Origin: an uncultured Bacteroidales bacterium
Lineage (GTDB): Bacteria; Bacteroidota; Bacteroidia; Bacteroidales; Muribaculaceae
Direction of reading: 5' to 3'
Assembly (NCBI GenBank): GCA_902760865.1
Contig: CACWID010000002.1
Span: 172,101 to 236,100, forward strand
DNA length: 64,000 nt
Shown: piece after piece, positions 1 through 64,000 of the stretch
Position numbering within the stretch: position 1 is the stretch's first letter
Layout of the letters: the number at the start of each line of letters is the position of its first letter
Made by a program: the position numbers and the translations under genes
The notes under the pieces: model-generated
Told to the model about the DNA's origin: nothing
The model's input: only the letters and a program-made list of their open reading frames with translations
Database searches by the model: none

Positions 1-680
1 ACATGGATACGGATGGGGGCGCGGCCCAGCATCTTGCTCACACCCACCTGGATGTCCCAGGGCAGGTTGTCCTTGTAATCGTTGAATTTCTTGACCTGGC
101 CACCCAGGTTCTTAGCCACCAGCGATGCCGAGAACTCGTTGTCGGGGTCATAGAAGTTGATACCCAGGTCGGCAGCAACGGCGCCGGCTGTGTAGTCCTC
201 ATACTTAGAATAGAGGTACTTGACAGTGATACCGCCGCGGAATTTCTCGCTGATGTCGTGGCTATAGGTCAGGCTGACGGCAATGTCGCTGGCACTGAAG
301 GTGCCCGTGCGGGTACCGTCGATGTCAGCCCCCTGGATGTTGCCGTAGCCGAAGTACTGCACACCCACGGCAACGGCTCCGTGCTCACTCACGCCCTGGC
401 CATAACGCAGACCGGCGAAGTTGGTGTCGCCGATGTAGCGCATATAGTTCAGCCCCACCTGGTGGTCATACTCGGGTCCCAGCAGGGCCGGGTTCTGCTC
501 GACGAGGTTGATGTCGTCGTCGATGATGGTGAGGTTGTGCCCGCCCAGGCCATACACATGGCTCGACGAGGGCACGCTCAGGAAGTTATAGGCCGTAGTC
601 TTGGGACCGTCATCGGCCATGGCAATCAATGCCACAGCACCCACGGCCATTAATATCAAGTGACGCAAATAGGATGTCAT
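1..680 (-). CDS. porQ: T9SS protein PorQ-like (C-terminal part outside window)
   Basis: The reading frame starts at the ATG at 678-680 and runs off the left edge after 226 codons. A hydrophobic N-terminus (about residues 1-22, ending near AMADDGP) looks like a signal peptide. The mature part, NFLSVPSSSHVYGLGG then IDDDINLVEQNPALL, matches the start of the PorQ/PorV-like outer-membrane beta-barrel family, followed by alternating short strands (SLTYSHDISEKFRGGITVKYLYS). PorQ accompanies the type IX secretion machinery of Bacteroidetes. Its relevance is supported by three proteins here that end in T9SS-like sorting domains. It is the last visible gene of a minus-strand run manA-mltG-DUF2007-porQ. 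The family call rests on motif recognition only. Confidence 0.7.
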   Translation of the reverse strand, partial: MTSYLRHLILMAVGAVALIAMADDGPKTTAYNFLSVPSSSHVYGLGGHNLTIIDDDINLVEQNPALLGPEYDHQVGLNYMRYIGDTNFAGLRYGQGVSEHGAVAVGVQYFGYGNIQGADIDGTRTGTFSASDIAVSLTYSHDISEKFRGGITVKYLYSKYEDYTAGAVAADLGINFYDPDNEFSASLVAKNLGGQVKKFNDYKDNLPWDIQVGVSKMLGRAPIRIH

Positions 681-740
681 GTCTCTATATTCTCTTTATT
701 ATTTCTGATATAATAACGAGAAAATCCCCGATTTAGTATA

Positions 741-986
741 TCACTGCTCGCTAGTATCGTCGTCAGCCGTGTCGGCCTCCTCGGCCTCGCTGAGCACTTG
801 GCGGGCCAACTCGAGGTCGCGTTCAAATACCACGAGCCGGGCGGGCGACATCCAGATGGCGTTAGCCGTGTTGTCGACAATCACGCCCGCGGGGATGCCG
901 CTGGCTTCCAGGGCGCCCTTGACGATGTTGGCGTCGATGGGGCTGGCAAACTTCTCGAGGACAACGATTTTCTCTTCATTTTCCAT
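741..986 (-). CDS. DUF2007 domain protein
   Basis: A complete 81-residue protein. The opening KIVVLEKFASPIDANIVKGALEASGIPAGVIVDN is the characteristic fold of DUF2007 (putative signal-transducing, ferredoxin-like), in which an 'A-x-x-x-x-x-LEASGI' helix is followed by a short strand; an acidic tail (EEADTADDDTSEQ) follows. No signal peptide or membrane segment is seen, so it should be cytosolic. It lies between mltG and porQ on the same strand and is preceded by a block of TCTAGA micro-repeats. Its biochemical role is not established. Confidence 0.75.
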   Translation of the reverse strand: MENEEKIVVLEKFASPIDANIVKGALEASGIPAGVIVDNTANAIWMSPARLVVFERDLELARQVLSEAEEADTADDDTSEQ

Positions 987-1004
987 ATCGGTGGGTTGTT
1001 TTAA

Positions 1005-1058
1005 TCTCTAGATTGACTAGATATTCTAGACTCTCTAGATCATCTAGACTCTCTAGAT
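1005..1058. repeat. TCTAGA micro-repeat block
   Basis: TCTAGA or CTAGA words recur every 7-13 nt between the end of mltG and the start of the DUF2007 gene. The same word family fills the leader at 38811-38863 and recurs at 39603-39637. Confidence 0.8.
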
Positions 1059-1077
1059 AAAATCAATAATTACTCCA

Positions 1078-2091
1078 CTACTTGATGCCGCGGGCGTTGA
1101 GGGCGGCCTGGTAACGATGGGCGTTGATCAGGTGGGAGGCATAGTCACGGGTGAAGTCGTGATAGCCGCTGAAGTCGGCCCTGGCACACATGAACAGGTA
1201 GTCGTGCTGCGGAGCGTCGAGCACGGCGTCGATGGTCGATTTCTCGGGCAGGCGGATGGGACCGGGGGGCAGGCCCTGCACGCGATAGGTGTTATAGGGC
1301 GAATTGACCTGCGTCATGGGCACAGTGATGCGCTTGATGGAGAAGTCGCCGATGGCAAATTTCACCGTCGGGTCGGCCTGCAACGGCATGCCCTGCTGGT
1401 AGCGGTTCAGGTAGAGGCGTGCCACCTTGCCGCGCTCGTCAGCCTTGCTTGTCTCCTCCTCGACAATCGAGGCGACGGTGGCCACCTCGTCGGGCGTGAG
1501 GCCCAGTTTCTCGGCCTTTGCCTTGCGCTCAGCAGTCCAGAAGTCGTTGTAGTAATCGTTCATGCGGTCGAGCATCTTCTCGGGCGAGATGTTCCAGTAG
1601 AACTCGTAGGTGTCTGGCATGAGCAGGCATGCGATGGTCTGCGGCGTCTTGCCATACTTGGCACAGATGGCACTGTCGTTGACCACCTTGCGCATCGCAT
1701 CAGGACCCTCCATGAAGGTTTCACCCCAACGCTCGGTCCACTCGTCGAGGGTGCGGACGTTGTTGAAGGTGAAGCGGATGCCGTCCTGCACGCCGTTCTT
1801 GATGCGGCGGGCTGCGGTAAAGGGTGACATCCCCTGGGTGATGCGGAAGGCGCCCTCACGGTTCTCCACGTTGGCTTTCATCAGCTTCATCATGGTGGCG
1901 ACTCGTTTACCGTAGGTTGCATCCACATGAGCCTGGACACTGTCACTGATCATATCGATGGTACTGCCTTTACGCACCTTGACGATGCCGTCGGTCGGGG
2001 CTCCCATGAAGAAATAAGGTATTGCACAGGCCGCAAGGATAACCACCAGGGCGACTATAGCGCCGATAATCCATTTTAATTTCTTGGTCAT
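1078..2091 (-). CDS. mltG: Endolytic murein transglycosylase MltG (YceG-like)
   Basis: A 337-residue membrane-anchored protein that would cleave nascent glycan strands and so set peptidoglycan strand length. One N-terminal membrane helix (about residues 5-30) is followed by a periplasmic YceG domain. The catalytic core is visible: ASIVEEETSKADERGKVARLYLNR holds the conserved glutamate near residue 208, followed by LQADPTVKFAIGD, SPYNTYRVQGLPPGPI and the C-terminal LFMCARADFSGYHDFTRDYASH. Length is usual for the family. It follows manA by 19 nt and is probably co-transcribed with it. Confidence 0.92.
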   Translation of the reverse strand: MTKKLKWIIGAIVALVVILAACAIPYFFMGAPTDGIVKVRKGSTIDMISDSVQAHVDATYGKRVATMMKLMKANVENREGAFRITQGMSPFTAARRIKNGVQDGIRFTFNNVRTLDEWTERWGETFMEGPDAMRKVVNDSAICAKYGKTPQTIACLLMPDTYEFYWNISPEKMLDRMNDYYNDFWTAERKAKAEKLGLTPDEVATVASIVEEETSKADERGKVARLYLNRYQQGMPLQADPTVKFAIGDFSIKRITVPMTQVNSPYNTYRVQGLPPGPIRLPEKSTIDAVLDAPQHDYLFMCARADFSGYHDFTRDYASHLINAHRYQAALNARGIK

Positions 2092-2110
2092 ATTCTTAAG
2101 ACGTTAGACG

Positions 2111-3085
2111 TTAATCTTTAGGAAGGGATGCACCTGACAGCAACTGGGCGTGGCCTGTCATCTCCACCTTGTTGACCATGGCAGGAACCAGAACGGTCTC
2201 GCCCTGGCGCATGGTTACGGGCGCCATGCCCTCGGCGGTGAGAACGGTTTCGCCTGACAGACACATCAGCACCACAAAGGAATGACGTGGCGGCATCTCA
2301 AGGCAGTAGCCATCGTTGAAGTCCACACGGCGAACATCAAACTCGCGGCAGTTCACCAGGGGCGTCACGCCAGGAACCGGCGCTGCAGTATAGTCCACAA
2401 GACTGTCGATCACCTGATAGTTGAGGGCCTCGCGGGCCTGCTGCGTGTGAAGTTCGCGCGGATTGCCGTCAGCATCACGGCGGTCGTAGTCATACACGCG
2501 ATAGGTGATATCACTCGACTGCTGGATTTCGGCCAACAGATTTCCAGCACAGATGGCATGAATCTGTCCTGCAGGAATAAAGAACACGTCCCCTGCCTTG
2601 GAAGCAGTGGCGTGGATGACATCCACGATGGTGTTGTCGGCCACACGCTGCTCGTATTCCTCAGGTGACATCGGGCGGTCAAAACCCGTCAGGATTTTGG
2701 CACCCTCTTCAGCCTGGATGATGTACCACATCTCGGTCTTGCCCAGGCAGCCGTGAAGGCGCTGCGCCAGGGCATCATCGGGATGAACCTGGATGGACAG
2801 GTCTCGCTTGGCATCAATGAACTTGATGAGCAACGGGAACTTGTCGCCGTAGCAGCGATACACGTCCTCACCCACCAGGTCGGCACCGTAGCGCTGAACC
2901 AACTGGGTAAGTGTCAACCCCTTGTCGTCACCCTCGGCAACGACCGACTCGCGTCCGGGCACTGCCGATAGTTCCCAACTCTCGCCGATAGGCTCTTCAC
3001 AAGGAGGCAAATGCTTGAAAGCCTCCAACTGATGCCCACCCCACAGGACGGGCTTCAAGATATTTTCAAATTTATAGATCTGCAT
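2111..3085 (-). CDS. manA: Mannose-6-phosphate isomerase, class I
   Basis: A cytosolic zinc enzyme of 324 residues interconverting mannose-6-phosphate and fructose-6-phosphate, feeding GDP-mannose synthesis or mannose catabolism. Type I PMI motifs are clear: N-terminal PVLWGGHQL, zinc-binding IQVHPDDALA and GKTEMWYII, and IPAGQIHAICAG. The short form without an inserted helical domain is usual in Bacteroidetes. A -7 box (TATCTTTG on the minus strand, 3094-3101) lies 8 nt before the ATG, giving a very short leader. It heads the mltG-DUF2007-porQ run. Confidence 0.93.
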   Translation of the reverse strand: MQIYKFENILKPVLWGGHQLEAFKHLPPCEEPIGESWELSAVPGRESVVAEGDDKGLTLTQLVQRYGADLVGEDVYRCYGDKFPLLIKFIDAKRDLSIQVHPDDALAQRLHGCLGKTEMWYIIQAEEGAKILTGFDRPMSPEEYEQRVADNTIVDVIHATASKAGDVFFIPAGQIHAICAGNLLAEIQQSSDITYRVYDYDRRDADGNPRELHTQQAREALNYQVIDSLVDYTAAPVPGVTPLVNCREFDVRRVDFNDGYCLEMPPRHSFVVLMCLSGETVLTAEGMAPVTMRQGETVLVPAMVNKVEMTGHAQLLSGASLPKD

Positions 3086-3093
3086 AGTTGCTG

Positions 3094-3101
3094 CAAAGAT
3101 A
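3094..3101 (-). promoter_or_regulatory. -7 box of the manA promoter
   Basis: TATCTTTG on the minus strand fits the Bacteroidetes -7 consensus TAnnTTTG and is immediately upstream of the manA ATG. A clear -33 TTG at the expected distance was not found. Confidence 0.55.
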
Positions 3102-3170
3102 GTGAAAAGTTTTCAGTTTATTGTTGCCAGTAGTAAGTTTTAGTGTGATATCTACTCCCCAACAGCAATC

Positions 3171-3208
3171 TCTTCACTTCTAACTCCTAACTTCTAACTC
3201 CTAACTTC
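3171..3208. repeat. CTAACTTCTAACTC micro-repeat
   Basis: CTTCTAACTC/CTAACTTC words are repeated about three times directly against the stop codon of the lipoprotein gene that ends at 3207. Confidence 0.7.
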
Positions 3209-4427
3209 ACTGTGCCACCTTGTTGTTGTCGTCCTTGATCCACTTGATATACTGGCTATAGTCGTGAGGAAGCAGTTCGCCGTTCTCGTGGTCGTCGCGC
3301 CAGGTGTCGGTCCAGTCCATGTCATAGCCGTGGCCCGTGGCGTCGTGGAAGATGTGTCCCTCGCCCTCGTTCATTTTCCAGTAGGCAACCAGGCCGTCGC
3401 TCTTGGCGTTGACTCCGGCAAAGCCCGTGCTGATCTCGCTGGCCGTGAGGGCACGGTTCCACACGCGCACCTCGCACAGGCGTCCCGAGAAGAACTGGCT
3501 ATTGCGGTAGCCGCCCCACGACATGCCCAACTCAAAGCGTTGGAAGGGCGTCGCCTTGCCCGAACCGGTGGCCTGGGCATCCTCGACACCATCGACATAC
3601 ATCTTGAAGGTCGAGCCGTCGTAGGTACACGAGATGAGATACCAGCGATTGGTCTTGAAATGGGTGTTGGAGAAACAACGTCCGCCCGGCAGAACCCACT
3701 GCAGGATGTCGCCGCCCGCCGAGCCGTTCTCGCCGAAGCGGAACATGTTGGCCTCCTCCTCGTTCTTGCCCTCGATGGCAAGCACACGCTTGATGTCTCC
3801 CACCTTGCCGAACTTGTAGGAATAGACCTTGAACTCGATGGTATAGTTGGTCAGGTTCACCATCTTTTCGTCAGGGAAAATGTAGTTCGACGAGGCATTC
3901 TGGTTGTTCTCAAGCGAGTAGAACGAGATGATGCGCGATATCTGCAGGAAGATGGTGCGCGAACTCTCAATGACTTCCCCACCCTCGCCCGTGACTTGAC
4001 GGATGGTGACGGGAATGACATAGGTAGCGCCCTCGATAAAGCCTTCGGTATCGATGACCTTAACCTGGGCCGACGAGGACAGCGCCTCGCCCTGCGGGAT
4101 GGTCACCTCACTGTTCTCAAGCTTCACGCACGACAGGGACACGGGGTAATAGGCCGTGCCATGCTGGGCGTTATAGGCGCGCACCAGGGCCGTATCGATG
4201 GCCAGGCTCACGGTGACGGGCTGCTCGCAACGGCGCGTAGCCTTGACGGTCACGGCATAGGCCGCAGGCAGTTCATCGACCGTGAAGCGCTGCACCGGCA
4301 CCTGTTCGGTGCCCGAAATGAGCAACCCCGCCTTCTGGTAATCAAACTTGTCGCCCTCGCTGTTGCAGGCGGTGAACACAGTGCCGACAACAAGCAGCAG
4401 GAGGATATTGAAAATCGATTTTTTCAT
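3207..4427 (-). CDS. DUF1735 and LamG-domain surface lipoprotein
   Basis: A lipoprotein of about 406 residues. I start at the second ATG (4427), giving MKKSIFNILLLLVVG with the lipobox FTAC, so it is probably an outer-membrane surface lipoprotein; the ATG at 4433 adds only two residues. Residues ~35-165 form a DUF1735-type beta-sandwich (VPVQRFTVDELPAAYAVTVKATRRC, AYNAQHGTAYYP). The C-terminal ~200 residues form a LamG/concanavalin A-like domain (YTIEFKVYSYKF, RWYLISCTYDGSTFKMYVDGV, RLCEVRVWNRALTASEI). This architecture is regularly found beside GH18 enzymes in N-glycan loci and probably binds glycan. It is last in the SusC-SusD-GH18 operon. Confidence 0.85.
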   Translation of the reverse strand: MKKSIFNILLLLVVGTVFTACNSEGDKFDYQKAGLLISGTEQVPVQRFTVDELPAAYAVTVKATRRCEQPVTVSLAIDTALVRAYNAQHGTAYYPVSLSCVKLENSEVTIPQGEALSSSAQVKVIDTEGFIEGATYVIPVTIRQVTGEGGEVIESSRTIFLQISRIISFYSLENNQNASSNYIFPDEKMVNLTNYTIEFKVYSYKFGKVGDIKRVLAIEGKNEEEANMFRFGENGSAGGDILQWVLPGGRCFSNTHFKTNRWYLISCTYDGSTFKMYVDGVEDAQATGSGKATPFQRFELGMSWGGYRNSQFFSGRLCEVRVWNRALTASEISTGFAGVNAKSDGLVAYWKMNEGEGHIFHDATGHGYDMDWTDTWRDDHENGELLPHDYSQYIKWIKDDNNKVAQ

Positions 4428-4467
4428 TGTCATTTTATTTTAGGACCTTAAGGTCTTTAAGGAAGCA

Positions 4468-4506
4468 ACTCTTATCTATTATCTCTTATCTCTTAACTCT
4501 CATCTC
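4468..4506. repeat. CTTATCT/CTTAACT micro-repeat
   Basis: CTTATCTATTATCTCTTATC-like words fill the gap between the two lipoprotein genes and reach the stop codon of the GH18 gene. Confidence 0.65.
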
Positions 4507-5435
4507 CCCGCAGGGTTCATGATCTGGATGGCGCGGCGGATGGCGCCGTAGGGGACGCCGTCGCTCGTGTTGTAGTAGTTGCGCTCCACATAGTAGGCTC
4601 CACAGCCGCCCTTATGGCCCGTAGCGGGCTCCCAAGCGGCGTAGTTGAAGATTTCGCCGCCCGTGGGCTTCTGGCCGAAGGATTCGCAATAGACGGTCTT
4701 CTCGTCAGGATGGCCCATGGCTCCGACGCCGGCACCCTGCTGGCTGTAGGCCTGCTTGATGTAGTAGTCCACCCAGGGGTCACAGGCCGTCGGCGGTGAG
4801 GCCGAGAAGTAGTCCACAATGACCAGTTTCTCGGGATACGGGCCGTTGGGGCCGAATATCTTGTCACATTCCTCGATGGCCCAAGTCAAGTGCTGGCCGT
4901 TCCAGCCCTCGTAGTCAAAGTCGGCACCGTCGAGGCCAGTCTCCACTACCGTGTCACACACCCAGCGGGCATAGGCACGGATGGCCTCCTCGCTGCGGTC
5001 GCTCGATAGGTCATAATACTTGCCGTCAACAGTGAAACGGTGGTTATAGTTCGACGCATCGGCATGGAAGATGAAGCGGGTGCCCTTCTTCTCACGCGTC
5101 TCGATCATATCCTGATAGGCTATCGGGTGGGTCTCGGGCGTCGGGATGCCCATCCACAGGTTGACCAGGTCGATGCTGTCGGGCAGGCCGATGATGCGCT
5201 CGCCCCACGAGGCCGGGTCCTTGTAGCCGCTGGCCCCCTCAATGGGTGCCCAGTCGGCATAATAGACGTAGCAGATCTCATGCTGACTCGCCTTGTAGTC
5301 ACGCAGGGCCTGGTAATAATCCTCGCTATACTCTTTCAACGGCTGCAGGTCCAGTGCCACCGGCTCAGTATCACACGAGATGAACAGAGCCAATAACACC
5401 GCAGCAATGATATATCGTATCGGTTTCATATCCAA
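4500..5435 (-). CDS. GH18 lipoprotein (endo-beta-N-acetylglucosaminidase-like)
   Basis: A 311-residue lipoprotein with lipobox FISC at about residue 21. The GH18 catalytic signature DGxDxDxE is present as LDGADFDYEGW; its final Glu is the acid/base of the substrate-assisted mechanism that cleaves between GlcNAc residues. Other TIM-barrel strands are visible (CYVYYADWAPIEG, KLVIVDYFS, GAYYVERNYY). The compact single-domain form with a lipid anchor resembles the endoglycosidases of Bacteroides SusC/SusD loci acting on N-linked glycans. Its place directly after SusD supports that, but chitin oligosaccharides remain possible. An alternative start is at 5429. Confidence 0.85.
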   Translation of the reverse strand: MDMKPIRYIIAAVLLALFISCDTEPVALDLQPLKEYSEDYYQALRDYKASQHEICYVYYADWAPIEGASGYKDPASWGERIIGLPDSIDLVNLWMGIPTPETHPIAYQDMIETREKKGTRFIFHADASNYNHRFTVDGKYYDLSSDRSEEAIRAYARWVCDTVVETGLDGADFDYEGWNGQHLTWAIEECDKIFGPNGPYPEKLVIVDYFSASPPTACDPWVDYYIKQAYSQQGAGVGAMGHPDEKTVYCESFGQKPTGGEIFNYAAWEPATGHKGGCGAYYVERNYYNTSDGVPYGAIRRAIQIMNPAGR

Positions 5436-5440
5436 TAATT

Positions 5441-5487
5441 TCTCTAATCACTAATCACTAATCTCTAATCACTAATCACTAATCACT
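5441..5487. repeat. CTAATCA micro-repeat running into the SusD stop
   Basis: The 7-nt unit CTAATCA is repeated about six times between GH18 and SusD and extends past the SusD stop codon (5472-5474), so that the last SusD residues (VISD) are encoded by repeat DNA. Confidence 0.8.
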
Positions 5488-7100
5488 TTCTTGTCCCACC
5501 ACAATCGTGTGCCGCCGTTGTCCTGGCCTCCGCCCTGGGCTTCACTGTCCAGCAACCTGACAGCGGCCTGGACAGCGGCCTCGTTGGTATTGTACTCCTG
5601 CACCGGGAAGGGGCAGCGGCGCACCTGTATCTGGGTGTCAATCAGGCCCTGGCTGTCGTTGTTAACGACGGGCAACAGGCGCGGATAGCCCGTGCGCCGG
5701 AACTCAGCCCAGCCCTCGCAGCCGTCGGGGTACATCGCAATCCACTTCTGCGTGATGATGCGCTCCAGGTTGGTCTCGAAGTCGGCCTCATCGTTCCAGG
5801 CGATGGTAATGTCGCTGGGGGCGTTGGCGGCGTTGCCGCCGGCGGTGCGGTCCACATAGCGGGTGGGCTTCAGCGTCGAGTTGGTCAGATAGGCATCCTC
5901 GCCGCTGACGTTGTTCTCGCTGAACGATGCACGGATGCCCGCCTCATAGTAGGCCCGGGCGGTGCCGCCCATGTTCCAGCCACGCAGGGCAGCCTCGGCG
6001 CGAAGGAAGAAGCCCTCGGCAGCCGTCATCCACACGATGGGCGTGGTGGCACGGTCAATGTTCAGGTTGGAAATATACACGCCGGCATAGCGCGTGGGAT
6101 TCATGTTGTGGACTCCCAGGCGCACGCCGTGGTACTTGTTGTCGTTACTAGCGGGAATGAAGTAGGCCGCCAGGCGCGGGTCGCTGTAGCCGTTCATGTA
6201 GCAGTCCATCGTAGCTCCCATGCGTACCTCGCCGGCATTGAAGTTGTAGGCCATGTCGTAGTTCGGGTGGAAGTAGGTCAGGCGGCCGTGCAGCAACTGG
6301 GCGCGCTCGGCTGCCGTCTCGATGAAGCCCAAGGGACAGGCCGCCGACTTCTCAGCCTCACGCTGGGCCAGGGCGGGGTCAGCATAGACCACGCGCAGTG
6401 CCAGGCGCAGGCGCAGGGTGTTGGCAAACTTCACCCAACGGGCGACGTTGCCCTCATAGACGTTGTCATAGTCCGGCAGCAGGGTGCCGCCCGACTCGGC
6501 CAGCGGCGTGAGCACGTCGATGGCGCTGTCGAGTTCGGCAAAGAAGCCGCTGTACACCTCCTGCTGGCGGTCATAGGCCGTTCCCAGCGTTCCGCTGCCG
6601 AAGTGCAGATAGGGAATCGGGCCGTACATATCGGTCACGCGGTGCAGGGCCTCGACCTTGACGATGGTGGCCAGCGCGGCCACGGCGGGCTGGCCCATCT
6701 CTTCGGCCACGCGGGTGACACGCTGCCAGGCAGGCATCACCTCGCTGAAGGCGCGCGTGAACATCTGGTCATACCAGCCGCTCACAAAGCTGTAGGAGCC
6801 GTTGTGCACACCGTTGCGCCAGGTGCCCGTGAGGCCGATGTAGCCCGAGAAGGGGTCCGCGCTCAGGCCCTGTGCTACCTGGTAGTCCGACGAGAGGCAG
6901 TTGCCCGACCCGTCGTCAAAAAGGACCACGCGGTTGACCATCTGTGAGAAGAAGGCACCCACGTTCTGGTAGTCATTGGCGAGTTCCTCGTCGGTGAGTT
7001 CGTGCTGGTTGGTGTTGATATCATCAAACGACTTGGTGCATCCTGCAAGCAGCACGACAGCACACATATATATGAGAATTCTTGTCTTCATAGCCGTCAT
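5472..7100 (-). CDS. SusD/RagB-family glycan-binding lipoprotein
   Basis: A 542-residue surface lipoprotein that would cap the SusC barrel and capture the glycan. The lipobox is LLAGC near residue 21, followed by TKSFDDINTNQHELTDEEL, the usual SusD-like start. TPR-type helices carry ALATIVKVEALHRVTDMYGPIPYLHFG, a SusD hallmark, and the C-terminal part has ITQKWIAMYPDGCEGWAEFRRTGYP, also typical. Its ATG overlaps the SusC stop (TAATG), indicating translational coupling; an ATG three codons later (7091) fits the signal peptide slightly better. The C-terminal VISD lies in repeat DNA. Confidence 0.92.
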   Translation of the reverse strand: MTAMKTRILIYMCAVVLLAGCTKSFDDINTNQHELTDEELANDYQNVGAFFSQMVNRVVLFDDGSGNCLSSDYQVAQGLSADPFSGYIGLTGTWRNGVHNGSYSFVSGWYDQMFTRAFSEVMPAWQRVTRVAEEMGQPAVAALATIVKVEALHRVTDMYGPIPYLHFGSGTLGTAYDRQQEVYSGFFAELDSAIDVLTPLAESGGTLLPDYDNVYEGNVARWVKFANTLRLRLALRVVYADPALAQREAEKSAACPLGFIETAAERAQLLHGRLTYFHPNYDMAYNFNAGEVRMGATMDCYMNGYSDPRLAAYFIPASNDNKYHGVRLGVHNMNPTRYAGVYISNLNIDRATTPIVWMTAAEGFFLRAEAALRGWNMGGTARAYYEAGIRASFSENNVSGEDAYLTNSTLKPTRYVDRTAGGNAANAPSDITIAWNDEADFETNLERIITQKWIAMYPDGCEGWAEFRRTGYPRLLPVVNNDSQGLIDTQIQVRRCPFPVQEYNTNEAAVQAAVRLLDSEAQGGGQDNGGTRLWWDKKVISD

Positions 7101-10100
7101 TAGAATTTGAGTTTCACATTAAATCCCATCGTTCGCAGGCTGGGCTGCATGAAGTAGTCGATACCCTGGTAATAGGTTCCCGTGTTGGAAGTCGCCTCGG
7201 GGTCGTAGGGGGCCTTGTTGTAGAGCATGCACAGGTTGTGGGCGACAAAGGACACGTTCAGTCCCTTGATCCACTTCACCCATCGGTTGATGGGCACATC
7301 ATAGCTGAGGCTCAACTCGGCAAGGCGCAGGTTAGTCGCGCTATAGACATAGCGTGAATCGACCGTGCCATTGGGATTGCCCACGGTCTGGTAATAGCCC
7401 TGGGCATTGATTTTCTTGCCGTTGATGACCACACCGCCATCGTTGCGGGCGTCCTGTGTGGCTTGTGAAGCACCATAGTAGTCCAGAATGGTCTGGGTCT
7501 CGCTCACGACGATACCGCCATAGCGGTAGGCAAACAGGGCAGACAGGGTCACACCCTTGAAATTGATTGAGTTGCCCCACGACAGGTTGTACTTGGGAGC
7601 GGCTTGGCCAGCATAGATGTAATAAGCATTATTGTTGGGATTGGCCTCTACGCTCTGGCGCTCGGGATTGACATAGATGGCGCCGTGCTCATCGGTCTTG
7701 AGCGTCGAGACATACACATCGCTCAACGTGCCGCCCTCAGTCAGGCGAATCTGGTAGCCCGAGGTGCCACCCATGTAGAGCTCATCCAGGTTATATATCT
7801 CGCCGTCGATGGGGTTGCGCCAATTCTTGAGCAGCTCCTTCACTTTGTTTTGGTTAAGTGTCCAGGTTAAATAAGTATCCCAAGTCACCGGGCCTAGTGG
7901 CTGGGTATAACGCGCAGTGAGTTCAACGCCCTCGTTATCCACACGTCCGCCATTGACCACCGCAGTGGTATAACCCGACGATGCGGGAAGCGTGGGATAG
8001 AAGAATTGGTTGCGCGTGGTGGACTTGTAAAGAGTCATATTCATGCGCAGGCGGTTGCGGAACATATACAGGTCGATACCGGCTTCCTGCGAATTAGTGC
8101 GCTCGGGCTTGAGGTCTGTAAGCATCCGCGTCGAGGTCTCGGCAAGACCGGTCGAGGGGTTGATGGAATAGGTCTCACGCGTCAGGAAAGGCTCGCCCGG
8201 CTCGTTACCCACCTGTGAGTAGCCTATGCGGGTCTTGAAGTAGTTGAGCCAATCACATTCTATACCCAACTCTTTCAACGCGTCGGTCCATATACACGAT
8301 AAGCCAGCTGACCAGTAGAAATAACTCTTCTCGAGTTTGCTCGACCAGTCGTTGCGGGCAGTAAAATCAAGATAAACAATACTTTGACCTCCCACTTGAG
8401 CCGTAGCATACACGCTCTGCAATTGGGTGCGGTAACCGCTCTGCACGGGCTTGAAAGTCGAGTTGGAAGTCTCCACGTTGGCCAGAGTGAACTTGTTGGC
8501 GGTACCCTTCAAGTGGCCGCTGAAGCCCTCGATGCTGTTGTCGCGCTGGTCAAAACTCGTGCCCAGCACAGCATTCAAACTCAAATGGCCATCAGCAATG
8601 TAAAAGTATTTGTCGAACTTGGCGAAGGCCTCGGCATACAGCTGGCGGTTGCTCACGTTGCGCAGGCCGTAGTGGCCATATTTGGAGGCATAAAGCGTGT
8701 TGGTCGAGGCGAAGAATTTCTCCTCATACTTGTCGCTGCTCTTGTCGTACTTCACACGGCCCGTGATGTCGAGCCACGGGGTGATGCGCCAGTTGAGCGA
8801 CACGGTGGCCTGATGGCGCTCCTTGTGGTTGACAAAACGCTCACGCTCGGTCTCCCAATAGGGGTTCTCCATCGAGATGTCGTAGTTGTAGGGCCAGTAC
8901 TGCACGGGGAAGTTGCGGCCAGTGTCATAGCGCTCGTAGTAGCCCAACTTGCTGAAATCGTCACCAGCGGGGAACAGATAGACGGGCACCAGCGGGTTGT
9001 GGTACTGGCCCTGGCTGATCATGTTCTGCTCCTTGACGGCCGCAAGCATGTAACTCAGATCCAGGGTCATGCGGTCGTCGAGGAAGTTGGTGGTATTGCG
9101 CACGCTCACGTTGTAGCGGTCGTAGTTGTTGCTGTGGATGATGCCTTGCGAATTGGTGGCGCCGAGCGAAAGATAAGTCTGGTTCTTGTCGGTGCCTGTG
9201 CTCAGGCTCACCGAGTTGGCGATGTTGGTCCCCGTCTGGAAGAAGTCGGCCGGACGGTAACTGCTGGGCTCAGCCAGTTTCTCGCCCCAGCTGAAGTAGC
9301 TGCCCGTCTCACTCGGTCCGTACTGGTTCTGGAAACGGGGCAACACAAAGGGCTTGGAGAACTGGAAACTGCCGTTGTAGGTCACATCCACCCTGCCCGC
9401 ACGGCCGCGCTTGGTCGTGATAAGGATGACACCGTTGGCGGCATTGGCACCGTAAAGCGCCGCTGCCGAGGGACCCGTCAGGGCGCTGATGCTCTCGATG
9501 TCGTCGGGGTTGATGTTGCTGGTGGCGTCACCAGTCTGACCCGCGCCGGCAAAGATGCCCTCGGGCTGCTCGCTAGCGAGGTTCTGCATGGGGATACCGT
9601 CCACGACATAGAGCACGTTGTTGTTGCCGTTGATGCTCTTGGCACCGCGCATCACGACGCGGCTGCTGCCGCCGGCACCCGTCGCACTGGCATTGATGGT
9701 CACACCGGCGACCTTGCCCGTCAGTGAATTGACGAAGTTAGCGTCCTGCACACGCATCAAGGCATCGCCTTCCACCTGCTGCACGTTGTAGGACAGCGAC
9801 TTGGCCTCCTTCTTGATGCCGAGGGCGGTCACCACGACCTCACCGAGGTCGCGGGCAGCAGACGGTTCCATCGTAATTGTCAGGTTAGAGCCATCCACCC
9901 GCACTTGGCTGGTAGTATAGCCCACATAGCTTACGGTTAGGGTGGCTCCTTGGGCCGCACTGATGCTGAACCGGCCGTCAAAATCGGTGGCCGTGCCCAC
10001 ATTGGTGCCCTTGACGTTGACGGTAGCCCCGATCATGGGGTCGCCGTTCTCATCGAGCACCTGTCCCGTCACCGTCGAGGCCTGCACCACGCCGTTCTGC

Positions 10101-10216
10101 CCCTGCGGCACGGGTGCGGCCATCGCCACACCACCGCCCACAGCGAGCGCAAGTGCCGCCATGTAGAGACGCAAAACCTTGCATCTCCACAACTTGGATT
10201 TCAGTCTTTCTATCAT
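7100..10216 (-). CDS. SusC/RagA TonB-linked outer-membrane protein
   Basis: A 1038-residue TonB-dependent importer for oligosaccharides. After a signal peptide (~1-34) comes a carboxypeptidase-D-like domain (VTGQVLDENGDPMIGATVNVKGT...FDGRFSISA), then the plug (GEVVVTALGIKKEAKSLSYNV, SSRVVMRGAKSINGNNNVLYVVDGIPM, SALTGPSAAALYGANAANGVILITTKRG) and a large barrel ending in MGFNVKLKF. It is first in the operon with SusD, GH18 and the DUF1735/LamG lipoprotein. Its -7 box is at 10246-10253. Oddly, the signal-peptide codons at 10163-10190 match a palindromic intergenic repeat found at 26863-26890. Confidence 0.96.
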   Translation of the reverse strand: MIERLKSKLWRCKVLRLYMAALALAVGGGVAMAAPVPQGQNGVVQASTVTGQVLDENGDPMIGATVNVKGTNVGTATDFDGRFSISAAQGATLTVSYVGYTTSQVRVDGSNLTITMEPSAARDLGEVVVTALGIKKEAKSLSYNVQQVEGDALMRVQDANFVNSLTGKVAGVTINASATGAGGSSRVVMRGAKSINGNNNVLYVVDGIPMQNLASEQPEGIFAGAGQTGDATSNINPDDIESISALTGPSAAALYGANAANGVILITTKRGRAGRVDVTYNGSFQFSKPFVLPRFQNQYGPSETGSYFSWGEKLAEPSSYRPADFFQTGTNIANSVSLSTGTDKNQTYLSLGATNSQGIIHSNNYDRYNVSVRNTTNFLDDRMTLDLSYMLAAVKEQNMISQGQYHNPLVPVYLFPAGDDFSKLGYYERYDTGRNFPVQYWPYNYDISMENPYWETERERFVNHKERHQATVSLNWRITPWLDITGRVKYDKSSDKYEEKFFASTNTLYASKYGHYGLRNVSNRQLYAEAFAKFDKYFYIADGHLSLNAVLGTSFDQRDNSIEGFSGHLKGTANKFTLANVETSNSTFKPVQSGYRTQLQSVYATAQVGGQSIVYLDFTARNDWSSKLEKSYFYWSAGLSCIWTDALKELGIECDWLNYFKTRIGYSQVGNEPGEPFLTRETYSINPSTGLAETSTRMLTDLKPERTNSQEAGIDLYMFRNRLRMNMTLYKSTTRNQFFYPTLPASSGYTTAVVNGGRVDNEGVELTARYTQPLGPVTWDTYLTWTLNQNKVKELLKNWRNPIDGEIYNLDELYMGGTSGYQIRLTEGGTLSDVYVSTLKTDEHGAIYVNPERQSVEANPNNNAYYIYAGQAAPKYNLSWGNSINFKGVTLSALFAYRYGGIVVSETQTILDYYGASQATQDARNDGGVVINGKKINAQGYYQTVGNPNGTVDSRYVYSATNLRLAELSLSYDVPINRWVKWIKGLNVSFVAHNLCMLYNKAPYDPEATSNTGTYYQGIDYFMQPSLRTMGFNVKLKF
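10163..10190. repeat. GTAGAGACGC palindrome copy inside the SusC signal peptide
   Basis: This 28-nt stretch matches the intergenic palindrome at 26863-26890 at 24 of 28 positions, beginning GTAGAGACGCAAAA. Read on the minus strand it encodes WRCKVLRLYM of the SusC signal peptide. Confidence 0.6.
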
Positions 10217-10245
10217 AATACATTTATTGAATTGATGTTGATGTC

Positions 10246-10277
10246 ACAAAGGTAGTGATGATTCTTAATACCATCAA
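10246..10277 (-). promoter_or_regulatory. SusC operon promoter
   Basis: On the minus strand TACCTTTG (10246-10253) follows a TTG (10275-10277) by 21 nt, close to the Bacteroidetes TTTG-N19/20-TAnnTTTG pattern. The transcript would have a leader of about 25 nt. Confidence 0.6.
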
Positions 10278-10293
10278 TCTTTTAAATGAAAAA

Positions 10294-10327
10294 ACAACAG
10301 ACGCCTCCTGATTGGAGGCGCCTGTCA
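10294..10327 (-). terminator. Intrinsic terminator of the T9SS cargo gene
   Basis: On the minus strand ACAGGCGCCTCC and GGAGGCGTCTGT form a 12-bp stem with one G-T pair and a loop of about 5 nt, followed by a T-rich tail. It lies after the gene ending at 10373 and before the SusC promoter. Confidence 0.85.
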
Positions 10328-10336
10328 TATCTGTCG

Positions 10337-10372
10337 CCAAAAGCAGCTAATGGCTAAAAGCTGATGGCTTAT
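10337..10372. repeat. GGCTAAAAGCT micro-repeat
   Basis: GCTAATGGCTAAAAGCTGATGGCT lies against the stop of the neighbouring gene. The unit is close to GGCTAAA at 36291-36357 and 41455-41510. Confidence 0.6.
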
Positions 10373-11605
10373 TTACTTGATGACCTTAGCGGTGGTGGTG
10401 CTGCCGTCGCTGTAGGTGGTAACGACGATGTTCACGCCATCGACGGGCTGAGCGCTCTGCTGGCCGGCCAGGTTGTAGTAAGCAACGCTGCTGACGGTCT
10501 TGGTGGCACTGAGCTCCTCTACCGAGGTAGTGTTCTCGATCTCGACGTTGATGTCGGTGTAGATGTTGTCGAAGGTGAACGTTCCACGCTGGGTACCGCC
10601 AACAAATACAGCGTACTCCTTGGTGTGGTCCAGGCAGCGGTAGATGCCAGGCTCGTCAGCCACCAGCACGTTACCGTCCTCATCGCGCAGCTCATAAATG
10701 GTGTCATAACCCTTCATGCTCACGCGGATGTCGTTGGTGTAATAGGGAGTGCGGAAAGCGGGCAGACGATACTCGGGAAGCTCATACATCAGCTCGGTGC
10801 CAGTCCAACCGGGAACGTACTGCACGAGGTCCTGGGTCTCACTGTTGAAGCAGATGTTGCCAGAGCGCATCAAGCTTGCATACTGCACGTCGGCGTTGTC
10901 ATAGGCCATGTAGTGATACTCGATGTGGGTACCGCCGTCAACAACGGGGTTGTAACGGTTGATGAGCCACAGGGTCAGGTAGATGTTCTCACCGGTGTAC
11001 CAGAAGGGCATGCGGGTGTCATCGGGATGGCCGAAGGGGATGTCCACAACAGCGCAGAGATTATCACGGCTCGAGTTCTTGTCGATGGGGCAGATAACGC
11101 CACGGTTGTCGAACTGGGTTCCACGATAAGTGATGGTATCGGTGCACAACTGGCCATTGGGCAGGTGGGTGCTGTAGCCATCGAACAGGTCAAGGAAGTC
11201 GAGGGTCCTCTTCTCCAGGGGGATGTTGCGGCACCATGCCGTTACAACCTGATAAAGGGCACTCTCATCCTCGCAGGCCTGATAGAAGCCGTCCAGGGCA
11301 AGGCCGATAACCTTGGCATCCTTGGGCAGGGTAGCCGTACCCCTCTCAGTGTCACCGCAAGCAAAGTCGTTGGCGGTTACCAGGTACTCGGGCTGATACT
11401 TAATCGGGCGATAGCTCTTTCCGGTCTCAGGATTGGTGTAGGTGGTCCAGATTTCCTGTGAGCACTCGGGATTGATGGGCAGAGCGAACAGGAGCGTGTC
11501 ATTGGCGGGCTGCTCGATGTTGGCAGCATTCACATGGATAGCGGCATTGGCAGAGCCAAAGCCGATAAAAGCCATTGATAAAGCTAAAAGTAAGGATTTC
11601 TTCAT
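10373..11605 (-). CDS. Secreted protein of unknown function with T9SS-type C-terminal sorting domain
   Basis: A protein of about 410 residues. I start at 11605 (MKKSLLLALSMAFIGFGSANA), which gives a clean signal peptide; an upstream ATG at 11620 adds five residues. I do not recognise the central region: beta-rich, with several cysteines and pieces such as VVDIPFGHPDDTRMPFWYTGENIYLTLWLINRY. The end, SVAYYNLAGQQSAQPVDGVNIVVTTYSDGSTTTAKVIK, is a T9SS type A-like sorting domain, very similar to the tail of the 2150-residue protein ending at 22426. It is therefore expected to cross the outer membrane by T9SS. It has its own promoter and terminator, so it is a single-gene unit. Confidence 0.75.
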   Translation of the reverse strand: MKKSLLLALSMAFIGFGSANAAIHVNAANIEQPANDTLLFALPINPECSQEIWTTYTNPETGKSYRPIKYQPEYLVTANDFACGDTERGTATLPKDAKVIGLALDGFYQACEDESALYQVVTAWCRNIPLEKRTLDFLDLFDGYSTHLPNGQLCTDTITYRGTQFDNRGVICPIDKNSSRDNLCAVVDIPFGHPDDTRMPFWYTGENIYLTLWLINRYNPVVDGGTHIEYHYMAYDNADVQYASLMRSGNICFNSETQDLVQYVPGWTGTELMYELPEYRLPAFRTPYYTNDIRVSMKGYDTIYELRDEDGNVLVADEPGIYRCLDHTKEYAVFVGGTQRGTFTFDNIYTDINVEIENTTSVEELSATKTVSSVAYYNLAGQQSAQPVDGVNIVVTTYSDGSTTTAKVIK

Positions 11606-11664
11606 AAAAATCTTAATCATTTATTGTGTTAGTATATGTTAGTTTACATCCGAATATAATTGCG

Positions 11665-11695
11665 CAAATTTACGGCAAAAAAACAAACCCGCAAA
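11665..11695 (-). promoter_or_regulatory. Promoter of the 10373-11605 gene
   Basis: On the minus strand TTTG (11692-11695) is followed by a 19-nt spacer and TAAATTTG (11665-11672), an excellent match to the Bacteroidetes housekeeping promoter. It sits just downstream of the P-type ATPase stop codon. Confidence 0.75.
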
Positions 11696-11702
11696 CAAAT
11701 TC

Positions 11703-14414
11703 TCAATATTTTTTAAGGATTGACCGATTTTTCACCATGGCAACTAGCTGTCCCAAAATGAAGACCGGCGATGTGCCCAGGATGATGGCAATCCATGTGG
11801 ATGCCGACAGCGGCGCACAGTTGAACAGCAGGGGGCAAAACTGCACAAGCACAATCTGACCCACAAAGATGATGATAGCCACCGACCAGAACACCTTGCT
11901 GTCCTCCATGTTGTTGAACGCCCATTTGCCCGTGGCAAACGTCCTGGCATTGAGCATGTTCCAGAACTGCATAAACACAAATACGCTGAAGAAAATGGCC
12001 ATCTCATGCGGGCTGATGTTGGGGTTGACCCCGCGCACGAACACGCGCTCTCCGCCGTTGGCCGAACGCACAAAATAGTAGTACAGGCCTATCAGCAAGG
12101 CGGCAAACACAAAGCCGGAGATGAGGATGAAACGCTTCATCGACGGCGTGATGATGCTGGCGCGGGAGTCACGGGGACGCTGGCGCATGAGCACGCTGTT
12201 GGGGGGCAACGAGGCCAAGGCTAAGGCGGCAAAGGTGTCCATGATGAGGTTCACCCACAGCATCTGGGTGACCGTCAAGGCCGGCTGCTTGCTGAAGAAC
12301 GACCCGACGGCAACCACCAGGCAGGCACACACGTTGACCGCCAGCTGGAATATGATGAAACGCTGGATGTTGCTATACAGGGAGCGGCCCCAGAGCACCG
12401 CCTTGTTGATGCTGGCAAACGAGTTGTCAAGGATGGTAATGTCGCTGGCCTCCTTGGCCACGGCGGTGCCATCGCCCATCGACAGGCCCACCTGGGCGGC
12501 ATTGAGCGCAGGAGCGTCGTTGGTACCGTCGCCGGTGACCGCAACGACCTCGCCCTGCTGCTGGAGCAGACGCACGAGGCGTGCCTTGTCATCGGGGCGG
12601 GCACGGGCCATAATCTTTATCAAGCGGGCACGCTGGGCCGCATCGTCGTCAGTCAGGGCGGCAAATTCGGGCCCGGTGATGATGGCGTCATCGGTATCAT
12701 TATCGGTCCACAGGCCCACCTGACGCCCGATTTCGCGCGCCGTGGCACCCGTGTCGCCGGTCACGATCTTCACCTTGACGCCGGCATTGCGGCAGTCCTG
12801 GATGGCGGCCGGCACGTCGGCACGCACGGGGTCGCTGATGGCAGCAATTCCCAGCAGCGTCAGCGGCTGCATGTCACCTGCCTTCAAGCGCTTGAGCGCC
12901 TTCTCGGCATCCTCGTCCTTAGCCAGTTCAACGCAGGCGAATGCCAGCGTGCGCATGGCCTTGGACTGGTAGTTGGTCAGCTCGTCGGTCACCAGCTGGA
13001 AGGCCACATCGCCCGCAACCTTGTCACACATGCGGATAACGACCTCGGGGGCTCCCTTGAGCAACAACATGCGCTTTCCGGTCGCGCTGTCGATGACAGT
13101 TGCCATATACTTGGTCATCGTCGAGAACGACAGCTGGGCCAGGGGCTCGCTGCTGTCGCGCACCGACATATAGTCAACACCGGCCTCATGCAGCCACAGC
13201 AGCAGGGCACCCTCGGTGGGGTTGCCCAGGGCCACGACATGTTTGGGGTCGCTGTCGTCAAGGAATGCGGTGCTATTGCAGGCAATGCCCTCGGTGACCA
13301 TCACACTGGCCTCATCATCGGCCAGACGGTCGCCGTTCTCCAGGCCATAGAAGTGGGCCTGATAGACCTGCATCTTGTTCTGGGTGAGGGTTCCGGTCTT
13401 GTCGGTACAGATGACCGTCGTGGCGCCCATGGTCTCACAGGCGTGCATGCGTCGCACCAGGTTGTTGTTCTTGAGCATCTTGCGCATGCTCAGGGCCAGC
13501 GACAGCGTGACGCTCATCGGCAGGCCCTCGGGAACCGACACGACGATAAGCGTGACCGCAAGCATCACCGTCTCGATGAAGTATTGGGCATCGGCGACGA
13601 AGCCCTCGCTGCCGACCCAGAAGAATTCAATCACACGGCCCAGCACCAGCAGACCCGCCATGACATAGCTGCCCCGTGAGATGAGGCGGCCCAGGCGGTC
13701 GAGCTGCTGCGTGAGCGGCGTCTTGATGTTGTTGTCAATCTGTGAGTCGCGATAGACCTTGCCATACTCCGTCATGTCGCCCACGCGCTCGACACGCATC
13801 ACGGCGTTGCCCTCGATCACGGTGCTGGCACGCAGCAGCAGCGTCGGGGGATAGGTAACCTCGACAGCCTCGGCGGCAGCGACGGGGTCATGGGTCTTCC
13901 AGGCCGACGGCTCGCCGGTGAAGGAGCTCTCATCAACCCTGAGGCTGAAGCTCTCCAGCACCGTTCCGTCGGCGGGCACCTTCTCGCCCGTCTCGAGGAT
14001 GACGATGTCGCCCACCACGATATCGCAGCGAGGCACCTGGGTGACGTGGCCGTCGCGCACCACCTTGACACCGACGTGGTCGTCGGTCTGGTTGAGCAGG
14101 CGGAATTTCTTATTGGCATTGACCTCGACCAGGAAGCCCACCAGCGTGGCCAGGACGATGGCAATGAAAATGCCCAGCGGCTCAAAAAAGATGCTCAGGC
14201 CCATGTTCAGCCAGTGATACTCATACACTGACAATCCCACCGACAGCAGCAGTGCCACCAGCAGGATCTTGATGAGCGGATCATTGAATTTCTCCAGGAA
14301 CTGTCGCCACAATGGCGTCTGCTCGGGCGCCGTGAGCACATTATTGCCGTGCCTCTCTCGGCTGGCAATCACCTGCTCGGCGGTCAATCCTCTATCGTGT
14401 TTCTTTTTCTTCAT
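11703..14414 (-). CDS. Calcium-translocating P-type ATPase, PMCA/SERCA-like
   Basis: About 903 residues from the ATG at 14414 (MKKKKHDRGLTAEQV). The frame extends 26 codons further, but that extension lies across a terminator hairpin and is unlikely to be translated. Type IIB P-ATPase motifs are in order: N-terminal cation-ATPase domain, actuator TGEPS, membrane motif VSVPEGLPMSVTLSLALSM, phosphorylation site CTDKTGTLTQNKM (Asp near residue 338), hinge VAVTGDGTNDAPALNAAQVG, and a C-terminal transmembrane bundle (ALALASLPPNSVLM, MQFWNMLNARTF). It would export Ca2+ from the cytoplasm across the inner membrane at the cost of ATP. Confidence 0.93.
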   Translation of the reverse strand: MKKKKHDRGLTAEQVIASRERHGNNVLTAPEQTPLWRQFLEKFNDPLIKILLVALLLSVGLSVYEYHWLNMGLSIFFEPLGIFIAIVLATLVGFLVEVNANKKFRLLNQTDDHVGVKVVRDGHVTQVPRCDIVVGDIVILETGEKVPADGTVLESFSLRVDESSFTGEPSAWKTHDPVAAAEAVEVTYPPTLLLRASTVIEGNAVMRVERVGDMTEYGKVYRDSQIDNNIKTPLTQQLDRLGRLISRGSYVMAGLLVLGRVIEFFWVGSEGFVADAQYFIETVMLAVTLIVVSVPEGLPMSVTLSLALSMRKMLKNNNLVRRMHACETMGATTVICTDKTGTLTQNKMQVYQAHFYGLENGDRLADDEASVMVTEGIACNSTAFLDDSDPKHVVALGNPTEGALLLWLHEAGVDYMSVRDSSEPLAQLSFSTMTKYMATVIDSATGKRMLLLKGAPEVVIRMCDKVAGDVAFQLVTDELTNYQSKAMRTLAFACVELAKDEDAEKALKRLKAGDMQPLTLLGIAAISDPVRADVPAAIQDCRNAGVKVKIVTGDTGATAREIGRQVGLWTDNDTDDAIITGPEFAALTDDDAAQRARLIKIMARARPDDKARLVRLLQQQGEVVAVTGDGTNDAPALNAAQVGLSMGDGTAVAKEASDITILDNSFASINKAVLWGRSLYSNIQRFIIFQLAVNVCACLVVAVGSFFSKQPALTVTQMLWVNLIMDTFAALALASLPPNSVLMRQRPRDSRASIITPSMKRFILISGFVFAALLIGLYYYFVRSANGGERVFVRGVNPNISPHEMAIFFSVFVFMQFWNMLNARTFATGKWAFNNMEDSKVFWSVAIIIFVGQIVLVQFCPLLFNCAPLSASTWIAIILGTSPVFILGQLVAMVKNRSILKKY

Positions 14415-14476
14415 CAGCTTTGCCAATTTTCTCAATTGAACTAGGCAGACCTTGCGGCAACAACCATGCCAACAAA

Positions 14477-14520
14477 AAAAGATTTGACACATCCGACACG
14501 GAATGTATCAAATCTTTCAT
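14477..14520 (-). terminator. Intrinsic terminator after the mannose synthase gene
   Basis: On the minus strand AAAGATTTGATACAT and TGTGTCAAATCTTT form a long stem around TCCGTGTCGG, followed by a run of seven T. It separates the synthase gene from the ATPase gene and falls inside the rejected N-terminal extension of the latter. Confidence 0.88.
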
Positions 14521-14527
14521 GCGATTG

Positions 14528-15301
14528 TCATCCAGCTGTAATCTGCTTGGGCAAGGGGCGTCGTGTGAAACGAGCCTTGTTGAAAATCGAGTCCCAGCGC
14601 AACTTAATCACGCCCCATAACGCCTCAAAGAAGATGCTCGAGTTCATCTTGCTCGTGCCCAGCACGCGGTTGACGAACACGATGGGAACCTCCTTGATCC
14701 TGAAGCCCATGCGGTGAGCAGTGAACTTCATCTCGATCTGGAAGGCATAGCCCTTGAACTCGATGGCGTCCAGGTCGATGGACTGCAGCACCTCGCGGCG
14801 GTAGCACACAAAGCCTGCAGTGGTGTCGCGCACATCCATCCCGGTAATCAGCCTCACATAGGCCGACGCATAGTAGCTCATCAGCATCCTGCCCATGGGC
14901 CAGTCCACGACATTCACCCCTGTCAGGTAACGCGAACCCACCGACAAGTCGGCTTGGCCCGAGGCACAAGTGGCCTGCAGCTCAGGCAGCTTGCTGACGG
15001 GGTGCGAGAAGTCGGCGTCCATTTCGATGACGTACTCATAGTGACGGTCCAGGGCCCACTTGAAACCCGCGATATAGGCGGTGCCCAAGCCCTGCTTGCC
15101 GGCGCGCTTGAGGATGTGGATGCGGTCAGGACGCTCAGCAATCATTTCATCGACAATGGCGCCCGTACCGTCGGGCGAGTTGTCATCGACGATAAGCACA
15201 TCAAACTGGTGCTCCTCAAGAGCGAGCACGGCGTTGATGATATTCCTCACGTTTTCCTTCTCGTTATAAGTAGGAATGATTACTAAGCTGTCTGACATCA
15301 T
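14528..15301 (-). CDS. Polyprenol monophosphomannose synthase (GT2)
   Basis: About 257 residues from the ATG pair at 15296-15301 (MMSDSLVIIPTYNEKENV); the frame continues 42 codons upstream through AT-rich promoter DNA and I reject that extension. GT2 motifs are clear: LVIIPTYNEKENVRNII, LIVDDNSPDGTG, GKQGLGTAYIAGFKWAL and the metal-binding VIEMDADFSHPVSKLPEL. The subgroup transfers mannose (or a related hexose) from GDP-sugar to polyprenyl phosphate at the inner membrane for extracytoplasmic glycosylation. There are no C-terminal membrane helices, so it is the soluble DPM1 type. A -7 box TACTTTTG (minus) lies at 15344-15351. Confidence 0.92.
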   Translation of the reverse strand: MMSDSLVIIPTYNEKENVRNIINAVLALEEHQFDVLIVDDNSPDGTGAIVDEMIAERPDRIHILKRAGKQGLGTAYIAGFKWALDRHYEYVIEMDADFSHPVSKLPELQATCASGQADLSVGSRYLTGVNVVDWPMGRMLMSYYASAYVRLITGMDVRDTTAGFVCYRREVLQSIDLDAIEFKGYAFQIEMKFTAHRMGFRIKEVPIVFVNRVLGTSKMNSSIFFEALWGVIKLRWDSIFNKARFTRRPLPKQITAG

Positions 15302-15592
15302 GATGAGTGTCTGCTGTTTATAGTTCGTTTTAGAATTGAAGTACAAAAGTACTGCTTTTTTTTCATTATAGCGGAACAATCGGTCATAATATTGCCTTTT
15401 TAGCAAGTTTTTATTGTACTTTCGCACCGCTTAACAATTCCAGTACCATGAGAAATACAGCAAATACCGTGCCACAATCACCCACGGCAACCTCATTTTC
15501 CTAAGACAAGAAAGACAACTAAATACAACATCCATCGCACACCCAACGAAATAACAACTAAATACCGTCTCTAGATGAGCGCGTTAGCAACT

Positions 15593-15664
15593 CCCCCTCT
15601 AATCTTAGAGGGGGCCGGGGGGCGTTGACGCTACAGATAAAAGGCCGGGGGGCGTTGACGCTAC
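15593..15664. repeat. C-rich hairpin followed by a GGGGGGCGTTGACGCTAC tandem pair
   Basis: A perfect 10-bp stem CCCCCTCTAA/TTAGAGGGGG leads into two copies of CCGGGGGGCGTTGACGCTAC with a 30-nt period. A third copy, one mismatch away, is inverted at 58130-58149. Confidence 0.8.
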
Positions 15665-15749
15665 CGTTGAAAGCAATTAGTCGCGGTAGCACTAAGTTTT
15701 TGATTTCTTATACCCTTGAGCCATCCCACCCATTTGCCGTAATTTTCAC

Positions 15750-15824
15750 GCAAACGATTGCACAAAAAAAAACGTTAAGGCCGCTCCTTTTCCCACATTA
15801 TTTAAAAACATCACTCTACATTTG
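15750..15824 (+). promoter_or_regulatory. LacI-type operator palindrome plus -7 box of the giant starch-binding gene
   Basis: GCAAACGATTGC (15750-15761), flanked to read CGCAAACGATTGCA, is a near-palindrome with a central CG as in LacI-family operators. A TACATTTG box begins exactly 55 nt after it (15817-15824). The same 12-mer with the same 55-nt spacing precedes the 62732 gene. Confidence 0.65.
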
Positions 15825-15973
15825 CTTGCTCTAATCTGCAGAAGTTATTTTCCTAAGCACGATTCCAACTTTCAGATAAGCCAAAAAGATGTTTTCAGGG
15901 AAATTTAACCTACCAACGATTACGACCATCAACATAGATTACCAACACTAATTTATAACCATCATTCAAAAAA

Positions 15974-18900
15974 ATGAACAGAGTGAAATTTCTAAGAAAA
16001 GCCGCATTGAGGCTGTTTGCCTTGATGCTATGTATGGCTGCGACCGTGCCGCAGCTATGGGCTCAAACCTACACTGTGGCCGGTAGCGACGCACAAGCGC
16101 TGGGCACAACTTGGGACCCAGGAAACACGAGTAACAACATGACGCTGTACAGCGGCAACATGTACTACTTGTTGAAAACGGTCACCTATTCGTCAAATAC
16201 CAACGGCGAGTACAAAATCACCGTCAACAACAACTGGACTGTATCCTATGGTGCAAATGGTGGCAGCGACAATGTTTCCTACTCAGTGAACAGCGGTACT
16301 GGATATGTTTGCTTCGCGTTCAACTCAAGTAGCCATGTGCCCCACATGGTTTCCTCCCTGCAGAACGTGATTGTGACCGGCAGTGACACCCAGGCGCTGG
16401 GCGTATCGTGGGGACACACCAACACGAGCAACAAGATGAGTACCACCGACGGTATCACCTACACGCTCGTTCGCAATGTGGACTATACTGCAGCTACAAA
16501 TAATTTGCAGTGTAAGGTGTGTGTAAATGGTTCCGACTATTATGGCACCAGCACCGGCGGCAATGTCTATTATAACATCCCTAGCGCCGGCTCCTACACG
16601 GTGACCTACAACTTCAATGCTGTGACCGGCATTGTTACCGTGGATGCTCAATCAGCCACCCCGGTAATCCCCGATTATTACATCACGGGCGACAACGGCT
16701 TGGGACTGGGTGGATTCAAATTCAATCCTACCACTACCCTGACCTATGACAGCGACAATGACGTTTATACCTACAGCTACAACGTCACCTCGGCAGGCAC
16801 TTTCTACTTCGCATTTGCCGATGGCCCTGGTAGCGACTGGAATGATTTTAACAACAACCACCGCATTGGCCCCACTAGTGGCAATGAAACCGTTAACCTG
16901 AATGGTGGCTGGGCCACGACCCAAATGGGAGGTGGCAGCTATGCAGTAACTGTGGATGCCGGTCTAGTGACCATTACCCTGGACGCGACCCACATGCGTT
17001 ACAAGGTTGACGGGACAGCTCCCGTCATCTCGGTTGACTACTACGTCGTGGGCTCCGATACCAGCATCTTCCCCAACGGATGGACGGCAAACAGTGCTAC
17101 CCATATGTCCGAGACCAGCACCAACAACTATAGCTGGACGGCCAGCAATGTCCATCTTACGGCAGGCACCAACTACGATTACAAAGTGACTGACGGCAGC
17201 GGCGGTTGGTACCCAGACAACAACGCAATCCTTACCGTTCCCAAAAGCGGTAGCTACGATGTGGAGTTTACCTTCAACAGCAGCACTCATGCAGTCAATG
17301 CCGTGCCCACGCTCCTTACCGAAGATCCGGTTTATACCTTCGACATCTATGTGCGCTACACGGGCATTCAAGATGTGAACAACGTGTACGCTTACGGCTG
17401 GGACGCTCAGAACAATGAGACTTTGGGCGATTGGGGCGGCACGAAGCTGTCGGATATGGCCCCGACGACGATCAACGACCACACCTACTATCACGTCACC
17501 TTGACGTCTTATTACCAGACGCTGAACATCCTCTTCAACGAGAATGCCAGTGGCTCCACCCAGACTACTGACCTGGCACTGCAGCCTGGCAACAGTTATT
17601 TCACTTACGGCGGCGGTAGCATCGTCAGCGGTCCCAACCCCCAGGCCGATGAGGCTGACCCGACCTATGACTACACCATCTACGTGCGCTACAAGGGCAA
17701 TGCTGCTCCTTACATGTACCTGTGGGAGGGCTCCGATACCGAACTGCTGGGCGCATTCCCCGGCACGGCACTGGCAGATGCCCCCTTCACAACCCAGGTC
17801 ATCAACGGCTATACTTACTACAAGCATACCGTGACCGGCTCGCATTATCCAGCATTGGGCATGATTCTCAGCGAGGGCCGCGCTGGCCAGACCGGCGATC
17901 TGTCCGTGACTTCTGGCACCAGCTACTACACCTATGCTGGCGGCAGCACCATTGACGGACCCAAGGCCGAGGCCGATCCCGCTATCACCTATTATGCCCA
18001 GAGCAGCTTTGGCGGCTGGACCACCGAGGGCACTCAGATGACAGCCAACGGCGACGGCAGCTATAGCAAGACGTTCACCGGTCTCAGCCTGACGAGCGGC
18101 ACGACCTATGAATACAAGGTCTATGGCGCCGACGGCACCAACGACGGTGTGTGGATCGGTGACAGCAATGGTGACAATGCCACCTTCACGGTGGGCATGA
18201 GCGGCACCTATGACGTGACCATCACCCTGAACAGCGACGGCACCCTCAGCCACCAGCTCACGCTGACGGCGGCCGCTACCATCTACATCGATGGTGACGG
18301 CGTGCTGGGCGGCTTCTCCTATGCCCCCGACAAGGCCATGACCTATGAGGGCAACGGTATCTACACCTGGACCGCCACGCTCGCCGAAAAAGCAAAGACG
18401 CAATTCGTGTTCGCTAACGGCCAGGGCACTGACTGGGAGGACTTCAACAACCACTACCGTATCGGTCCCGCCACTGCCAATGAAGCCTACACCGTCAACA
18501 GCGGCTACACCGGCACACAGCTTGCCGGTGGCGACAACGGCAGCTACAGCGTGACGGCCGGTGCCGGAGAACTGAAGTTCTACTTCGACGCCGTGAACAT
18601 GCAATATCAAGTCACCGGCACCGTTCCTCCCATTTTCTACTATGTGAAAGGTACGCCCACCAGCATCTTCCCCAATGGTTGGGACAATGTCGGTCCCGAG
18701 ACCAAGATGACCCAGGATGCCACCACCGGCAACTATTCCTGGAGTGCCGACGGCATCCACTTGACTCACAATGGCGAGTACAAGTTCAAGGTATTCGGCG
18801 ACGACGACACCTGGTATCCCGCCGATAATGACGTGAATCTCGAATTCAATGTTGACGGCACCTACAACCTGGTCATCAACTTTGATGGCACCAACGTGAC

Positions 18901-21900
18901 CTACGACCTGACGCTCGTCGAGGCCGACAGCCAGGGCGCTTACTACATCACCGGTTCCCAGGGTCTGGGTCTGGGCTGGAGCTATGCTCCCGAGACCGAG
19001 ATGACCTTTGATGCTTCAACGGGACTCTACACTTACACCACCCACGTTGATGAGGGTGGCATGTATAACTTTGTGTTCGCCAATGGCCAGGGCAGCGATT
19101 GGGCCGACTTCAACAGCGGTTACCGTATCGGTCCCGCCAGCAACAACAACCAGGCCATCACCCCCGACGGCAACTGGAACAGCACCCAAATGGCCAACGG
19201 CAATGACGGTTCCTATAGCGTCACCGTCAATCCCGGTACCATCACCTTTACGCTGGATCCCGCCAATATGCGCTTCAAGGTAGAGGCCGATGTACTGACC
19301 CACAACTACACGTTCTATGTGTTGCCCAGCGACCACCAGACCGTGCCCTACATCTACCTGTGGGGTCTGGGTACCGACGAGGCCTACTCCAACACCTACC
19401 CCGGCAACCAGCTCACCGAGACCGTGGTGCTTGATGACGGCAACACGTGGTACAGACTGAGTGTTGACCTGACGGCTGAGTACATCCATGCCCTCGTCAA
19501 CGCTGGCGGCAATAGCGCCGACGACACCAAGACGGCCGACATCACCCACATCGACCCGGGTACCTATTACATCTACTGGACGACCGTCAGGGAGCCTGGC
19601 GAGAACTACAACGACTATTTCCTGACCAACGTACCGCCTTCACACCCCGGCGGCACCCTGTTCATGATCGGTACCTACTATTACGACAAGCAGCAGTACC
19701 ACTACGACCCCAACAGCGGTGTCCAGATGAAGTATGATGCCAACACCAGCATCTATTACCTCAACAACGTCAATCTGACGGTGAACAACACTTTCTGCTT
19801 CACCACGCAGCTGAGCACCGATTGGGACAACGTCGGTACCCGTTACGGTAACAGCGGCAGCAATGATCACGTTGTGGGAGACGGCGTCACCAACTACTTC
19901 CCCATCGACGAGAACTGGGTCAACAAGGCCATCGCCCTCGACGAGTGGAGTGAGATCAACGGTGAATACAGGATGCTCGTGCCCGGTATCTACAACATCC
20001 TCGTCAACCTGGAGGAAAAATGGGTCAAGCTCATCAAGACCGACTACTATGAGTTGACGCCCATGAACGTATTCCTGGAGCAGACGCCCAATGTCACCAT
20101 GAGCGAGGATGGCAACAACTTCATCCAGGATCCCGGCACGGAATACAACACCCAGATCTTCGGTGACGGCAACTGGCCGCTTGCAGCCTACAACGGCACC
20201 TTCGGTGACGGTGTCTGGGATCCCCATGACAACGGCAACATGTACCCCGTGACCTACCTCGGCGACACCACGACGGTCGACGGCAAGACATGGTGGCACT
20301 GGCAGGTCGAGGCATCGATTGCCGAGCTGTTCTTCACCAGGCTCAACAATGAGCCTCTCCAGAGCGACACCATCCGCCGCAAGGCCGGTGTGCTGTGGGT
20401 AACCTGGGACGAGGTGGACGGCCAGGCTACCTTGACCGACCACTCGCGTGAATACTTTGAGGCTGCAGCCAATGCCTTGCCCACTAATGCCGTGGTGATG
20501 GAGGGACACTACTATGTGTACTTCATCAACACCGTGGACTGGGATAGGGTTTACTGCTACGCCTGGGACAACAACGAAGTCGAGGGTGGAGGCGTTGACC
20601 ACACCTTCCTTGACGGTTATTCCCGTCAGATGAACATCTGGCCCGGCCAACCCTGTGAGCTGGTGGGCATCGATCCCGTGACGGGTTATGAGGTATGGCG
20701 CTACGACTTTGGTACCATCATCGGCACCGAGATTCCCAATGGCGGCATCATCTTCAACGACGGCAACGAGTATGCCGAGACCGAGGCCAAGGAGCAGACC
20801 GGTGACTTTGAGTACATCAACGGCGCGGTCTATGACTACCTGGGCATGGTTGACGGTGCCTTCACGCTCAACAACCTCATCCGCAAGGGTGCCAAGGACG
20901 TCCGCTACACCTTGAGCAACGACCTGATGGGTGTTTACTATGACAAGGACGCCGTTACCAGAATATGGTACAAGGATGTACATGAGGAACTCGTCTCTGA
21001 GGACATCGTCGGCGCACTCTACGCCAAGGATCTGAACCTCTATGGCGAAAAGTCTTTGAAGCCCGATTCGTCCTACACCGACTATGTCTATGACATCTGC
21101 TACAGCGATCACACCGCAGGCCGCTCACAGATCATGCTCAAGAAGACTACCTACGACCAGAGTAACTGGGTGAAGCTCGTTGTTTCTCCCAACTATGACG
21201 GTCGCGGTGCTGTCGTGCCCAAGGACCAGCGTCCCGACCTGAGCCAGTATGTCAATCACATCATTCCTGCAGGCACGCTCGACGTGTTCCTGACCGACTC
21301 CATCAACCCGACAGCCCACGTGCTGAGCATCAGCAAGGGCCAGGAAATGAAGTATGAGCCCAATGTCTATATCTCAACCCACTTCAACGATACCATTGTG
21401 TTCAACTACACCCATCAGGACTGGATTGACGCCGAACTGCCCTTCAACTACAGTTGCCAGCCCCAGATCATCTGGGAATATGACACGATCGAGGACATCG
21501 TCACGGTAACCGGCGGCAAGGCCATACGCAGGCCTGACTACAGCCGTCCCTACAAGATGTTCTATGTAGCGCCCAAGCCCCAGGAGATTGCTTATATCAC
21601 TTGGGTAGTCTATGACAACTACAACGAGGATGAGACATGGCCGGGGTATGAACACGGCAAGTACACGCCTTATACCCAAGAGAGTGGCAGCGCCAAGTAT
21701 CCTGAGGATCCTGGACGCTTCTATGCTCCCATGAACTGGAACCGCAGCATCAACATCGATGCTAGTGCTTATCCCCTGCTCTCTCAGCTCACCGAAGCCA
21801 GCGAGATTGAGAAAGCCCTCGGTGGCTGGTCGCCCGAGTATGGTCCCTACAGCAATGGCTTCATGCAGCATGGCGCCATCAAGGTCAACTGGTCGCTGTT

Positions 21901-22426
21901 TGATGTGGAAGCCAGCGGTGGCCCGTGGTGGCAGATTATCAAGCCAGGACAGGCCTACAAGTTCAAGGCCATCATCCGTTATGCTCGAGGCAGCGGCTTC
22001 ACCGACCACGAGGATGACTTTGACGACACGGCCAACAACTACTACTATGGCCCGAGCAACGGCTCTTCGACGACCGACGCCCTGGGTAACCTCACTCCCG
22101 GACCGGGCACCGTGTTCAACGCACCTCGCCGTGGTAACGAGACGGGTTACCCCAACATGTACTTCGCTGACTACGACGAGCTCGATGAGAGCAAGTTCAT
22201 CATCTTCCCCATCGAGGCCAGCAGCGGCGAGTCCAAGGGCGATGAGATGGGCAATGTCACCTCTGTCAAGGAAGTGATTAGCGATGTTGCCGCTTCACGC
22301 ACCGTCAGTGCTGTCCGCTACTACAACGTGATGGGTGCCGAGAGTGACAAGCCCTTCGACGGCGTCAACATCATGGTCATCACCTTCAGCGACGGTTCTC
22401 GCGTTTCCCGCAAGATCCTGCGCTAA
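15974..22426 (+). CDS. Giant secreted multi-module starch-binding-like protein with T9SS sorting domain
   Basis: 2150 residues. Signal peptide ~1-30 (FALMLCMAATVPQLWAQ), no lipobox. At least ten modules follow, resembling the starch-binding modules of SusE/SusF and CBM26. Approximate starts: 31, 131, 233 (YYITGDNGLGLGGF), 355 (SIFPNGW), 453 and 565 (IYVRYKG...MYLWEG, CBM26-like), 671, 770 (LGGFSYAPD), 889 (SIFPNGW), 990 (GLGLGWSYAPE), 1112 (FYVLPSD...IYLWG), 1227, 1514 (CYAWDNNEVEG). The 233-450 pair is duplicated at 770-985. The tail VRYYNVMGAESDKPFDG...SDGSRVSRKILR is a T9SS sorting domain. No glycosidase signature is seen, so it is probably a surface polysaccharide-binding protein. A terminator follows. 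Confidence 0.8.
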   Translation: MNRVKFLRKAALRLFALMLCMAATVPQLWAQTYTVAGSDAQALGTTWDPGNTSNNMTLYSGNMYYLLKTVTYSSNTNGEYKITVNNNWTVSYGANGGSDNVSYSVNSGTGYVCFAFNSSSHVPHMVSSLQNVIVTGSDTQALGVSWGHTNTSNKMSTTDGITYTLVRNVDYTAATNNLQCKVCVNGSDYYGTSTGGNVYYNIPSAGSYTVTYNFNAVTGIVTVDAQSATPVIPDYYITGDNGLGLGGFKFNPTTTLTYDSDNDVYTYSYNVTSAGTFYFAFADGPGSDWNDFNNNHRIGPTSGNETVNLNGGWATTQMGGGSYAVTVDAGLVTITLDATHMRYKVDGTAPVISVDYYVVGSDTSIFPNGWTANSATHMSETSTNNYSWTASNVHLTAGTNYDYKVTDGSGGWYPDNNAILTVPKSGSYDVEFTFNSSTHAVNAVPTLLTEDPVYTFDIYVRYTGIQDVNNVYAYGWDAQNNETLGDWGGTKLSDMAPTTINDHTYYHVTLTSYYQTLNILFNENASGSTQTTDLALQPGNSYFTYGGGSIVSGPNPQADEADPTYDYTIYVRYKGNAAPYMYLWEGSDTELLGAFPGTALADAPFTTQVINGYTYYKHTVTGSHYPALGMILSEGRAGQTGDLSVTSGTSYYTYAGGSTIDGPKAEADPAITYYAQSSFGGWTTEGTQMTANGDGSYSKTFTGLSLTSGTTYEYKVYGADGTNDGVWIGDSNGDNATFTVGMSGTYDVTITLNSDGTLSHQLTLTAAATIYIDGDGVLGGFSYAPDKAMTYEGNGIYTWTATLAEKAKTQFVFANGQGTDWEDFNNHYRIGPATANEAYTVNSGYTGTQLAGGDNGSYSVTAGAGELKFYFDAVNMQYQVTGTVPPIFYYVKGTPTSIFPNGWDNVGPETKMTQDATTGNYSWSADGIHLTHNGEYKFKVFGDDDTWYPADNDVNLEFNVDGTYNLVINFDGTNVTYDLTLVEADSQGAYYITGSQGLGLGWSYAPETEMTFDASTGLYTYTTHVDEGGMYNFVFANGQGSDWADFNSGYRIGPASNNNQAITPDGNWNSTQMANGNDGSYSVTVNPGTITFTLDPANMRFKVEADVLTHNYTFYVLPSDHQTVPYIYLWGLGTDEAYSNTYPGNQLTETVVLDDGNTWYRLSVDLTAEYIHALVNAGGNSADDTKTADITHIDPGTYYIYWTTVREPGENYNDYFLTNVPPSHPGGTLFMIGTYYYDKQQYHYDPNSGVQMKYDANTSIYYLNNVNLTVNNTFCFTTQLSTDWDNVGTRYGNSGSNDHVVGDGVTNYFPIDENWVNKAIALDEWSEINGEYRMLVPGIYNILVNLEEKWVKLIKTDYYELTPMNVFLEQTPNVTMSEDGNNFIQDPGTEYNTQIFGDGNWPLAAYNGTFGDGVWDPHDNGNMYPVTYLGDTTTVDGKTWWHWQVEASIAELFFTRLNNEPLQSDTIRRKAGVLWVTWDEVDGQATLTDHSREYFEAAANALPTNAVVMEGHYYVYFINTVDWDRVYCYAWDNNEVEGGGVDHTFLDGYSRQMNIWPGQPCELVGIDPVTGYEVWRYDFGTIIGTEIPNGGIIFNDGNEYAETEAKEQTGDFEYINGAVYDYLGMVDGAFTLNNLIRKGAKDVRYTLSNDLMGVYYDKDAVTRIWYKDVHEELVSEDIVGALYAKDLNLYGEKSLKPDSSYTDYVYDICYSDHTAGRSQIMLKKTTYDQSNWVKLVVSPNYDGRGAVVPKDQRPDLSQYVNHIIPAGTLDVFLTDSINPTAHVLSISKGQEMKYEPNVYISTHFNDTIVFNYTHQDWIDAELPFNYSCQPQIIWEYDTIEDIVTVTGGKAIRRPDYSRPYKMFYVAPKPQEIAYITWVVYDNYNEDETWPGYEHGKYTPYTQESGSAKYPEDPGRFYAPMNWNRSINIDASAYPLLSQLTEASEIEKALGGWSPEYGPYSNGFMQHGAIKVNWSLFDVEASGGPWWQIIKPGQAYKFKAIIRYARGSGFTDHEDDFDDTANNYYYGPSNGSSTTDALGNLTPGPGTVFNAPRRGNETGYPNMYFADYDELDESKFIIFPIEASSGESKGDEMGNVTSVKEVISDVAASRTVSAVRYYNVMGAESDKPFDGVNIMVITFSDGSRVSRKILR

Positions 22427-22459
22427 CTCCTGACCGAGGTAACGCCTCACCTGACACCA

Positions 22460-22499
22460 GAAAGGCTGCCCGCAACCGCGTGGCAGCCTTTCTTTCTTG
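22460..22499 (+). terminator. Intrinsic terminator of the giant gene
   Basis: GAAAGGCTGCC and GGCAGCCTTTC form an 11-bp stem, followed by TTTCTT. Confidence 0.88.
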
Positions 22500-22550
22500 A
22501 CCGTGCTTGAAAAAAGAAAGAAAAAAGGGGAATGAGTAACGGAAAAGTTG

Positions 22551-22558
22551 TAACTTTG
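22551..22558 (+). promoter_or_regulatory. -7 box before the DUF1599 operon
   Basis: TAACTTTG 27 nt before the ATG at 22586. The surrounding AAAAGTTGTAACTTTG is repeated before ftsY (60177-60184). Confidence 0.6.
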
Positions 22559-22585
22559 TAGTTTCAAAAAACAATTCAGCACGCA

Positions 22586-23146
22586 ATGACAACTATGCAC
22601 GATACCAGCAAGCAATATGATGAGGTGATAGCCCAGTGCCGCGAACTGTTCATCAACAAGATGAAGGACTACGGCCCCTCGTGGCGCATCCTCAGGCCTC
22701 GGTCGGTTACCGACCAGATTTTCATCAAGGCAAAGCGCATCCGCACCCTGGAACTCAACGGCGAGACCAAGGTGGGCGAAGGCATCTGGCCCGAATTCAT
22801 CGGCATCATCAATTATGGCATCATCGGGCTGATACAGCTGCAACTGGGCTACAGCGACACGGTGGACATCACCGCCGAGCGTGCCCTGGAACTGTACGAC
22901 GAACTCATCGGGGCAACCAAGGCCTTGATGATGGCCAAGAACACCGACTATGGCGAGGCTTGGCGCGACATGCGTATCTCGAGCTACACCGACCTGATAC
23001 TGACCAAGATACAGCGCACCAAGGAGATTGAGAACCACGGCGGCGCAACGCTGGTCAGCGAGGGCATCGACGCCAACTATCAGGACATGATCAACTACAG
23101 CGTATTTGCCCTGATCAAGCACAACGAAGGCTCAACTGAAAACTGA
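22586..23146 (+). CDS. DUF1599 (nucleotide modification-associated domain 1) protein
   Basis: A 186-residue cytosolic protein with two tandem copies of one motif: INKMKDYGPSWRILRPRSVTDQIFIKAKRI near the N-terminus and MAKNTDYGEAWRDMRISSYTDLILTKIQR in the second half. This duplicated 'DYG-x-x-W-R' helix pair is the signature of DUF1599, linked by family annotation to nucleotide modification. Its activity is unproven. It heads a plus-strand operon with DoxX-like, kinase-AAA and YbjN-like genes; DUF1599 next to the DoxX-like gene is a recurring Bacteroidales arrangement. The last codons (STEN) fall in an AACTGACA-type micro-repeat. Confidence 0.85.
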   Translation: MTTMHDTSKQYDEVIAQCRELFINKMKDYGPSWRILRPRSVTDQIFIKAKRIRTLELNGETKVGEGIWPEFIGIINYGIIGLIQLQLGYSDTVDITAERALELYDELIGATKALMMAKNTDYGEAWRDMRISSYTDLILTKIQRTKEIENHGGATLVSEGIDANYQDMINYSVFALIKHNEGSTEN

Positions 23147-23175
23147 CAACCAAAAACTGACAACTGACAACTGAA
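23133..23175. repeat. AACTGACAACTGA micro-repeat
   Basis: AACTGAAAACTGACAACC words repeat through the end of the DUF1599 gene and the gap before the DoxX-like gene. The same unit recurs at 26374-26408 in the same operon. Confidence 0.8.
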
Positions 23176-24495
23176 ATGACCATCAAAGCCATCATCAATG
23201 CAGTGAAGGGAGAGAAGTGGTGCCAGGTCCTCACGGTGCTCATGAGGCTCACCGTGGGCGGCGTCTTCGTCTTCTCGGGCTTCACCAAGGGGGTTGACCC
23301 GTGGGGTGGCAGCTACAAGGTCACCGACTACCTCAGCGCCATGGGGATGGAGCAATGGACAGGCACGGCCCTGTTCATCGCCGTTGCCCTTGCCGCGTTT
23401 GAGTTCATGCTGGGCATTGCCCTCGTCGTGGGGGCCTACCGCCGCAGCGCGCCCTGGATGGCACTGCTCATGCTGCTGGTGATGACACCGCTGACGCTGT
23501 GGATTGCCGTTACCGGGGCAGTTCCCGACTGCGGCTGCTTCGGCGACGCGCTTCACCTGAGCGGCTGGGCGACCTTCGGCAAGAACGTGCTCCTGCTGTT
23601 GGGTACGGTCTATCTGCTGGCTTTCAACAGGTCGGTACGGGGCATCTACGGCCCCGCTGTGCAGTGGATGGTGATGGCAGCCTCGTTTGCCCTGGTGATG
23701 GCACTGGCCTACTACGGCTACTTCAAGCAGCCGCTCATCGATTACCGCCCCTACCCCGTCGGTACCCGTCTGGTGGCCACCGACGCGGGAGACGCCGATG
23801 AGGAGGGCGAGGATGACTTCATCTTCATCTACAGCAAGGACGGCGTGAGCCGCGAGTTCACCATCGACAGCCTGCCCGACGAGGAGGACGGCTGGCAGTA
23901 TGAGACACGCTACCATGCCCGTCGCCCGCATGGCAAGGTCGTCGTGCAAAACGCCGAGGACAGCAACGGCATCGCCATCCTCGATGATGAGGGCAATGAT
24001 GTCACTGTCGATGTGCTGGGCGGCAGCCGCCGCACCGTGCTGCTGCTCTTCCCCGACCTGCCTCGAGTGGGTGTCGTAAACTCCTACACCCTCAACGAGC
24101 TCACTGATGCCGCCCTGGTGACCCAGGCCGACGTTATCGGGTTGACACCGGCCTCGCCCGGAGAGGTCGAGCAGTGGCAGGACATTTCGATGGCCAGCTA
24201 CCCCATCTACAATATGGATGACAGCGAGCTCAAGATGATTGCACGCGGCAACCCTGCCGTGGTCTATCTCGAGGACGGCACCATCAAGTGGAAACGCACA
24301 CTGGCCTCGCTCGAGGACGCCGAGCAGCCCTTCGAACTGGCGCAAATGGGAGAGGACTATGACGCCGACGCCATCATAACGAGGCTGATGGTCACCTACC
24401 TGCTTGTGCTGCTCGCCGTGCTCATCATCAACCGCTCGCATCTGGTCGTGAAGAGCCTCTGGCGCCGCAAACCGCAACAAGAAACCAAGGACTAA
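23176..24495 (+). CDS. DoxX/MauE-like membrane protein (BT_3926 type)
   Basis: 439 residues. The N-terminal ~170 residues form four or five membrane helices of the DoxX/MauE fold (LRLTVGGVFVFSGFTKGVDPWG, FEFMLGIALVVGAY) with the conserved VPDCGCFGDA, whose Cys pair suggests a thiol-redox role as in MauE-like proteins. The rest is a soluble acidic region on the periplasmic side (EDDFIFIYSKDGVSREFTIDSLPDEEDGW) with a thioredoxin-like flavour (RTVLLLFPDL), and a final membrane helix (LMVTYLLVLLAVLIINR). Its gene lies 29 nt after DUF1599 and 22 nt before the kinase-AAA gene. Confidence 0.82.
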   Translation: MTIKAIINAVKGEKWCQVLTVLMRLTVGGVFVFSGFTKGVDPWGGSYKVTDYLSAMGMEQWTGTALFIAVALAAFEFMLGIALVVGAYRRSAPWMALLMLLVMTPLTLWIAVTGAVPDCGCFGDALHLSGWATFGKNVLLLLGTVYLLAFNRSVRGIYGPAVQWMVMAASFALVMALAYYGYFKQPLIDYRPYPVGTRLVATDAGDADEEGEDDFIFIYSKDGVSREFTIDSLPDEEDGWQYETRYHARRPHGKVVVQNAEDSNGIAILDDEGNDVTVDVLGGSRRTVLLLFPDLPRVGVVNSYTLNELTDAALVTQADVIGLTPASPGEVEQWQDISMASYPIYNMDDSELKMIARGNPAVVYLEDGTIKWKRTLASLEDAEQPFELAQMGEDYDADAIITRLMVTYLLVLLAVLIINRSHLVVKSLWRRKPQQETKD

Positions 24496-24517
24496 AAACA
24501 AAAGACTGAATACATAT

Positions 24518-26374
24518 ATGATTCTCAAACAAGGACAAATCGTTGACAACAGGTGGCATGTGGTTTATCTCATCAAGGAGAACCCCTATGCCGAGAGTTA
24601 CCGCGTCGAGGACGAGAGCGGCAACCCCTACTTCATGAAGATTTACCGCCTCAAGAACACTCCCGACAAACTCATCAACAACGGGAGCGTCAATGAGATC
24701 GAGTGGTCGATGAGCATCAAGCACAAGAACATCATCAGCTTGATCGACTTCGGCACCCACAAGGACGAGGAGGGCGACTGCCCCTTCCTGGTGGCCACCT
24801 ACTTCAGCGGCGAGCTGCTCAGCGAGATGCTGCAGCGCGAGACCAAGCTTCAGCCCGACGTCGCCACCAAGATTTTCTTGGAGATGCTGCAGGGTCTGCA
24901 CTACATGCACACGTCGTGCGGCTGTCTGCACAACGACATCACCCCGAGCAATATCATGCTCAGCAACAAGACCGGCGGCACCGCCGAGCTCATCGACCTG
25001 GGCCACGTGTCGGCCGGTTTTATGGGCACGCCGCCGTTCGACACCGCCGACCTGGACCCGCGCTATGCCAGCGGCCAGTCGTTCATCGGCAAGTATGACG
25101 AGCGCAACGACATCTTTGCCGCTGCAGCCGTGTTCTACACCATGCTCACCGGCCATGCGCCCTGGAACGTGGAATTCACGCCCGACATGACCCGCAAGGA
25201 CAAAATCAAACTCGTGAAGAAGGCCCGCAGCGAGCAAAGCGAACTCGACCTCAGCGACATCGAGGATGACAAGCTGTGCGACATCCTGCGCAAGGGACTT
25301 GCACTGGGCTACAATGATCGCTACGGCAGCGTCAGGGAGATGCTCAAGGACCTCGTCGAGGGTGACGAGAGTGAGACGGCCCAGGAAGTGCGCACCAAGG
25401 TGCTCGACGAGGAGTTTGAGGACGTCCTGAGCCACTTCCAGTCCGGAATCGGCGACAGCAACGATAATGATAATGATTACTCTGGCCGCGACTCTCGCTC
25501 CAGGCAAGAGTCCGAAACCAGCGCCGATGTGGAGGTGAAACGCGGTGGCGGCAACGGCTTTGCCGACATTGCAGGCATGGACGACCTGAAGGAGATGCTC
25601 CGCAAGCGCGTCATCCTCATCCTCAAGGACAAAGAGCTGGCCGAAAAATACAAGCTCACGCCGCCCAACGGCATGTTGCTCTACGGTCCTCCGGGATGCG
25701 GCAAGAGCTTCTTTGCCGAGAAGTTTGCCGAGGAGACCGGCTTCAACTTCATCCTGGTCAAGGCCAGTGACCTGGGCTCCATCTACATCCACGGCTCTCA
25801 GGGCAAAATCGCCGACCTGTTCAAGAAGGCCGAGGAGAACGCTCCGTCGGTGCTGTGCTTCGATGAGTTTGACGCCTTCGTCCCGAGCCGTTCGGGCGAC
25901 CTGGGCAGCAACCAGGCCGGTGAGGTGAACGAGTTCCTCACCCAGCTGAACAACTGTTCCAAGCGAGGCATCTTTGTCATCGCCACAAGCAACCGCCCCG
26001 ACAAGGTGGATCCCGCTGTGCTGCGCACGGGCCGCATCGACAAGCAGGTCTATGTGCCTATGCCCGACGAGACGGCCCGCAAACTCATGTTCGAGCTCTA
26101 CCTCAAGGACCGTCCCTGTGAAGAAATCGACTGCGACGAGCTGGCACGCAAGGCCGACGGCTATGTCGCCAGCGACATCGCTTATGTCGTCAACGAGGCC
26201 GCTACCATCGCCGCCTTCAACCGCGAGAACATCTCCCAGGAGCTGCTCTGCAAGACCATCGAGGGCATCAAGCCGTCAATCAACAAGGACCTGCTGAAGG
26301 AATACGAGGAAATGCGCGACAAGATGGAGGGCATCAGCCGCACCAACTCCCTGCCTCGCGTCGGATTCCAATAA
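24518..26374 (+). CDS. Protein kinase-like domain fused to AAA+ ATPase
   Basis: 618 residues, no membrane segment. Residues ~1-290 resemble a Ser/Thr kinase: Lys41 (YFMKIYR), alpha-C Glu near 60, catalytic HNDITPSN (Asp140, Asn145) and DLG (Asp160). There is no glycine-rich P-loop, HRD is HND and DFG is DLG, so activity is uncertain. An acidic linker (~310-350, DNDNDYSGRDSRSRQES) leads to an FtsH/Cdc48-like AAA+ module: Walker A GPPGCGKS (390-397), Walker B CFDEFD (Asp449, Glu450), sensor-1 Asn492 and arginine fingers Arg503/Arg506. The kinase may sense or phosphorylate a client remodelled by the ATPase; this is inference. Followed by a YbjN/CesT-like gene. Confidence 0.85.
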   Translation: MILKQGQIVDNRWHVVYLIKENPYAESYRVEDESGNPYFMKIYRLKNTPDKLINNGSVNEIEWSMSIKHKNIISLIDFGTHKDEEGDCPFLVATYFSGELLSEMLQRETKLQPDVATKIFLEMLQGLHYMHTSCGCLHNDITPSNIMLSNKTGGTAELIDLGHVSAGFMGTPPFDTADLDPRYASGQSFIGKYDERNDIFAAAAVFYTMLTGHAPWNVEFTPDMTRKDKIKLVKKARSEQSELDLSDIEDDKLCDILRKGLALGYNDRYGSVREMLKDLVEGDESETAQEVRTKVLDEEFEDVLSHFQSGIGDSNDNDNDYSGRDSRSRQESETSADVEVKRGGGNGFADIAGMDDLKEMLRKRVILILKDKELAEKYKLTPPNGMLLYGPPGCGKSFFAEKFAEETGFNFILVKASDLGSIYIHGSQGKIADLFKKAEENAPSVLCFDEFDAFVPSRSGDLGSNQAGEVNEFLTQLNNCSKRGIFVIATSNRPDKVDPAVLRTGRIDKQVYVPMPDETARKLMFELYLKDRPCEEIDCDELARKADGYVASDIAYVVNEAATIAAFNRENISQELLCKTIEGIKPSINKDLLKEYEEMRDKMEGISRTNSLPRVGFQ

Positions 26375-26408
26375 AACTGACAACTGAAAACTGACAACTG
26401 AAAACTAA
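26374..26408. repeat. AACTGACAACTGAAA micro-repeat
   Basis: Direct repeats of CTGACAACTGAAAA fill the gap between the kinase-AAA and YbjN-like genes. Confidence 0.8.
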
Positions 26409-26414
26409 ATAATT

Positions 26415-26831
26415 ATGGACTTAAACAAACTGATGATCAACTACCTTGCCGAGGAAGGTTTCCGTCCCCACGAGACGGAATTCGGCATCGCCTTTAAGAG
26501 CGAAGGCTTCAATTTCCTGTTCTTCAAGGACGAGGACGACGAGCAGTATTTCAGACTGATGATGCCCGCCATCTTTGAGGTCACTGAGGACAACGAGGAC
26601 ACGATCCTGCGTGCGATGAATGATGTGAACAGCAACATCAAGGTCGTGAAACTCTACACCATGGACATGGAGGATGAGGACGGCAAGAAGGAAGTCAGCG
26701 TCTGGGTGGCTTTCGAAATCCTGGCCGACACCACGCCCGAGGTCGGTGACATCCTGCCCCGCGCGCTCTCCCTGCTCAAGGGTGCCCGCATCGCCTTCCT
26801 CGCCAAACTTGAGGAATTCGCCGACAAATAA
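26415..26831 (+). CDS. Small acidic YbjN/CesT-chaperone-like protein
   Basis: A 138-residue cytosolic acidic protein. The pattern LNKLMINYLAEEGFRPHETEFGIAFKSEGFNFLFFKDEDDEQYFRLMMP, followed by a helix with VNSNIKVVKLY and a strand pair (VSVWVAFEIL), recalls the YbjN/type III secretion chaperone fold: helix, three strands, helix, strands, helix. Such proteins usually bind partner proteins. It lies 40 nt after the kinase-AAA fusion, so it is a plausible partner or adaptor of it. No enzymatic motif is seen. Confidence 0.65.
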   Translation: MDLNKLMINYLAEEGFRPHETEFGIAFKSEGFNFLFFKDEDDEQYFRLMMPAIFEVTEDNEDTILRAMNDVNSNIKVVKLYTMDMEDEDGKKEVSVWVAFEILADTTPEVGDILPRALSLLKGARIAFLAKLEEFADK

Positions 26832-26850
26832 GCCCCAATCCTCACGTTAG

Positions 26851-26890
26851 GACGCAAAATCTGTAGAGACGCAAAATCTTGCGTCTCTAT
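26851..26890. repeat. GTAGAGACGC palindromic intergenic repeat
   Basis: GTAGAGACGCAAAATC (from 26863) is the left arm of a palindrome whose right arm is TTGCGTCTCTA, ending at 26890. A partial direct copy, GACGCAAAATCT, precedes it at 26851-26862. A related copy lies inside the SusC signal peptide. Confidence 0.75.
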
Positions 26891-26950
26891 GTGTACTTAT
26901 GGTAATAACACACTGAAAGCCAACACTTAATCACAATTCATTAGACACAG

Positions 26951-26985
26951 AGGGAGCAACAACCAATCCTCGGTTGCTGCTCCCT
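26951..26985. terminator. Hairpin between convergent genes
   Basis: AGGGAGCAACAACC and GGTTGCTGCTCCCT form a 14-bp stem with one mismatch. It lies between the plus-strand operon end (26831) and the minus-strand protease end (27006). Neither side has a strong T-tract, so the terminator function is likely but not certain. Confidence 0.6.
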
Positions 26986-27005
26986 CAAGTCTGATTTAAA
27001 GATGA

Positions 27006-30000
27006 TTACTCAGCAGTCAGTATCTCATGGATGACGGCGTTGACGTCGGCAATGTTCACCTCGCCATCGCCATTCACATCAGCTATCATATCCGGGGACG
27101 TTGCATAGCATTGCTGAATCGTCGCGTTGATGTCGGCAACGGTGACCTCGCCATCAAGGTTCACATCACCGGTAACGTGGTCAGTCTGTGCGCCGGCCAC
27201 GTTCTTGAACTGGCTCCAGAAGCTCGCATTGCGATAGTCTTCAACCGAAGCGCCGGGCACGGTGAGCGCAGCCTTCTTGTACACAATCAGGGGGAAACAA
27301 TCCTTTGCCGCCAGCACAGGAGGCGTCACAGCCTTAGAGGTGATGTCGATAATCGACATACTCTGGGTAAAGGTCTTTGTAGCAATCGACTCGATACTGC
27401 TTCCCAGCGACACTCCAGTGAGCGACATACAGTAGCTGAAGGCGCCCTTGCCAATGGACTTCACGCCATCACCGACCGAGACTCTGGCAAGCTGCCCACA
27501 ATTGTAGAACGCACGATCGCCGATGGCGGTGACCTGGTCGCCGACGGTGACATCAGTCAGCCCTTCACATCCGCTGAAGGCAAAATCTCTGACGGCGGTG
27601 ACCGATTTGGGGATGACAAGGCTGGTCACCTCTTCATCGGCAACAAACAAGTGGCTGCCCGAACACAACGGATTGGCCGCCTCGTTACCGAATGCAATGG
27701 CGCACCAATCCTCAAGGCTGGGGGTATTGACGCGGGACACACCGTTACAGTAAATGAATGCCGAAGGGGCGATGGTGGTCACCGATGCGGGAATCGTCAC
27801 GCTCTCCAACGAGGTGCAGCCGGCAAAGGCATTCCTGCAGATGGACTTGAGGTCCTCGGGCAGCACCAGGTCCTTGACCAGCTCGCCGTCAATCGCCAAC
27901 TGGCGGGCGTAAACCAAGGGGTTAGCCGACTCACTCTTGAAGTCGATGGCACACCAGGCGCCGAGGTCGCTGATGTTGACTTGCGACAGGCCTTTGCACC
28001 CCAAGAAGGCGTCCTCTTCGATGACGCTCAAGGTGGGAGGCATCGTGAGTGATGCCAGGCTGTAGCAATTGTAGAAAGCATACGGGGCGATGCTCTCCAG
28101 ACTCTGGCCCAGGTCAACGTGCTGCAGCCCGCTACACCAGCCGAACGCGGTATCGCCAACCCTGGTCTGCCTGGGAGACAATATCAGGTCGGTCATCGAT
28201 GTGCAGGCATAGAATGCCGCTTCGCCAAGATAGACGTCGCCACCCTTGAACTCCACATTCTCGATTCCCTCGCAGAAGGCAAATGCCGCATACTCAATCG
28301 TATCGAGGGTTGCAGGCAGCGTGAGCGACTTCAGGGCGCTGCAGCCATAGAATGCACTGGCATCAATCACCTTCATGCCATCTCCGATGGTGATATCGTT
28401 GATACCGCTGCAGAAGGCGAAAGCACACAGCCCGATGCGCTCCAGCGAGTTGGGAAGTTCCACCCGGGTCAACGAAGAACACTCATAGAAGGCATAATCA
28501 CCGATCGAGGTCACTCCCTCGCCGACGGACAAGCTCGTGATGTGGCTGCAAAGGGGGAAGGCATAGTTGCTGATACGGCCGGCACGACCTGGGATGACGA
28601 GTTGAGTCACTTCCTCGCCTTGACAGTAGATCTTGGCATCGTTGAGCAACGGCGAGGAGTTATAGTCTTCAAATTCAATGCTGGCAAAGGAGGCCATGTC
28701 CTCGATCTCTACCCTGTCCATGCCGTCGCAATGATAGAAGGCCATGCTGCCGATGCGTTCTATCTCCTTGTTGATGGCAATCTTGTTGAGGCTCCTGCAA
28801 TTCCAGAAGGCCTGGGCTCCAATCGACCTTACTGTGCCGGGGATTTCCACATCGGTCAGGTTTTGACAGTTCCTGAAGGCATTATTGCCGATAGCGGTGA
28901 CCGTACAGGTCTCGCCGTCATGGCTCACAGTGGAGGGAATGGTCACGGCACCCTGATAGGAATTGAAGAGGTTGTTCCTCGTAACGACAGTCGCCTCTGA
29001 GCCGTTTTTCTTGTAATAGACGCCATCCTCCTCAAAGTCATAGAGAACAGCGGCCACGCCATCCTCGCGTGGATATACTTTATGGACCATATCTTGGGCA
29101 TAATTGAACGTGTACTCTCCTGAGCCCAGCATGTCCAGAATGAAATAGCCGTCCGAGCTTCCACCCCAGCCCCAATTCACATGGTACCTGCCGTCGTCAT
29201 AGCCGTCGAGCACAAAAGCATGGCCCGAATCCATGCTACTGCCTGAATACAGTACAGGACGTCCGGCGCTCAAGTCCTCGAGCAGCATCTCATTCCACTG
29301 CTCATAGCTGTAATCGTCCCTTCTTAATTCGACGGCCTCTTCATTATAGCCAAACGCCAAGAAGGCCGCGCACTGGTCATTCACCATCGCTCCGCTCGCC
29401 TCGGGTGTATAGTCCATGAAACAAGCCTGGCCGCAATAGCGCATCAGGGTGGCTACGGCATCGGCCTGCTCGGGGGTATAGTTGAAATTAGGATAGTACC
29501 CGGTGTACTCGTCAATCATGTTGTCCCAGTCAAGGCGGACGCCGGGTAGCGCCGGCACTTCAATATTCAGAGAAGGGGTGTTGAACGACGACAAGGCAGG
29601 TAATTCTGCTGGGTACTTCCAGTAGTACATCACCTGTGCCATAGCCGTGGCGACGCAGCCGGTGAGGCATCTTGCATCCTGATAGATCGGGCACTGGTTA
29701 TAGTATGGTGCCCTCTGGTTCCACTTGCAGGTGAGCAACGGCTCGATGGAGGTCGAGGAGCGGGCCGGGGCTCGGCGGGGTTTGCGTATGCCCTCATCGG
29801 CTTGAGACTGCAGGAACTCGATCTGCCGCTTGTACTGCTCCAGCAACCATTTCACGTTGCAGGGCAGCTCGGCGACATTCATCTTGCCGTCACCATAGGC
29901 AAGGACCTGGGTCTCGACACGGTCGTCGCCGGCCACGATGATAAAGGCGTTGCCGTCGCTCGTGTTAAACACATAGTAGTCCACCGCACTTGATTGGGAT

Positions 30001-30188
30001 GTAGCTGGCTCGGCATGGGCAAGTTCCAGAACGGTCTGTCTGCCGGCACGCATCTGACTGGACATGCGGGACTGCAGGAAATTCTCGGCCACGGCCTTGG
30101 CGGCGGTGGCATCTACCTCGGCTGCCGACACATCCATAAAGAGCAGTGCAAGGACAGCCAGTAATAATAATGAGTTAATCGGCTTCAT
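27006..30188 (-). CDS. C10 cysteine protease (streptopain family) with leucine-rich repeats and dockerin
   Basis: About 1060 residues from the ATG at 30188, giving signal MKPINSLLLLAVLALLFMDVSAA; the ATG at 30224 adds 12 unlikely residues. Order: propeptide (~25-130, YYVFNTSDGNAFIIVAGDD), C10 peptidase with catalytic Cys in LTGCVATAMAQVMYYW and His in SGHAFVLDGYDDGRYHVNWGWGG; BspA-type leucine-rich repeats from ~400 to ~960 (SIGDYAFYECSSLTRVELP, with a repeat of about 23 residues); and a C-terminal dockerin-like pair (GDVNLDGEVTVADIN, ADVNGDGEVNIADVN) carrying Ca2+-binding loops. It is expected to be an exported, possibly surface-held protease; the LRRs may choose the target. Confidence 0.9.
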   Translation of the reverse strand: MKPINSLLLLAVLALLFMDVSAAEVDATAAKAVAENFLQSRMSSQMRAGRQTVLELAHAEPATSQSSAVDYYVFNTSDGNAFIIVAGDDRVETQVLAYGDGKMNVAELPCNVKWLLEQYKRQIEFLQSQADEGIRKPRRAPARSSTSIEPLLTCKWNQRAPYYNQCPIYQDARCLTGCVATAMAQVMYYWKYPAELPALSSFNTPSLNIEVPALPGVRLDWDNMIDEYTGYYPNFNYTPEQADAVATLMRYCGQACFMDYTPEASGAMVNDQCAAFLAFGYNEEAVELRRDDYSYEQWNEMLLEDLSAGRPVLYSGSSMDSGHAFVLDGYDDGRYHVNWGWGGSSDGYFILDMLGSGEYTFNYAQDMVHKVYPREDGVAAVLYDFEEDGVYYKKNGSEATVVTRNNLFNSYQGAVTIPSTVSHDGETCTVTAIGNNAFRNCQNLTDVEIPGTVRSIGAQAFWNCRSLNKIAINKEIERIGSMAFYHCDGMDRVEIEDMASFASIEFEDYNSSPLLNDAKIYCQGEEVTQLVIPGRAGRISNYAFPLCSHITSLSVGEGVTSIGDYAFYECSSLTRVELPNSLERIGLCAFAFCSGINDITIGDGMKVIDASAFYGCSALKSLTLPATLDTIEYAAFAFCEGIENVEFKGGDVYLGEAAFYACTSMTDLILSPRQTRVGDTAFGWCSGLQHVDLGQSLESIAPYAFYNCYSLASLTMPPTLSVIEEDAFLGCKGLSQVNISDLGAWCAIDFKSESANPLVYARQLAIDGELVKDLVLPEDLKSICRNAFAGCTSLESVTIPASVTTIAPSAFIYCNGVSRVNTPSLEDWCAIAFGNEAANPLCSGSHLFVADEEVTSLVIPKSVTAVRDFAFSGCEGLTDVTVGDQVTAIGDRAFYNCGQLARVSVGDGVKSIGKGAFSYCMSLTGVSLGSSIESIATKTFTQSMSIIDITSKAVTPPVLAAKDCFPLIVYKKAALTVPGASVEDYRNASFWSQFKNVAGAQTDHVTGDVNLDGEVTVADINATIQQCYATSPDMIADVNGDGEVNIADVNAVIHEILTAE

Positions 30189-30255
30189 AATCATCCACAA
30201 TTTTAAATAATCAGGTTCAAACAATAATTAGGTATTCCCATCCATGGGGCTACCA

Positions 30256-30288
30256 CAAAATTATCACTGCCGCCACCCACGCGCCAAA
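30256..30288 (-). promoter_or_regulatory. Promoter of the C10 protease gene
   Basis: On the minus strand TTTG (30285-30288) precedes TAATTTTG (30256-30263) with a 21-nt spacer, and the leader is about 65 nt. Confidence 0.55.
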
Positions 30289-30371
30289 CATTTTCAAAGA
30301 AAATTTCAGTTTTTCTTGAAAATCATTAAAAAATCGTCTAAAAATTTGACAATCTGCCGCTCGCCGCCATC

Positions 30372-30413
30372 AAAAAAAAGACGGATACCACACTCACAGG
30401 CATGATATCCGTC
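30372..30413 (-). terminator. Intrinsic terminator after GH97
   Basis: On the minus strand GACGGATA and TATCCGTC form an 8-bp stem (loop of about 18 nt), followed by eight T. Confidence 0.85.
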
Positions 30414-30434
30414 GTAATGCTGTACAATCAGCTC

Positions 30435-32417
30435 TTATTTCTTCACAATCTGGATGGCGGCACCTCCACCGGGGGCGAGATGCAAGTGCAGCACCGATGT
30501 GCGGTCCACGTCCTTGCGGCTGATGATCATCGGATAGGGATTGGTGCGGTAATCGGCATCGGGGCCGTCCTCATAGATGATGGCCATGTAGCTGCCGTCA
30601 CCGAGGAAATCGAGCCGCAGGTCCAGGTCACGGGCCGTGGCGTCGGTCACGCTGCCCACATACCAGTTGTCGGCACCGCGCTCCTGGCGCACATAGGTCA
30701 CATATTCACCCATGGCGGCATGGGGAACGAGGGTGCGCTCCCAGTCGGTGGGCACTTCCTCAATAAACTTGAAGGCGGGCTGGTGCTCGTAGTTCTCAAT
30801 CTGGTCGGCGGCCATGTGGCCCGGGCTGTAGAGGACCACGTATTCGGCCAACTGGTGGGCGAGCGTGTTCTGCGGACGCGTGCCGGGGACCGAGTCGTTG
30901 CGATACTCAAAGATGCCGGGAGTGAAATCCATCGGGCCGCCCAGGCCGCGGGTGAACGGCAGGATGCACTCGTGATAGGGGGGATTGCCGCCACGGCGGT
31001 CAAAGGCGTTGTACTCCTGGCCGCGCATGCTCTCAGTGGCGATGAGGTTGGGCCACGTGCGCTGGATGCCGCTAGGGATGGCGCCCTCGTGGTTGACAAT
31101 CATCAGGTGATAGCGGGCAGCGGTCTCGATGACCTTGCGGAAGTGCTGGATGCCCCACTGCGAGTGCTGCAGCTCGCCGTTATAGAAGTGGCTGTTCACA
31201 TAACCCGTCTTGACCGTGTTGATGCCCAGCGACTCGTAGAGGCGGTAAGCGTCCTCAAGCTGGTCCTCGTAGTTCTGGGCTGCGCCGCCGGTCTCGTTGT
31301 GGGCGATGATGCGCACACCGCGCTCGCGGGCATATTTGCACAGACCCTGCAGGTCATAGTCGGGATAAGCCTTGGTGAAGCTGAAGCCGTCGCCGTGCTT
31401 GGTCCAGTCGGTGTCCCAGCCGTAGTTCCAGCCCTCGACCAGCACGCCGCCCAGGCCATGCTTGGCAGCAAAATCGATGTAGCGCTTGGTGTTCTCGGTC
31501 GTGGCGCCGTGACGCTCACCCTGTGACCAGGTCCAGCGCTGTTTCTGCAACGCCCACCAGATGCCGACATACTTGGTCGGCTTAATCCATGAGGTGTCCT
31601 GGATTTTGCAAGGCTCGTTCAGGTTCAGAGGCATGCGCGAGAGCAGGATGTCGGCAGCCGTGCGGCCGATGATGATGGCACGCCACGGGCTCAGGCGGGT
31701 ATCTCCTACCCTCACCTTATCGCCATTCTTCCAGGGCACGAGGTCGGCCTTGAGCACGGTGCCCTCATGCGAGAAGTTCATGGTCGAGTAATCGGTCAGG
31801 TTGGCATCCATGATGGCCATGTAGAGTCCATCGTTCACCTCCAGGGCGACAGGACCCGACATATTCTTCTTTTGGCTCACGGGCTCACGGGTATAGATGC
31901 CCTCATAGTAAGGCGTCAGGGCGGGAATGGACCACGCCTGCGCATCATTAGGCAGGGCAAACTCGGTTGCCTCGTCCATAATCACAAAGTCCTGCAAGCC
32001 ACGCTGGCGCGGGAACTCGTAGCGGAATGCCACGCCGTCGTCAAAGGCGCGGAACACCACGCCCAGTTGACGTTTCTGGCCTCCCTTCTCCTGCAGGGTC
32101 ACCCGCATCTCGTTGTAGTGGTTGCGCACCTGGGCATCCTCGCCCCACGGCTGGCTCCACGTCTCGTCAAGGGTGCCACGGGTCACCTTACCCATCTTGA
32201 AGTTGTCCTTGAAATCGCCATCCTTGAGCACAAAGCCCAGTTTTGAACGATTGATAACAGCCTCAGTGCCACGCACCACGCTATACCACGCCTTGCCGCC
32301 GTCAACGCCGACGGTCACCGTCAGCTGCCCGTCAGGCGAACTCACCTTCACATCTTCGGCACTCGCTACAACGCTCAGCGCCAAGCACATAAACACAACA
32401 CTTAATAATTTCTTCAT
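30435..32417 (-). CDS. GH97 glycoside hydrolase (SusB-like alpha-glucosidase)
   Basis: A 660-residue periplasmic enzyme with signal peptide MKKLLSVVFMCLALSVVASA. The N-terminal beta-sandwich (VSSPDGQLTVTVGVDGGKAWYSV) and the TIM barrel of GH97 are evident (WWALQKQRWTWSQGERHGATTENTKRYIDFAAKHG, VEGWNYGWDTDW). The putative inverting carboxylates lie in IIAHNETGG, MIVNHEGAIPSG and IATESMRGQEYNAF, and the TVKTGYV strand has Gly where retaining GH97 enzymes have an Asp nucleophile. That favours the inverting alpha-glucosidase subgroup, to which SusB belongs, over alpha-galactosidase. The neighbouring amylase and SusR-like regulator support maltooligosaccharide hydrolysis. Confidence 0.88.
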   Translation of the reverse strand: MKKLLSVVFMCLALSVVASAEDVKVSSPDGQLTVTVGVDGGKAWYSVVRGTEAVINRSKLGFVLKDGDFKDNFKMGKVTRGTLDETWSQPWGEDAQVRNHYNEMRVTLQEKGGQKRQLGVVFRAFDDGVAFRYEFPRQRGLQDFVIMDEATEFALPNDAQAWSIPALTPYYEGIYTREPVSQKKNMSGPVALEVNDGLYMAIMDANLTDYSTMNFSHEGTVLKADLVPWKNGDKVRVGDTRLSPWRAIIIGRTAADILLSRMPLNLNEPCKIQDTSWIKPTKYVGIWWALQKQRWTWSQGERHGATTENTKRYIDFAAKHGLGGVLVEGWNYGWDTDWTKHGDGFSFTKAYPDYDLQGLCKYARERGVRIIAHNETGGAAQNYEDQLEDAYRLYESLGINTVKTGYVNSHFYNGELQHSQWGIQHFRKVIETAARYHLMIVNHEGAIPSGIQRTWPNLIATESMRGQEYNAFDRRGGNPPYHECILPFTRGLGGPMDFTPGIFEYRNDSVPGTRPQNTLAHQLAEYVVLYSPGHMAADQIENYEHQPAFKFIEEVPTDWERTLVPHAAMGEYVTYVRQERGADNWYVGSVTDATARDLDLRLDFLGDGSYMAIIYEDGPDADYRTNPYPMIISRKDVDRTSVLHLHLAPGGGAAIQIVKK

Positions 32418-32451
32418 TTTATCTGGTTTTCATTTGTTAAAATCAAGTTTA

Positions 32452-32459
32452 CAAACGTA
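32452..32459 (-). promoter_or_regulatory. Possible -7 box before GH97
   Basis: TACGTTTG on the minus strand, 34 nt upstream of the GH97 ATG, within the gap after the SusR-like gene. No -33 TTG at the usual distance was seen. Confidence 0.4.
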
Positions 32460-32474
32460 AATTTTTCAGCCCTT

Positions 32475-34121
32475 TTACCCGTCGATGGCCTTGACTTGAG
32501 CTTCAAAGTCGTCCTTGTTGATGGCGCGGGCCTTGAGCTTGGAGCGGTAGGTGTAGATGGTCGTCAGGCTGGCGCGCAGGATAGCGGCGATAGCGTCGCT
32601 CTCGGTGATGCCCAGGCGGATGAGCGCCAACACACGCGACTCGGTCGTGAGGCGTTTGCCCTGCTTAACCTCGATTTTGCCATCTTCCTGAAGGAGCATG
32701 TTCACCTTGTCGACAAAGGTCGGGTAGATGTTCAGGAACGCATTGTCGAAGTTCTCGTAGAACAGATGGGCGTTCTCGTTGCCGAAGTGGGTGCTCTTCA
32801 ACTCCCGCACCAGGTCCTCGGTCTTGCGGTCACGGTACAGGCGATAGAGCGCCTTGCGCTGATCCTCGCCACGGTCGATAAACTTGCTCGACAAGGCCAG
32901 GAAACGGGCGATGTACTCCTCCTTGATCTTCTCGCGCTCGCGCAACAGGCCGTTGGTCTCGTGCAGTTGCCCGACGGTGTCGCCCAGTTGCTCGTTGACC
33001 TGCTGCAACTGCTCGTTGATGGCATGCTTCTGCTCATTCAATCGCCGGTAGCGTTTCAGCAGCTGATAGATGGCTATCACGCCGCCCACGAGCAGCAATG
33101 CGATGAGCGAGAGGATGCCCAGCAGCCACATCATGTTGCGGCGGTTACGGTCCTGCTTGGTCTGGTAGGCATCGAGAATCTTGGGCACGATGCGCGAGGC
33201 CTGTATATTGCGCAGGCGCGTACCATAGAAGTTGGCGTCGTCCACGGCCACCCGCATGTATCGGTAGGCACGGTCGATGTCACCCTCGTCGAACAGGCGG
33301 TCGGCAATCGCCCTCATGGAGGTGTTCTCGCGGATGCAGCCCTCAAGGTCGCTCTCGGCGCTCTTGATGAGGTAGAGCATCTGGTTGTCCTTGTCCCCCA
33401 TCTGGGAATAGTAGAACGACATCGTGCTGGTGATGATGGAATACATGCGGTCACCGCTGTGATAATCATCCATCAGCTTGGTCAACAGGTCGATGGCTCG
33501 TTGCGTCTGCTTGTCGTCGGCATAGCTCTCGGCCTGCGTAATCAAGTAATTCACGTCGTTCTGGGGCATGTTGACGGCATTGGCGGCGCGCCTGGCGGCA
33601 ACCAGCTGCCGTATGTACTCCTCGGCATACTGCGTACCCTGCACGTACTCGGCCTGATAGATGAGCAAGTCGGTGCGGGTGCGGTGATACTGAATCAGCT
33701 GGCTGGCACTCAGCCGCGACACGTCAATCTGGTCGAGCGTCTGCTGTGCCTTGTCCATCAGGCAGGCGGTCGCGAGGATGTGCGCCAGGTCAAGGCGCGC
33801 CTCATTGACCAGGGAATCATTGCGCATCGACTCGGCCAGACGCAGCCCCTGCGTCACATAGGCGTATGCCGAGTCATACTGGTAGGCGGCATATTCATCA
33901 TAGAGATGTTTCAACGCGACGTAGCGCTGCGGCCCCCAGGCCGTCTTGGCCAGGTCAGCCTTCAAGCGCTCCAGCCGGGCCTCCTTGGCTGCGACGATGT
34001 GCGGTTGCTCGGCAATCAGGCTGTCCAGACGCGCAAACGACACTCCGGCAGCCATCGCCGAGGCGCAAAGGCACCCCAGCAAAGCCGTCCACATCCCTAT
34101 TACAAACCTGTAGTACCGCAC
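32475..34121 (-). CDS. SusR-like membrane-bound transcriptional regulator (TPR-DUF6377)
   Basis: 548 residues. Signal-like N-terminus (~1-25), TPR-like helices (~30-320, ALKHLYDEYAAYQYDSAYAYVTQGLRLAE), one membrane helix (~330-352, WLLGILSLIALLLVGGVIAIYQLL), a coiled coil (LNEQKHAINEQLQQVNEQLGDTV) and a C-terminal DNA-binding region of DUF6377 type (LTTESRVLALIRLGITESDAIAAILRASLTTIYTYRSKLKAR), like a LuxR-type helix-turn-helix. SusR of Bacteroides thetaiotaomicron has this architecture and activates sus genes in response to maltose. Its position between GH13 and GH97 genes supports the same role. Confidence 0.82.
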   Translation of the reverse strand: MRYYRFVIGMWTALLGCLCASAMAAGVSFARLDSLIAEQPHIVAAKEARLERLKADLAKTAWGPQRYVALKHLYDEYAAYQYDSAYAYVTQGLRLAESMRNDSLVNEARLDLAHILATACLMDKAQQTLDQIDVSRLSASQLIQYHRTRTDLLIYQAEYVQGTQYAEEYIRQLVAARRAANAVNMPQNDVNYLITQAESYADDKQTQRAIDLLTKLMDDYHSGDRMYSIITSTMSFYYSQMGDKDNQMLYLIKSAESDLEGCIRENTSMRAIADRLFDEGDIDRAYRYMRVAVDDANFYGTRLRNIQASRIVPKILDAYQTKQDRNRRNMMWLLGILSLIALLLVGGVIAIYQLLKRYRRLNEQKHAINEQLQQVNEQLGDTVGQLHETNGLLREREKIKEEYIARFLALSSKFIDRGEDQRKALYRLYRDRKTEDLVRELKSTHFGNENAHLFYENFDNAFLNIYPTFVDKVNMLLQEDGKIEVKQGKRLTTESRVLALIRLGITESDAIAAILRASLTTIYTYRSKLKARAINKDDFEAQVKAIDG

Positions 34122-34169
34122 GATTTAATCCTTTGAAACCAGTTTCACACGCAGCCTTGACACTAAACC

Positions 34170-36074
34170 TTAGTTCCCTTTCAGGATGATGTTGATCAAG
34201 GCGGTCACGTCGGCAATCGTCACCTCACCGTCGTTGTTCACGTCGGCACGCTTGCGGGTGTCGCTGTCGCCGCCATGAGACAGAATCACGTTGACCAGAG
34301 CCGTCACGTCGCCGATCGAGAGTTCGCCGTCGTTGTTCACGTCACCGATCAGATACTGGATGGCGGGCTCGCCCTTGATATAGACCATGTAGCCGTTGGC
34401 TGGCACGGTAAAGCTCTGGGTTGAGCTGAAGTTGACGGGAGTGGCCGTCAAGCCTGCCGAGATGTTGTTCACATCGATGGCCAGCTTCCACTCGCCGGGC
34501 TCGAGGCCCCAGATGTTAGTGGTCACCGAGCTGGTACCCAGGTTGAGCACCACGAGGCACTTCTGGGCATTGTGGCTGCGCTGGTAGGCCACGACATTGT
34601 TGTTGCCGGTGGTCATAAACTGCACTTCGCTGGCACGGTCGGCATTGTCGATGAGCGCGTCACAGCTGTGCTTGAGGGCCGTGAGCGCCTTGACGGTGTT
34701 CTGCATCTTGCTGTCCACGCTGTTCCAGTTGATGGGCGTGCGGTTGAAGTAGTCGAGCTTGCGGTTGATCAGGTAGCCCGTCTCCTGGCCGTTGTAAATC
34801 AGCGGCATGCCGTAGAGGGTGAACGTCAGCACCGTGAAGGCATAGACGTTGCTGCCATACTGCGTATTCATCGAGCTGTTGTAGTTCTGGTCGTGGTTGG
34901 TGAGATAGACCATGCGGCTGACATCGATAAAGCGCAGGTCGCTCACCAGGTTGCGGCACTGGCTGAGCACGCCGGCGGGATTGTTCTTGTTGTTGACCAG
35001 CGCCGACTGGAAACCCCAGGCGTAGTCATAGTCCCAACCGCACACCAGCAGACGCGGCACGCTGTTGGCCATGTCGCCCTCGCCGAGCATGGTGATGGTC
35101 TTACCGGGCTTATGGGACTTCAGGGCGGTGATGGCGCGGGTCCAGAAGCTGGTGGGTATCGTGTTGCTGCTGATGTAGTCGCAGCGGTAACCGTCGATGT
35201 CGGCCTGGTCAATCCAGTACTCCATCGCCTCGATCATGGCCAGCTGGGTCTCCTCCTTGCTGTAATCCAGCTGATAGACGTCACCGTAGCCGTTGGGGCT
35301 GGTGAGCGTCGAGTTGTAGTAGTTGCGGTGCTGGGTAATCCACACGTTGTCCTTGGCGGTGTGGTTGGCGACCCAGTCGAGCCACACCTGCATGCCACGC
35401 TGATGGGCGGCGGCGACAAAGGCCTGAAGGTCGGCCAGCGTGCCGAAGTCGGGGTTCACGGCATGGTAGTCACGGGGTGCATAGGGGCTGCCCAGCGAGC
35501 CGATACGGCCCAGGACGCCACGCGGATGGATGGGCATGAGCCAGATGATGTCGACGCCCAGGTCCTTGAGGTAGTCCAGGCGTTGCTGGGCTGCGGCAAG
35601 GGTGCCCAAGCTGGTAAAGTTGTACAGGTCAAGCTGGTAGATGACATGCTGGTTGGGGACGAAGGTGCTAGGACCGGCACCGATAATCTTGGTCAGCTGA
35701 CCCATGACATAGTAGCCGTGGTTGGTGAACGAGCCGTCAACGCGGCCTCCCTGGTTGTTCCAAGTGAAAATCAGGCCCGTGGGCATCGCGAGCGAGCCCG
35801 TGTAGGTCCACTTGTAGATTTTGTTGCCGCTCTGAGTGTCACCCATGTAGGTCATCGCGGCACCGGGCCATGCAGTGCCCACATAGTCGCGGCCGTCGGT
35901 ATTGCCTTCCCACACCCAGATTTTGGGCGAGTCAGTCACCGAGCTGTTGGCTTCAAAGAACACACACACCTCGCTGTCGCTCGCGATAGCGGGTTCATAC
36001 ACCGCTGCCCATGACAGCTGAGTCACGGTCAGCAAGACCAACAGGGTCACTAATCTGAGAATTTTGGTTGCCAT
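34170..36074 (-). CDS. GH13 alpha-amylase with N-terminal starch-binding module and C-terminal dockerin
   Basis: 634 residues from the ATG at 36074 (MATKILRLVTLLVLLTVTQLSWA); the ATG at 36107 lies inside the promoter box and is rejected. Residues ~25-130 form a CBM26-like module (VCVFFEANSS, IWVWEGNTDGRDYVGTAWPG). GH13 regions follow: DWVANHT, DGYRCDYIS (nucleophile Asp ~299), MLGEGDMA (acid/base Glu ~332) and YLTNHDQN. A C-terminal all-beta domain and dockerin-like repeats (GDVNNDGELSIGDVTALVN, ADVNNDGEVTIADVTALIN) end the protein. It should degrade starch outside the inner membrane. The -7 box TAACTTTG is at 36105-36112. Confidence 0.92.
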   Translation of the reverse strand: MATKILRLVTLLVLLTVTQLSWAAVYEPAIASDSEVCVFFEANSSVTDSPKIWVWEGNTDGRDYVGTAWPGAAMTYMGDTQSGNKIYKWTYTGSLAMPTGLIFTWNNQGGRVDGSFTNHGYYVMGQLTKIIGAGPSTFVPNQHVIYQLDLYNFTSLGTLAAAQQRLDYLKDLGVDIIWLMPIHPRGVLGRIGSLGSPYAPRDYHAVNPDFGTLADLQAFVAAAHQRGMQVWLDWVANHTAKDNVWITQHRNYYNSTLTSPNGYGDVYQLDYSKEETQLAMIEAMEYWIDQADIDGYRCDYISSNTIPTSFWTRAITALKSHKPGKTITMLGEGDMANSVPRLLVCGWDYDYAWGFQSALVNNKNNPAGVLSQCRNLVSDLRFIDVSRMVYLTNHDQNYNSSMNTQYGSNVYAFTVLTFTLYGMPLIYNGQETGYLINRKLDYFNRTPINWNSVDSKMQNTVKALTALKHSCDALIDNADRASEVQFMTTGNNNVVAYQRSHNAQKCLVVLNLGTSSVTTNIWGLEPGEWKLAIDVNNISAGLTATPVNFSSTQSFTVPANGYMVYIKGEPAIQYLIGDVNNDGELSIGDVTALVNVILSHGGDSDTRKRADVNNDGEVTIADVTALINIILKGN

Positions 36075-36104
36075 AATGATTCTTTGTTTTAGATGGATTT
36101 TTTG

Positions 36105-36112
36105 CAAAGTTA
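36105..36112 (-). promoter_or_regulatory. -7 box of the amylase gene
   Basis: TAACTTTG on the minus strand, 30 nt before the chosen ATG. It overlaps the longer reading frame's first codon, which decides the start. Confidence 0.6.
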
Positions 36113-36260
36113 ATCATTAATTATAGAAGCAACCCCGCTTCAAACAAAAAATCTAACTTTTTCAGGACCACACCACCCTATTTATCAATAATTTAACCGC
36201 AAACAATAGTCCAAAAAATCTAAACCGCTTTCATACCCGGTCAGCCCCGCCACAACAACA

Positions 36261-36284
36261 AAAGTCGCCCCAAAGAGCGACTTT
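36261..36284 (-). terminator. Hairpin terminator after the TonB-dependent receptor
   Basis: AAAGTCGC and GCGACTTT form an 8-bp stem with T-rich sequence on both sides, so it could work in both directions. Confidence 0.75.
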
Positions 36285-36290
36285 TTGTTT

Positions 36291-36357
36291 CCTAACAGCT
36301 AACGGCTAATGGCTAAAGGCTAAAGGCTAAAGGCTAAAAGCTAATGCCTAAAACCTA
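36291..36357. repeat. GGCTAAA micro-repeat running into the receptor's last codons
   Basis: The unit GGCTAAA is repeated about six times with variants and extends through the stop codon (36348-36350) of the receptor. Related blocks lie at 10337-10372 and 41455-41510. Confidence 0.8.
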
Positions 36358-38600
36358 AACGTCACATACCCCAACGCATTGATGCCGGCCATGGGATAGA
36401 AGCGCGGATCGCTGTAGAGGGTGTACTTTGCATCCTTGCTGCCGCCGGGATACAGGGCACAAGTCTGCGAGTAACCGTTGGTCTCATACTTCTCGTTGAA
36501 CAGGTTGTAGATGGTGACACCGGCCGTGATGCTGCGGATGTGCGGCAACTTGAAGGTGTAGCCCAGGTCCAGGTTGTTGACGAAGTAGGGATCCAGCGAG
36601 TCCTCCTTGCGCTCAAAGTTGTCGAGGTACTGGCGCGACACATACTGCGACTGCAGCGAGGCAGTGAAGCCCTTGTAATCCAGGGCAATTAGGCTGCCCA
36701 CAACCACGCTGGGCGAGAAGGCGATGGTGGTGTTGCCGGCATGGATTTCGGTCTGGGTCCACAAGCTCTCCCACTGGTCGTCATAGTCGCCCACATAGCC
36801 CACATAATCCTTGATGCGGTTGCGGCTGAAGGTAGCATTCACATCCCAGCGCAGCCAGTCAGTGAAGCGGTAGCCAGCCATCAACTCGACGCCCATGCGG
36901 TAGCTGTTGGGCACATTCTCGGCCATCAGCTCGCCGATCTCGTTGATCTTGCCGTTGAGCACGAGCTGGTCCTTGTAGTTCATATAATAGAAGTTGGCGG
37001 CAGCACTGAAGCGGCCCGAGCGGAACTCGTAACCGGCCTCCCAGTCATAGAGCTTCTCGCTCGTGGGATGCTTGAGGAACAGGCCGTCGGTGTAGTTGTT
37101 GCGCGTGGGCTCCTTCTGGGCCACGGCAAACGAGGCATAGACACGGTGCTTGGGAGTAATCTGCCAGTTCAGACCGGCCTTGGGGTTGAAGAAGTTGAAG
37201 GGCTCGTCGATGTCGAGGACCTGCAGACGCTCGGGGTCGGCGGTCCAGTCCCACTTGTCGTTGTCACCCGTGATGCGGTAGCCGATGTGGCGGAACTGCA
37301 GGTCGGCATAGGCGCTCAAGCCGCCCACAATCACGTAGTTGCCCTTGGCGTAGATGTTGAAGTCGGTCTTGCGGCCGTTGTTGCGGTAGTACTCGTGGTC
37401 GGGCGCCAGCGTGCTCGTGTAGTTCTCGACCCAGATGACCTGGCCGAAGTGGTCGTTGCTGTAGCGGTTGATGCCGCCGCCCAGCGTGGCTGCTAGGCGC
37501 TCGCCGCTGTACTGCAGCGAGAACACTCCGCCGCCGAAGCCGCTATCGACGCATTTCTTCCTCACCAGGCTGGCCTTCTTGACGGGACCCTCGGCCGTCA
37601 CGACGGGTTGCAGGCCGTACTCCTTGAGCGTTCGGGCGTTCTTGTACTCCTGGTAGTAGCCGTAGCCGTCGGTATAGTGCAGAGCCACGTTGAGTTTCCA
37701 CTCGGGGTTGAAGGTCTGGTTCAGGATCAGCTGGTAGTGGGTCTGGCGGTAGATGTCTTTCTGGTCCTTGTAGAAACCCGTCACCTTGTCGTCGTGCTTG
37801 ATTTCGCCGTTAGGGTTGTAGGTGCGGCACTCATTCAGGTCGTCGCGGCTGATGCCGTCCCAGGCGTGGTAGGTGTCTTCCTTGCCGCCAAAGGTGATGA
37901 ACCTCAACGACGTCTTGTCGTTGAAGTAGCCCACCTGGCCGAAGTAGCTCACCAGTTCGCTGCTGGCGCGGTCGCGGTAGCCGTCGCTGCCGATGCGCGA
38001 CAGGCGCGCCTCGATGGCCCAGTGGTCGCCCAGCATGCCGGTGCCCACGCGCAGGGTCTCCTTGTTGGTGTTAAAGGAGCCGTAGCTGCCCGACACCTCG
38101 GCATAGGCGTCGCGCGAGAAGCTCTGGGTCCTCATGTTCACGCTGCCGCCGAAGGCGCCCGAGCCGTTGGTCGAGGTGCCAGCGCCGCGCTGTACCTGGA
38201 TGTCGCGCACGCTCGAGGCAAAGTCAGGCGTGTTCACCCAGTAGATGCTGTGGCTCTCGGCATCGTTCAGCGGGATGTCGTTCACCGTGATGTTGATGCG
38301 GGTGGCGTCCGTACCGCGCACGCGCATCGACGTGTAACCCACGCCAGCACCCGCGTCGCTGGTGGTGATTACGCTCGGTGTCATCGTCAGCAGGAACGGG
38401 ATGTCCAGGCCATGGTTTTCGGCAGCCAGTTGCTTGGCAGTCACATTACTAAACGCTACAGGAGTGTTTGCACTCGCACGAGTGCCCAGCACCTCCACCT
38501 CGCTCAGGGCGACGGTAGGCACTGTGTCGGTTGCGGCAGTCTGTGCCACCGCAACGAGGCCAGCCAGCATCGTGGCAGCCGTCAGAAAGATCTTCTTCAT
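36348..38600 (-). CDS. TonB-dependent outer-membrane receptor, probably for thiamine
   Basis: About 750 residues from the ATG at 38600 (MKKIFLTAATMLAGLVAVAQ); the frame's upstream ATG at 38651 lies in the riboswitch expression platform. It lacks the SusC N-terminal domain. The plug (VEVLGTRASANTPVAFSNVTAKQLA, MRVRGTDATRINITVNDIPLNDAESHSIYWVN, RDIQVQRGAGTSTNGSGAFGGSVNM) and 22-strand barrel ending GINALGYVTFRF are typical. A TPP riboswitch in its leader makes thiamine or a thiamine precursor the likely substrate. No thiamine synthesis or PnuT-like gene is adjacent. Confidence 0.88.
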   Translation of the reverse strand: MKKIFLTAATMLAGLVAVAQTAATDTVPTVALSEVEVLGTRASANTPVAFSNVTAKQLAAENHGLDIPFLLTMTPSVITTSDAGAGVGYTSMRVRGTDATRINITVNDIPLNDAESHSIYWVNTPDFASSVRDIQVQRGAGTSTNGSGAFGGSVNMRTQSFSRDAYAEVSGSYGSFNTNKETLRVGTGMLGDHWAIEARLSRIGSDGYRDRASSELVSYFGQVGYFNDKTSLRFITFGGKEDTYHAWDGISRDDLNECRTYNPNGEIKHDDKVTGFYKDQKDIYRQTHYQLILNQTFNPEWKLNVALHYTDGYGYYQEYKNARTLKEYGLQPVVTAEGPVKKASLVRKKCVDSGFGGGVFSLQYSGERLAATLGGGINRYSNDHFGQVIWVENYTSTLAPDHEYYRNNGRKTDFNIYAKGNYVIVGGLSAYADLQFRHIGYRITGDNDKWDWTADPERLQVLDIDEPFNFFNPKAGLNWQITPKHRVYASFAVAQKEPTRNNYTDGLFLKHPTSEKLYDWEAGYEFRSGRFSAAANFYYMNYKDQLVLNGKINEIGELMAENVPNSYRMGVELMAGYRFTDWLRWDVNATFSRNRIKDYVGYVGDYDDQWESLWTQTEIHAGNTTIAFSPSVVVGSLIALDYKGFTASLQSQYVSRQYLDNFERKEDSLDPYFVNNLDLGYTFKLPHIRSITAGVTIYNLFNEKYETNGYSQTCALYPGGSKDAKYTLYSDPRFYPMAGINALGYVTFRF

Positions 38601-38655
38601 GCAATAATTCGTTTTCTCAAGCTTCGCAACGGATTGCGAAACTTGAATCAATAAA

Positions 38656-38736
38656 TGTTCTCTACGCCGGCATTATCCGGATCAGATCCCATGGGTATGT
38701 TCTCAGCCCCTGATACAAACGGGGCACCCCAAACTC
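38656..38736 (-). promoter_or_regulatory. TPP riboswitch (THI element)
   Basis: On the minus strand the conserved blocks occur in order: GGGGTGCC, GGGGCTGAGA, ACCC, ATCTGATCCGGATAATGCC and GGCGTAGAGA. These are the P1/P2/P3 and pyrophosphate-sensor elements of the TPP aptamer. It sits between the promoter at 38752-38783 and the receptor ATG at 38600. Confidence 0.93.
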
Positions 38737-38750
38737 ATTGAATCACGGCT

Positions 38751-38800
38751 GCAAAGGTAGTGCTTTTTTTGCAACGCAGCAAAAAAAGCACTACCTTTGC
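38751..38800. promoter_or_regulatory. Perfect 22-bp inverted repeat with two crossed divergent promoters
   Basis: Arms 38751-38772 and 38779-38800 are exact reverse complements around a 6-nt centre. Plus strand: TTTG (38768-38771), 20-nt spacer, TACCTTTG (38792-38799). Minus strand by symmetry: TTTG (38780-38783), 20 nt, TACCTTTG (38752-38759). One promoter drives the riboswitch-receptor and the other the four-helix-bundle gene. The -33 elements cross each other at the centre. Confidence 0.85.
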
Positions 38801-38810
38801 ACAATTAACC

Positions 38811-38863
38811 ATCTAGACAGTCTAGACTATCTAGATCATCTAGAAAATCTAGACCCTCTAGAA
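38811..38863. repeat. TCTAGA micro-repeat filling a 5' leader
   Basis: Five or six TCTAGA words make up most of the leader between the plus-strand promoter and the ATG at 38880. Confidence 0.85.
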
Positions 38864-38879
38864 AAAAAACAGCATCCAC

Positions 38880-39560
38880 ATGAGCAATCCAGGCCGCCAA
38901 GACCCCGCCAACCAGCTGGAATCCGTCCTCCGCAAGCAGACCGACTGGAAGAGCCTCTGGTTCTACCAGAAGACCGTCGTGCTCTACCAGCTCACCTACG
39001 CCTTCACGCGACGCTTCCTGCCCGCCCACGGCGACCGCACAGTGGACCAGATGGTACAGGCCGCCCGCTCTGGCAAGCAGAACATCGTCGAGGGCTCAGC
39101 CGACGGAGTGACATCAATGGAACTGGAGCTGAAACTGCTCAATGTCGCCAGGTCAAGCATCCAGGAACTGCTTGAGGATTACGAAGACTATCTGCCCGCC
39201 CACCGTCTGGAGAAATGGACGCCAGGGCATCCCCGATTTGACGCGATGCTCAACTATTGCAGGAACCATAACCAATTGGAGGACTACGAACCGTTTTTCG
39301 AGAAATGGACCGACGAGGAGGCAGCTAATATCGCGATCACCCTATGCCGCATGGTGGACAAGATGATGATGACCTATCAGAAAAAGAAAGAAGAAGAGTT
39401 CGTCACCGAGGGAGGTATACGCGAACGCATGACCGCAGCCCGACTGGGATACCGCTCCAACCAACGCGACACCATCGAACAACTCACCCGCGAAATCGAA
39501 GCCCTCAAGGCCGAAAACGCCCAACTAAAAAACAAACTCAACCAACTAAGACAATTGTAA
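38880..39560 (+). CDS. Four-helix-bundle protein (S23/IVS-like) with coiled-coil tail
   Basis: 226 residues. The core (~15-160) resembles the 23S rRNA intervening-sequence/Avd four-helix-bundle family: WFYQKTVVLYQLTYAFTRRFLP, then TVDQMVQAARSGKQNIVEGSAD, with the family's 'A-R-S-x-x-x-N-I-x-E-G' helix, and LELKLLNVARSSIQELLEDYEDYL. A C-terminal coiled coil follows (IEQLTREIEALKAENAQLKNKLNQL). Function is unknown; no reverse transcriptase or rRNA gene lies nearby, so neither a diversity-generating element nor an rRNA insertion explains it here. Confidence 0.8.
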   Translation: MSNPGRQDPANQLESVLRKQTDWKSLWFYQKTVVLYQLTYAFTRRFLPAHGDRTVDQMVQAARSGKQNIVEGSADGVTSMELELKLLNVARSSIQELLEDYEDYLPAHRLEKWTPGHPRFDAMLNYCRNHNQLEDYEPFFEKWTDEEAANIAITLCRMVDKMMMTYQKKKEEEFVTEGGIRERMTAARLGYRSNQRDTIEQLTREIEALKAENAQLKNKLNQLRQL

Positions 39561-39602
39561 CACAGCCATAGTCCGACATTGATAATTTTCAACAACCAAT
39601 CA

Positions 39603-39637
39603 CTATCTCTAGAACATCTAGTATCTCTAGAACATTC
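39603..39637. repeat. TCTAGAACATCTAG micro-repeat
   Basis: Three CTAGAACAT/CTAGTAT words downstream of the four-helix-bundle gene. Confidence 0.7.
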
Positions 39638-39733
39638 CTAACCTTTTTATCATTGACGCCCCCACCTCCACCACATTATCTTCGACAGAAAATGACCAGC
39701 TATCAATGCCATGCCCACAATCCACACCCCTGT

Positions 39734-39862
39734 CCCCGTGGCCGTGCTGTCCGGGTATTACGAGCCACTGGCTCGTATCAACACAAGACATCTATCTGCC
39801 AGAAAATCAGTTAACTAAGCAAAATTTAACAATATTTTAACACTCCCCCCCCCGATTTTTTT
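39734..39862 (+). repeat. ~130-bp duplicated upstream element, copy 1
   Basis: Order: GGCCGTGCTGTCC, hairpin TACGAGCC-act-GGCTCGTA, TATCAACACAA, CTATCTGCCAG, AACTAAGCAAAA, TTAACAATATTTTAACACTC, a long C-run and a T-run. Copy 2 lies inverted at 52295-52425. Its T-run end points to the aldo/keto reductase gene 169 nt away. Confidence 0.85.
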
Positions 39863-40030
39863 TCAAGAAAAAGACCTCATCACAAATAAAGAATATCTGA
39901 TTTCCAGCGAGCTCTTGTGAGCAATCTTAGCTACTGAAAACAAAAAAACATTATCTTTGCAATCTGGATGACAATGCATTATAGAGCCAGACTTCAAGAC
40001 TGAAATCATTTTTAAACAAACAGGATAGAT

Positions 40031-41395
40031 ATGGGCAACAAGAAGAAATCGGACATGAATCGCCGGCAGTTCCTGCACAAGCTGGGACTGGGCGCCGCAG
40101 TGATGGCTACGAATCCGCTGGGCGTGCTGGCGGGAGAGACGGGCAGGCCGCAGGCCAGTGGTGAGGACAACGCGCTGAACCGGATGACCTACCGGGTGCA
40201 GCATGGTTCGGGCGACAAGGTGTCGCTGCTGGGCTTCGGCATGATGCGGTTGCCCGACGACCAGGAGGAGGTGAACCGGCTGGTGGACTATGCGATCGCG
40301 CATGGGGTGAACTACTTTGACACGGCGCCGATGTACAAGGGCGGCAACAGCGAGCCGATGACGGGCAATGCGCTGAGCCGACATCCACGCGAGAAGTATT
40401 TTGTCGCCACCAAGCTGTCGAACCAGCGGGAGAATCTGTGGTCGAGGGAAGACGGGCTGAGGATGTATGAGCAGTCCTTCGAGCGGCTCAAGGTGGACTA
40501 CATCGACTACTACCTGCTGCACAGCGTGGGCGGCGGGGGACTGGATGCCCTGAAGAAGCGCTTCATGGACAACGGCCTGCTGGAGTTCCTGCTGAAGGAG
40601 CGCGAGGCCGGTCGCATCCGCCACTTGGGCTTCTCCTACCACGGCGACGTGAGCGTGTTTGATTACCTGCTCGACCATCAGGATGAATACCATTGGGACT
40701 TCGTGCAGATCCAGATGAACTACCTCGACTGGCGCCATGCTTCGCTCAACAAGTCGGGGTGGAAAAAGGATGCCGATGCCGAGTACCTGTATGACAAGCT
40801 GCAGAAGACCGGCGTGCAGACGGTGGTGATGGAACCGCTGAGGGGCGGTGCGCTGGCCAGCCTGAACGAGGACCTCGCCCAGCGGCTCACGGCCATACGC
40901 CCTGACGACTCGCCAGCCACGTGGGCCTTCCGTTGGGTAGGCTCCCACCCGAATATCCTGACGACGCTGAGCGGCATGAACCAGATGGGCCACCTGGAGG
41001 AGAACATACGCACCTTCTCGCCCCTGGAGCCGATGACGGACTCCGAAAACAAGCTCCTGGAAGAGATTGCCGACGTGATGGCAGGCTTCCCCGTTATTCC
41101 GTGTACCACCTGCAGCTACTGCATGCCGTGCCCCTATGGCGTTGACATCCCGGGCAACTTCGCCTACTACAACGAGGCGGTCAATCAGGGGATTCTGCCT
41201 CTGCCCGACAAGCAGGCGGCGGACTACATGGCCCGCAAGCAGCAGTTTGCCGACGGCCTGCGCCAGGCGCTGCCCGACGCATCGACCTGGGCCACACAGT
41301 GTGTCGACTGTGAGACCTGCCTGAAGAAGTGTCCCCAGCAGATACGCATTCCCAACCAGATGGCGCGCATCGTCGAGACGCTGAGGAGAAGGTAA
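40031..41395 (+). CDS. Aldo/keto reductase with ferredoxin-type iron-sulfur domain
   Basis: 454 residues. The N-terminus MNRRQFLHKLGLGAAVM has a twin-arginine-like RRxFL motif, so it may be exported by Tat or anchored. The AKR barrel follows (LLGFGMMRLP, DYAIAHGVNYFDTAPMY, YFVATKL, VDYIDYYLLHS, GRIRHLGFSYHG). The C-terminal ~110 residues carry two cysteine clusters, CTTCSYCMPCPYGVDIP and CVDCETCLKKCPQ, expected to bind two 4Fe-4S clusters. This is the family of 'aldo/keto reductases with 4Fe-4S domain' common in anaerobes; the substrate is unknown. It ends at a bidirectional terminator. Confidence 0.9.
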   Translation: MGNKKKSDMNRRQFLHKLGLGAAVMATNPLGVLAGETGRPQASGEDNALNRMTYRVQHGSGDKVSLLGFGMMRLPDDQEEVNRLVDYAIAHGVNYFDTAPMYKGGNSEPMTGNALSRHPREKYFVATKLSNQRENLWSREDGLRMYEQSFERLKVDYIDYYLLHSVGGGGLDALKKRFMDNGLLEFLLKEREAGRIRHLGFSYHGDVSVFDYLLDHQDEYHWDFVQIQMNYLDWRHASLNKSGWKKDADAEYLYDKLQKTGVQTVVMEPLRGGALASLNEDLAQRLTAIRPDDSPATWAFRWVGSHPNILTTLSGMNQMGHLEENIRTFSPLEPMTDSENKLLEEIADVMAGFPVIPCTTCSYCMPCPYGVDIPGNFAYYNEAVNQGILPLPDKQAADYMARKQQFADGLRQALPDASTWATQCVDCETCLKKCPQQIRIPNQMARIVETLRRR

Positions 41396-41417
41396 AACCT
41401 GAGATTTCGTCTGAGCA

Positions 41418-41454
41418 TGTTTTTTGGGCCGAGGCTCCGCCACGGTCCAAAAAG
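41418..41454. terminator. Bidirectional terminator between convergent genes
   Basis: TTTTTTGGGCCG (41420-41431) and CGGTCCAAAAA (41443-41453) form a stem around AGGCTCCGCCA, with T-runs on both strands. Confidence 0.8.
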
Positions 41455-41510
41455 CCAATAGCTAAGGACAAAAAAGCTAAAGGCTAAAGGCTAACAGCTA
41501 AAGGCTACTT
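41455..41510. repeat. GGCTAAA micro-repeat running into the GlmU-like stop
   Basis: GCTAAAGG units repeat about five times and overlap the stop codon (41505-41507) of the minus-strand gene. Confidence 0.8.
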
Positions 41511-42701
41511 GTACCGATCGCTGATGTTGTAGATGGCCTTGTAGATGTCGCGATCGACGTCGGTCAGGGTGATGTTGCGACGGGCCATGACGCGCTCGGC
41601 GATGGTGTAGAAGGTCTCGAGCGGGACGTTCTTGAAACCCGCGGCAGCGCTGCCCTCCTGGAAGGAGGCGACGAAGTTGCGAGGGAAACCTGCTCCGTGG
41701 ATGTTGACGCCGACGCCCAGGACGGTCGCCGTGTTGATCATGCCGTTGACGCCAATCTTGCTATGGTCGCCCATGAAGAGTCCGCAGAATTGCAGACCCG
41801 TGCGCTCGAAGCGCTTGCTGGCGTAGTTCCAGAGCTTGATTTCGCCGTAGTCATTCTTGAGGTTGCTGGCCGTGGTACCGCCGCCGATGTTGCACCACTC
41901 GCCGATGACAGCATCGCCCAGGAAACCCTCGTGGGCCTTGTTGCTGTAGCCGATGAAGACGCTGTTCTCGACCTCGCCGCCGATCTTGCAGTGAGGCCCG
42001 AGGGTGGTCGCGCCATAGACCTTGGCACCGATCCTCACCTTGGCGTCGTGGCAGGCGGCAAAACCGCCACGGATGCAGGCACCTTCCATAACCTCGACAT
42101 CCTTGCCGATGTAGATGGGGCCGCCGTTGGTGTTGAGCATGGCGCCCTCGACGAATGCTCCGGGCTCGATGAAGATGCGCGAAGGATCGCCGATGACGGT
42201 ATTGGTCTCCGACAGCGGCTGGGACTCACGTCCCGCCGTCAGCCGCTCGAAGTCCTGTGCCAGTACCACGCCATTGAACTCGAAGATGTCGTACAGATGC
42301 TTGACAATGAGCGGGATGTCCTTGGCATAATGCACGCGGGTGTAGTGGTGGGCGTCATAGTCGTGGGCGCTGCCGTTGAAGGCGATGAGGTCCTCGCCGA
42401 CCATCAGTGCCTCGCCAGGCTCTAGAGCGAGCACCTGCGCGGCGAGCTCGGGCGTGGGGATGATGTGGCCGGCCACCATCAGGTTGACGGTGCGGCGCAC
42501 GTGGAGCGGGAACTTCTTCTTGAGGTAGCGCACGGTGAGGTAGCTGTAGGTAGCCTCGCCGAGCATCGCCTGCCACTTCTCGCTGATGGTGGTGATGCCC
42601 ACGCGCAGCAGTGCGGTGGGACGCGTATAGGTAAACGGCATCAGGTGCTTTCTCACCTCGTTGTCGTCAAACAGGATGATGTTGCGTGCTGTCTTCTTCA
42701 T
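41505..42701 (-). CDS. GlmU-like putative sugar nucleotidyltransferase
   Basis: 398 residues, cytosolic. The N-terminal part (NIILFDDNEVRKHLMPFTYTRPTALLRVGITTISEKWQ) matches the degenerate NTP-transferase domain of 'putative sugar nucleotidyl transferase' proteins rather than true GlmU, whose GxGxxxR loop is absent. The C-terminal half is a left-handed beta-helix of hexapeptide repeats (GPIYIGKDVEVMEGACIRGG, VYGATTLGPHCKIGGEVENSVFIGYSNKAH). Acyl- or nucleotidyl-transfer in cell-wall or surface-sugar synthesis is likely. The divergent promoter region is shared with rfbC. Confidence 0.83.
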   Translation of the reverse strand: MKKTARNIILFDDNEVRKHLMPFTYTRPTALLRVGITTISEKWQAMLGEATYSYLTVRYLKKKFPLHVRRTVNLMVAGHIIPTPELAAQVLALEPGEALMVGEDLIAFNGSAHDYDAHHYTRVHYAKDIPLIVKHLYDIFEFNGVVLAQDFERLTAGRESQPLSETNTVIGDPSRIFIEPGAFVEGAMLNTNGGPIYIGKDVEVMEGACIRGGFAACHDAKVRIGAKVYGATTLGPHCKIGGEVENSVFIGYSNKAHEGFLGDAVIGEWCNIGGGTTASNLKNDYGEIKLWNYASKRFERTGLQFCGLFMGDHSKIGVNGMINTATVLGVGVNIHGAGFPRNFVASFQEGSAAAGFKNVPLETFYTIAERVMARRNITLTDVDRDIYKAIYNISDRYK

Positions 42702-42734
42702 TGTAATCGGTCCGATTCATTGCAATTTGGCTTG

Positions 42735-42742
42735 CAAAAGTA
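42735..42742 (-). promoter_or_regulatory. -7 box of the GlmU-like gene
   Basis: TACTTTTG on the minus strand, 34 nt before the ATG, back to back with the rfbC promoter. Confidence 0.55.
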
Positions 42743-42762
42743 CTGGTTTTTCTTGAATTAAG

Positions 42763-42793
42763 TTGCATTGATGGCCAAAAATGGCTAACTTTG
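42763..42793 (+). promoter_or_regulatory. rfbC promoter
   Basis: TTG (42763-42765), 20-nt spacer, TAACTTTG (42786-42793); the ATG follows after 28 nt. Confidence 0.75.
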
Positions 42794-42821
42794 CGAGTTG
42801 ATTAACCATAAAAGACAAGAA

Positions 42822-43379
42822 ATGAACTTCATCGAACAGGCCATCAAGGGCGTTTGGGTCATTCAGCCCGAACGTTTCGGCGACAAGCGCGGATACTTCA
42901 GCGAGGTGTTCAAGCAGTGGGAATTTGACGCACACGTGGGTCATGTGGACTTCGTGCAGGACAACGAGTCGTTCTCGACTCGCGGCGTGCTGCGCGGCCT
43001 GCACTTCCAGCGCGGCGAGTGGAGCCAGGCCAAATTGGTGCGCGTCTCCCAGGGTTGTGTCCTGGACGTGGCAGTTGACCTGCGTCACGGCAGCCCCACG
43101 TGGGGACAGCACGTGGCCGTCGAGCTGAGCGCCGACACGGGACGCCAGCTGTTCATCCCACGTGGTTTTGCCCACGGTTTCGTCGTACTGAGCGACGTGG
43201 CGCAGTTCCAGTACAAGGTGGACAACCGCTACGCCCCGCAGAGCGAGGCGACCCTGCGCTTCGACGACCCCAATCTGGCCATTGACTGGCGCATTCCCCA
43301 AGCAGACATGCTCCTCAGCGACAAGGACCTGAAAGGCCTCTCGCTCAACCAGATGACCCCAGACTTCCTCGGCTTCTGA
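42822..43379 (+). CDS. rfbC: dTDP-4-dehydrorhamnose 3,5-epimerase
   Basis: 185 residues from the ATG at 42822; the earlier ATG at 42798 is 4 nt from the -7 box and is unlikely. Cupin-fold epimerase of dTDP-L-rhamnose synthesis, cytosolic. Family motifs: GVWVIQPERFGDKRGYFSEVFKQ, FVQDNESFSTRGVLRGLHFQ (catalytic His in RGLHFQ), KLVRVSQGCVLDVAVDLRHGSPTWG, and QLFIPRGFAHGFVVLSDVAQFQYKVDNRYAP, where the conserved Tyr acts as acid. The other rhamnose genes (rfbA, rfbB, rfbD) are not in the window. Confidence 0.95.
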   Translation: MNFIEQAIKGVWVIQPERFGDKRGYFSEVFKQWEFDAHVGHVDFVQDNESFSTRGVLRGLHFQRGEWSQAKLVRVSQGCVLDVAVDLRHGSPTWGQHVAVELSADTGRQLFIPRGFAHGFVVLSDVAQFQYKVDNRYAPQSEATLRFDDPNLAIDWRIPQADMLLSDKDLKGLSLNQMTPDFLGF

Positions 43380-43424
43380 AGGCAGGGCCAACAATAATTA
43401 TCCATTTAAAGGGAATAGCGCATA

Positions 43425-43443
43425 AAAGCCATCCATTGGCTTT
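43425..43443. terminator. Weak hairpin between convergent genes
   Basis: AAAGCCA and TGGCTTT form a 7-bp stem between rfbC and the DUF6056 gene; the T-tract is short. Confidence 0.4.
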
Positions 43444-43453
43444 GCTGAAAGCA

Positions 43454-45028
43454 TCACTGCACCCGGATGCACTTTAATCGTTTGTCCTGATCAGGCCAAG
43501 TGCGATGAACCAGTAAATACTTTTCGCCATCAACTGCATAGACTGAAGAACTGATAGGAACCACTTCTTGCGGTTGTCCTGTAATGCGCATAAAGAGAGG
43601 GTGGAAAGTGGTTGGCCATGAATCATAGACAGGTTTCTCATAGACTAAGCTGCAGTAATCGACCTTATCTGCGTTAGGATACCGCTTGGCATAGAAGGGC
43701 AGGTTGCCGAATGAACGAAATGCTTTATCATATTGCTCCGGATTAGCCTTCACATCATCCAGAAACGCCTTAGGCAAGAACAAGAGAGAATCCGCACCAA
43801 AATATGTCGGGATCCATTCCAACGGCATGCCATACATTTTAAAATCATAACCGGTATCGTATTCATCATATTCCACAGCATATCGATGTGCAAACGGAAG
43901 GATATCCGGCTGAGTGGTTGCGATTAAGGTTTTGCCCTCCCTAATCTGAGCCATTTCGTCTTCTATCGACTGATGATACAAATAGCAGTCATGGACAATA
44001 TAACCAGCAAATAACAGGACTATCACATCTGCAAAGGCAATTAATCGGGTCCCGATACGGTCCCAATTAATGGACCTCATGATAATCACTAACGAGAACA
44101 AGTCTATACCAAAACGAGTGCGATCGGGCCAGGCTCCAGACATGCACACAAAGACAAATGAGACCGCCACAGCAATAAGAAGCAGCTGCTCCTGCTTCAC
44201 CCATGCCCAGAAATTCTGCCGTTTAAAAATAGCTTTGTATGCGATAAGAAGAATCAGCACATAAAACAAGGCCACATTGTACATGTGTACAAATTTCAGG
44301 AATAGGCTATATCGCAAGAGCGTATTGCCGTAAAGGGCACGATTAACTGAGCCCGGTGAAAAGACCAATAACATCGCCCCTAAATAAAAGGCGCACAGCA
44401 TGAGGAGCCTATGTCCCCTCAATTGTTTACGATGGATAATGAAATAAATGAAGTAAGCAGCTCCAAGGCCCACGACAAAGACTTCATTGCTCCATCCGCT
44501 AAAAAAGGCCAATATCACCAATGGCACATATGCCCATTTAGGATTGTCCTCCTTCTCTAAAAAATAATGGAAAAACAGAATTACAGTGGAAGCCCACAGA
44601 TAATTGACTGATCCACTCATCCACAAAAAGGCATCTTTAAAGCCGATGATAACCAGAAAAACTAAAATAAAAGCTATCGAGAAAGACTTAAAATAGTTTT
44701 TGCGATCACGAGTGGTAACGAGAACCAATGCATACAGGAAGAGAATGAATACAATCGTATTAAACACGTTAAATACGCTCTTTCCTAGGATGCCATCAAA
44801 CAGTTGTACAGTGAAGTGAACCGGATAACGGCCATTGACATTCAAGTAATGTGTCCATTGGCTTTTTATGATGTCAGAAATCGATTCAATTCTATCATGT
44901 GTGCCACAGATAAAAGCATAAAGCCAATCATCCAGATAGAATGACGTGCAACAATTCAGGGCATACATCACTATAGCCACGAAGGCCAGGAAGACTGCAC
45001 AATATATTTTGACAGGATTAGTTCTCAT
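43454..45028 (-). CDS. DUF6056-family multi-spanning membrane protein (glycosyltransferase-like)
   Basis: 524 residues from the ATG at 45028 (MRTNPVKIYCAVFLAFVAIVMYALNCC). About ten membrane helices are followed by a soluble C-terminal domain of ~150 residues. The first loop has YLDDWLYAFICG, an aspartate pair after helix 1 as in GT-C type polyprenyl-phosphate-sugar glycosyltransferases. DUF6056 proteins are regarded as probable O-antigen or surface-glycan modifying enzymes; the exact reaction is unknown. Base composition is clearly more AT-rich than the neighbours, suggesting acquisition by transfer. -7 box TACCTTTG (minus) at 45068-45075. Confidence 0.72.
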   Translation of the reverse strand: MRTNPVKIYCAVFLAFVAIVMYALNCCTSFYLDDWLYAFICGTHDRIESISDIIKSQWTHYLNVNGRYPVHFTVQLFDGILGKSVFNVFNTIVFILFLYALVLVTTRDRKNYFKSFSIAFILVFLVIIGFKDAFLWMSGSVNYLWASTVILFFHYFLEKEDNPKWAYVPLVILAFFSGWSNEVFVVGLGAAYFIYFIIHRKQLRGHRLLMLCAFYLGAMLLVFSPGSVNRALYGNTLLRYSLFLKFVHMYNVALFYVLILLIAYKAIFKRQNFWAWVKQEQLLLIAVAVSFVFVCMSGAWPDRTRFGIDLFSLVIIMRSINWDRIGTRLIAFADVIVLLFAGYIVHDCYLYHQSIEDEMAQIREGKTLIATTQPDILPFAHRYAVEYDEYDTGYDFKMYGMPLEWIPTYFGADSLLFLPKAFLDDVKANPEQYDKAFRSFGNLPFYAKRYPNADKVDYCSLVYEKPVYDSWPTTFHPLFMRITGQPQEVVPISSSVYAVDGEKYLLVHRTWPDQDKRLKCIRVQ

Positions 45029-45204
45029 GATTATATTCTCAGAAAAATAAAGTGACAATTTCTGCCGCAAAGGTAATGCTTTTATTTCAATATCTCATCA
45101 TGATTGAAACATAGGGCAGTATATCAGCCACAAAAACCAGAGGAACCTTAGCTTACACAGCCTTCCCGCAACGAGTGGTTATGGAGTAGCTTCACGATAC
45201 CATG

Positions 45205-45242
45205 AATAAAAAAATGCGAGCTGCATTTTAGGTGCAACTCGC
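45205..45242 (-). terminator. Intrinsic terminator of clpB
   Basis: On the minus strand GCGAGTTGCA and TGCAGCTCGC form a 10-bp stem with one G-T pair, followed by ATTTTTTTATT. Confidence 0.9.
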
Positions 45243-45276
45243 TTTAATAAAAAGAGTATGAAAGATTTAGCTCACT

Positions 45277-47865
45277 TCAATTCTTGAAGATGAGATGGTC
45301 GCCATCGGCATCGATGATGATGGGGCGGTCACGATTGACCTTCATGGCGATGATGTCCTTGCTGAGCTGGTTGAGTACCATGCTCTGGATAGCCCTCTTG
45401 ACAGGACGTGCACCGAACTCGGGGTCGTACCCTACCCTGCCTAGCAGGGTGACGGCGGCATCAGTCACTTCAAGGGTGATACCATTCTTGGCAAGCATCT
45501 TCTTGACACCGACAAGCTGCATGGCAACGATCTGACGGATCTGTTCCTCGTCCAGCGGGGTGAACATGATGATCTCGTCGATACGGTTCAGGAACTCGGG
45601 ACGTATAGTCTGCTTCAACATATCCATTACCTCGTCGCGTGTGCGGCCGATGACCTCGTCGCGGTTGTCAGGCGTCAGGTGTTCTAAGCGCTCACGGATG
45701 AGGCTGGAACCCATATTGCTTGTCATGATGATGATGGTGTTCTTGAAGTTGACGGTGCGGCCCTTGTTGTCGGTCAAGCGACCATCGTCGAGCACCTGTA
45801 GCAGGACGTTGAACACGTCGGGGTTAGCCTTCTCAATTTCATCGAAGAGGACGACCGAATAAGGTTTGCGTCTGACAGCCTCGGTCAACTGTCCGCCCTC
45901 GTCGTAGCCGACATAGCCAGGAGGCGAACCGATGAGCCTGGTGACCGAGAACTTCTCCTGATACTCGCTCATGTCGATGCGAGTCATCATGTTCTCGTCA
46001 TTGAACATATAATCTGCCAAGGCCTTGGCCAGTTCGGTCTTGCCGACACCCGTGGTACCCAGGAAGATGAACGAGCCTATAGGTCGGCGCGGATCGTTCA
46101 GGCCAGCGCGGCTGCGGCGCACGGCATCGCTGATAGCCTTGATGGCATCGTCCTGGCCGACAACGCGCTTGTGCAACTCTTCCTCCAGGTGCAGCAGTTT
46201 CTCCTTCTCGCTCTGCAGCATCTTGGTAACGGGGATTCCGGTCCAGCGCGAAACGACATCGGCAATGTCGTCGCTATCCACCTCCTCCTTGATGAGGGCC
46301 TTGTCACCCTGCATCTCGCGAAGGCGTTCCTGGATGCTGGCATTCTCATCCTGGCGTTGCTTGATGAGCGAGTAGCGTATCTCGGCCACGCGGCCATAGT
46401 CACCGCTCTGCTCGGCACGCTCAGCTTCAAAGTTGAGCTGTTCAATATCGATCTTGTTCTGCTGAATCCTCTCAATCAGCTCCTTCTCGCTCTTCCACTT
46501 GGCATTGTAGTCACGCTCGCGGTCCTTGAGTTCGGCAATCTGCTTGTCGAGGTCGGCAATGCGCACCTCGTCACCGTCACGCTTGATGGCGGCACGCTCA
46601 ATCTCAAGCTGGGAAATCTTGCGGGAAATCTCATCCAAGCCTTGAGGCACACTATCCATCTCGATGCGCAGTTTGGCAGCCGCCTCATCGATGAGGTCGA
46701 TGGCCTTGTCGGGCAAGAAGCGGTCACTGATGTAACGCTGGCTGAGCTGCACGGCGGCGATAATGGCATCGTCCTTGATACGCACCTTATGGTGATTCTC
46801 ATAGCGCTCCTTTAGGCCTCGCAGGATGGCAATCGCGCTCTCCTCGTCAGGCTCATCGACCATGACAATCTGGAAACGACGCTCCAAGGCCTTGTCTTTC
46901 TCGAAGTACTTCTGATACTCGTCGAGGGTCGTAGCGCCGATACTGCGCAGGTCACCACGGGCCAAAGCCGGCTTCAGGATGTTGGCGGCATCCATCGCAC
47001 CGCTGCTCTTGCCAGCACCCACCAGAGTGTGAATCTCGTCGATGAACAGTATGATTTCGCCCTGCGCCTGGGTAATCTCGTTGATTACAGACTTGAGGCG
47101 CTCTTCGAACTCACCCTGATACTTGGCGCCTGCAATCAATGCGCCCATATCCAGAGAATAGACCTGCTTCATCTTCAGGTTCTCGGGAACGTCGCCACGC
47201 ACGATTCGTTGTGCCAGTCCCTCGACGATGGCCGTCTTACCGGTACCAGGTTCGCCGATGAGAATCGGGTTGTTCTTGGTTCGGCGGCTCAGGATCTGCA
47301 GCACACGACGTATCTCATCATCACGCCCGATGACGGGGTCAAGTTTGCCCTGACGGGCACGTTCGTTGAGATTGATAGCATACTTGCTCAAGGCATTATA
47401 CTGCTCCTCAGCGCTCTGAGACGTGGCATTCTTGCCCTTGCGCAACTCGCCGATGGCAGCCTTGAGGTCGTCATGCGTCATACCGGCATCCTTCAGGATT
47501 GCCGAAACGGTAGACTTTACGTCGAACAGCGCCATCAGCATCGCCTCGACAGTGACATACTGGTCACCGCCGCTATTGGCGATGTCGTTAGCCTTCTCGA
47601 GCACCTTGCTGCCATCATTGCCCAGGTAGGGTTCGCCACCGCTCACGCGCGGCAACTTCTGCAAAGCAGCATCAAGTGGGCGCTCAACATTGGCCGGGTT
47701 GATGTCCAGCTTCTGGAAAATGAAGCGGACCACAGCATCGCCCTCAAGCATGAGGGCTTTGAGCAGATGCTCGGGCTCGACAGCCTGATTGCCGTTTGCG
47801 CGGGTCAGCTGCACAGCCTTCTGCACCACATCTTGTGCTTTAATAGTAAAATTGTTGAAATTCAT
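45277..47865 (-). CDS. clpB: ATP-dependent disaggregase ClpB
   Basis: 862 residues, full length. The Clp N domain (~1-145) is followed by AAA-1 with [17 protein letters not shown] and [11 protein letters not shown], the coiled-coil M domain (~400-520, [34 protein letters not shown]) that distinguishes ClpB from ClpA/ClpC, and AAA-2 with [15 protein letters not shown] and [14 protein letters not shown]. It rescues aggregated proteins with DnaK in the cytoplasm. There is no TAnnTTTG box upstream; instead a perfect 10-bp-arm palindrome lies at 47946-47968, which points to heat-shock or other special control. Confidence 0.97.
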
Positions 47866-47920
47866 ATAGTTGTGTCTCCTTTCTATTTGCTTATTTATAG
47901 TGCTTTATCTGCCTTATCAT

Positions 47921-47968
47921 CATTCAACACTTGTGCCAATACAACAAAACTGACATTTTGTCAGTTTT
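47921..47968 (-). promoter_or_regulatory. clpB control region: CTGACA palindrome and sigma-54-like promoter
   Basis: AAAACTGACA (47946-47955) and TGTCAGTTTT (47959-47968) form a perfect palindrome around TTT. Nearer to clpB, on the minus strand (47921-47940), lies TTGGCACAAGTGTTGAA. This matches the -24 part of the sigma-54 consensus (TGGCAC, five bases, TTGC) with one mismatch at -12. The sigma assignment is inference. Confidence 0.5.
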
Positions 47969-47974
47969 ACACAA

Positions 47975-48007
47975 AGCGGCCCGTCTCACTGTGAGATGGG
48001 CCGCTTC
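47975..48007 (-). terminator. Hairpin terminator after the Wza-like gene
   Basis: AAGCGGCCCGTCTCAC and GTGAGATGGGCCGCTT form a stem of about 16 bp with one G-T pair. The T-tract on the minus strand is weak (TTTGTG). Confidence 0.75.
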
Positions 48008-48054
48008 TATAACTTAATTGATATTTACCCTATATAATAGGACTAATCCCTATT

Positions 48055-48861
48055 TTACTTCTTTGCCAAAACGGTGACAAACGTGATGAGCGACATGGCA
48101 GTACTCATCATGCTCAAACCAAAAGAGAAGGTGGGAGCCACGCTCCAGATACTGCGCTTCTTGTATTTGTTGGGCTCGACATAAAGGATGTCATTCTGCT
48201 GCAACTGGAAATCGGGCGAAGCCAAGAAGGTGGCATCATTCAGGTTGAAGCGCTTCACTGTGCGCTGCCCGTTAGCATCGGTGCGAATCAGCATCACGTT
48301 TCCGCGCTGTCCCGTCGGAGCCAGGTCGCCACTCATGGCGATGGCCTCAATGAGGTTGAGACGGCCATTTTCGGCTTGAACAACACCAGTCTTGCTGAAA
48401 TCACCAAGGCAGAACACGCGGAAATTCTGAATACGGCACTCCACATTGGGCATCTCAATCAGGTATCGCGGATAGATCAACGAAGTGATGTAATCTTCAA
48501 TCTCGTGCTTCGTCATGCCAACGACATGCAATCGGCCAAGGATGGGGAAATCGATATTGCCATTGTCGTCCACCAAATAGTAAATTGTCGAGTGGTCATA
48601 GGTGATGCTCGACGAACCAATCGAGGTGATATACTGGACCTTGTTAAAGGGCTTGACAGCGTCCTCGTTGGAACCCGACACGTTAATGAGCAACATGTCG
48701 CCGGGCTTGATGGTGAAGTCACCGGCCAGGTTAGTGGCGGCAGCCAGTGCCGCAGCCGGTACCTGATCGGCATTGGACATGAGGGTAATATCCTCGGTGG
48801 GGTTGCATGCCATGAGCATCAAGGATGCGACAGCGAGCAGGAGCAAATTACGAATTTTCAT
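48055..48861 (-). CDS. Polysaccharide biosynthesis/export lipoprotein (Wza-like)
   Basis: 268 residues with lipobox LMAC at about residue 19. A Poly_export domain (FTIKPGDMLLINVSGSNEDAVKPFN, YLVDDNGNIDFPILGRLHVVGMTKHEIEDYI) and an SLBB-like domain (FCLGDFSKTGVVQAENGRLNLIEAIAMSGDLAPTGQRGNVMLIR) are followed by VEPNKYKKRSIWSVAPTFSFGLSMMSTAM, a C-terminal helix typical of Bacteroidales Wza-like proteins. It would be part of an outer-membrane polysaccharide exporter, but no Wzc-like partner or capsule cluster is adjacent. -7 box TAACTTTG (minus) at 48899-48906. Confidence 0.88.
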   Translation of the reverse strand: MKIRNLLLLAVASLMLMACNPTEDITLMSNADQVPAAALAAATNLAGDFTIKPGDMLLINVSGSNEDAVKPFNKVQYITSIGSSSITYDHSTIYYLVDDNGNIDFPILGRLHVVGMTKHEIEDYITSLIYPRYLIEMPNVECRIQNFRVFCLGDFSKTGVVQAENGRLNLIEAIAMSGDLAPTGQRGNVMLIRTDANGQRTVKRFNLNDATFLASPDFQLQQNDILYVEPNKYKKRSIWSVAPTFSFGLSMMSTAMSLITFVTVLAKK

Positions 48862-48983
48862 ATTCTTTGTCTTTTTAGTAGTTGATATTTCTAACCTGCA
48901 AAGTTAGTAAAAAATGCGATATACGGTACTTTTTTCAGGAAAAACATACGACAAACGGCACTTTTTAGCTAATTTTGTGGATT

Positions 48984-49562
48984 ATGAGCAAACAACAACC
49001 GCCCTTGGAGCGCCATCCGTGGGGCCCCTACATTCCTGAGAATGCAAGATACCTCTTCCTGGGCACATTCCCGCCCAAGGCAGAGCGCTGGTCCATGCCG
49101 TTCTTCTACCCCAACAAAATCAACGACTTCTGGCGCGTGATGGGCCTCATCTTCATGAACGACCGCAACGCCCTGTGGGACAACAACGGCGGACGTTTCA
49201 ATCTGGAAGCCATCAAGGCGCTGCTTGACAGGTATCAGATCGCGATGTGGGACACGGCGATGGCGGTGAGGCGCCTGAAGGACAACGCCAGCGATAAGTT
49301 CCTCGAGATTGTCGAGCCCATCGATCTGGCCACCTTGCTGGACGAGCATCCCACCATCACGACCATTGTCACCACCGGTGAAAAAGCCACCGGAGTGATT
49401 GCCTCTCAAGCGGGCATCGAGATTCCTGCCATCGGGGTTCCGACATCCTGCCACATCGGCAACCACCACTTCACCCTGTGGCGCATGCCGTCCACCTCGC
49501 GCGCCTACCCGTTGGCGCTAGAGAAGAAAGCGGATGCCTACCGCAAGGTCTTCGGGCGCTGA
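48984..49562 (+). CDS. Uracil-DNA glycosylase-superfamily protein
   Basis: 192 residues from the ATG at 48984 (MSKQQPPLERHPWGPYIP); an in-frame ATG at 48975 overlaps the -7 box TAATTTTG (48970-48977) and is rejected. The opening RYLFLGTFPPKAERWSMPFFYPNKINDFWRVMG has the superfamily's glycine-rich motif I and aromatic pocket. The C-terminal half keeps TIVTTGEKATGV and a HFTLWRMPSTSRAYP motif in the place of the usual H-P-S segment. Base excision of uracil or a mismatched base is the family role; the exact substrate is not shown. The leader is only a few nucleotides. Confidence 0.8.
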   Translation: MSKQQPPLERHPWGPYIPENARYLFLGTFPPKAERWSMPFFYPNKINDFWRVMGLIFMNDRNALWDNNGGRFNLEAIKALLDRYQIAMWDTAMAVRRLKDNASDKFLEIVEPIDLATLLDEHPTITTIVTTGEKATGVIASQAGIEIPAIGVPTSCHIGNHHFTLWRMPSTSRAYPLALEKKADAYRKVFGR

Positions 49563-49640
49563 CCGGAGCGACAGGAATTTGTTAATAACTTTTTGAGGAG
49601 GTTTTTGGGGCAAAAATTTTGCGGTACACCCGAAATGCAG

Positions 49641-49648
49641 TACCTTTG
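49641..49648 (+). promoter_or_regulatory. -7 box directly before the HU-SPOR gene
   Basis: TACCTTTG ends 4 nt before the ATG at 49653, so the mRNA is probably leaderless or nearly so. Confidence 0.55.
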
Positions 49649-49652
49649 TGTG

Positions 49653-50588
49653 ATGTTTTCGATTATTGAACATATAGAATATCTGATGATGCGCCACGAT
49701 TGTGTAGCCATCCCTGGCTGGGGCGCATTCATCGCCAACTATGGTCCCGCGAGCTATGACGGGGACCGACAGCTGATGGAGCGGCCGCGCCGCGACATCG
49801 GCTTTAATGCCAGCGCTACCCATAACGACGGGCTGCTCGCCCAGTCGCTCATGCGTCGCGAGGGGATGGACTATGACGAATCGATGCGCTTCATTGCCGA
49901 CAGCGTGACGACCTTTCGCCAGCAGTTGTCAAAGGATTGTGAGGTGTCGATGGGACGCCTGGGTTACTTCCGCCGCAATGAGGAAGGCCGCCCCGAGTTT
50001 GTGCCGTTCGTGGACGATGCCGCCTGCGACCGCTACTACGGCCTCACCGACCTCGACATCAAGACGGTGACGGTCCTCGAGCAGGAGCAAGCCGAGCAGG
50101 AACAGGCTACCGCCATTGTTCCCAAGCAGCGTAACCTGTTCTCCCGCAAGGCGGGCCAGATTGCCGCTTCGGTGGCCGTGCTTATCGGGCTGGGCGTGAT
50201 GTTTACCACCTACAGCAATGTGGACCGCAACCACGATATGGCCAGTCTGTCGCCCGAGGTGACTGCTCCGCAGAGCCAGCAGCTGGGCGGTGTCACAGTA
50301 CAACAGGGTGTTGTTCCCCAAGCCATTACTGCTGTTGACAGCCACCCCGCAATCGCCACGGTGGGCAACACAGCCGGCAAGTACTATATGGTGATTGCCA
50401 CGCTGCGCAACCAGCAGGAGCTGGACGCCTTCAAGGCCAAGTATGCCTCGCTGGTGCCCTACATGAAAATGCTGGATTATAAGGGCATGACCTTAGTCTA
50501 TGTCGCACGCAGCGACGACTATGGCACGCTAATGAGCCTGCGCGGCGAACTGCCTGAGCGCCTGCGCGACGTCTGGATCTACGACTGA
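49653..50588 (+). CDS. HU-like (CCDC81-type) domain protein with membrane helix and SPOR domain
   Basis: 311 residues from the ATG at 49653; the frame opens 20 codons earlier but crosses the -7 box. Residues ~1-140 match the bacterial HU/CCDC81-type domain pair (IIEHIEYLMMRHDCVAIPGWGAFIANY, FNASATHNDGLLAQSLMRREGMDYDESM, VSMGRLGYFRRNEEGRPEFVP). A membrane helix (IAASVAVLIGLGVMFTTY) follows at ~178-195, then a linker and a C-terminal SPOR domain (KYYMVIATLRNQQELDAFKAKY) that should bind denuded septal peptidoglycan. This puts the HU part in the cytoplasm, possibly linking nucleoid and division site. The last 60 nt overlap the opposite gene. Confidence 0.85.
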   Translation: MFSIIEHIEYLMMRHDCVAIPGWGAFIANYGPASYDGDRQLMERPRRDIGFNASATHNDGLLAQSLMRREGMDYDESMRFIADSVTTFRQQLSKDCEVSMGRLGYFRRNEEGRPEFVPFVDDAACDRYYGLTDLDIKTVTVLEQEQAEQEQATAIVPKQRNLFSRKAGQIAASVAVLIGLGVMFTTYSNVDRNHDMASLSPEVTAPQSQQLGGVTVQQGVVPQAITAVDSHPAIATVGNTAGKYYMVIATLRNQQELDAFKAKYASLVPYMKMLDYKGMTLVYVARSDDYGTLMSLRGELPERLRDVWIYD

Positions 50589-50999
50589 TGCCGGCAACAT
50601 GAGACACGTGTAACGCTTGCCCCGCAGCATCAACACTACCACGTCATCATTGACAAAGATATCACGCACGTCATCCCCACGGATGACGTGTTTTTTCATG
50701 CGCTCGTCGGTGAAGGCCAGGGTCAAGCCCGTGTCATCGATGGAGACGGTTTTCTCCATGATGGACCAAAGGGCCTCTGGCGAGAATCCGTAATAGAAGT
50801 AGAGCAGAGCCAATATCATCGGCATGACTACGACGAGCACCATCAGCGCCACAATGACAAATCGCACGTCGAACCAAAAGGCCAAGACGGCGCACACCGC
50901 GACAGGTAACACCATCCACAACCAATTGTCGGCCAGGAACATGCTGCACAGATGCCTCATGTAGGTGCCGGACATGATGCGGCATGGCTCGGTAGTCAT
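50529..50999 (-). CDS. YcxB-like membrane protein
   Basis: 156 residues with two membrane helices (WLWMVLPVAVCAVLAFWF, FVIVALMVLVVVMPMILALLYFYYG) and a C-terminal PH-like domain (VSIDDTGLTLAFTDERMKKHVIRGDDVRDIFVNDDVVVLMLRGKRYTCLMLPASVV), as in YcxB-type proteins of unknown function. It converges on the HU-SPOR gene and overlaps its last 20 codons in antisense. The start is uncertain: ATGs near residues 9 and 14 are also possible. Confidence 0.68.
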   Translation of the reverse strand: MTTEPCRIMSGTYMRHLCSMFLADNWLWMVLPVAVCAVLAFWFDVRFVIVALMVLVVVMPMILALLYFYYGFSPEALWSIMEKTVSIDDTGLTLAFTDERMKKHVIRGDDVRDIFVNDDVVVLMLRGKRYTCLMLPASVVDPDVAQALRQFAAQAH

Positions 51000-51000
51000 A

Positions 51001-51032
51001 TTAGGTTTTAAGGTTTAGGTTTTAGGGGTTTA
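51001..51032. repeat. TTAGGTTTTAAGG micro-repeat
   Basis: TTTAGGTTTTAAGG words fill the gap between the YcxB-like and C45-type genes. Confidence 0.65.
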
Positions 51033-52169
51033 TTTCCTATTTTTCTTGGTCTTGCCGTAGAGGGCTCGGCGGCGGGCAATTTCCTCATAGCCACGCTGAT
51101 AGGCCTTGCGGTTCTTTAGGGTAAGAGTCTGGCAATAGCCGGTTCCCTCGTTGTTGTAGAGTTTGGAGAGCTTGAGGTACTGCTTGCCGTTGCCTCGCAC
51201 GACGGGGAAGATTTCCTCCTTGCGCTTGTTGACCTTGTCGCACTGCACCGAGTGGTTCTCGGCAGTGGTTCCCGTCAGCTCGGGAGCGACGCCATCCTCC
51301 CCTACCCACACGGGATAGACCTCGGCACAAGGGGGATAGCCCAAGGCGATCCACATCGTTGTCAACAGCGGGCTCTCGCCGGGCAGGACGCCCTCGATGA
51401 CGATGCTGGCCGTGGAGATGCGCCTCGGGATGAAGTCCTGATCGACAATCCAGGTGTCGCCGCTGCGGGTGTAGTCCTTGCCGATGAGCGAGTTATAGAA
51501 CGTGCGGGACAGTTCCTCGGTGAACACGGCCGGAGTGATGTCCTGGGCGATGATGTGAGGCTCGAGCAGATGCTTCTCGTTTTTCTCGCGGACGTAGCCC
51601 ATGCCCTTGTCCTTCTCACCGCTGTAGGAGTAGTTGGTGCGCGTGAGTATGCCGCTCGTGGCGTCGGCTAGGTCATATTTCACATATTTGTAATTGCCGG
51701 TCTCGAAGTAGGCGCCGTTGCCCTGTGCATCGATGACGCCGAAGTTGGCCTCCACACCGAGAGGCTTGGGCAAGGTCTTGAGGAGGCCCTCGAAGTCGTC
51801 CACCGTCTTGCAGCGCTCCAGGGCATAACGCATGAGTTCGCCCTCGCGGTCCATGTTCTTGACGCCGTCGTTGCCGTTCAGGTTGTAGGACGCCGTGTTC
51901 ATGATGGCGAAGCCCACCTCGTTGAAGCCCATCCAGGCAGCGGTGTCCTGCAGGTCACGAGCGTCGAATAGGGCGACGAACTCCATCAGGCCGTCGTGGC
52001 CCTTGATGCGTTCCACGCGGTTGTTCAGGTCGTTGGTGTCGCGATTCTTCCACATCAGCGGACGTCCGTTGGCCGTCAGCTTGCCGCTCACGATGGCCGA
52101 GGTACAGGCATCGGCCGCAATTATTACCCCCAACACCGCCATCAAGGCAATCAACAATCGTCTTCTCAT
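51030..52169 (-). CDS. Secreted C45-type Ntn hydrolase (acyltransferase/amidase-like)
   Basis: 379 residues. The signal peptide ends at AADA and leaves Cys22 (CTSAIVSGKLTANGRPLMWKNRD) as the new N-terminal residue, the expected autocatalytic nucleophile of this class (C45/isopenicillin N acyltransferase-like). Further motifs are LMEFVALFDARD, WMGFNEVGFAIMNTASYN, GNGAYFETGNYKYVKYD and ILTRTNYSYSG. It would cleave a small amide outside the cytoplasm; the substrate is unknown. The -7 box TACCTTTG (minus) is at 52200-52207, and further upstream lies copy 2 of the 130-bp element. Confidence 0.8.
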   Translation of the reverse strand: MRRRLLIALMAVLGVIIAADACTSAIVSGKLTANGRPLMWKNRDTNDLNNRVERIKGHDGLMEFVALFDARDLQDTAAWMGFNEVGFAIMNTASYNLNGNDGVKNMDREGELMRYALERCKTVDDFEGLLKTLPKPLGVEANFGVIDAQGNGAYFETGNYKYVKYDLADATSGILTRTNYSYSGEKDKGMGYVREKNEKHLLEPHIIAQDITPAVFTEELSRTFYNSLIGKDYTRSGDTWIVDQDFIPRRISTASIVIEGVLPGESPLLTTMWIALGYPPCAEVYPVWVGEDGVAPELTGTTAENHSVQCDKVNKRKEEIFPVVRGNGKQYLKLSKLYNNEGTGYCQTLTLKNRKAYQRGYEEIARRRALYGKTKKNRK

Positions 52170-52294
52170 ATCCCTTCAGTTTTAGTTATGTTTCTGACGC
52201 AAAGGTAGTGATAAGTTTTTAATTATCTATTGCCTATTTCTTTTTTTGTCCTATCTGGAGGTGTGCCTGATTGGGGGTGAGGAGGGATTTCGGA

Positions 52295-52425
52295 GAAAAA
52301 AAAATTCGGGGGGGAGTGTTAAAATATTGTTAATTTTTGCTTAGTTGATTGATTTACTGGCAGATAGGCGAATTGTGTTGATACGAGCCGGCGGCTCGTA
52401 ATACCTGGACAGCACGGCCGCGGGG
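52295..52425 (-). repeat. ~130-bp duplicated upstream element, copy 2
   Basis: Reverse complement of the element at 39734-39862, with the same order of blocks and about 85% identity by eye. The hairpin stem TACGAGCC/GGCTCGTA is unchanged, while its 3-nt loop differs. It points to the C45 gene 126 nt away. Confidence 0.85.
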
Positions 52426-52607
52426 TGCTGGCCGGTGATTCTCCCGCAATGATAATCGCTGCCGAGGCGGTTGTCAAGAGTAAAAGGCTATGCTTTGAGG
52501 AGGGGAGCGCGATGACATCGCGCAATACTGGACGAGGATACCCTTTTTTAAAGCGCTCGACCTGATGGCGAGCCTGCTGCTGAGGGGCGGTTATTCCTAG
52601 TGCAAGC

Positions 52608-52651
52608 AAACGCGACAAGCCCCCAAAAAGATGGGGGCTTGCCGCGTTTTT
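52608..52651. terminator. Strong hairpin after the C69 gene
   Basis: AAACGCGACAAGCCCCC and GGGGGCTTGCCGCGTTT form a 17-bp stem with one mismatch and an 8-nt loop, so it should end transcription of the minus-strand dipeptidase gene that ends at 52676. Confidence 0.8.
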
Positions 52652-52675
52652 AGGGGCTTTAAGGTCGTGGGGCTT

Positions 52676-54292
52676 TTAGAAGCCTTTCCAGGATTGGAGC
52701 CAGAAGGCGTGGGCCATCTGTTGCCAGCGGTAGGCTGCGGCACCGAGCATGTCGGCGGTGTAGTCGTTGAGGTAGCTGGCGGCTTTGTCCTTGTCCTGGG
52801 CGTTGAGGTCTTGCCATGTCTTCTCGACCATGGGTAGCTCGCGGATGCCTTTCTCGATGAAGTGGTCGCGTGCGGGCTCTAGGGTCTTGCGGTAGACGCC
52901 CCAGCGCAGCGAAGCGAGGCGGTTGGCCTTGCGGAACTGCCACAGGGCGGTGTTGTCGTCCTCAGCGCTGTGGCCGCACAGCTTCATCGAAGCGGGCAGG
53001 TCGGTGTTGCCGCAGAAGATGGGGAACCTGGGGCTCTGGCCCGGGTTGTCAAAGGCCATCCAGCACACGCCGCCTATCTCGTCGGGGAGCCAAGAGCGCA
53101 GCTGGATGACTGTGCTGTAGGAGCACCAGGGGACGCTGACGGTGCGGGTCCACTTCATTGCCGAATCGCCCATGGCATAGAACATCGCCAACTGCTCGTT
53201 GGTGATCCAGGGGTTGGCGACGGGCGAGACGATGCTGTCGGGCTCGTTCTCGACGATGTTGCCATGCTTGTCCTTGCGCTTGGGGTTGGGAATCTTGTGG
53301 CGGGCGCTCAGGTCGAGCGGCGAGCCCTCATAGTAGCTGCCCAGGAGGCGCGATACGTCCTCGACGCTCACTTTCTTGTCGGGCTTGACGCTGACAGGCA
53401 GGTTCTCGATGGTGTCAGTCAGGCCCAATGACGGTGCCAGCTGCTGCATGATGTAGAGTTCGCGCAGGCTGTAGTTCTTGACTTCCTTCTGATAGTTGGT
53501 GCCGCTGTAGGCTTTCCAGAAGCAGAAAGGCTCCTTGCCGTCCCACAACTTGAGTTTCTTGGCTACATCATACACATTGTCGGAGGCCATGTAATGGTCG
53601 GGGTCGCTGAGGTCCAGCGCGCCGATGCGCGAGATGTTGGCCGACACGGCAATCTCGTCATCAGGGATGCGCACGGCGGCCCACACGCCGCCCACCTTCT
53701 TGGGTCCCTCGCCGAATACCTCAAAGAGCCATGCCTCGTTCTTGTCGGCGATGGTGAGGCACTCGCCGCTGTCGCCATAGCCATATTTCTTGACCAGTTC
53801 GCCCATCAGACGGATGGCGTCGCGTGCTGTGGTGCAACGCTCCAGGGCGATGCGGGCCAGTTCCTCTATCATGAAAATGCCAGCCTTGTTCTGCAGCGTG
53901 TCACGGCCCGAGATGGTCGTCTCGCCCATGGCCAGCTGTTTCTCGTTGAGGCAGGGATAGGCGGTGTCGAGGAAACGGTAGGTGTGGCGCACCTGCGGGA
54001 TGGTCCCCGTCTGCACCATGCCGGTGACGTCGCCAGGCGAACCGGTGTGGAAGCGGTCACGATAGACAGCGGTGACGGTGTCGCGCTCATAGTCGCGGGC
54101 GGGTGTCATGGTCATCCACGTGCGGTAACGGGCGTCACAAGTGTGGGAAGTGATGACCGAGCCGTCGGCACTGGCCAGGCGGCCCACCATGATGCTGGTA
54201 CAGGACTCCGTCATGCGTTCGAGGTCGTCCTGGGCTTGAATTGCAGTTGAAAAGGCCATCATCAGGAGGATGGCGATAAAGGATTTCTTCAT
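52676..54292 (-). CDS. C69-family dipeptidase (PepD-like), secreted
   Basis: 538 residues from the ATG at 54292 (MKKSFIAILLMMAFSTAIQAQ); an ATG 9 codons upstream lies next to promoter DNA. After the signal peptide, Cys31 (ESCTSIMVGRLASADGSVI) fits the N-terminal nucleophile of this Ntn hydrolase family; a short propeptide would be removed. Other motifs are HTCDARYRTWMTMTPARDY, GDSGECLTIADKNEAWLFEVFGEGP, ARIPDDEIAVSANISRIG-like VRIPDDEIAVSANISRIG and SVPWCSYSTVIQLRSWLP. It should hydrolyse dipeptides in the periplasm. -7 box TACCTTTG (minus) at 54324-54331. Confidence 0.92.
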   Translation of the reverse strand: MKKSFIAILLMMAFSTAIQAQDDLERMTESCTSIMVGRLASADGSVITSHTCDARYRTWMTMTPARDYERDTVTAVYRDRFHTGSPGDVTGMVQTGTIPQVRHTYRFLDTAYPCLNEKQLAMGETTISGRDTLQNKAGIFMIEELARIALERCTTARDAIRLMGELVKKYGYGDSGECLTIADKNEAWLFEVFGEGPKKVGGVWAAVRIPDDEIAVSANISRIGALDLSDPDHYMASDNVYDVAKKLKLWDGKEPFCFWKAYSGTNYQKEVKNYSLRELYIMQQLAPSLGLTDTIENLPVSVKPDKKVSVEDVSRLLGSYYEGSPLDLSARHKIPNPKRKDKHGNIVENEPDSIVSPVANPWITNEQLAMFYAMGDSAMKWTRTVSVPWCSYSTVIQLRSWLPDEIGGVCWMAFDNPGQSPRFPIFCGNTDLPASMKLCGHSAEDDNTALWQFRKANRLASLRWGVYRKTLEPARDHFIEKGIRELPMVEKTWQDLNAQDKDKAASYLNDYTADMLGAAAYRWQQMAHAFWLQSWKGF

Positions 54293-54400
54293 ATCTCTAA
54301 TCGGATTGTTAATGGTCAAGGATGCAAAGGTAGTAAAAAGATTTTATTCCTGGGGTAACGAGGAGGGAAATAACGGAACCGGGGATTCTGATGACTCTTG

Positions 54401-54461
54401 TTTTTTTATCGGCCTGCGGCCGAGAAATTAAGCAAAAATCTTTTTTAAAATTAAACAAGAC
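54401..54461. repeat. ATCGGCC hairpin-GAAATTAA repeat, copy A
   Basis: TTTTTTTATCGGCCTGCGGC begins a unit continuing GAGAAATTAA and ending AAAATTAAACAAGAC. The second copy is at 58059-58115 in the same orientation. Confidence 0.8.
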
Positions 54462-54493
54462 GATTCTTTAAAACGAGGATGGGGGGAGGGGTG

Positions 54494-54525
54494 AAAAAAA
54501 GCAGCTCCGCGGATTGCGGAGCTGC
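54494..54525 (-). terminator. Intrinsic terminator of the MBG-repeat cargo gene
   Basis: On the minus strand GCAGCTCCGC and GCGGAGCTGC form a perfect 10-bp stem, followed by seven T. Confidence 0.9.
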
Positions 54526-54555
54526 CTTTAATTCAAGCAATTGTAGCTTGTGAAA

Positions 54556-56457
54556 TTACTTCACGATGTACTTCTTGCCGTTGTGGATGTAGATGCCACG
54601 CTCGGTGGGAGCTACAACGCGACGACCGTCGATGGTGTACCAAACGTTGTTGTCCTCGTTGTCCATCGTCAGCTCATTAACGCCAGTGGTGCCCTCGTAG
54701 ATACGGAACGTGCCATAGGAAGTCTCGGGAATGCCATTGTAGTATTCGGTATCGGGAACAACTACAACTACCGAGTAGTAGCCAACCTGAACGGGAGCCT
54801 CGGTAAGGATCTCACCGGTAGCAACGTTGATGTAGGTAACAACGGGCTCAGCGTCACCGGCAAGAACGGTTACGGTAGCGCCATGAGGCTGTCCGTCATA
54901 CTCAACATCATCGGGAACGATAACATTGATAGCGGCCTGACCCTTGGTAACAAAATACTCAACGGTGTTGATACCGATGGTGTTGGTATCATACTGGCCC
55001 CAGATGCTCTGTGAATAGTTGCCGGGGAAGGTGTAAGCGCCATCAGCGCCGAGGGTGTACTCGTCAACACCACCAACAGTTACCACAAAGATCTTGGGCG
55101 TGCCATCGTAAGCCTGCGATACAGGATCAACAGTCAGGCTGATGGTGCGGATGTCCTCCCACTCCAGGCCATCCAGGTAGGTGTAGTTACCCAGACCGTC
55201 GGTGAAGCGCAGCTCCAGGGTGTGGAGTTCAGCCTCGTCGGGATTGAAGAACATGTCGAAGGGCAGGTCATAGCTCTCAGCACCGGAAATCAGCGGCTCC
55301 TCGATGCGAGTCCACTCGCCAGTCCAGGCGCGGCTAGCACCATCAACGCGATACTCGATGAAACCATTCTGGCCGTAGGGGTGCTCATACTGACCATAGA
55401 TGCGAGCGGGATGGGCAACGGTCAGGTCATTCCAGGGACCGTCAATGGTCGCGTCACCGATGTTCTCGACCTCAACATGATAGGTAAAGATGTCCTGACC
55501 CTCGGGATCCTCGGGATCGGGGATGGGCTCCTCGAAGTCAACCTCGCCAATAGCAATGACGAAGGACAGTTCGATGCTCTCACCAGCGGGGATGGGGCGG
55601 TTGTTCCAGCAGAAGCCCATACCGCTGTCGTAGCTGTTGCTGGTGCTGGTCGCCTCTTGCATGTAATACTGAGCATAGGTTTGGCCATAAGTGGCGGTAC
55701 CCGTGCTATAGATGTTGTCGGAATAGTTACCAACAATCTCATTGGCATGCCAGTTGGAGCTGAAGAAGCCGAACCAGTATTTGTCGGCAGGAGTTACACC
55801 AGTAACACCCTCGCCAAAAAGTACCGACATGATGGGGGTGATGGGGTTGAAAAGGGAGCCCTGCGATTTACCTTTAAGTTTCATACCATAGGCTTCCCCG
55901 TCGTGCATCATGCGAGTAAGAATGGCATTGTCATCATTACCAATCATGATGTCGCCATACACACCAAACTGAACGGTCACGTCGGCTTCAGAGTTGTTAG
56001 TCAGGGTGTAAATAATCCTGGCAGCGTTATCACCATGGCCCTCGACACTAGTCTCCACGGTTACCCCTGCACCTTCGACTTCGTCTACAATCAAGCTGTT
56101 AACATACTTGGCATCGTAATTAGTGTCACCTTTGCTCACCTGGATAGCAGCAAGGAAACCTGAACCGTAACCGTCATCGTAGTCAGTGTTACCATAGGTT
56201 GACGAGAAATACCTGCCACTGATCTCACCGATGATGCTGACAGCATGCTGGTACTCAGGACCGGCAAGTCGACGACCATCCTCGCGAATGTTGTAATACA
56301 TGTGAGAATCATCGCCCAGACGATGGTAATAACCGGGAATGCTGGTATAATTATTCGAGCGCAGCGTGGGCGGGATGTCACCGCCTTCCTTTGCACTCAA
56401 TTGTATACTGCACAATGCAGCTACAACCAACAACACAAGAATTGTAAACTTTTTCAT
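54556..56457 (-). CDS. Secreted protein with MBG/YDG-like repeats and T9SS-like C-terminus
   Basis: 633 residues with signal MKKFTILVLLVVAALCSIQLSA. The N-terminal ~300 residues are beta-rich and unrecognised (DDSHMYYNIREDGRRLAGPEYQHAVSIIGEISGRYFSS). Towards the end, ISLTVDPVSQAYDGTPK and INVIVPDDVEYDGQPHGATVTVLAGD are MBG/YDG-type Ig-like repeats of surface proteins. The tail VNELTMDNEDNNVWYTIDGRRVVAPTERGIYIHNGKKYIVK is the short T9SS-type sorting domain frequent in Prevotella-like species. It is probably surface-exposed or released. -7 box TAACTTTG (minus) at 56568-56575. Confidence 0.72.
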   Translation of the reverse strand: MKKFTILVLLVVAALCSIQLSAKEGGDIPPTLRSNNYTSIPGYYHRLGDDSHMYYNIREDGRRLAGPEYQHAVSIIGEISGRYFSSTYGNTDYDDGYGSGFLAAIQVSKGDTNYDAKYVNSLIVDEVEGAGVTVETSVEGHGDNAARIIYTLTNNSEADVTVQFGVYGDIMIGNDDNAILTRMMHDGEAYGMKLKGKSQGSLFNPITPIMSVLFGEGVTGVTPADKYWFGFFSSNWHANEIVGNYSDNIYSTGTATYGQTYAQYYMQEATSTSNSYDSGMGFCWNNRPIPAGESIELSFVIAIGEVDFEEPIPDPEDPEGQDIFTYHVEVENIGDATIDGPWNDLTVAHPARIYGQYEHPYGQNGFIEYRVDGASRAWTGEWTRIEEPLISGAESYDLPFDMFFNPDEAELHTLELRFTDGLGNYTYLDGLEWEDIRTISLTVDPVSQAYDGTPKIFVVTVGGVDEYTLGADGAYTFPGNYSQSIWGQYDTNTIGINTVEYFVTKGQAAINVIVPDDVEYDGQPHGATVTVLAGDAEPVVTYINVATGEILTEAPVQVGYYSVVVVVPDTEYYNGIPETSYGTFRIYEGTTGVNELTMDNEDNNVWYTIDGRRVVAPTERGIYIHNGKKYIVK

Positions 56458-56666
56458 AATAAAAATTGATTAGATAAAATTAATATAATGTTAATACACA
56501 AATTACTTAAATGCATCATAATCACGCACTTGGGAGCTCCAGCCGAAATGCATCAAACTTTTCAGCGCAAAGTTAAAAAAACGACTGGAAATAATAACAA
56601 TTTATATGTTAATAATTACTAAAATGTAACAATTAGTTATTAACATCATCTATCAATCATCATAAC

Positions 56667-56684
56667 ACCACAGTTAACCAACTG
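56667..56684. terminator. Weak hairpin after GH29
   Basis: CACAGTT and AACTGTG form a 7-bp stem with a 4-nt loop just beyond the GH29 stop; no good T-tract. Confidence 0.35.
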
Positions 56685-56695
56685 TGTAACATAGA

Positions 56696-58018
56696 TTAAC
56701 GCATCAAGATTTCCACGATGGTATCGACTCCGGAGGGGACAGCAGGTAGCTGGACGGTGATGCCGTCGCCTGTTGCCATGTAGCGCAGCTTGGTCTTGTC
56801 GCCGAACAGTCGTACCTGCTTGACCTGGCGGGCGTTCAGGGGCAGGTAGAGCGCATTGTCCAGGAGCTTGAGGATGTGGACATAGAGCGTATTGCCGCGC
56901 TGGGTGGTCACGCCCCAGTCGTGGGGCGGGATGATGCCGCCACGGGTGCCGTAGATGCTCTCGCCGTTCTGGCGCATCCACTCGCCCAGGGCGTGCAGGC
57001 GCTCCACAGCCTCGACGGGCAGACAACCGTCGGGCCGCGGCCCCACGTTGATGAGCAGGTTGCCGTTACGGCCGGCCGCATTGACGAGGGTGCGGATGAT
57101 GTCGTCAGCGCTCTTGTAGGCCTTATCGGTGATGCGGTAGCCCCAAGTGTTGTTCATCGTCATGCAGGTCTCGAGCGGCAGCTGGCTGATGCCGTTCTCG
57201 CCCGAGTAGCCGGCAGTGTTCTCACCGGGGACATCCTGCTCAAAAATCTGGATATCCTCGCCCGGGAACGGCACCTCGTGATGGTTGTTGCCGACGAGGC
57301 AGGCGGGCTGGAGGCGGTGGATAAGGGCATATTGTTCGTCAAGCTGCCAGTCGAACGGCACGGGATCGGTATCGTGCTCCCACTTGCCGTCAAACCAGAT
57401 GGCGCCCACCGGGCCGTAGTTGGTCAGCAGTTCGGTCAACTGGTCGTTCATGAACTTGTAGTACTGGGGCCAGTTGGTGGTCGAGGGGTCATGGGGCAGA
57501 TCATTCTGGTGGCGGCCCAGGGGGTAGTCCAGACGGTGCCAGTCGAGGTGGGAGTAATAGAAGTGGAGCTTGATGCCGTGGCGCTGGCAGGCGTCGGCGA
57601 GTTCCTTGAGCACATCGCGCTTGAAGGGGGTGGCATCGACGATGTTGTAGTCGCTGACCGCGCTCTTGAACATCGAGAAGCCGTCGTGGTGGCGCGACGT
57701 GATGGTGATGTAGCGGGCTCCCGCGTCCTTGATGGCGCGCACCCACTCGTCGGCATTAAAGCGCGAGGGGTAGAAGCCGGCAGGCAACTGGGCATACTCG
57801 TCGCGGTCGATGCGCTTGTTGTGCATCACCCACTCGCCGTCGGCGAGCATGGAATAGACTCCCCAGTGGATGAAGACGCCGAGTTTGTTGTCCTGGAACT
57901 CCTGGCGGGCCTTGAGATTCTCCTCGCTGGGCACATAAGATGTCTGTTGGGCACTTGCTGAAAGCCAAGCGGCAGCCAGCAAGACGATAATTGAGATTAA
58001 CCTTGATTTCATATTCAT
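56696..58018 (-). CDS. GH29 alpha-L-fucosidase
   Basis: 440 residues with signal peptide (LISIIVLLAAAWLSASA); exported, no lipobox. GH29 motifs: KLGVFIHWGVYSMLADGEWVMHNKRI, DAGARYITITSRHHDGFSMFKSAVSDYNI, and GAIWFDGKWEHD with the nucleophile Asp near residue 210. The C-terminal NGNLLINVGPRPDGCLPVEAVERLHALGEWM is also a family hallmark. The short C-terminal beta domain is complete. It removes terminal alpha-fucose from host or plant glycans, complementing the GH18 locus at 3-10 kb. The ATG at 58012 is an equally good start. Confidence 0.94.
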   Translation of the reverse strand: MNMKSRLISIIVLLAAAWLSASAQQTSYVPSEENLKARQEFQDNKLGVFIHWGVYSMLADGEWVMHNKRIDRDEYAQLPAGFYPSRFNADEWVRAIKDAGARYITITSRHHDGFSMFKSAVSDYNIVDATPFKRDVLKELADACQRHGIKLHFYYSHLDWHRLDYPLGRHQNDLPHDPSTTNWPQYYKFMNDQLTELLTNYGPVGAIWFDGKWEHDTDPVPFDWQLDEQYALIHRLQPACLVGNNHHEVPFPGEDIQIFEQDVPGENTAGYSGENGISQLPLETCMTMNNTWGYRITDKAYKSADDIIRTLVNAAGRNGNLLINVGPRPDGCLPVEAVERLHALGEWMRQNGESIYGTRGGIIPPHDWGVTTQRGNTLYVHILKLLDNALYLPLNARQVKQVRLFGDKTKLRYMATGDGITVQLPAVPSGVDTIVEILMR

Positions 58019-58058
58019 AATTTGTTATTTTAACGAGAGTTTCTAGTCTGCTTGAGGC

Positions 58059-58115
58059 TTTTTTTATCGGCCTGGCGGCCGAGAAATTAAATTTCGTGTA
58101 AAAATTAAACAAGAC
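58059..58115. repeat. ATCGGCC hairpin-GAAATTAA repeat, copy B
   Basis: Matches 54401-54461 at both ends; the middle differs by an indel. The loop of its hairpin has one extra G. Confidence 0.8.
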
Positions 58116-58129
58116 ATTGTGGTAATCCG

Positions 58130-58149
58130 GTAGCATCAACGCCCCCCGG
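58130..58149 (-). repeat. Inverted copy of the GGGGGGCGTTGACGCTAC repeat
   Basis: Its reverse complement, CCGGGGGGCGTTGATGCTAC, differs by one base from the two copies at 15613-15664. It abuts the left end of the foldback element. Confidence 0.75.
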
Positions 58150-58329
58150 GAGGGTGTGTCATAATTGTGATACGGTAATATAACCGTGCTATCGCACGGG
58201 AAATTAAACAAATTTTTAAATTAAAATTGATAATATTATCATATTAATAAAAAATTTTTAATTAATTTGATTAATTTCCCGCCCGCAGGGCGGTTATAGT
58301 TCTAGCAGTTGAATTATGACACACTCCCA
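58148..58329. mobile_element. MITE-like foldback element (~182 bp), no transposase
   Basis: Terminal inverted repeats: GTGTGTCATAATT at the left (ending 58166) and AATTATGACACAC at the right (from 58312), each flanked by G- or C-rich ends. Inside, both arms carry an ACCG...CGG hairpin followed by GGAAATTAA, and the AT-rich centre holds the palindrome GATAATATTATC (58229-58240). There is no reading frame inside. The right end stops one base before the stop codon of the carboxylesterase gene. Confidence 0.7.
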
Positions 58330-58330
58330 A

Positions 58331-60082
58331 TTATTGTCTTCTTTTCTTGAAGAGGCGGCGTATCTTGACGATGAGCCAGATGAGCAGCAACAGGGCGGCA
58401 ATCAGCGTGCCGATGGCAATGCCGGCATACCAGGGGGCCTTGTCGAGCAAGTCGCTGAAGATGGGCGAGATGTACTCACTCATCAGCGGTGCGATGAGGC
58501 GGCGCTGGTCTGCCAGGGGATCCTTCTCTAGACGTGTGGTATCGGCCAGGACCATCGTGGCGCGCTGCACGGGCTCGTAGGCCGGCCAGTAGTGTCCCGG
58601 CGTGCTGGGATTGCCCGTCACGGCAAAGTTCACCCACATCTGCGGCACCTCGCGGGCCAGGTCGGCATTGTGGTCGTCGCCGCCCTTGATCTGGCGCCCC
58701 GTGTTGAGGACATAGGACACCTCGGCACCGTGGCATGCCCCGTAGATGGGGTCGCTCAAGGGCTTGGCCCAGTAGTACATATAGGTCCGTCCGCCCGAAG
58801 CCGCATGGCGCTGGGCCATCTCGATGGCCGGCCCGCGGAACATGAGGTCGTTGAGCAGCTCGGCCACGGGCCACGGGTTGTCCCCGGGGACGACGTCGAG
58901 GAAACGGTCGGCACTGTTGCGCTGGGCGCTGTCGAGCGACATGGCGATGTAGCGATACCACATCCCGACCGCCATCTCAAAGTGCTCCTCACCGCCAATC
59001 ATGTCAATCCAATAGCGGGCCTCGTCGGCCGTCGTGCCGATGAGCATGTCAATGCTGCGGTTGAAGCCGTCGAAGCGGCTGTAGGGGTCCTCGGGGATGA
59101 GGACACCGTCGCGCTCGGGGAAACGGAAGAAAGCGCCCACCTCGTCGTTGAGGGCTATCATCTCGTCCTCAGAGAGGGCCTGCAGGTCGGCGACGGTCTT
59201 GGCGCCCGTGGCGTCAAGCACGCGCTTGGTCAACCGCTGGCAATCCTCCCGGCTGCTCGACAGGGCCACACTGCCGCTCTGCATGATGGCGCGCCTGAAC
59301 AGGCCCTGCGCCTCGTCGATACTGGCCAGCAGCGCCACGCTGCCGCCACCCGCCGAGTGGCCGAAGATGGTCACGTTGTCCGGGTCACCGCCGAATGCCC
59401 TGATGTTGCGCTTCACCCATCGCAGGGCCTCGACCTGGTCGAGCAGGCCCAGGTTGCCGCTGCGGGAATAAGCCTTGCCGTCGGGCAATTGGGACAGGTC
59501 CAGGAAGCCCAGCAGGCCCAAACGGTAATTCATCGAAACGAAGACGACCTCGGGGTGGGCCTTCACGAAGCAGTCGCCCCAATAGCGAGGATTGACAGTG
59601 CCGTCGCTGACGTAGGAGCCGCCGTGGATCCACACCATCACCGGGCGGCGTGCCGTGCGCATGCCGTCGGCAGCGGTCCACACGTTGAGCGTCAGGCAGT
59701 CCTCGCCCTGCGGGTAAAGAGATGCCGCGCTGCCTTCCCAGCGCGTCTGTATCGAACTGTGGCCGAAGTACTTGGCCTCACGGACCAGGCGGCTGTCGGG
59801 TTCGGGCTTGGCGACCTGCCAGCGCCGTTCTCCCGTGGGCTGCACGGCATAGGGGATGCCCTTGAAGGTCAGCAGGCTGCTGTCGCGCACGCCGACGAAC
59901 ACGCCATTGGAGGCCACAACGGCCAGCGAATCGGGGTATTCCCCGTCGATGACCTTGTTCTCGCCATAGAGTGCCGCCATCTCCTGCTCCAGCTGTGACG
60001 GCCCCTCGGGTTGCTCCTGCTGCTTGGAGCTACACGCCGCCAGCAATGCAACAAGAACGAGGAAAAATGCGATTCTTTTCAT
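58331..60082 (-). CDS. Carboxylesterase-family lipoprotein
   Basis: 583 residues from the ATG at 60082 (MKRIAFFLVLVALLAACSSKQQ); the upstream in-frame extension crosses the promoter. The lipobox LLAAC gives an outer-membrane or periplasmic lipoprotein. Type B carboxylesterase/PnbA fold: TFKGIPYAVQPTGERRW, EDCLTLNVWT, PVMVWIHGGSYVSDG (oxyanion hole), and nucleophile Ser in VTIFGHSAGGGSVALLA. A C-terminal membrane helix (PWYAGIAIGTLIAALLLLIWLIVKIRRLFKKRR) is unusual for the family and may hold both ends at membranes. It would remove acyl esters from glycans or other compounds. Confidence 0.88.
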   Translation of the reverse strand: MKRIAFFLVLVALLAACSSKQQEQPEGPSQLEQEMAALYGENKVIDGEYPDSLAVVASNGVFVGVRDSSLLTFKGIPYAVQPTGERRWQVAKPEPDSRLVREAKYFGHSSIQTRWEGSAASLYPQGEDCLTLNVWTAADGMRTARRPVMVWIHGGSYVSDGTVNPRYWGDCFVKAHPEVVFVSMNYRLGLLGFLDLSQLPDGKAYSRSGNLGLLDQVEALRWVKRNIRAFGGDPDNVTIFGHSAGGGSVALLASIDEAQGLFRRAIMQSGSVALSSSREDCQRLTKRVLDATGAKTVADLQALSEDEMIALNDEVGAFFRFPERDGVLIPEDPYSRFDGFNRSIDMLIGTTADEARYWIDMIGGEEHFEMAVGMWYRYIAMSLDSAQRNSADRFLDVVPGDNPWPVAELLNDLMFRGPAIEMAQRHAASGGRTYMYYWAKPLSDPIYGACHGAEVSYVLNTGRQIKGGDDHNADLAREVPQMWVNFAVTGNPSTPGHYWPAYEPVQRATMVLADTTRLEKDPLADQRRLIAPLMSEYISPIFSDLLDKAPWYAGIAIGTLIAALLLLIWLIVKIRRLFKKRRQ

Positions 60083-60106
60083 AACAGTCATGTAAATTGA
60101 TGAGTG

Positions 60107-60137
60107 CAAAAGTAGTGAAAGTTGAGCAGAATCACAA
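60107..60137 (-). promoter_or_regulatory. Carboxylesterase promoter
   Basis: On the minus strand TTG (60135-60137), 20-nt spacer and TACTTTTG (60107-60114); the leader is about 25 nt and the ATG at 60082 fits. Confidence 0.7.
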
Positions 60138-60176
60138 AAAATCCCACCTGACATCGCATAACCGCAAGAAAAGTTG

Positions 60177-60184
60177 TAACTTTG
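60177..60184 (+). promoter_or_regulatory. -7 box before ftsY
   Basis: TAACTTTG, 37 nt before the ATG, in the sequence AAAAGTTGTAACTTTG that is also found before the DUF1599 gene. Confidence 0.6.
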
Positions 60185-60221
60185 CACTCCAAATAACAAT
60201 TAAAACCAAACCTATAGAAGT

Positions 60222-61190
60222 ATGGGACTGTTCAAGAAATTATTCTCACGCGAGAAAAAGGAAACGCTCGACAAGGGGCTGGAGAAGACCAAGCAGGGCG
60301 TGTTTGAGAAAATCAAGCATGCCGTGGCCGGCAAATCGACGGTTGACGACGATGTGCTGGACAACCTGGAGGAAGTGTTCGTCACCAGCGACGTGGGCGT
60401 TGATACCACCGTCAAGATCATCGACCGCCTGCAGGCACGCGTGGCCCGCGACAAGTATGTGGGCACCGAGGAGCTGAACGAGCTGCTGTGTGACGAGATC
60501 TCACAGATGCTTGCCGACAACAATAATGCCGAGCTCGAGGACTTCACCGTTCCCGAGGGCATGAAGCCCTATGTCATCATGGTCGTGGGCGTGAACGGCG
60601 TTGGCAAGACGACGACCATCGGCAAGCTGGCCTACCAGTTCAAGCAGGCCGGCAACAAGGTGGTGCTGGGCGCTGCCGACACCTACCGTGCCGCTGCCGA
60701 CGAGCAGCTGGAGATCTGGGGCAACCGCGTGGGCGTTCCCGTGATCAAGCACAAGATGGGCACCGACCCCGCCGCTGTGGCCTATGACGCCGTGCAAAGC
60801 GCCGTTGCCCAGCAGGCCGACGTCGTCATCATCGACACCGCCGGTCGCCTGCACAACAACGTCAGCCTGATGAACCAGCTGACCAAGATCAAGAACACCA
60901 TGCGCAAGGTGCTGCCCGATGCGCCCCAGGAGGTGCTGCTCGTTCTCGACGGCTCGACGGGACAGAACGCCTTTGAGCAGGCCAAGCAATTCTCGGCAGC
61001 CACCGAGGTCAATGCCCTGGCCATCACCAAGCTGGACGGCACCGCCAAGGGCGGCGTGGTCATCGGCGTGAGCGACCAGTTCCAGATTCCCGTGAAGTAC
61101 ATCGGCCTGGGCGAACAGATGACCGACCTGCAGATCTTCAACAAGCGGGAGTTCGTGAAGTCGCTGTTCGGGGTGACGAAAGAGGAATAA
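60222..61190 (+). CDS. ftsY: Signal recognition particle receptor FtsY
   Basis: 322 residues. The N domain (~1-95, LFKKLFSREKKETLDKGLEKTKQGVFEKIK) and the G domain follow without the long acidic A domain of the enterobacterial protein, as usual in Bacteroidetes. GTPase motifs: GVNGVGKTTTIGKLAYQF, GAADTYRAAADEQLEIW, VIIDTAGRLHNN and AITKLDGTAKGG. It docks SRP-ribosome complexes at the inner membrane for co-translational insertion. rimO follows 46 nt later on the same strand. Confidence 0.97.
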   Translation: MGLFKKLFSREKKETLDKGLEKTKQGVFEKIKHAVAGKSTVDDDVLDNLEEVFVTSDVGVDTTVKIIDRLQARVARDKYVGTEELNELLCDEISQMLADNNNAELEDFTVPEGMKPYVIMVVGVNGVGKTTTIGKLAYQFKQAGNKVVLGAADTYRAAADEQLEIWGNRVGVPVIKHKMGTDPAAVAYDAVQSAVAQQADVVIIDTAGRLHNNVSLMNQLTKIKNTMRKVLPDAPQEVLLVLDGSTGQNAFEQAKQFSAATEVNALAITKLDGTAKGGVVIGVSDQFQIPVKYIGLGEQMTDLQIFNKREFVKSLFGVTKEE

Positions 61191-61226
61191 TAGTTACTAT
61201 AGTGGCTATAGTGGCTATAGTTATAA
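61191..61226. repeat. CTATAGTGG micro-repeat
   Basis: CTATAGTGG is repeated three times between ftsY and rimO. Confidence 0.7.
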
Positions 61227-61236
61227 ATAAATCGCG

Positions 61237-62535
61237 ATGAGGAAGAACAAGATAGACATTATCTCGCTGGGATGCTCCAAGAACCTGGTGGACAGCGAAC
61301 AGCTGATGCGCCAGTTTGAGGCGGCCGGCTACCGCGTGGCTCACAATGCCAGCCGCATCGACGGCGAAACCGTTGTGGTGAACACCTGTGGCTTTATCGC
61401 CGATGCCCAGCAGGAGTCTATCGACACCATCCTGCGGCTGGGAGAGGCCAAGCGACAGGGCAAAATCCGCAACCTCATCGTCATGGGCTGCCTGGCCGAG
61501 CGCTTCCGCGCCGACCTGATGGAAACGCTGCCCGAGGTGGACCGCTTCTACGGCAAGTTTGACTGGAAAGGCATGCTTGCTGACCTGGGGCACGCCTATC
61601 GTGACGACCTGGCCCGCGAGCGCCACTTGACTACTCCCGACCACTACTGCTACCTGAAGATTTCGGAGGGCTGCAACCGCTTCTGCGCCTTCTGTGCCAT
61701 ACCGTTGATGACGGGTCGCCACACGTCGGTGCCCATGCAGTCCTTGCTCGACGAGGTGCGCAAGCTTGCCGACGGCGGCGTCAAGGAATTTAATGTCATT
61801 GCCCAAGACCTGTCGTCCTATGGCCTGGACCTGGAGGGGCGCATGATGCTGCCCGAACTCATCGACCGCATGGCCGACATCGACGGCGTGGAGTGGATCA
61901 GGCTCCACTATGCCTACCCCGCCCAGTTCCCCTATGACATCCTGCCCGTGATGGCCAGCCGCGACAACGTGTGCAGCTACCTGGACATCGCCCTGCAGCA
62001 CATCAGCGACAAGGTGCTGACCAACATGCGCCGCCACATCTCCCGCCAGGAGACGCTCGACCTGCTGGAGCGCCTGCGCCGCGAGGTGCCGGGCATCCAC
62101 ATCCGCACGACCCTGATGGTAGGCTTCCCCGGCGAGGGCGAGCAGGAGTTTGAGGAGCTGATGGACTTTGTGCGCGAGGCCCGGTTTGAGCGCATGGGCG
62201 CGTTTGCCTACAGCGAGGAGGCCGGCACGTGGGCATCAGAACACCTGGACGACAACATCCCCGACGAGGTGAAGCAGGATCGCCTTCAGCAGCTGATGGC
62301 CCTGCAGGAGGACATCTCGCTCGACATCCAGGAGCAGAAGGTGGGCCAGACACTGCGCGTCATCGTGGACCGCGAGGAAGACGACTACTACATCGGGCGC
62401 ACCCAGTGGGACAGCCCCGAAGTGGACCCCGAGGTGCTGATCAAGAAAGGCGAAAAGCCGCTCACCGTCGGCGAGTTTACCGAGGTGCGCATCACCGAGG
62501 CCCTGCCCTTTGAACTCATGGCCATTCCCACTTAA
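61237..62535 (+). CDS. rimO: Ribosomal protein S12 methylthiotransferase RimO
   Basis: 432 residues. The N-terminal MTTase domain has cluster-binding cysteines in SLGCSKNLVDSE, VNTCGFIADAQQES and MGCLAERF. The radical-SAM core has EGCNRFCAFCAIP (CxxxCxxC binding 4Fe-4S), and a TRAM domain closes the protein (QTLRVIVDREEDDYYIGRTQWDSPEVDPEVLI). It adds a methylthio group to an aspartate of ribosomal protein S12, using SAM. YAYPAQFP and LDIALQHISDKVLTNMRRH fit RimO better than the tRNA enzyme MiaB. Confidence 0.96.
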   Translation: MRKNKIDIISLGCSKNLVDSEQLMRQFEAAGYRVAHNASRIDGETVVVNTCGFIADAQQESIDTILRLGEAKRQGKIRNLIVMGCLAERFRADLMETLPEVDRFYGKFDWKGMLADLGHAYRDDLARERHLTTPDHYCYLKISEGCNRFCAFCAIPLMTGRHTSVPMQSLLDEVRKLADGGVKEFNVIAQDLSSYGLDLEGRMMLPELIDRMADIDGVEWIRLHYAYPAQFPYDILPVMASRDNVCSYLDIALQHISDKVLTNMRRHISRQETLDLLERLRREVPGIHIRTTLMVGFPGEGEQEFEELMDFVREARFERMGAFAYSEEAGTWASEHLDDNIPDEVKQDRLQQLMALQEDISLDIQEQKVGQTLRVIVDREEDDYYIGRTQWDSPEVDPEVLIKKGEKPLTVGEFTEVRITEALPFELMAIPT

Positions 62536-62578
62536 TTCCTACCCCACTTTTTTCCGTTATACACCCATTGCACCCCGT

Positions 62579-62653
62579 GCAAACGATTGCGCAATAATTT
62601 AAAAAAATTATTGCTTTTTTTATAATGTAATGTAAAAATTAAATGTAATTTTG
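62579..62653 (+). promoter_or_regulatory. LacI-type operator palindrome plus -7 box of the SusE/F-like gene
   Basis: GCAAACGATTGC (62579-62590), within the perfect-flank context TGCAAACGATTGCG, is followed after exactly 55 nt by TAATTTTG (62646-62653). Motif and spacing are identical to those before the 15974 gene. Confidence 0.65.
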
Positions 62654-62731
62654 AGCGACTTAAAAAAAGTTTCAGGTAACCAGAACAAACCAACTTATTC
62701 ACATGTTTAATTAATAACCAACTTTTCATTT

Positions 62732-64000
62732 ATGAAGAAACTAACGTTAATTTTATCCTTAATGATTGTGCTCGTTGGCTTGAACGCTAACGCGCAGATG
62801 TACGTTATTGGTGACGGCCCTATGGGTGGCTGGAGCACCAATAATCCCAAGGAAATGACTGACAATGGTGACGGCACATACTCTGTTGTGGCTACCTTGA
62901 ACAGTCAAACCATTTATTTCAACTTCCTTGATGGCAAGACCGAGAATTCCGGTGACTGGAATGCACTGCTTGACTACCGTTTCAGCCCCGCAAACGACGG
63001 CGACACCCCGAATACGGGTGAGTGGATTGCAGCCACGAAGAACAGGACTGGCAATGCTTACAAGTTCTATGGTAACGGTGAATACATCTTCACCTTTGAC
63101 AAGGAAAACTCCAAGTTCATGATTGACGGTTATGTTGCACCTCCCGTGATCACCGTTTACAGCGCAGTCGGCGATTTCAACAACTGGAACGAGAAGGACA
63201 CCATCGGCGACATGACCCTCGAGAACGGTGTTTACACCGTCACTCTGGAGAATGTCACTCTGAGCGAAGGCACGTTCTCGTACAAAGTTGTGGGCAACCA
63301 CGACTGGGGCTTTGAGTGGCCTCAGGGCATGGGCAACAACTTCACCGAGGAAGTTCCGAGCAATGGCATCTACGACATCACCATCACCTTCGACCCCGAG
63401 ACCGGCGAAGCAACCTGCACGCTCACTCCGGTCCAGGAGCTTGAAACCTACTACATCGTTGCTGGTTCTGAGAACATGTTCGGTTCGAATTGGAACGCAA
63501 ACGACGAAGCAAACCTCATGACCCTGGCTGACAGCCTCTACACCTGGACCAAGAACGATGTTGAGATGACCGCTGGCTATGAGTTCCAGTTCAAGGTTGT
63601 TGCCAACGGCAACTGGAACACCTGCTGGCCCGAGAGCAACGAGGAAGGTGACAACAACTGGATCTACACCTGCCCCGAGGATGGCACTTATGACATCGTG
63701 ATCACCTTCGATCCCGAGACCAAGTGGATCACCTGCGTTGCTACCAAGCAGGGCGGCGAGGAGCCTCCCGTAGAGATGGTTTACACCGTAGTAGGTCCCG
63801 AGCACGTATTCGGCACTGAGTGGGACACCACCGATGCCAACAACGACATGGTGCTCGATGCTGAGACCGGCCTGTACACCTGGACCGCTGACAGCGTTGC
63901 CCTGACCGAGAGCTTCGGCTTCAAGGTTGTCGGCAACCACACCTGGGCTAACGAGTGGCCCCAGGGCATGGACAACAACTGGATCGTGAACATCACCGAG
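62732..64000 (+). CDS. SusE/SusF-like starch-binding protein (3' end outside window)
   Basis: 423 codons are visible from the ATG at 62732; the frame is open at the right edge. The signal peptide is MKKLTLILSLMIVLVGLNANAQ with no lipobox, unlike classical SusE/SusF lipoproteins. Four tandem modules of ~100 residues follow: 22-130 (MYVIGDGPMGGWSTN), 131-240 (TVYSAVGDFNNWNEKDTIGDM), 243-348 (YYIVAGSENMFGSNWNAND) and from ~350 (YTVVGPEHVFGTEWDTTDANNDM). These resemble SusE/F modules and the modules of the giant protein. The conserved Trp near each module start is a plausible starch contact. Without the C-terminus, sorting by T9SS cannot be judged. Confidence 0.8.
   Translation, partial: MKKLTLILSLMIVLVGLNANAQMYVIGDGPMGGWSTNNPKEMTDNGDGTYSVVATLNSQTIYFNFLDGKTENSGDWNALLDYRFSPANDGDTPNTGEWIAATKNRTGNAYKFYGNGEYIFTFDKENSKFMIDGYVAPPVITVYSAVGDFNNWNEKDTIGDMTLENGVYTVTLENVTLSEGTFSYKVVGNHDWGFEWPQGMGNNFTEEVPSNGIYDITITFDPETGEATCTLTPVQELETYYIVAGSENMFGSNWNANDEANLMTLADSLYTWTKNDVEMTAGYEFQFKVVANGNWNTCWPESNEEGDNNWIYTCPEDGTYDIVITFDPETKWITCVATKQGGEEPPVEMVYTVVGPEHVFGTEWDTTDANNDMVLDAETGLYTWTADSVALTESFGFKVVGNHTWANEWPQGMDNNWIVNITE

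Follow-up and report, generated by a model that had tools for sequence, protein, structure and literature searches.

Within the window (the whole 64,000-nucleotide stretch of DNA analysed here) we identified a gene for a protein that joins a kinase-like domain to a AAA+ module, followed by a small gene for a candidate peptide-binding chaperone. Relatives of the AAA+ module are encoded near either such a chaperone (TY-chaperone) or an Hsp70-like protein, never both within the stretches of DNA read; their AAA+ motifs are intact and their kinase motifs vary. The reading that we favour from these sequences, with roughly even confidence, is that a AAA+ ring would remodel client proteins received from an exchangeable chaperone encoded beside it, that the kinase-like domain at its front would serve for regulation or docking, and that a C-terminal tail would dock a shared partner. 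The chaperone swap between relatives may point to a so far undescribed machine for handling proteins, and among the matches listed in a search of open-access titles and abstracts (subscription journals being outside its scope) there was no description of a kinase–AAA fusion with YbjN-like or Hsp70-like partners.

The fusion locus

The genome of the window, that of a gut bacterium, has 3.35 Mb, and the fusion locus is on contig C2. As the sequence-only reading of this DNA had proposed for an operon, four ORFs follow each other on the same strand:

22586..23146, + strand: DUF1599 protein gene (PF07659 match); travels with BT_3928; judged a neighbour, outside the system
23176..24495, + strand: gene for a BT_3928-family MauE/DoxX membrane protein; found apart from the fusion; judged a neighbour
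24518..26374, + strand: fusion gene, 618 aa (kinase-like domain, acidic linker, classical AAA+ module and C-terminal tail)
24542..25363, + strand: kinase-like domain, about residues 9-282 (K41, E60, HND 138-140, N145, DLG 160-162; without glycine loop)
25364..25546, + strand: acidic linker of variable length, about residues 283-343 (from the alignment)
25547..26317, + strand: AAA+ module and lid, about residues 344-600 (PF00004, AAA_lid_3)
26360..26368, + strand: C-terminal VGF tail, residues 615-617 ([VILF]G[FY] conserved in relatives)
26415..26831, + strand: gene for the putative TY-chaperone-like (YbjN/CesT-type) partner, 138 aa, 40 bp past the fusion

Both domains indeed lie in a single protein, PF00069 matching residues 31-275 (E 2e-26) and PF00004 residues 386-514 (E 2e-34). 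The fusion and its small partner are real, conserved genes, under purifying selection relative to three relatives, with dN/dS ratios, calculated by hand, of 0.13-0.25 in the fusion and 0.08-0.12 in the partner. A phage origin of the fusion was considered and rejected, as no single place in any of the 50,697 phage records contains 80% of it.

The first ORF is the expected DUF1599 protein, with a match to PF07659, and the second does encode a membrane protein, of the BT_3928 family (344.5 bits, cut-off 250); what did not hold is the role given to it in the system. That the four genes form one functional set was not confirmed: the DUF1599 and BT_3928 genes occur together without the fusion, and the pair was rejected as part of the system. 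BT_3928-family genes are present in 36/41 genomes of the genus, including G004, G005, G010, G014, G015 and G028, in which no fusion was found. Outside the close group of the window, 12 of 18 BT_3928 loci were read, and a DUF1599 gene lies beside BT_3928 in all 12, with no gene of the fusion's kind among the called genes in flanks of about 1.5 kb. In four loci (L232, L233, L235 and L238) BT_3928/DUF1599 are followed by a protein starting MRKNIVAGNWKMN, which we take to be triosephosphate isomerase. We judge the two upstream genes to be neighbours of the fusion and not parts of its system. BT_3928 lies ahead of 17 of the 23 close fusions, so that joint transcription is possible there.

The AAA+ module

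The AAA+ module scores 119.1 bits against PF00004 (cut-off 21.2), falls in the classical AAA clade and is followed by an AAA_lid_3 match (27.3 bits, cut-off 27.2). Its landmarks are Walker A at 390-397, D449/E450, N492 and the arginine fingers R503/R506, with Y423 placed by eye as the pore-loop aromatic. Across 13 divergent members that were aligned, the Walker A lysine, D449, E450, N492, R503 and R506 do not vary. A wider residue table was compiled from members with a best-stretch score of at least 240 bits, merging those with identical C-terminal 250 residues; its 73 rows include seven archaeal Cdc48-like rows and L033, which is cut by a contig end before the arginine fingers. K396, E450 and N492 are kept in 73/73 rows and D449 in 72/73, and R506 is replaced by Cys in four (L066, L070, L155 and L156). 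The AAA+ module is intact, as had been read from the sequence.

By full-length score the protein is neither a Cdc48 nor an FtsH: it reaches 187.9 bits against the Cdc48 subfamily model (TIGR01243, cut-off 802.65), with a single AAA stretch, and 155.2 bits against FtsH (TIGR01241, cut-off 600), ending shortly past the lid. A tree of the AAA part was built without 14 rows that were near-copies or cut and without three of the seven Cdc48 rows; in it, 100/100 support sets the family apart from the four archaeal Cdc48 rows used as outgroup.

The kinase-like domain

The kinase-like domain scores 93.3 bits against PF00069 (cut-off 31.7) and has the K/E/D/N/D residues of a kinase; the region of the glycine-rich loop reads IKENPYAESYRV, with no glycines. 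The earlier description of altered motifs stands for HND, DLG and the lost loop, but the alteration comes without catalytic loss, because K41, E60, D140, N145 and D160 are all present. Among relatives, counted as sequences and not as independent events (L033 left out), D140 is kept in every one of the 32 TY-chaperone-type rows with a kinase-like domain, and 30 of these keep the full set of five catalytic residues. The Hsp70-type rows keep D140 in only 3/19 (Glu replaces it in eight) and all five residues in 2/19. Phosphotransfer as a shared function is unlikely, because the catalytic Asp is lost in 16/19 Hsp70-type relatives, and kinase activity as a family-wide trait is likewise unlikely from these sequences. 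In three genomes of one genus group (G247, G393 and G329) the AAA protein has no kinase-like domain and still has TY-chaperone genes, so the domain is dispensable for the pairing of AAA and partner. A short linker motif, seen by eye in two members and considered as a chaperone-binding site, was discarded, as it is not conserved in the 13-member alignment.

The small partner protein

The window's partner protein gives a match to YbjN below threshold (E 0.022, 15.5 bits, cut-off 22) and none to the Pfam TY-Chap1 family up to E 0.5, and a profile search against PDB sequences returned chance-like matches only. Its homologue in L062 (34% identical) passes both Pfam cut-offs (TY-Chap1 37.2 vs 27, YbjN 36.9 vs 22). 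An AlphaFold model from a six-sequence input (mean pLDDT 90.5) predicts a helix, three strands, a helix, two strands and a helix. In this predicted model the elements run alpha-3beta-alpha-2beta-alpha, which would be the order in CesT. According to the available parts of two papers, the fold of AmyR/YbjN proteins resembles that of class I T3SS chaperones (PMC5398634), and TY-chaperones have a five-stranded sheet with two flanking helices (PMC9503650). The predicted fold and the L062 homologue point to a YbjN/CesT-type peptide-binding chaperone; the earlier assignment finds backing in these two but is weaker than it was put, the window protein itself staying under the YbjN cut-off.

Two alternative partner genes

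In order to survey the partners, we read 61 stretches of the AAA family, one per genome copy and 3.6 to 18 kb long, so that a more distant partner can be missed. A TY-chaperone gene is present in 36 and an Hsp70-like gene in 19, none has both, and six have neither (L046, which is cut by a contig end, L067, L069, L073, L179 and L180). The TY-chaperone gene is downstream in 35 stretches, at 6.2 kb in L045, and upstream in L062, where the gene order is swapped; in L182 it overlaps the fusion gene, and in L063 and L066 it appears in a search of all ORFs. The Hsp70-like gene is upstream in all 19 cases, as a fragment at a contig end in L051 and not directly adjacent in L049 (1727 bp), L050 (819 bp) and L048 (304 bp). 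In the five AAA-only relatives outside this set (L071, L072, L160, L161 and L197) no TY-chaperone was found, and L071 has only a 19.5-bit Hsp70 match.

The sequence-only reading had proposed to check whether a YbjN-like gene always follows the fusion. It does not do so across the order, where Hsp70-like genes alternate with it (19 of the 61 stretches) and the partner precedes the fusion in one case; a YbjN-like gene as obligate partner order-wide was rejected. Gene context does lend good support to its suggestion of a motor with a small partner of its own. Within the window's genus, 27/37 genomes carry the fusion, two of them (G027 and G030) of the Hsp70 type. A strong partner gene (at least 170 bits) is present in 24 of the 25 other fusion genomes, the exception being G022, where the fusion is cut by a contig end and its type is not readable. 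The 12 remaining genomes (10 without fusion and the two of the Hsp70 type) have no strong partner gene and two weak matches, of 24 and 34 bits. Downstream of each of the kinase-less AAA proteins of G247, G393 and G329 lie two TY-chaperone genes, which ties the pairing to the AAA part.

At the level of the order, the full fusion was found in 15/393 genomes, the window included; at most three candidates were scored per genome, which may have hidden second copies. An Hsp70-like gene is present in 11/393 genomes, of which nine are among the 15 with the full fusion (Fisher 5e-13) and two have no fusion. TY-chaperone genes (E 1e-8 or better) occur in 13/393 genomes, adjoining the fusion in four, a kinase-less AAA in three and lying elsewhere in six; the association with the AAA family (7/13, Fisher 2e-7) was calculated with the 15 fusion and three kinase-less genomes, leaving out the AAA-only matches G398 and G212. 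Neither test corrects for relatedness, and positives are few in the order sample. One fusion-less genome (G423) has a TY-chaperone and an Hsp70-like gene on different contigs.

Hsp70-type loci and ancestry

Hsp70-type loci usually begin upstream with N500, an unknown protein of about 390-690 aa, followed by CC300, a coiled-coil protein of about 290-345 aa in which a membrane segment was picked out by eye. The Hsp70-like protein (about 830-860 aa) comes next, then the fusion and last a TerB-like protein; L202 departs from this layout. N500 was found in 18/19 stretches, CC300 in 17/19 and the TerB-like protein in 14/19, the gaps falling at contig ends in L051, L177, L201 and L202 and not in L047, L048 and L175. 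The N500 and CC300 models were built from L047-L050 (four of the 19), and the TerB model from L051, L064 (the same gene as in L049), L065 and L068, so these loci match them by construction. The Pfam TerB cut-off is passed in L051 and missed in L065 and L068, and L049 gives no TerB match up to E 0.01. The J-like appearance by eye of the N500 N-terminus (NPYR.LG) was not borne out, with no DnaJ match to E 0.1 in L068, L172 and L173.

The Hsp70-like protein of L049 matches PF00012 with 226 bits over the ATPase part only, and that of L198 reaches 233.6 bits against full-length DnaK (TIGR02350, cut-off 822.55), matching over residues 8-384. Six aligned Hsp70-like proteins keep the ATPase motifs.

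In a sample of the phylum, a match was found in 6/395 genomes besides the window, five being full-length fusions; these five, all outside the order, are of the Hsp70 type. An Hsp70-type fusion (L068) lies in Daejeonella. In the AAA tree the Hsp70-type rows stand around the base and the TY-chaperone rows are nested among them, with at least two switches. This tree suggests that the Hsp70 type came first and that the TY-chaperone type arose from it, a direction that is not firm, because several inner branches are weak.

The C-terminal tail

The motif [VILF]G[FY] is present within the last nine residues in 35/36 TY-chaperone-type, 17/19 Hsp70-type and 5/10 other members (L033 left out), and in 0/7 archaeal Cdc48-like rows, 5/70 control AAA ORFs and 11/476 background genes. 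This conservation suggests that the tail may dock a partner. In the available part of one paper, ClpX and ClpA are described as docking on ClpP via IGF loops (PMC9035409), and by this analogy ClpP is a speculative candidate for that partner, a guess. A ClpP-like gene was found with one query among the 61 stretches only in L062, and the single PF00574 match of the window genome lies on another contig than the fusion.

Proposed mechanism and alternative readings

In the mechanism that we propose, the AAA+ part, judged from its intact motifs, would assemble into a ring that uses ATP to pull on its clients or remodel them. A peptide-binding chaperone encoded beside it would capture clients and pass them to the ring, the TY-chaperone in the window's type and the Hsp70-like protein in the Hsp70 type; the pairing is seen in the gene context, and from the mutual exclusivity of the two we infer that they do the same job here. 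The kinase-like domain at the N-terminus would be a regulatory or docking front end, which may still phosphorylate in the window's type and probably cannot in most Hsp70-type members. Other classical AAA proteins carry an adaptor- or substrate-binding domain at this position. The conserved tail would dock a partner common to both types.

The kinase could instead drive the machine, as was first proposed, by phosphorylating the ring, the small partner or the clients and so switching remodelling on or off. The five catalytic residues kept in nearly all TY-chaperone-type members, with D140 in every one, and the purifying selection on the kinase part (dN/dS 0.18-0.32 against three relatives) argue for it, but the glycine loop is absent, most Hsp70-type members have lost the catalytic Asp, and three loci pair a AAA protein and TY-chaperones without a kinase domain. 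We find this unlikely, and such a role may be confined to the window's type. The ring might also be a Cdc48-like protease unfoldase that binds ClpP through its tail, in the hydrophobic sites where ClpX docks its IGF loops, and to which the exchangeable chaperone, Hsp70 or TY-chaperone, delivers clients under (pseudo)kinase control. If true, ClpP would have a partner that does not belong to the Clp/HSP100 family; we hold this very doubtful, and the link to ClpP is disfavoured because L062, the one of the 61 stretches with a ClpP-like gene, is also the one TY-chaperone-type fusion that lacks the tail. That the small protein is an inhibitor or stabiliser that caps the fusion, like a class I secretion chaperone, and does not deliver clients, is a reading to which we give little credence: the available part of PMC5398634 places class IA secretion chaperone genes next to the gene of the partner effector and has YbjN proteins thought to act through protein-protein contact, but substitution by Hsp70-like genes suits delivery better. 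The adjacency could, finally, reflect inherited gene order only, the two proteins working apart, and most pairs of the genus probably do come from one ancestor. We consider this highly improbable, since the two genes stand together in several genera, in places in swapped or overlapping order or beside AAA proteins that lack the kinase, and genomes of the genus without the fusion have no strong partner gene.

An anti-phage defence or conflict system, with the AAA/chaperone pair as sensor, appears quite unlikely to us, although several findings fit it. The spread of the family is patchy in both the order and phylum samples, the kinase and AAA parts match the PADLOC models of PD-T4-6 and IetA, an AAA-only relative from Acidobacteria (L072) has an MmeI gene about 5 kb off, and the protein after L067 has a sub-threshold NACHT match (22.6 vs 26.7 bits). 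Displacement of functionally equivalent chaperones, TY-Chap families included, is given as a mark of conflict systems in the available part of PMC9503650. Against this, the Hsp70-like, TerB-like and unknown operon members of L198 have no PADLOC match at E 0.001 and its coiled-coil member only weak ones (about 20 bits), the fusion scores 91.8 against 510 for the IetA-type NCBIfam model of IetAS (NF042959), and no nuclease or toxin was seen in the conserved set, most other neighbours being unannotated. The curated full-length MADS model (NF047741) gives 80 against 460. Moreover, as many as 27/37 genomes of the genus carry the fusion, and in 17 of these it lies next to the same BT_3928 gene.

Bacterial AAA+ rings are usually viewed in a few fixed partnerships, namely ClpXP, ClpB-DnaK, FtsH and Lon. 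Here, by gene context, one AAA+ module has two alternative chaperone partners, of which the Hsp70 operon is thinly spread across the Bacteroidota sampled. The kinase-like domain retains its catalytic residues in one of the two types, but for the most part not in the second. Because both partner types and this split in residue retention occur in one AAA family, two questions can be put to direct test: whether one ring can be served alike by an Hsp70 and by a small YbjN-type chaperone, and what role a kinase fold has on a AAA+ machine after phosphorylation is lost.

Comparison with known systems

The fusion shares the AAA module, lid and arginine fingers with Cdc48/p97-type proteins (also with PAN and the AAA module of FtsH), and its best PDB sequence matches are VCP-like ATPases. 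It differs in having one AAA module instead of two, with a kinase-like domain ahead of it and no match to a Cdc48 N-domain or a protease domain. The partner resembles YbjN, TY-Chap1 and class I T3SS chaperones (AmyR, DR1245 and CesT) in being small and acidic, in its predicted five-strand, three-helix fold and in a gene that adjoins that of its putative partner, but it is paired with a AAA+ motor, and the window protein falls under the Pfam cut-offs.

Other chaperone-based systems were described by Kaur et al. 2020 (PMC7159879). The available part of that paper covers conflict systems with AAA+ or Hsp70 chaperones, which similarly join chaperone modules with NTPases and include inactive kinase domains; they are, however, centred on MoxR-vWA or a GTPase, and the terms YbjN and CesT are absent from its text.

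Compared with the DnaK-ClpB (Hsp70-Hsp104) bichaperone, the Hsp70-type loci have a classical-AAA ring in place of ClpB, a divergent Hsp70 whose C-terminal part is unrecognised by Pfam, and added TerB-like and coiled-coil proteins, and the window's type has no Hsp70-like gene. In the bichaperone an Hsp70 works beside a AAA+ ring, and of known systems it offers the closest working parallel to the Hsp70 type.

Neighbourhood of the fusion and its small partner

In the window, the pair formed by the kinase-AAA fusion and its YbjN/CesT-type small partner (TY-chaperone) is followed by two genes:

27006-30224, gene convergent to the pair, encoding a C10 peptidase that carries a Spi inhibitor domain and BspA-type leucine-rich repeats and has a dockerin-like end
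30435-32417, glycoside hydrolase family 97 gene

Among relatives, one genome (G171) carries two fusion copies on a single contig (stretches L178 and L179). One is accompanied by a TY-chaperone; in the other (L179) the kinase motifs are degenerate, and no partner was found. In stretch L062 the gene order of the pair is swapped, and a ClpP-family gene (9825-10436) lies immediately 3' of it. In L073:4132-10378, a divergent fusion lies downstream of genes for a multi-AAA protein and a low-molecular-weight tyrosine phosphatase and upstream of one for a calcineurin-like phosphatase.

TY-chaperone-like genes also adjoin WG-repeat, Sel1-repeat or trypsin-like proteins (L211:5866-7976, L210:3762-8428), at loci lacking the AAA family of the fusion. 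A genome of the window's genus that is devoid of the fusion has an FtsH-like ORF of 1198 aa (L054:5569-9165), which appears to comprise three tandem AAA modules.

The Hsp70-type operon

Another operon, recurring in L198, L172, L173, L174, L176, L181, L064 and other stretches, comprises the kinase-AAA fusion together with an Hsp70-like protein, a coiled-coil protein (CC300) and an unknown protein (N500); a TerB-like protein is frequently present as well. Comparison of the Hsp70-like and TerB-like members from L198 with PADLOC (E 0.001) gave no match. The operon is sparsely spread across the Bacteroidota sampled.
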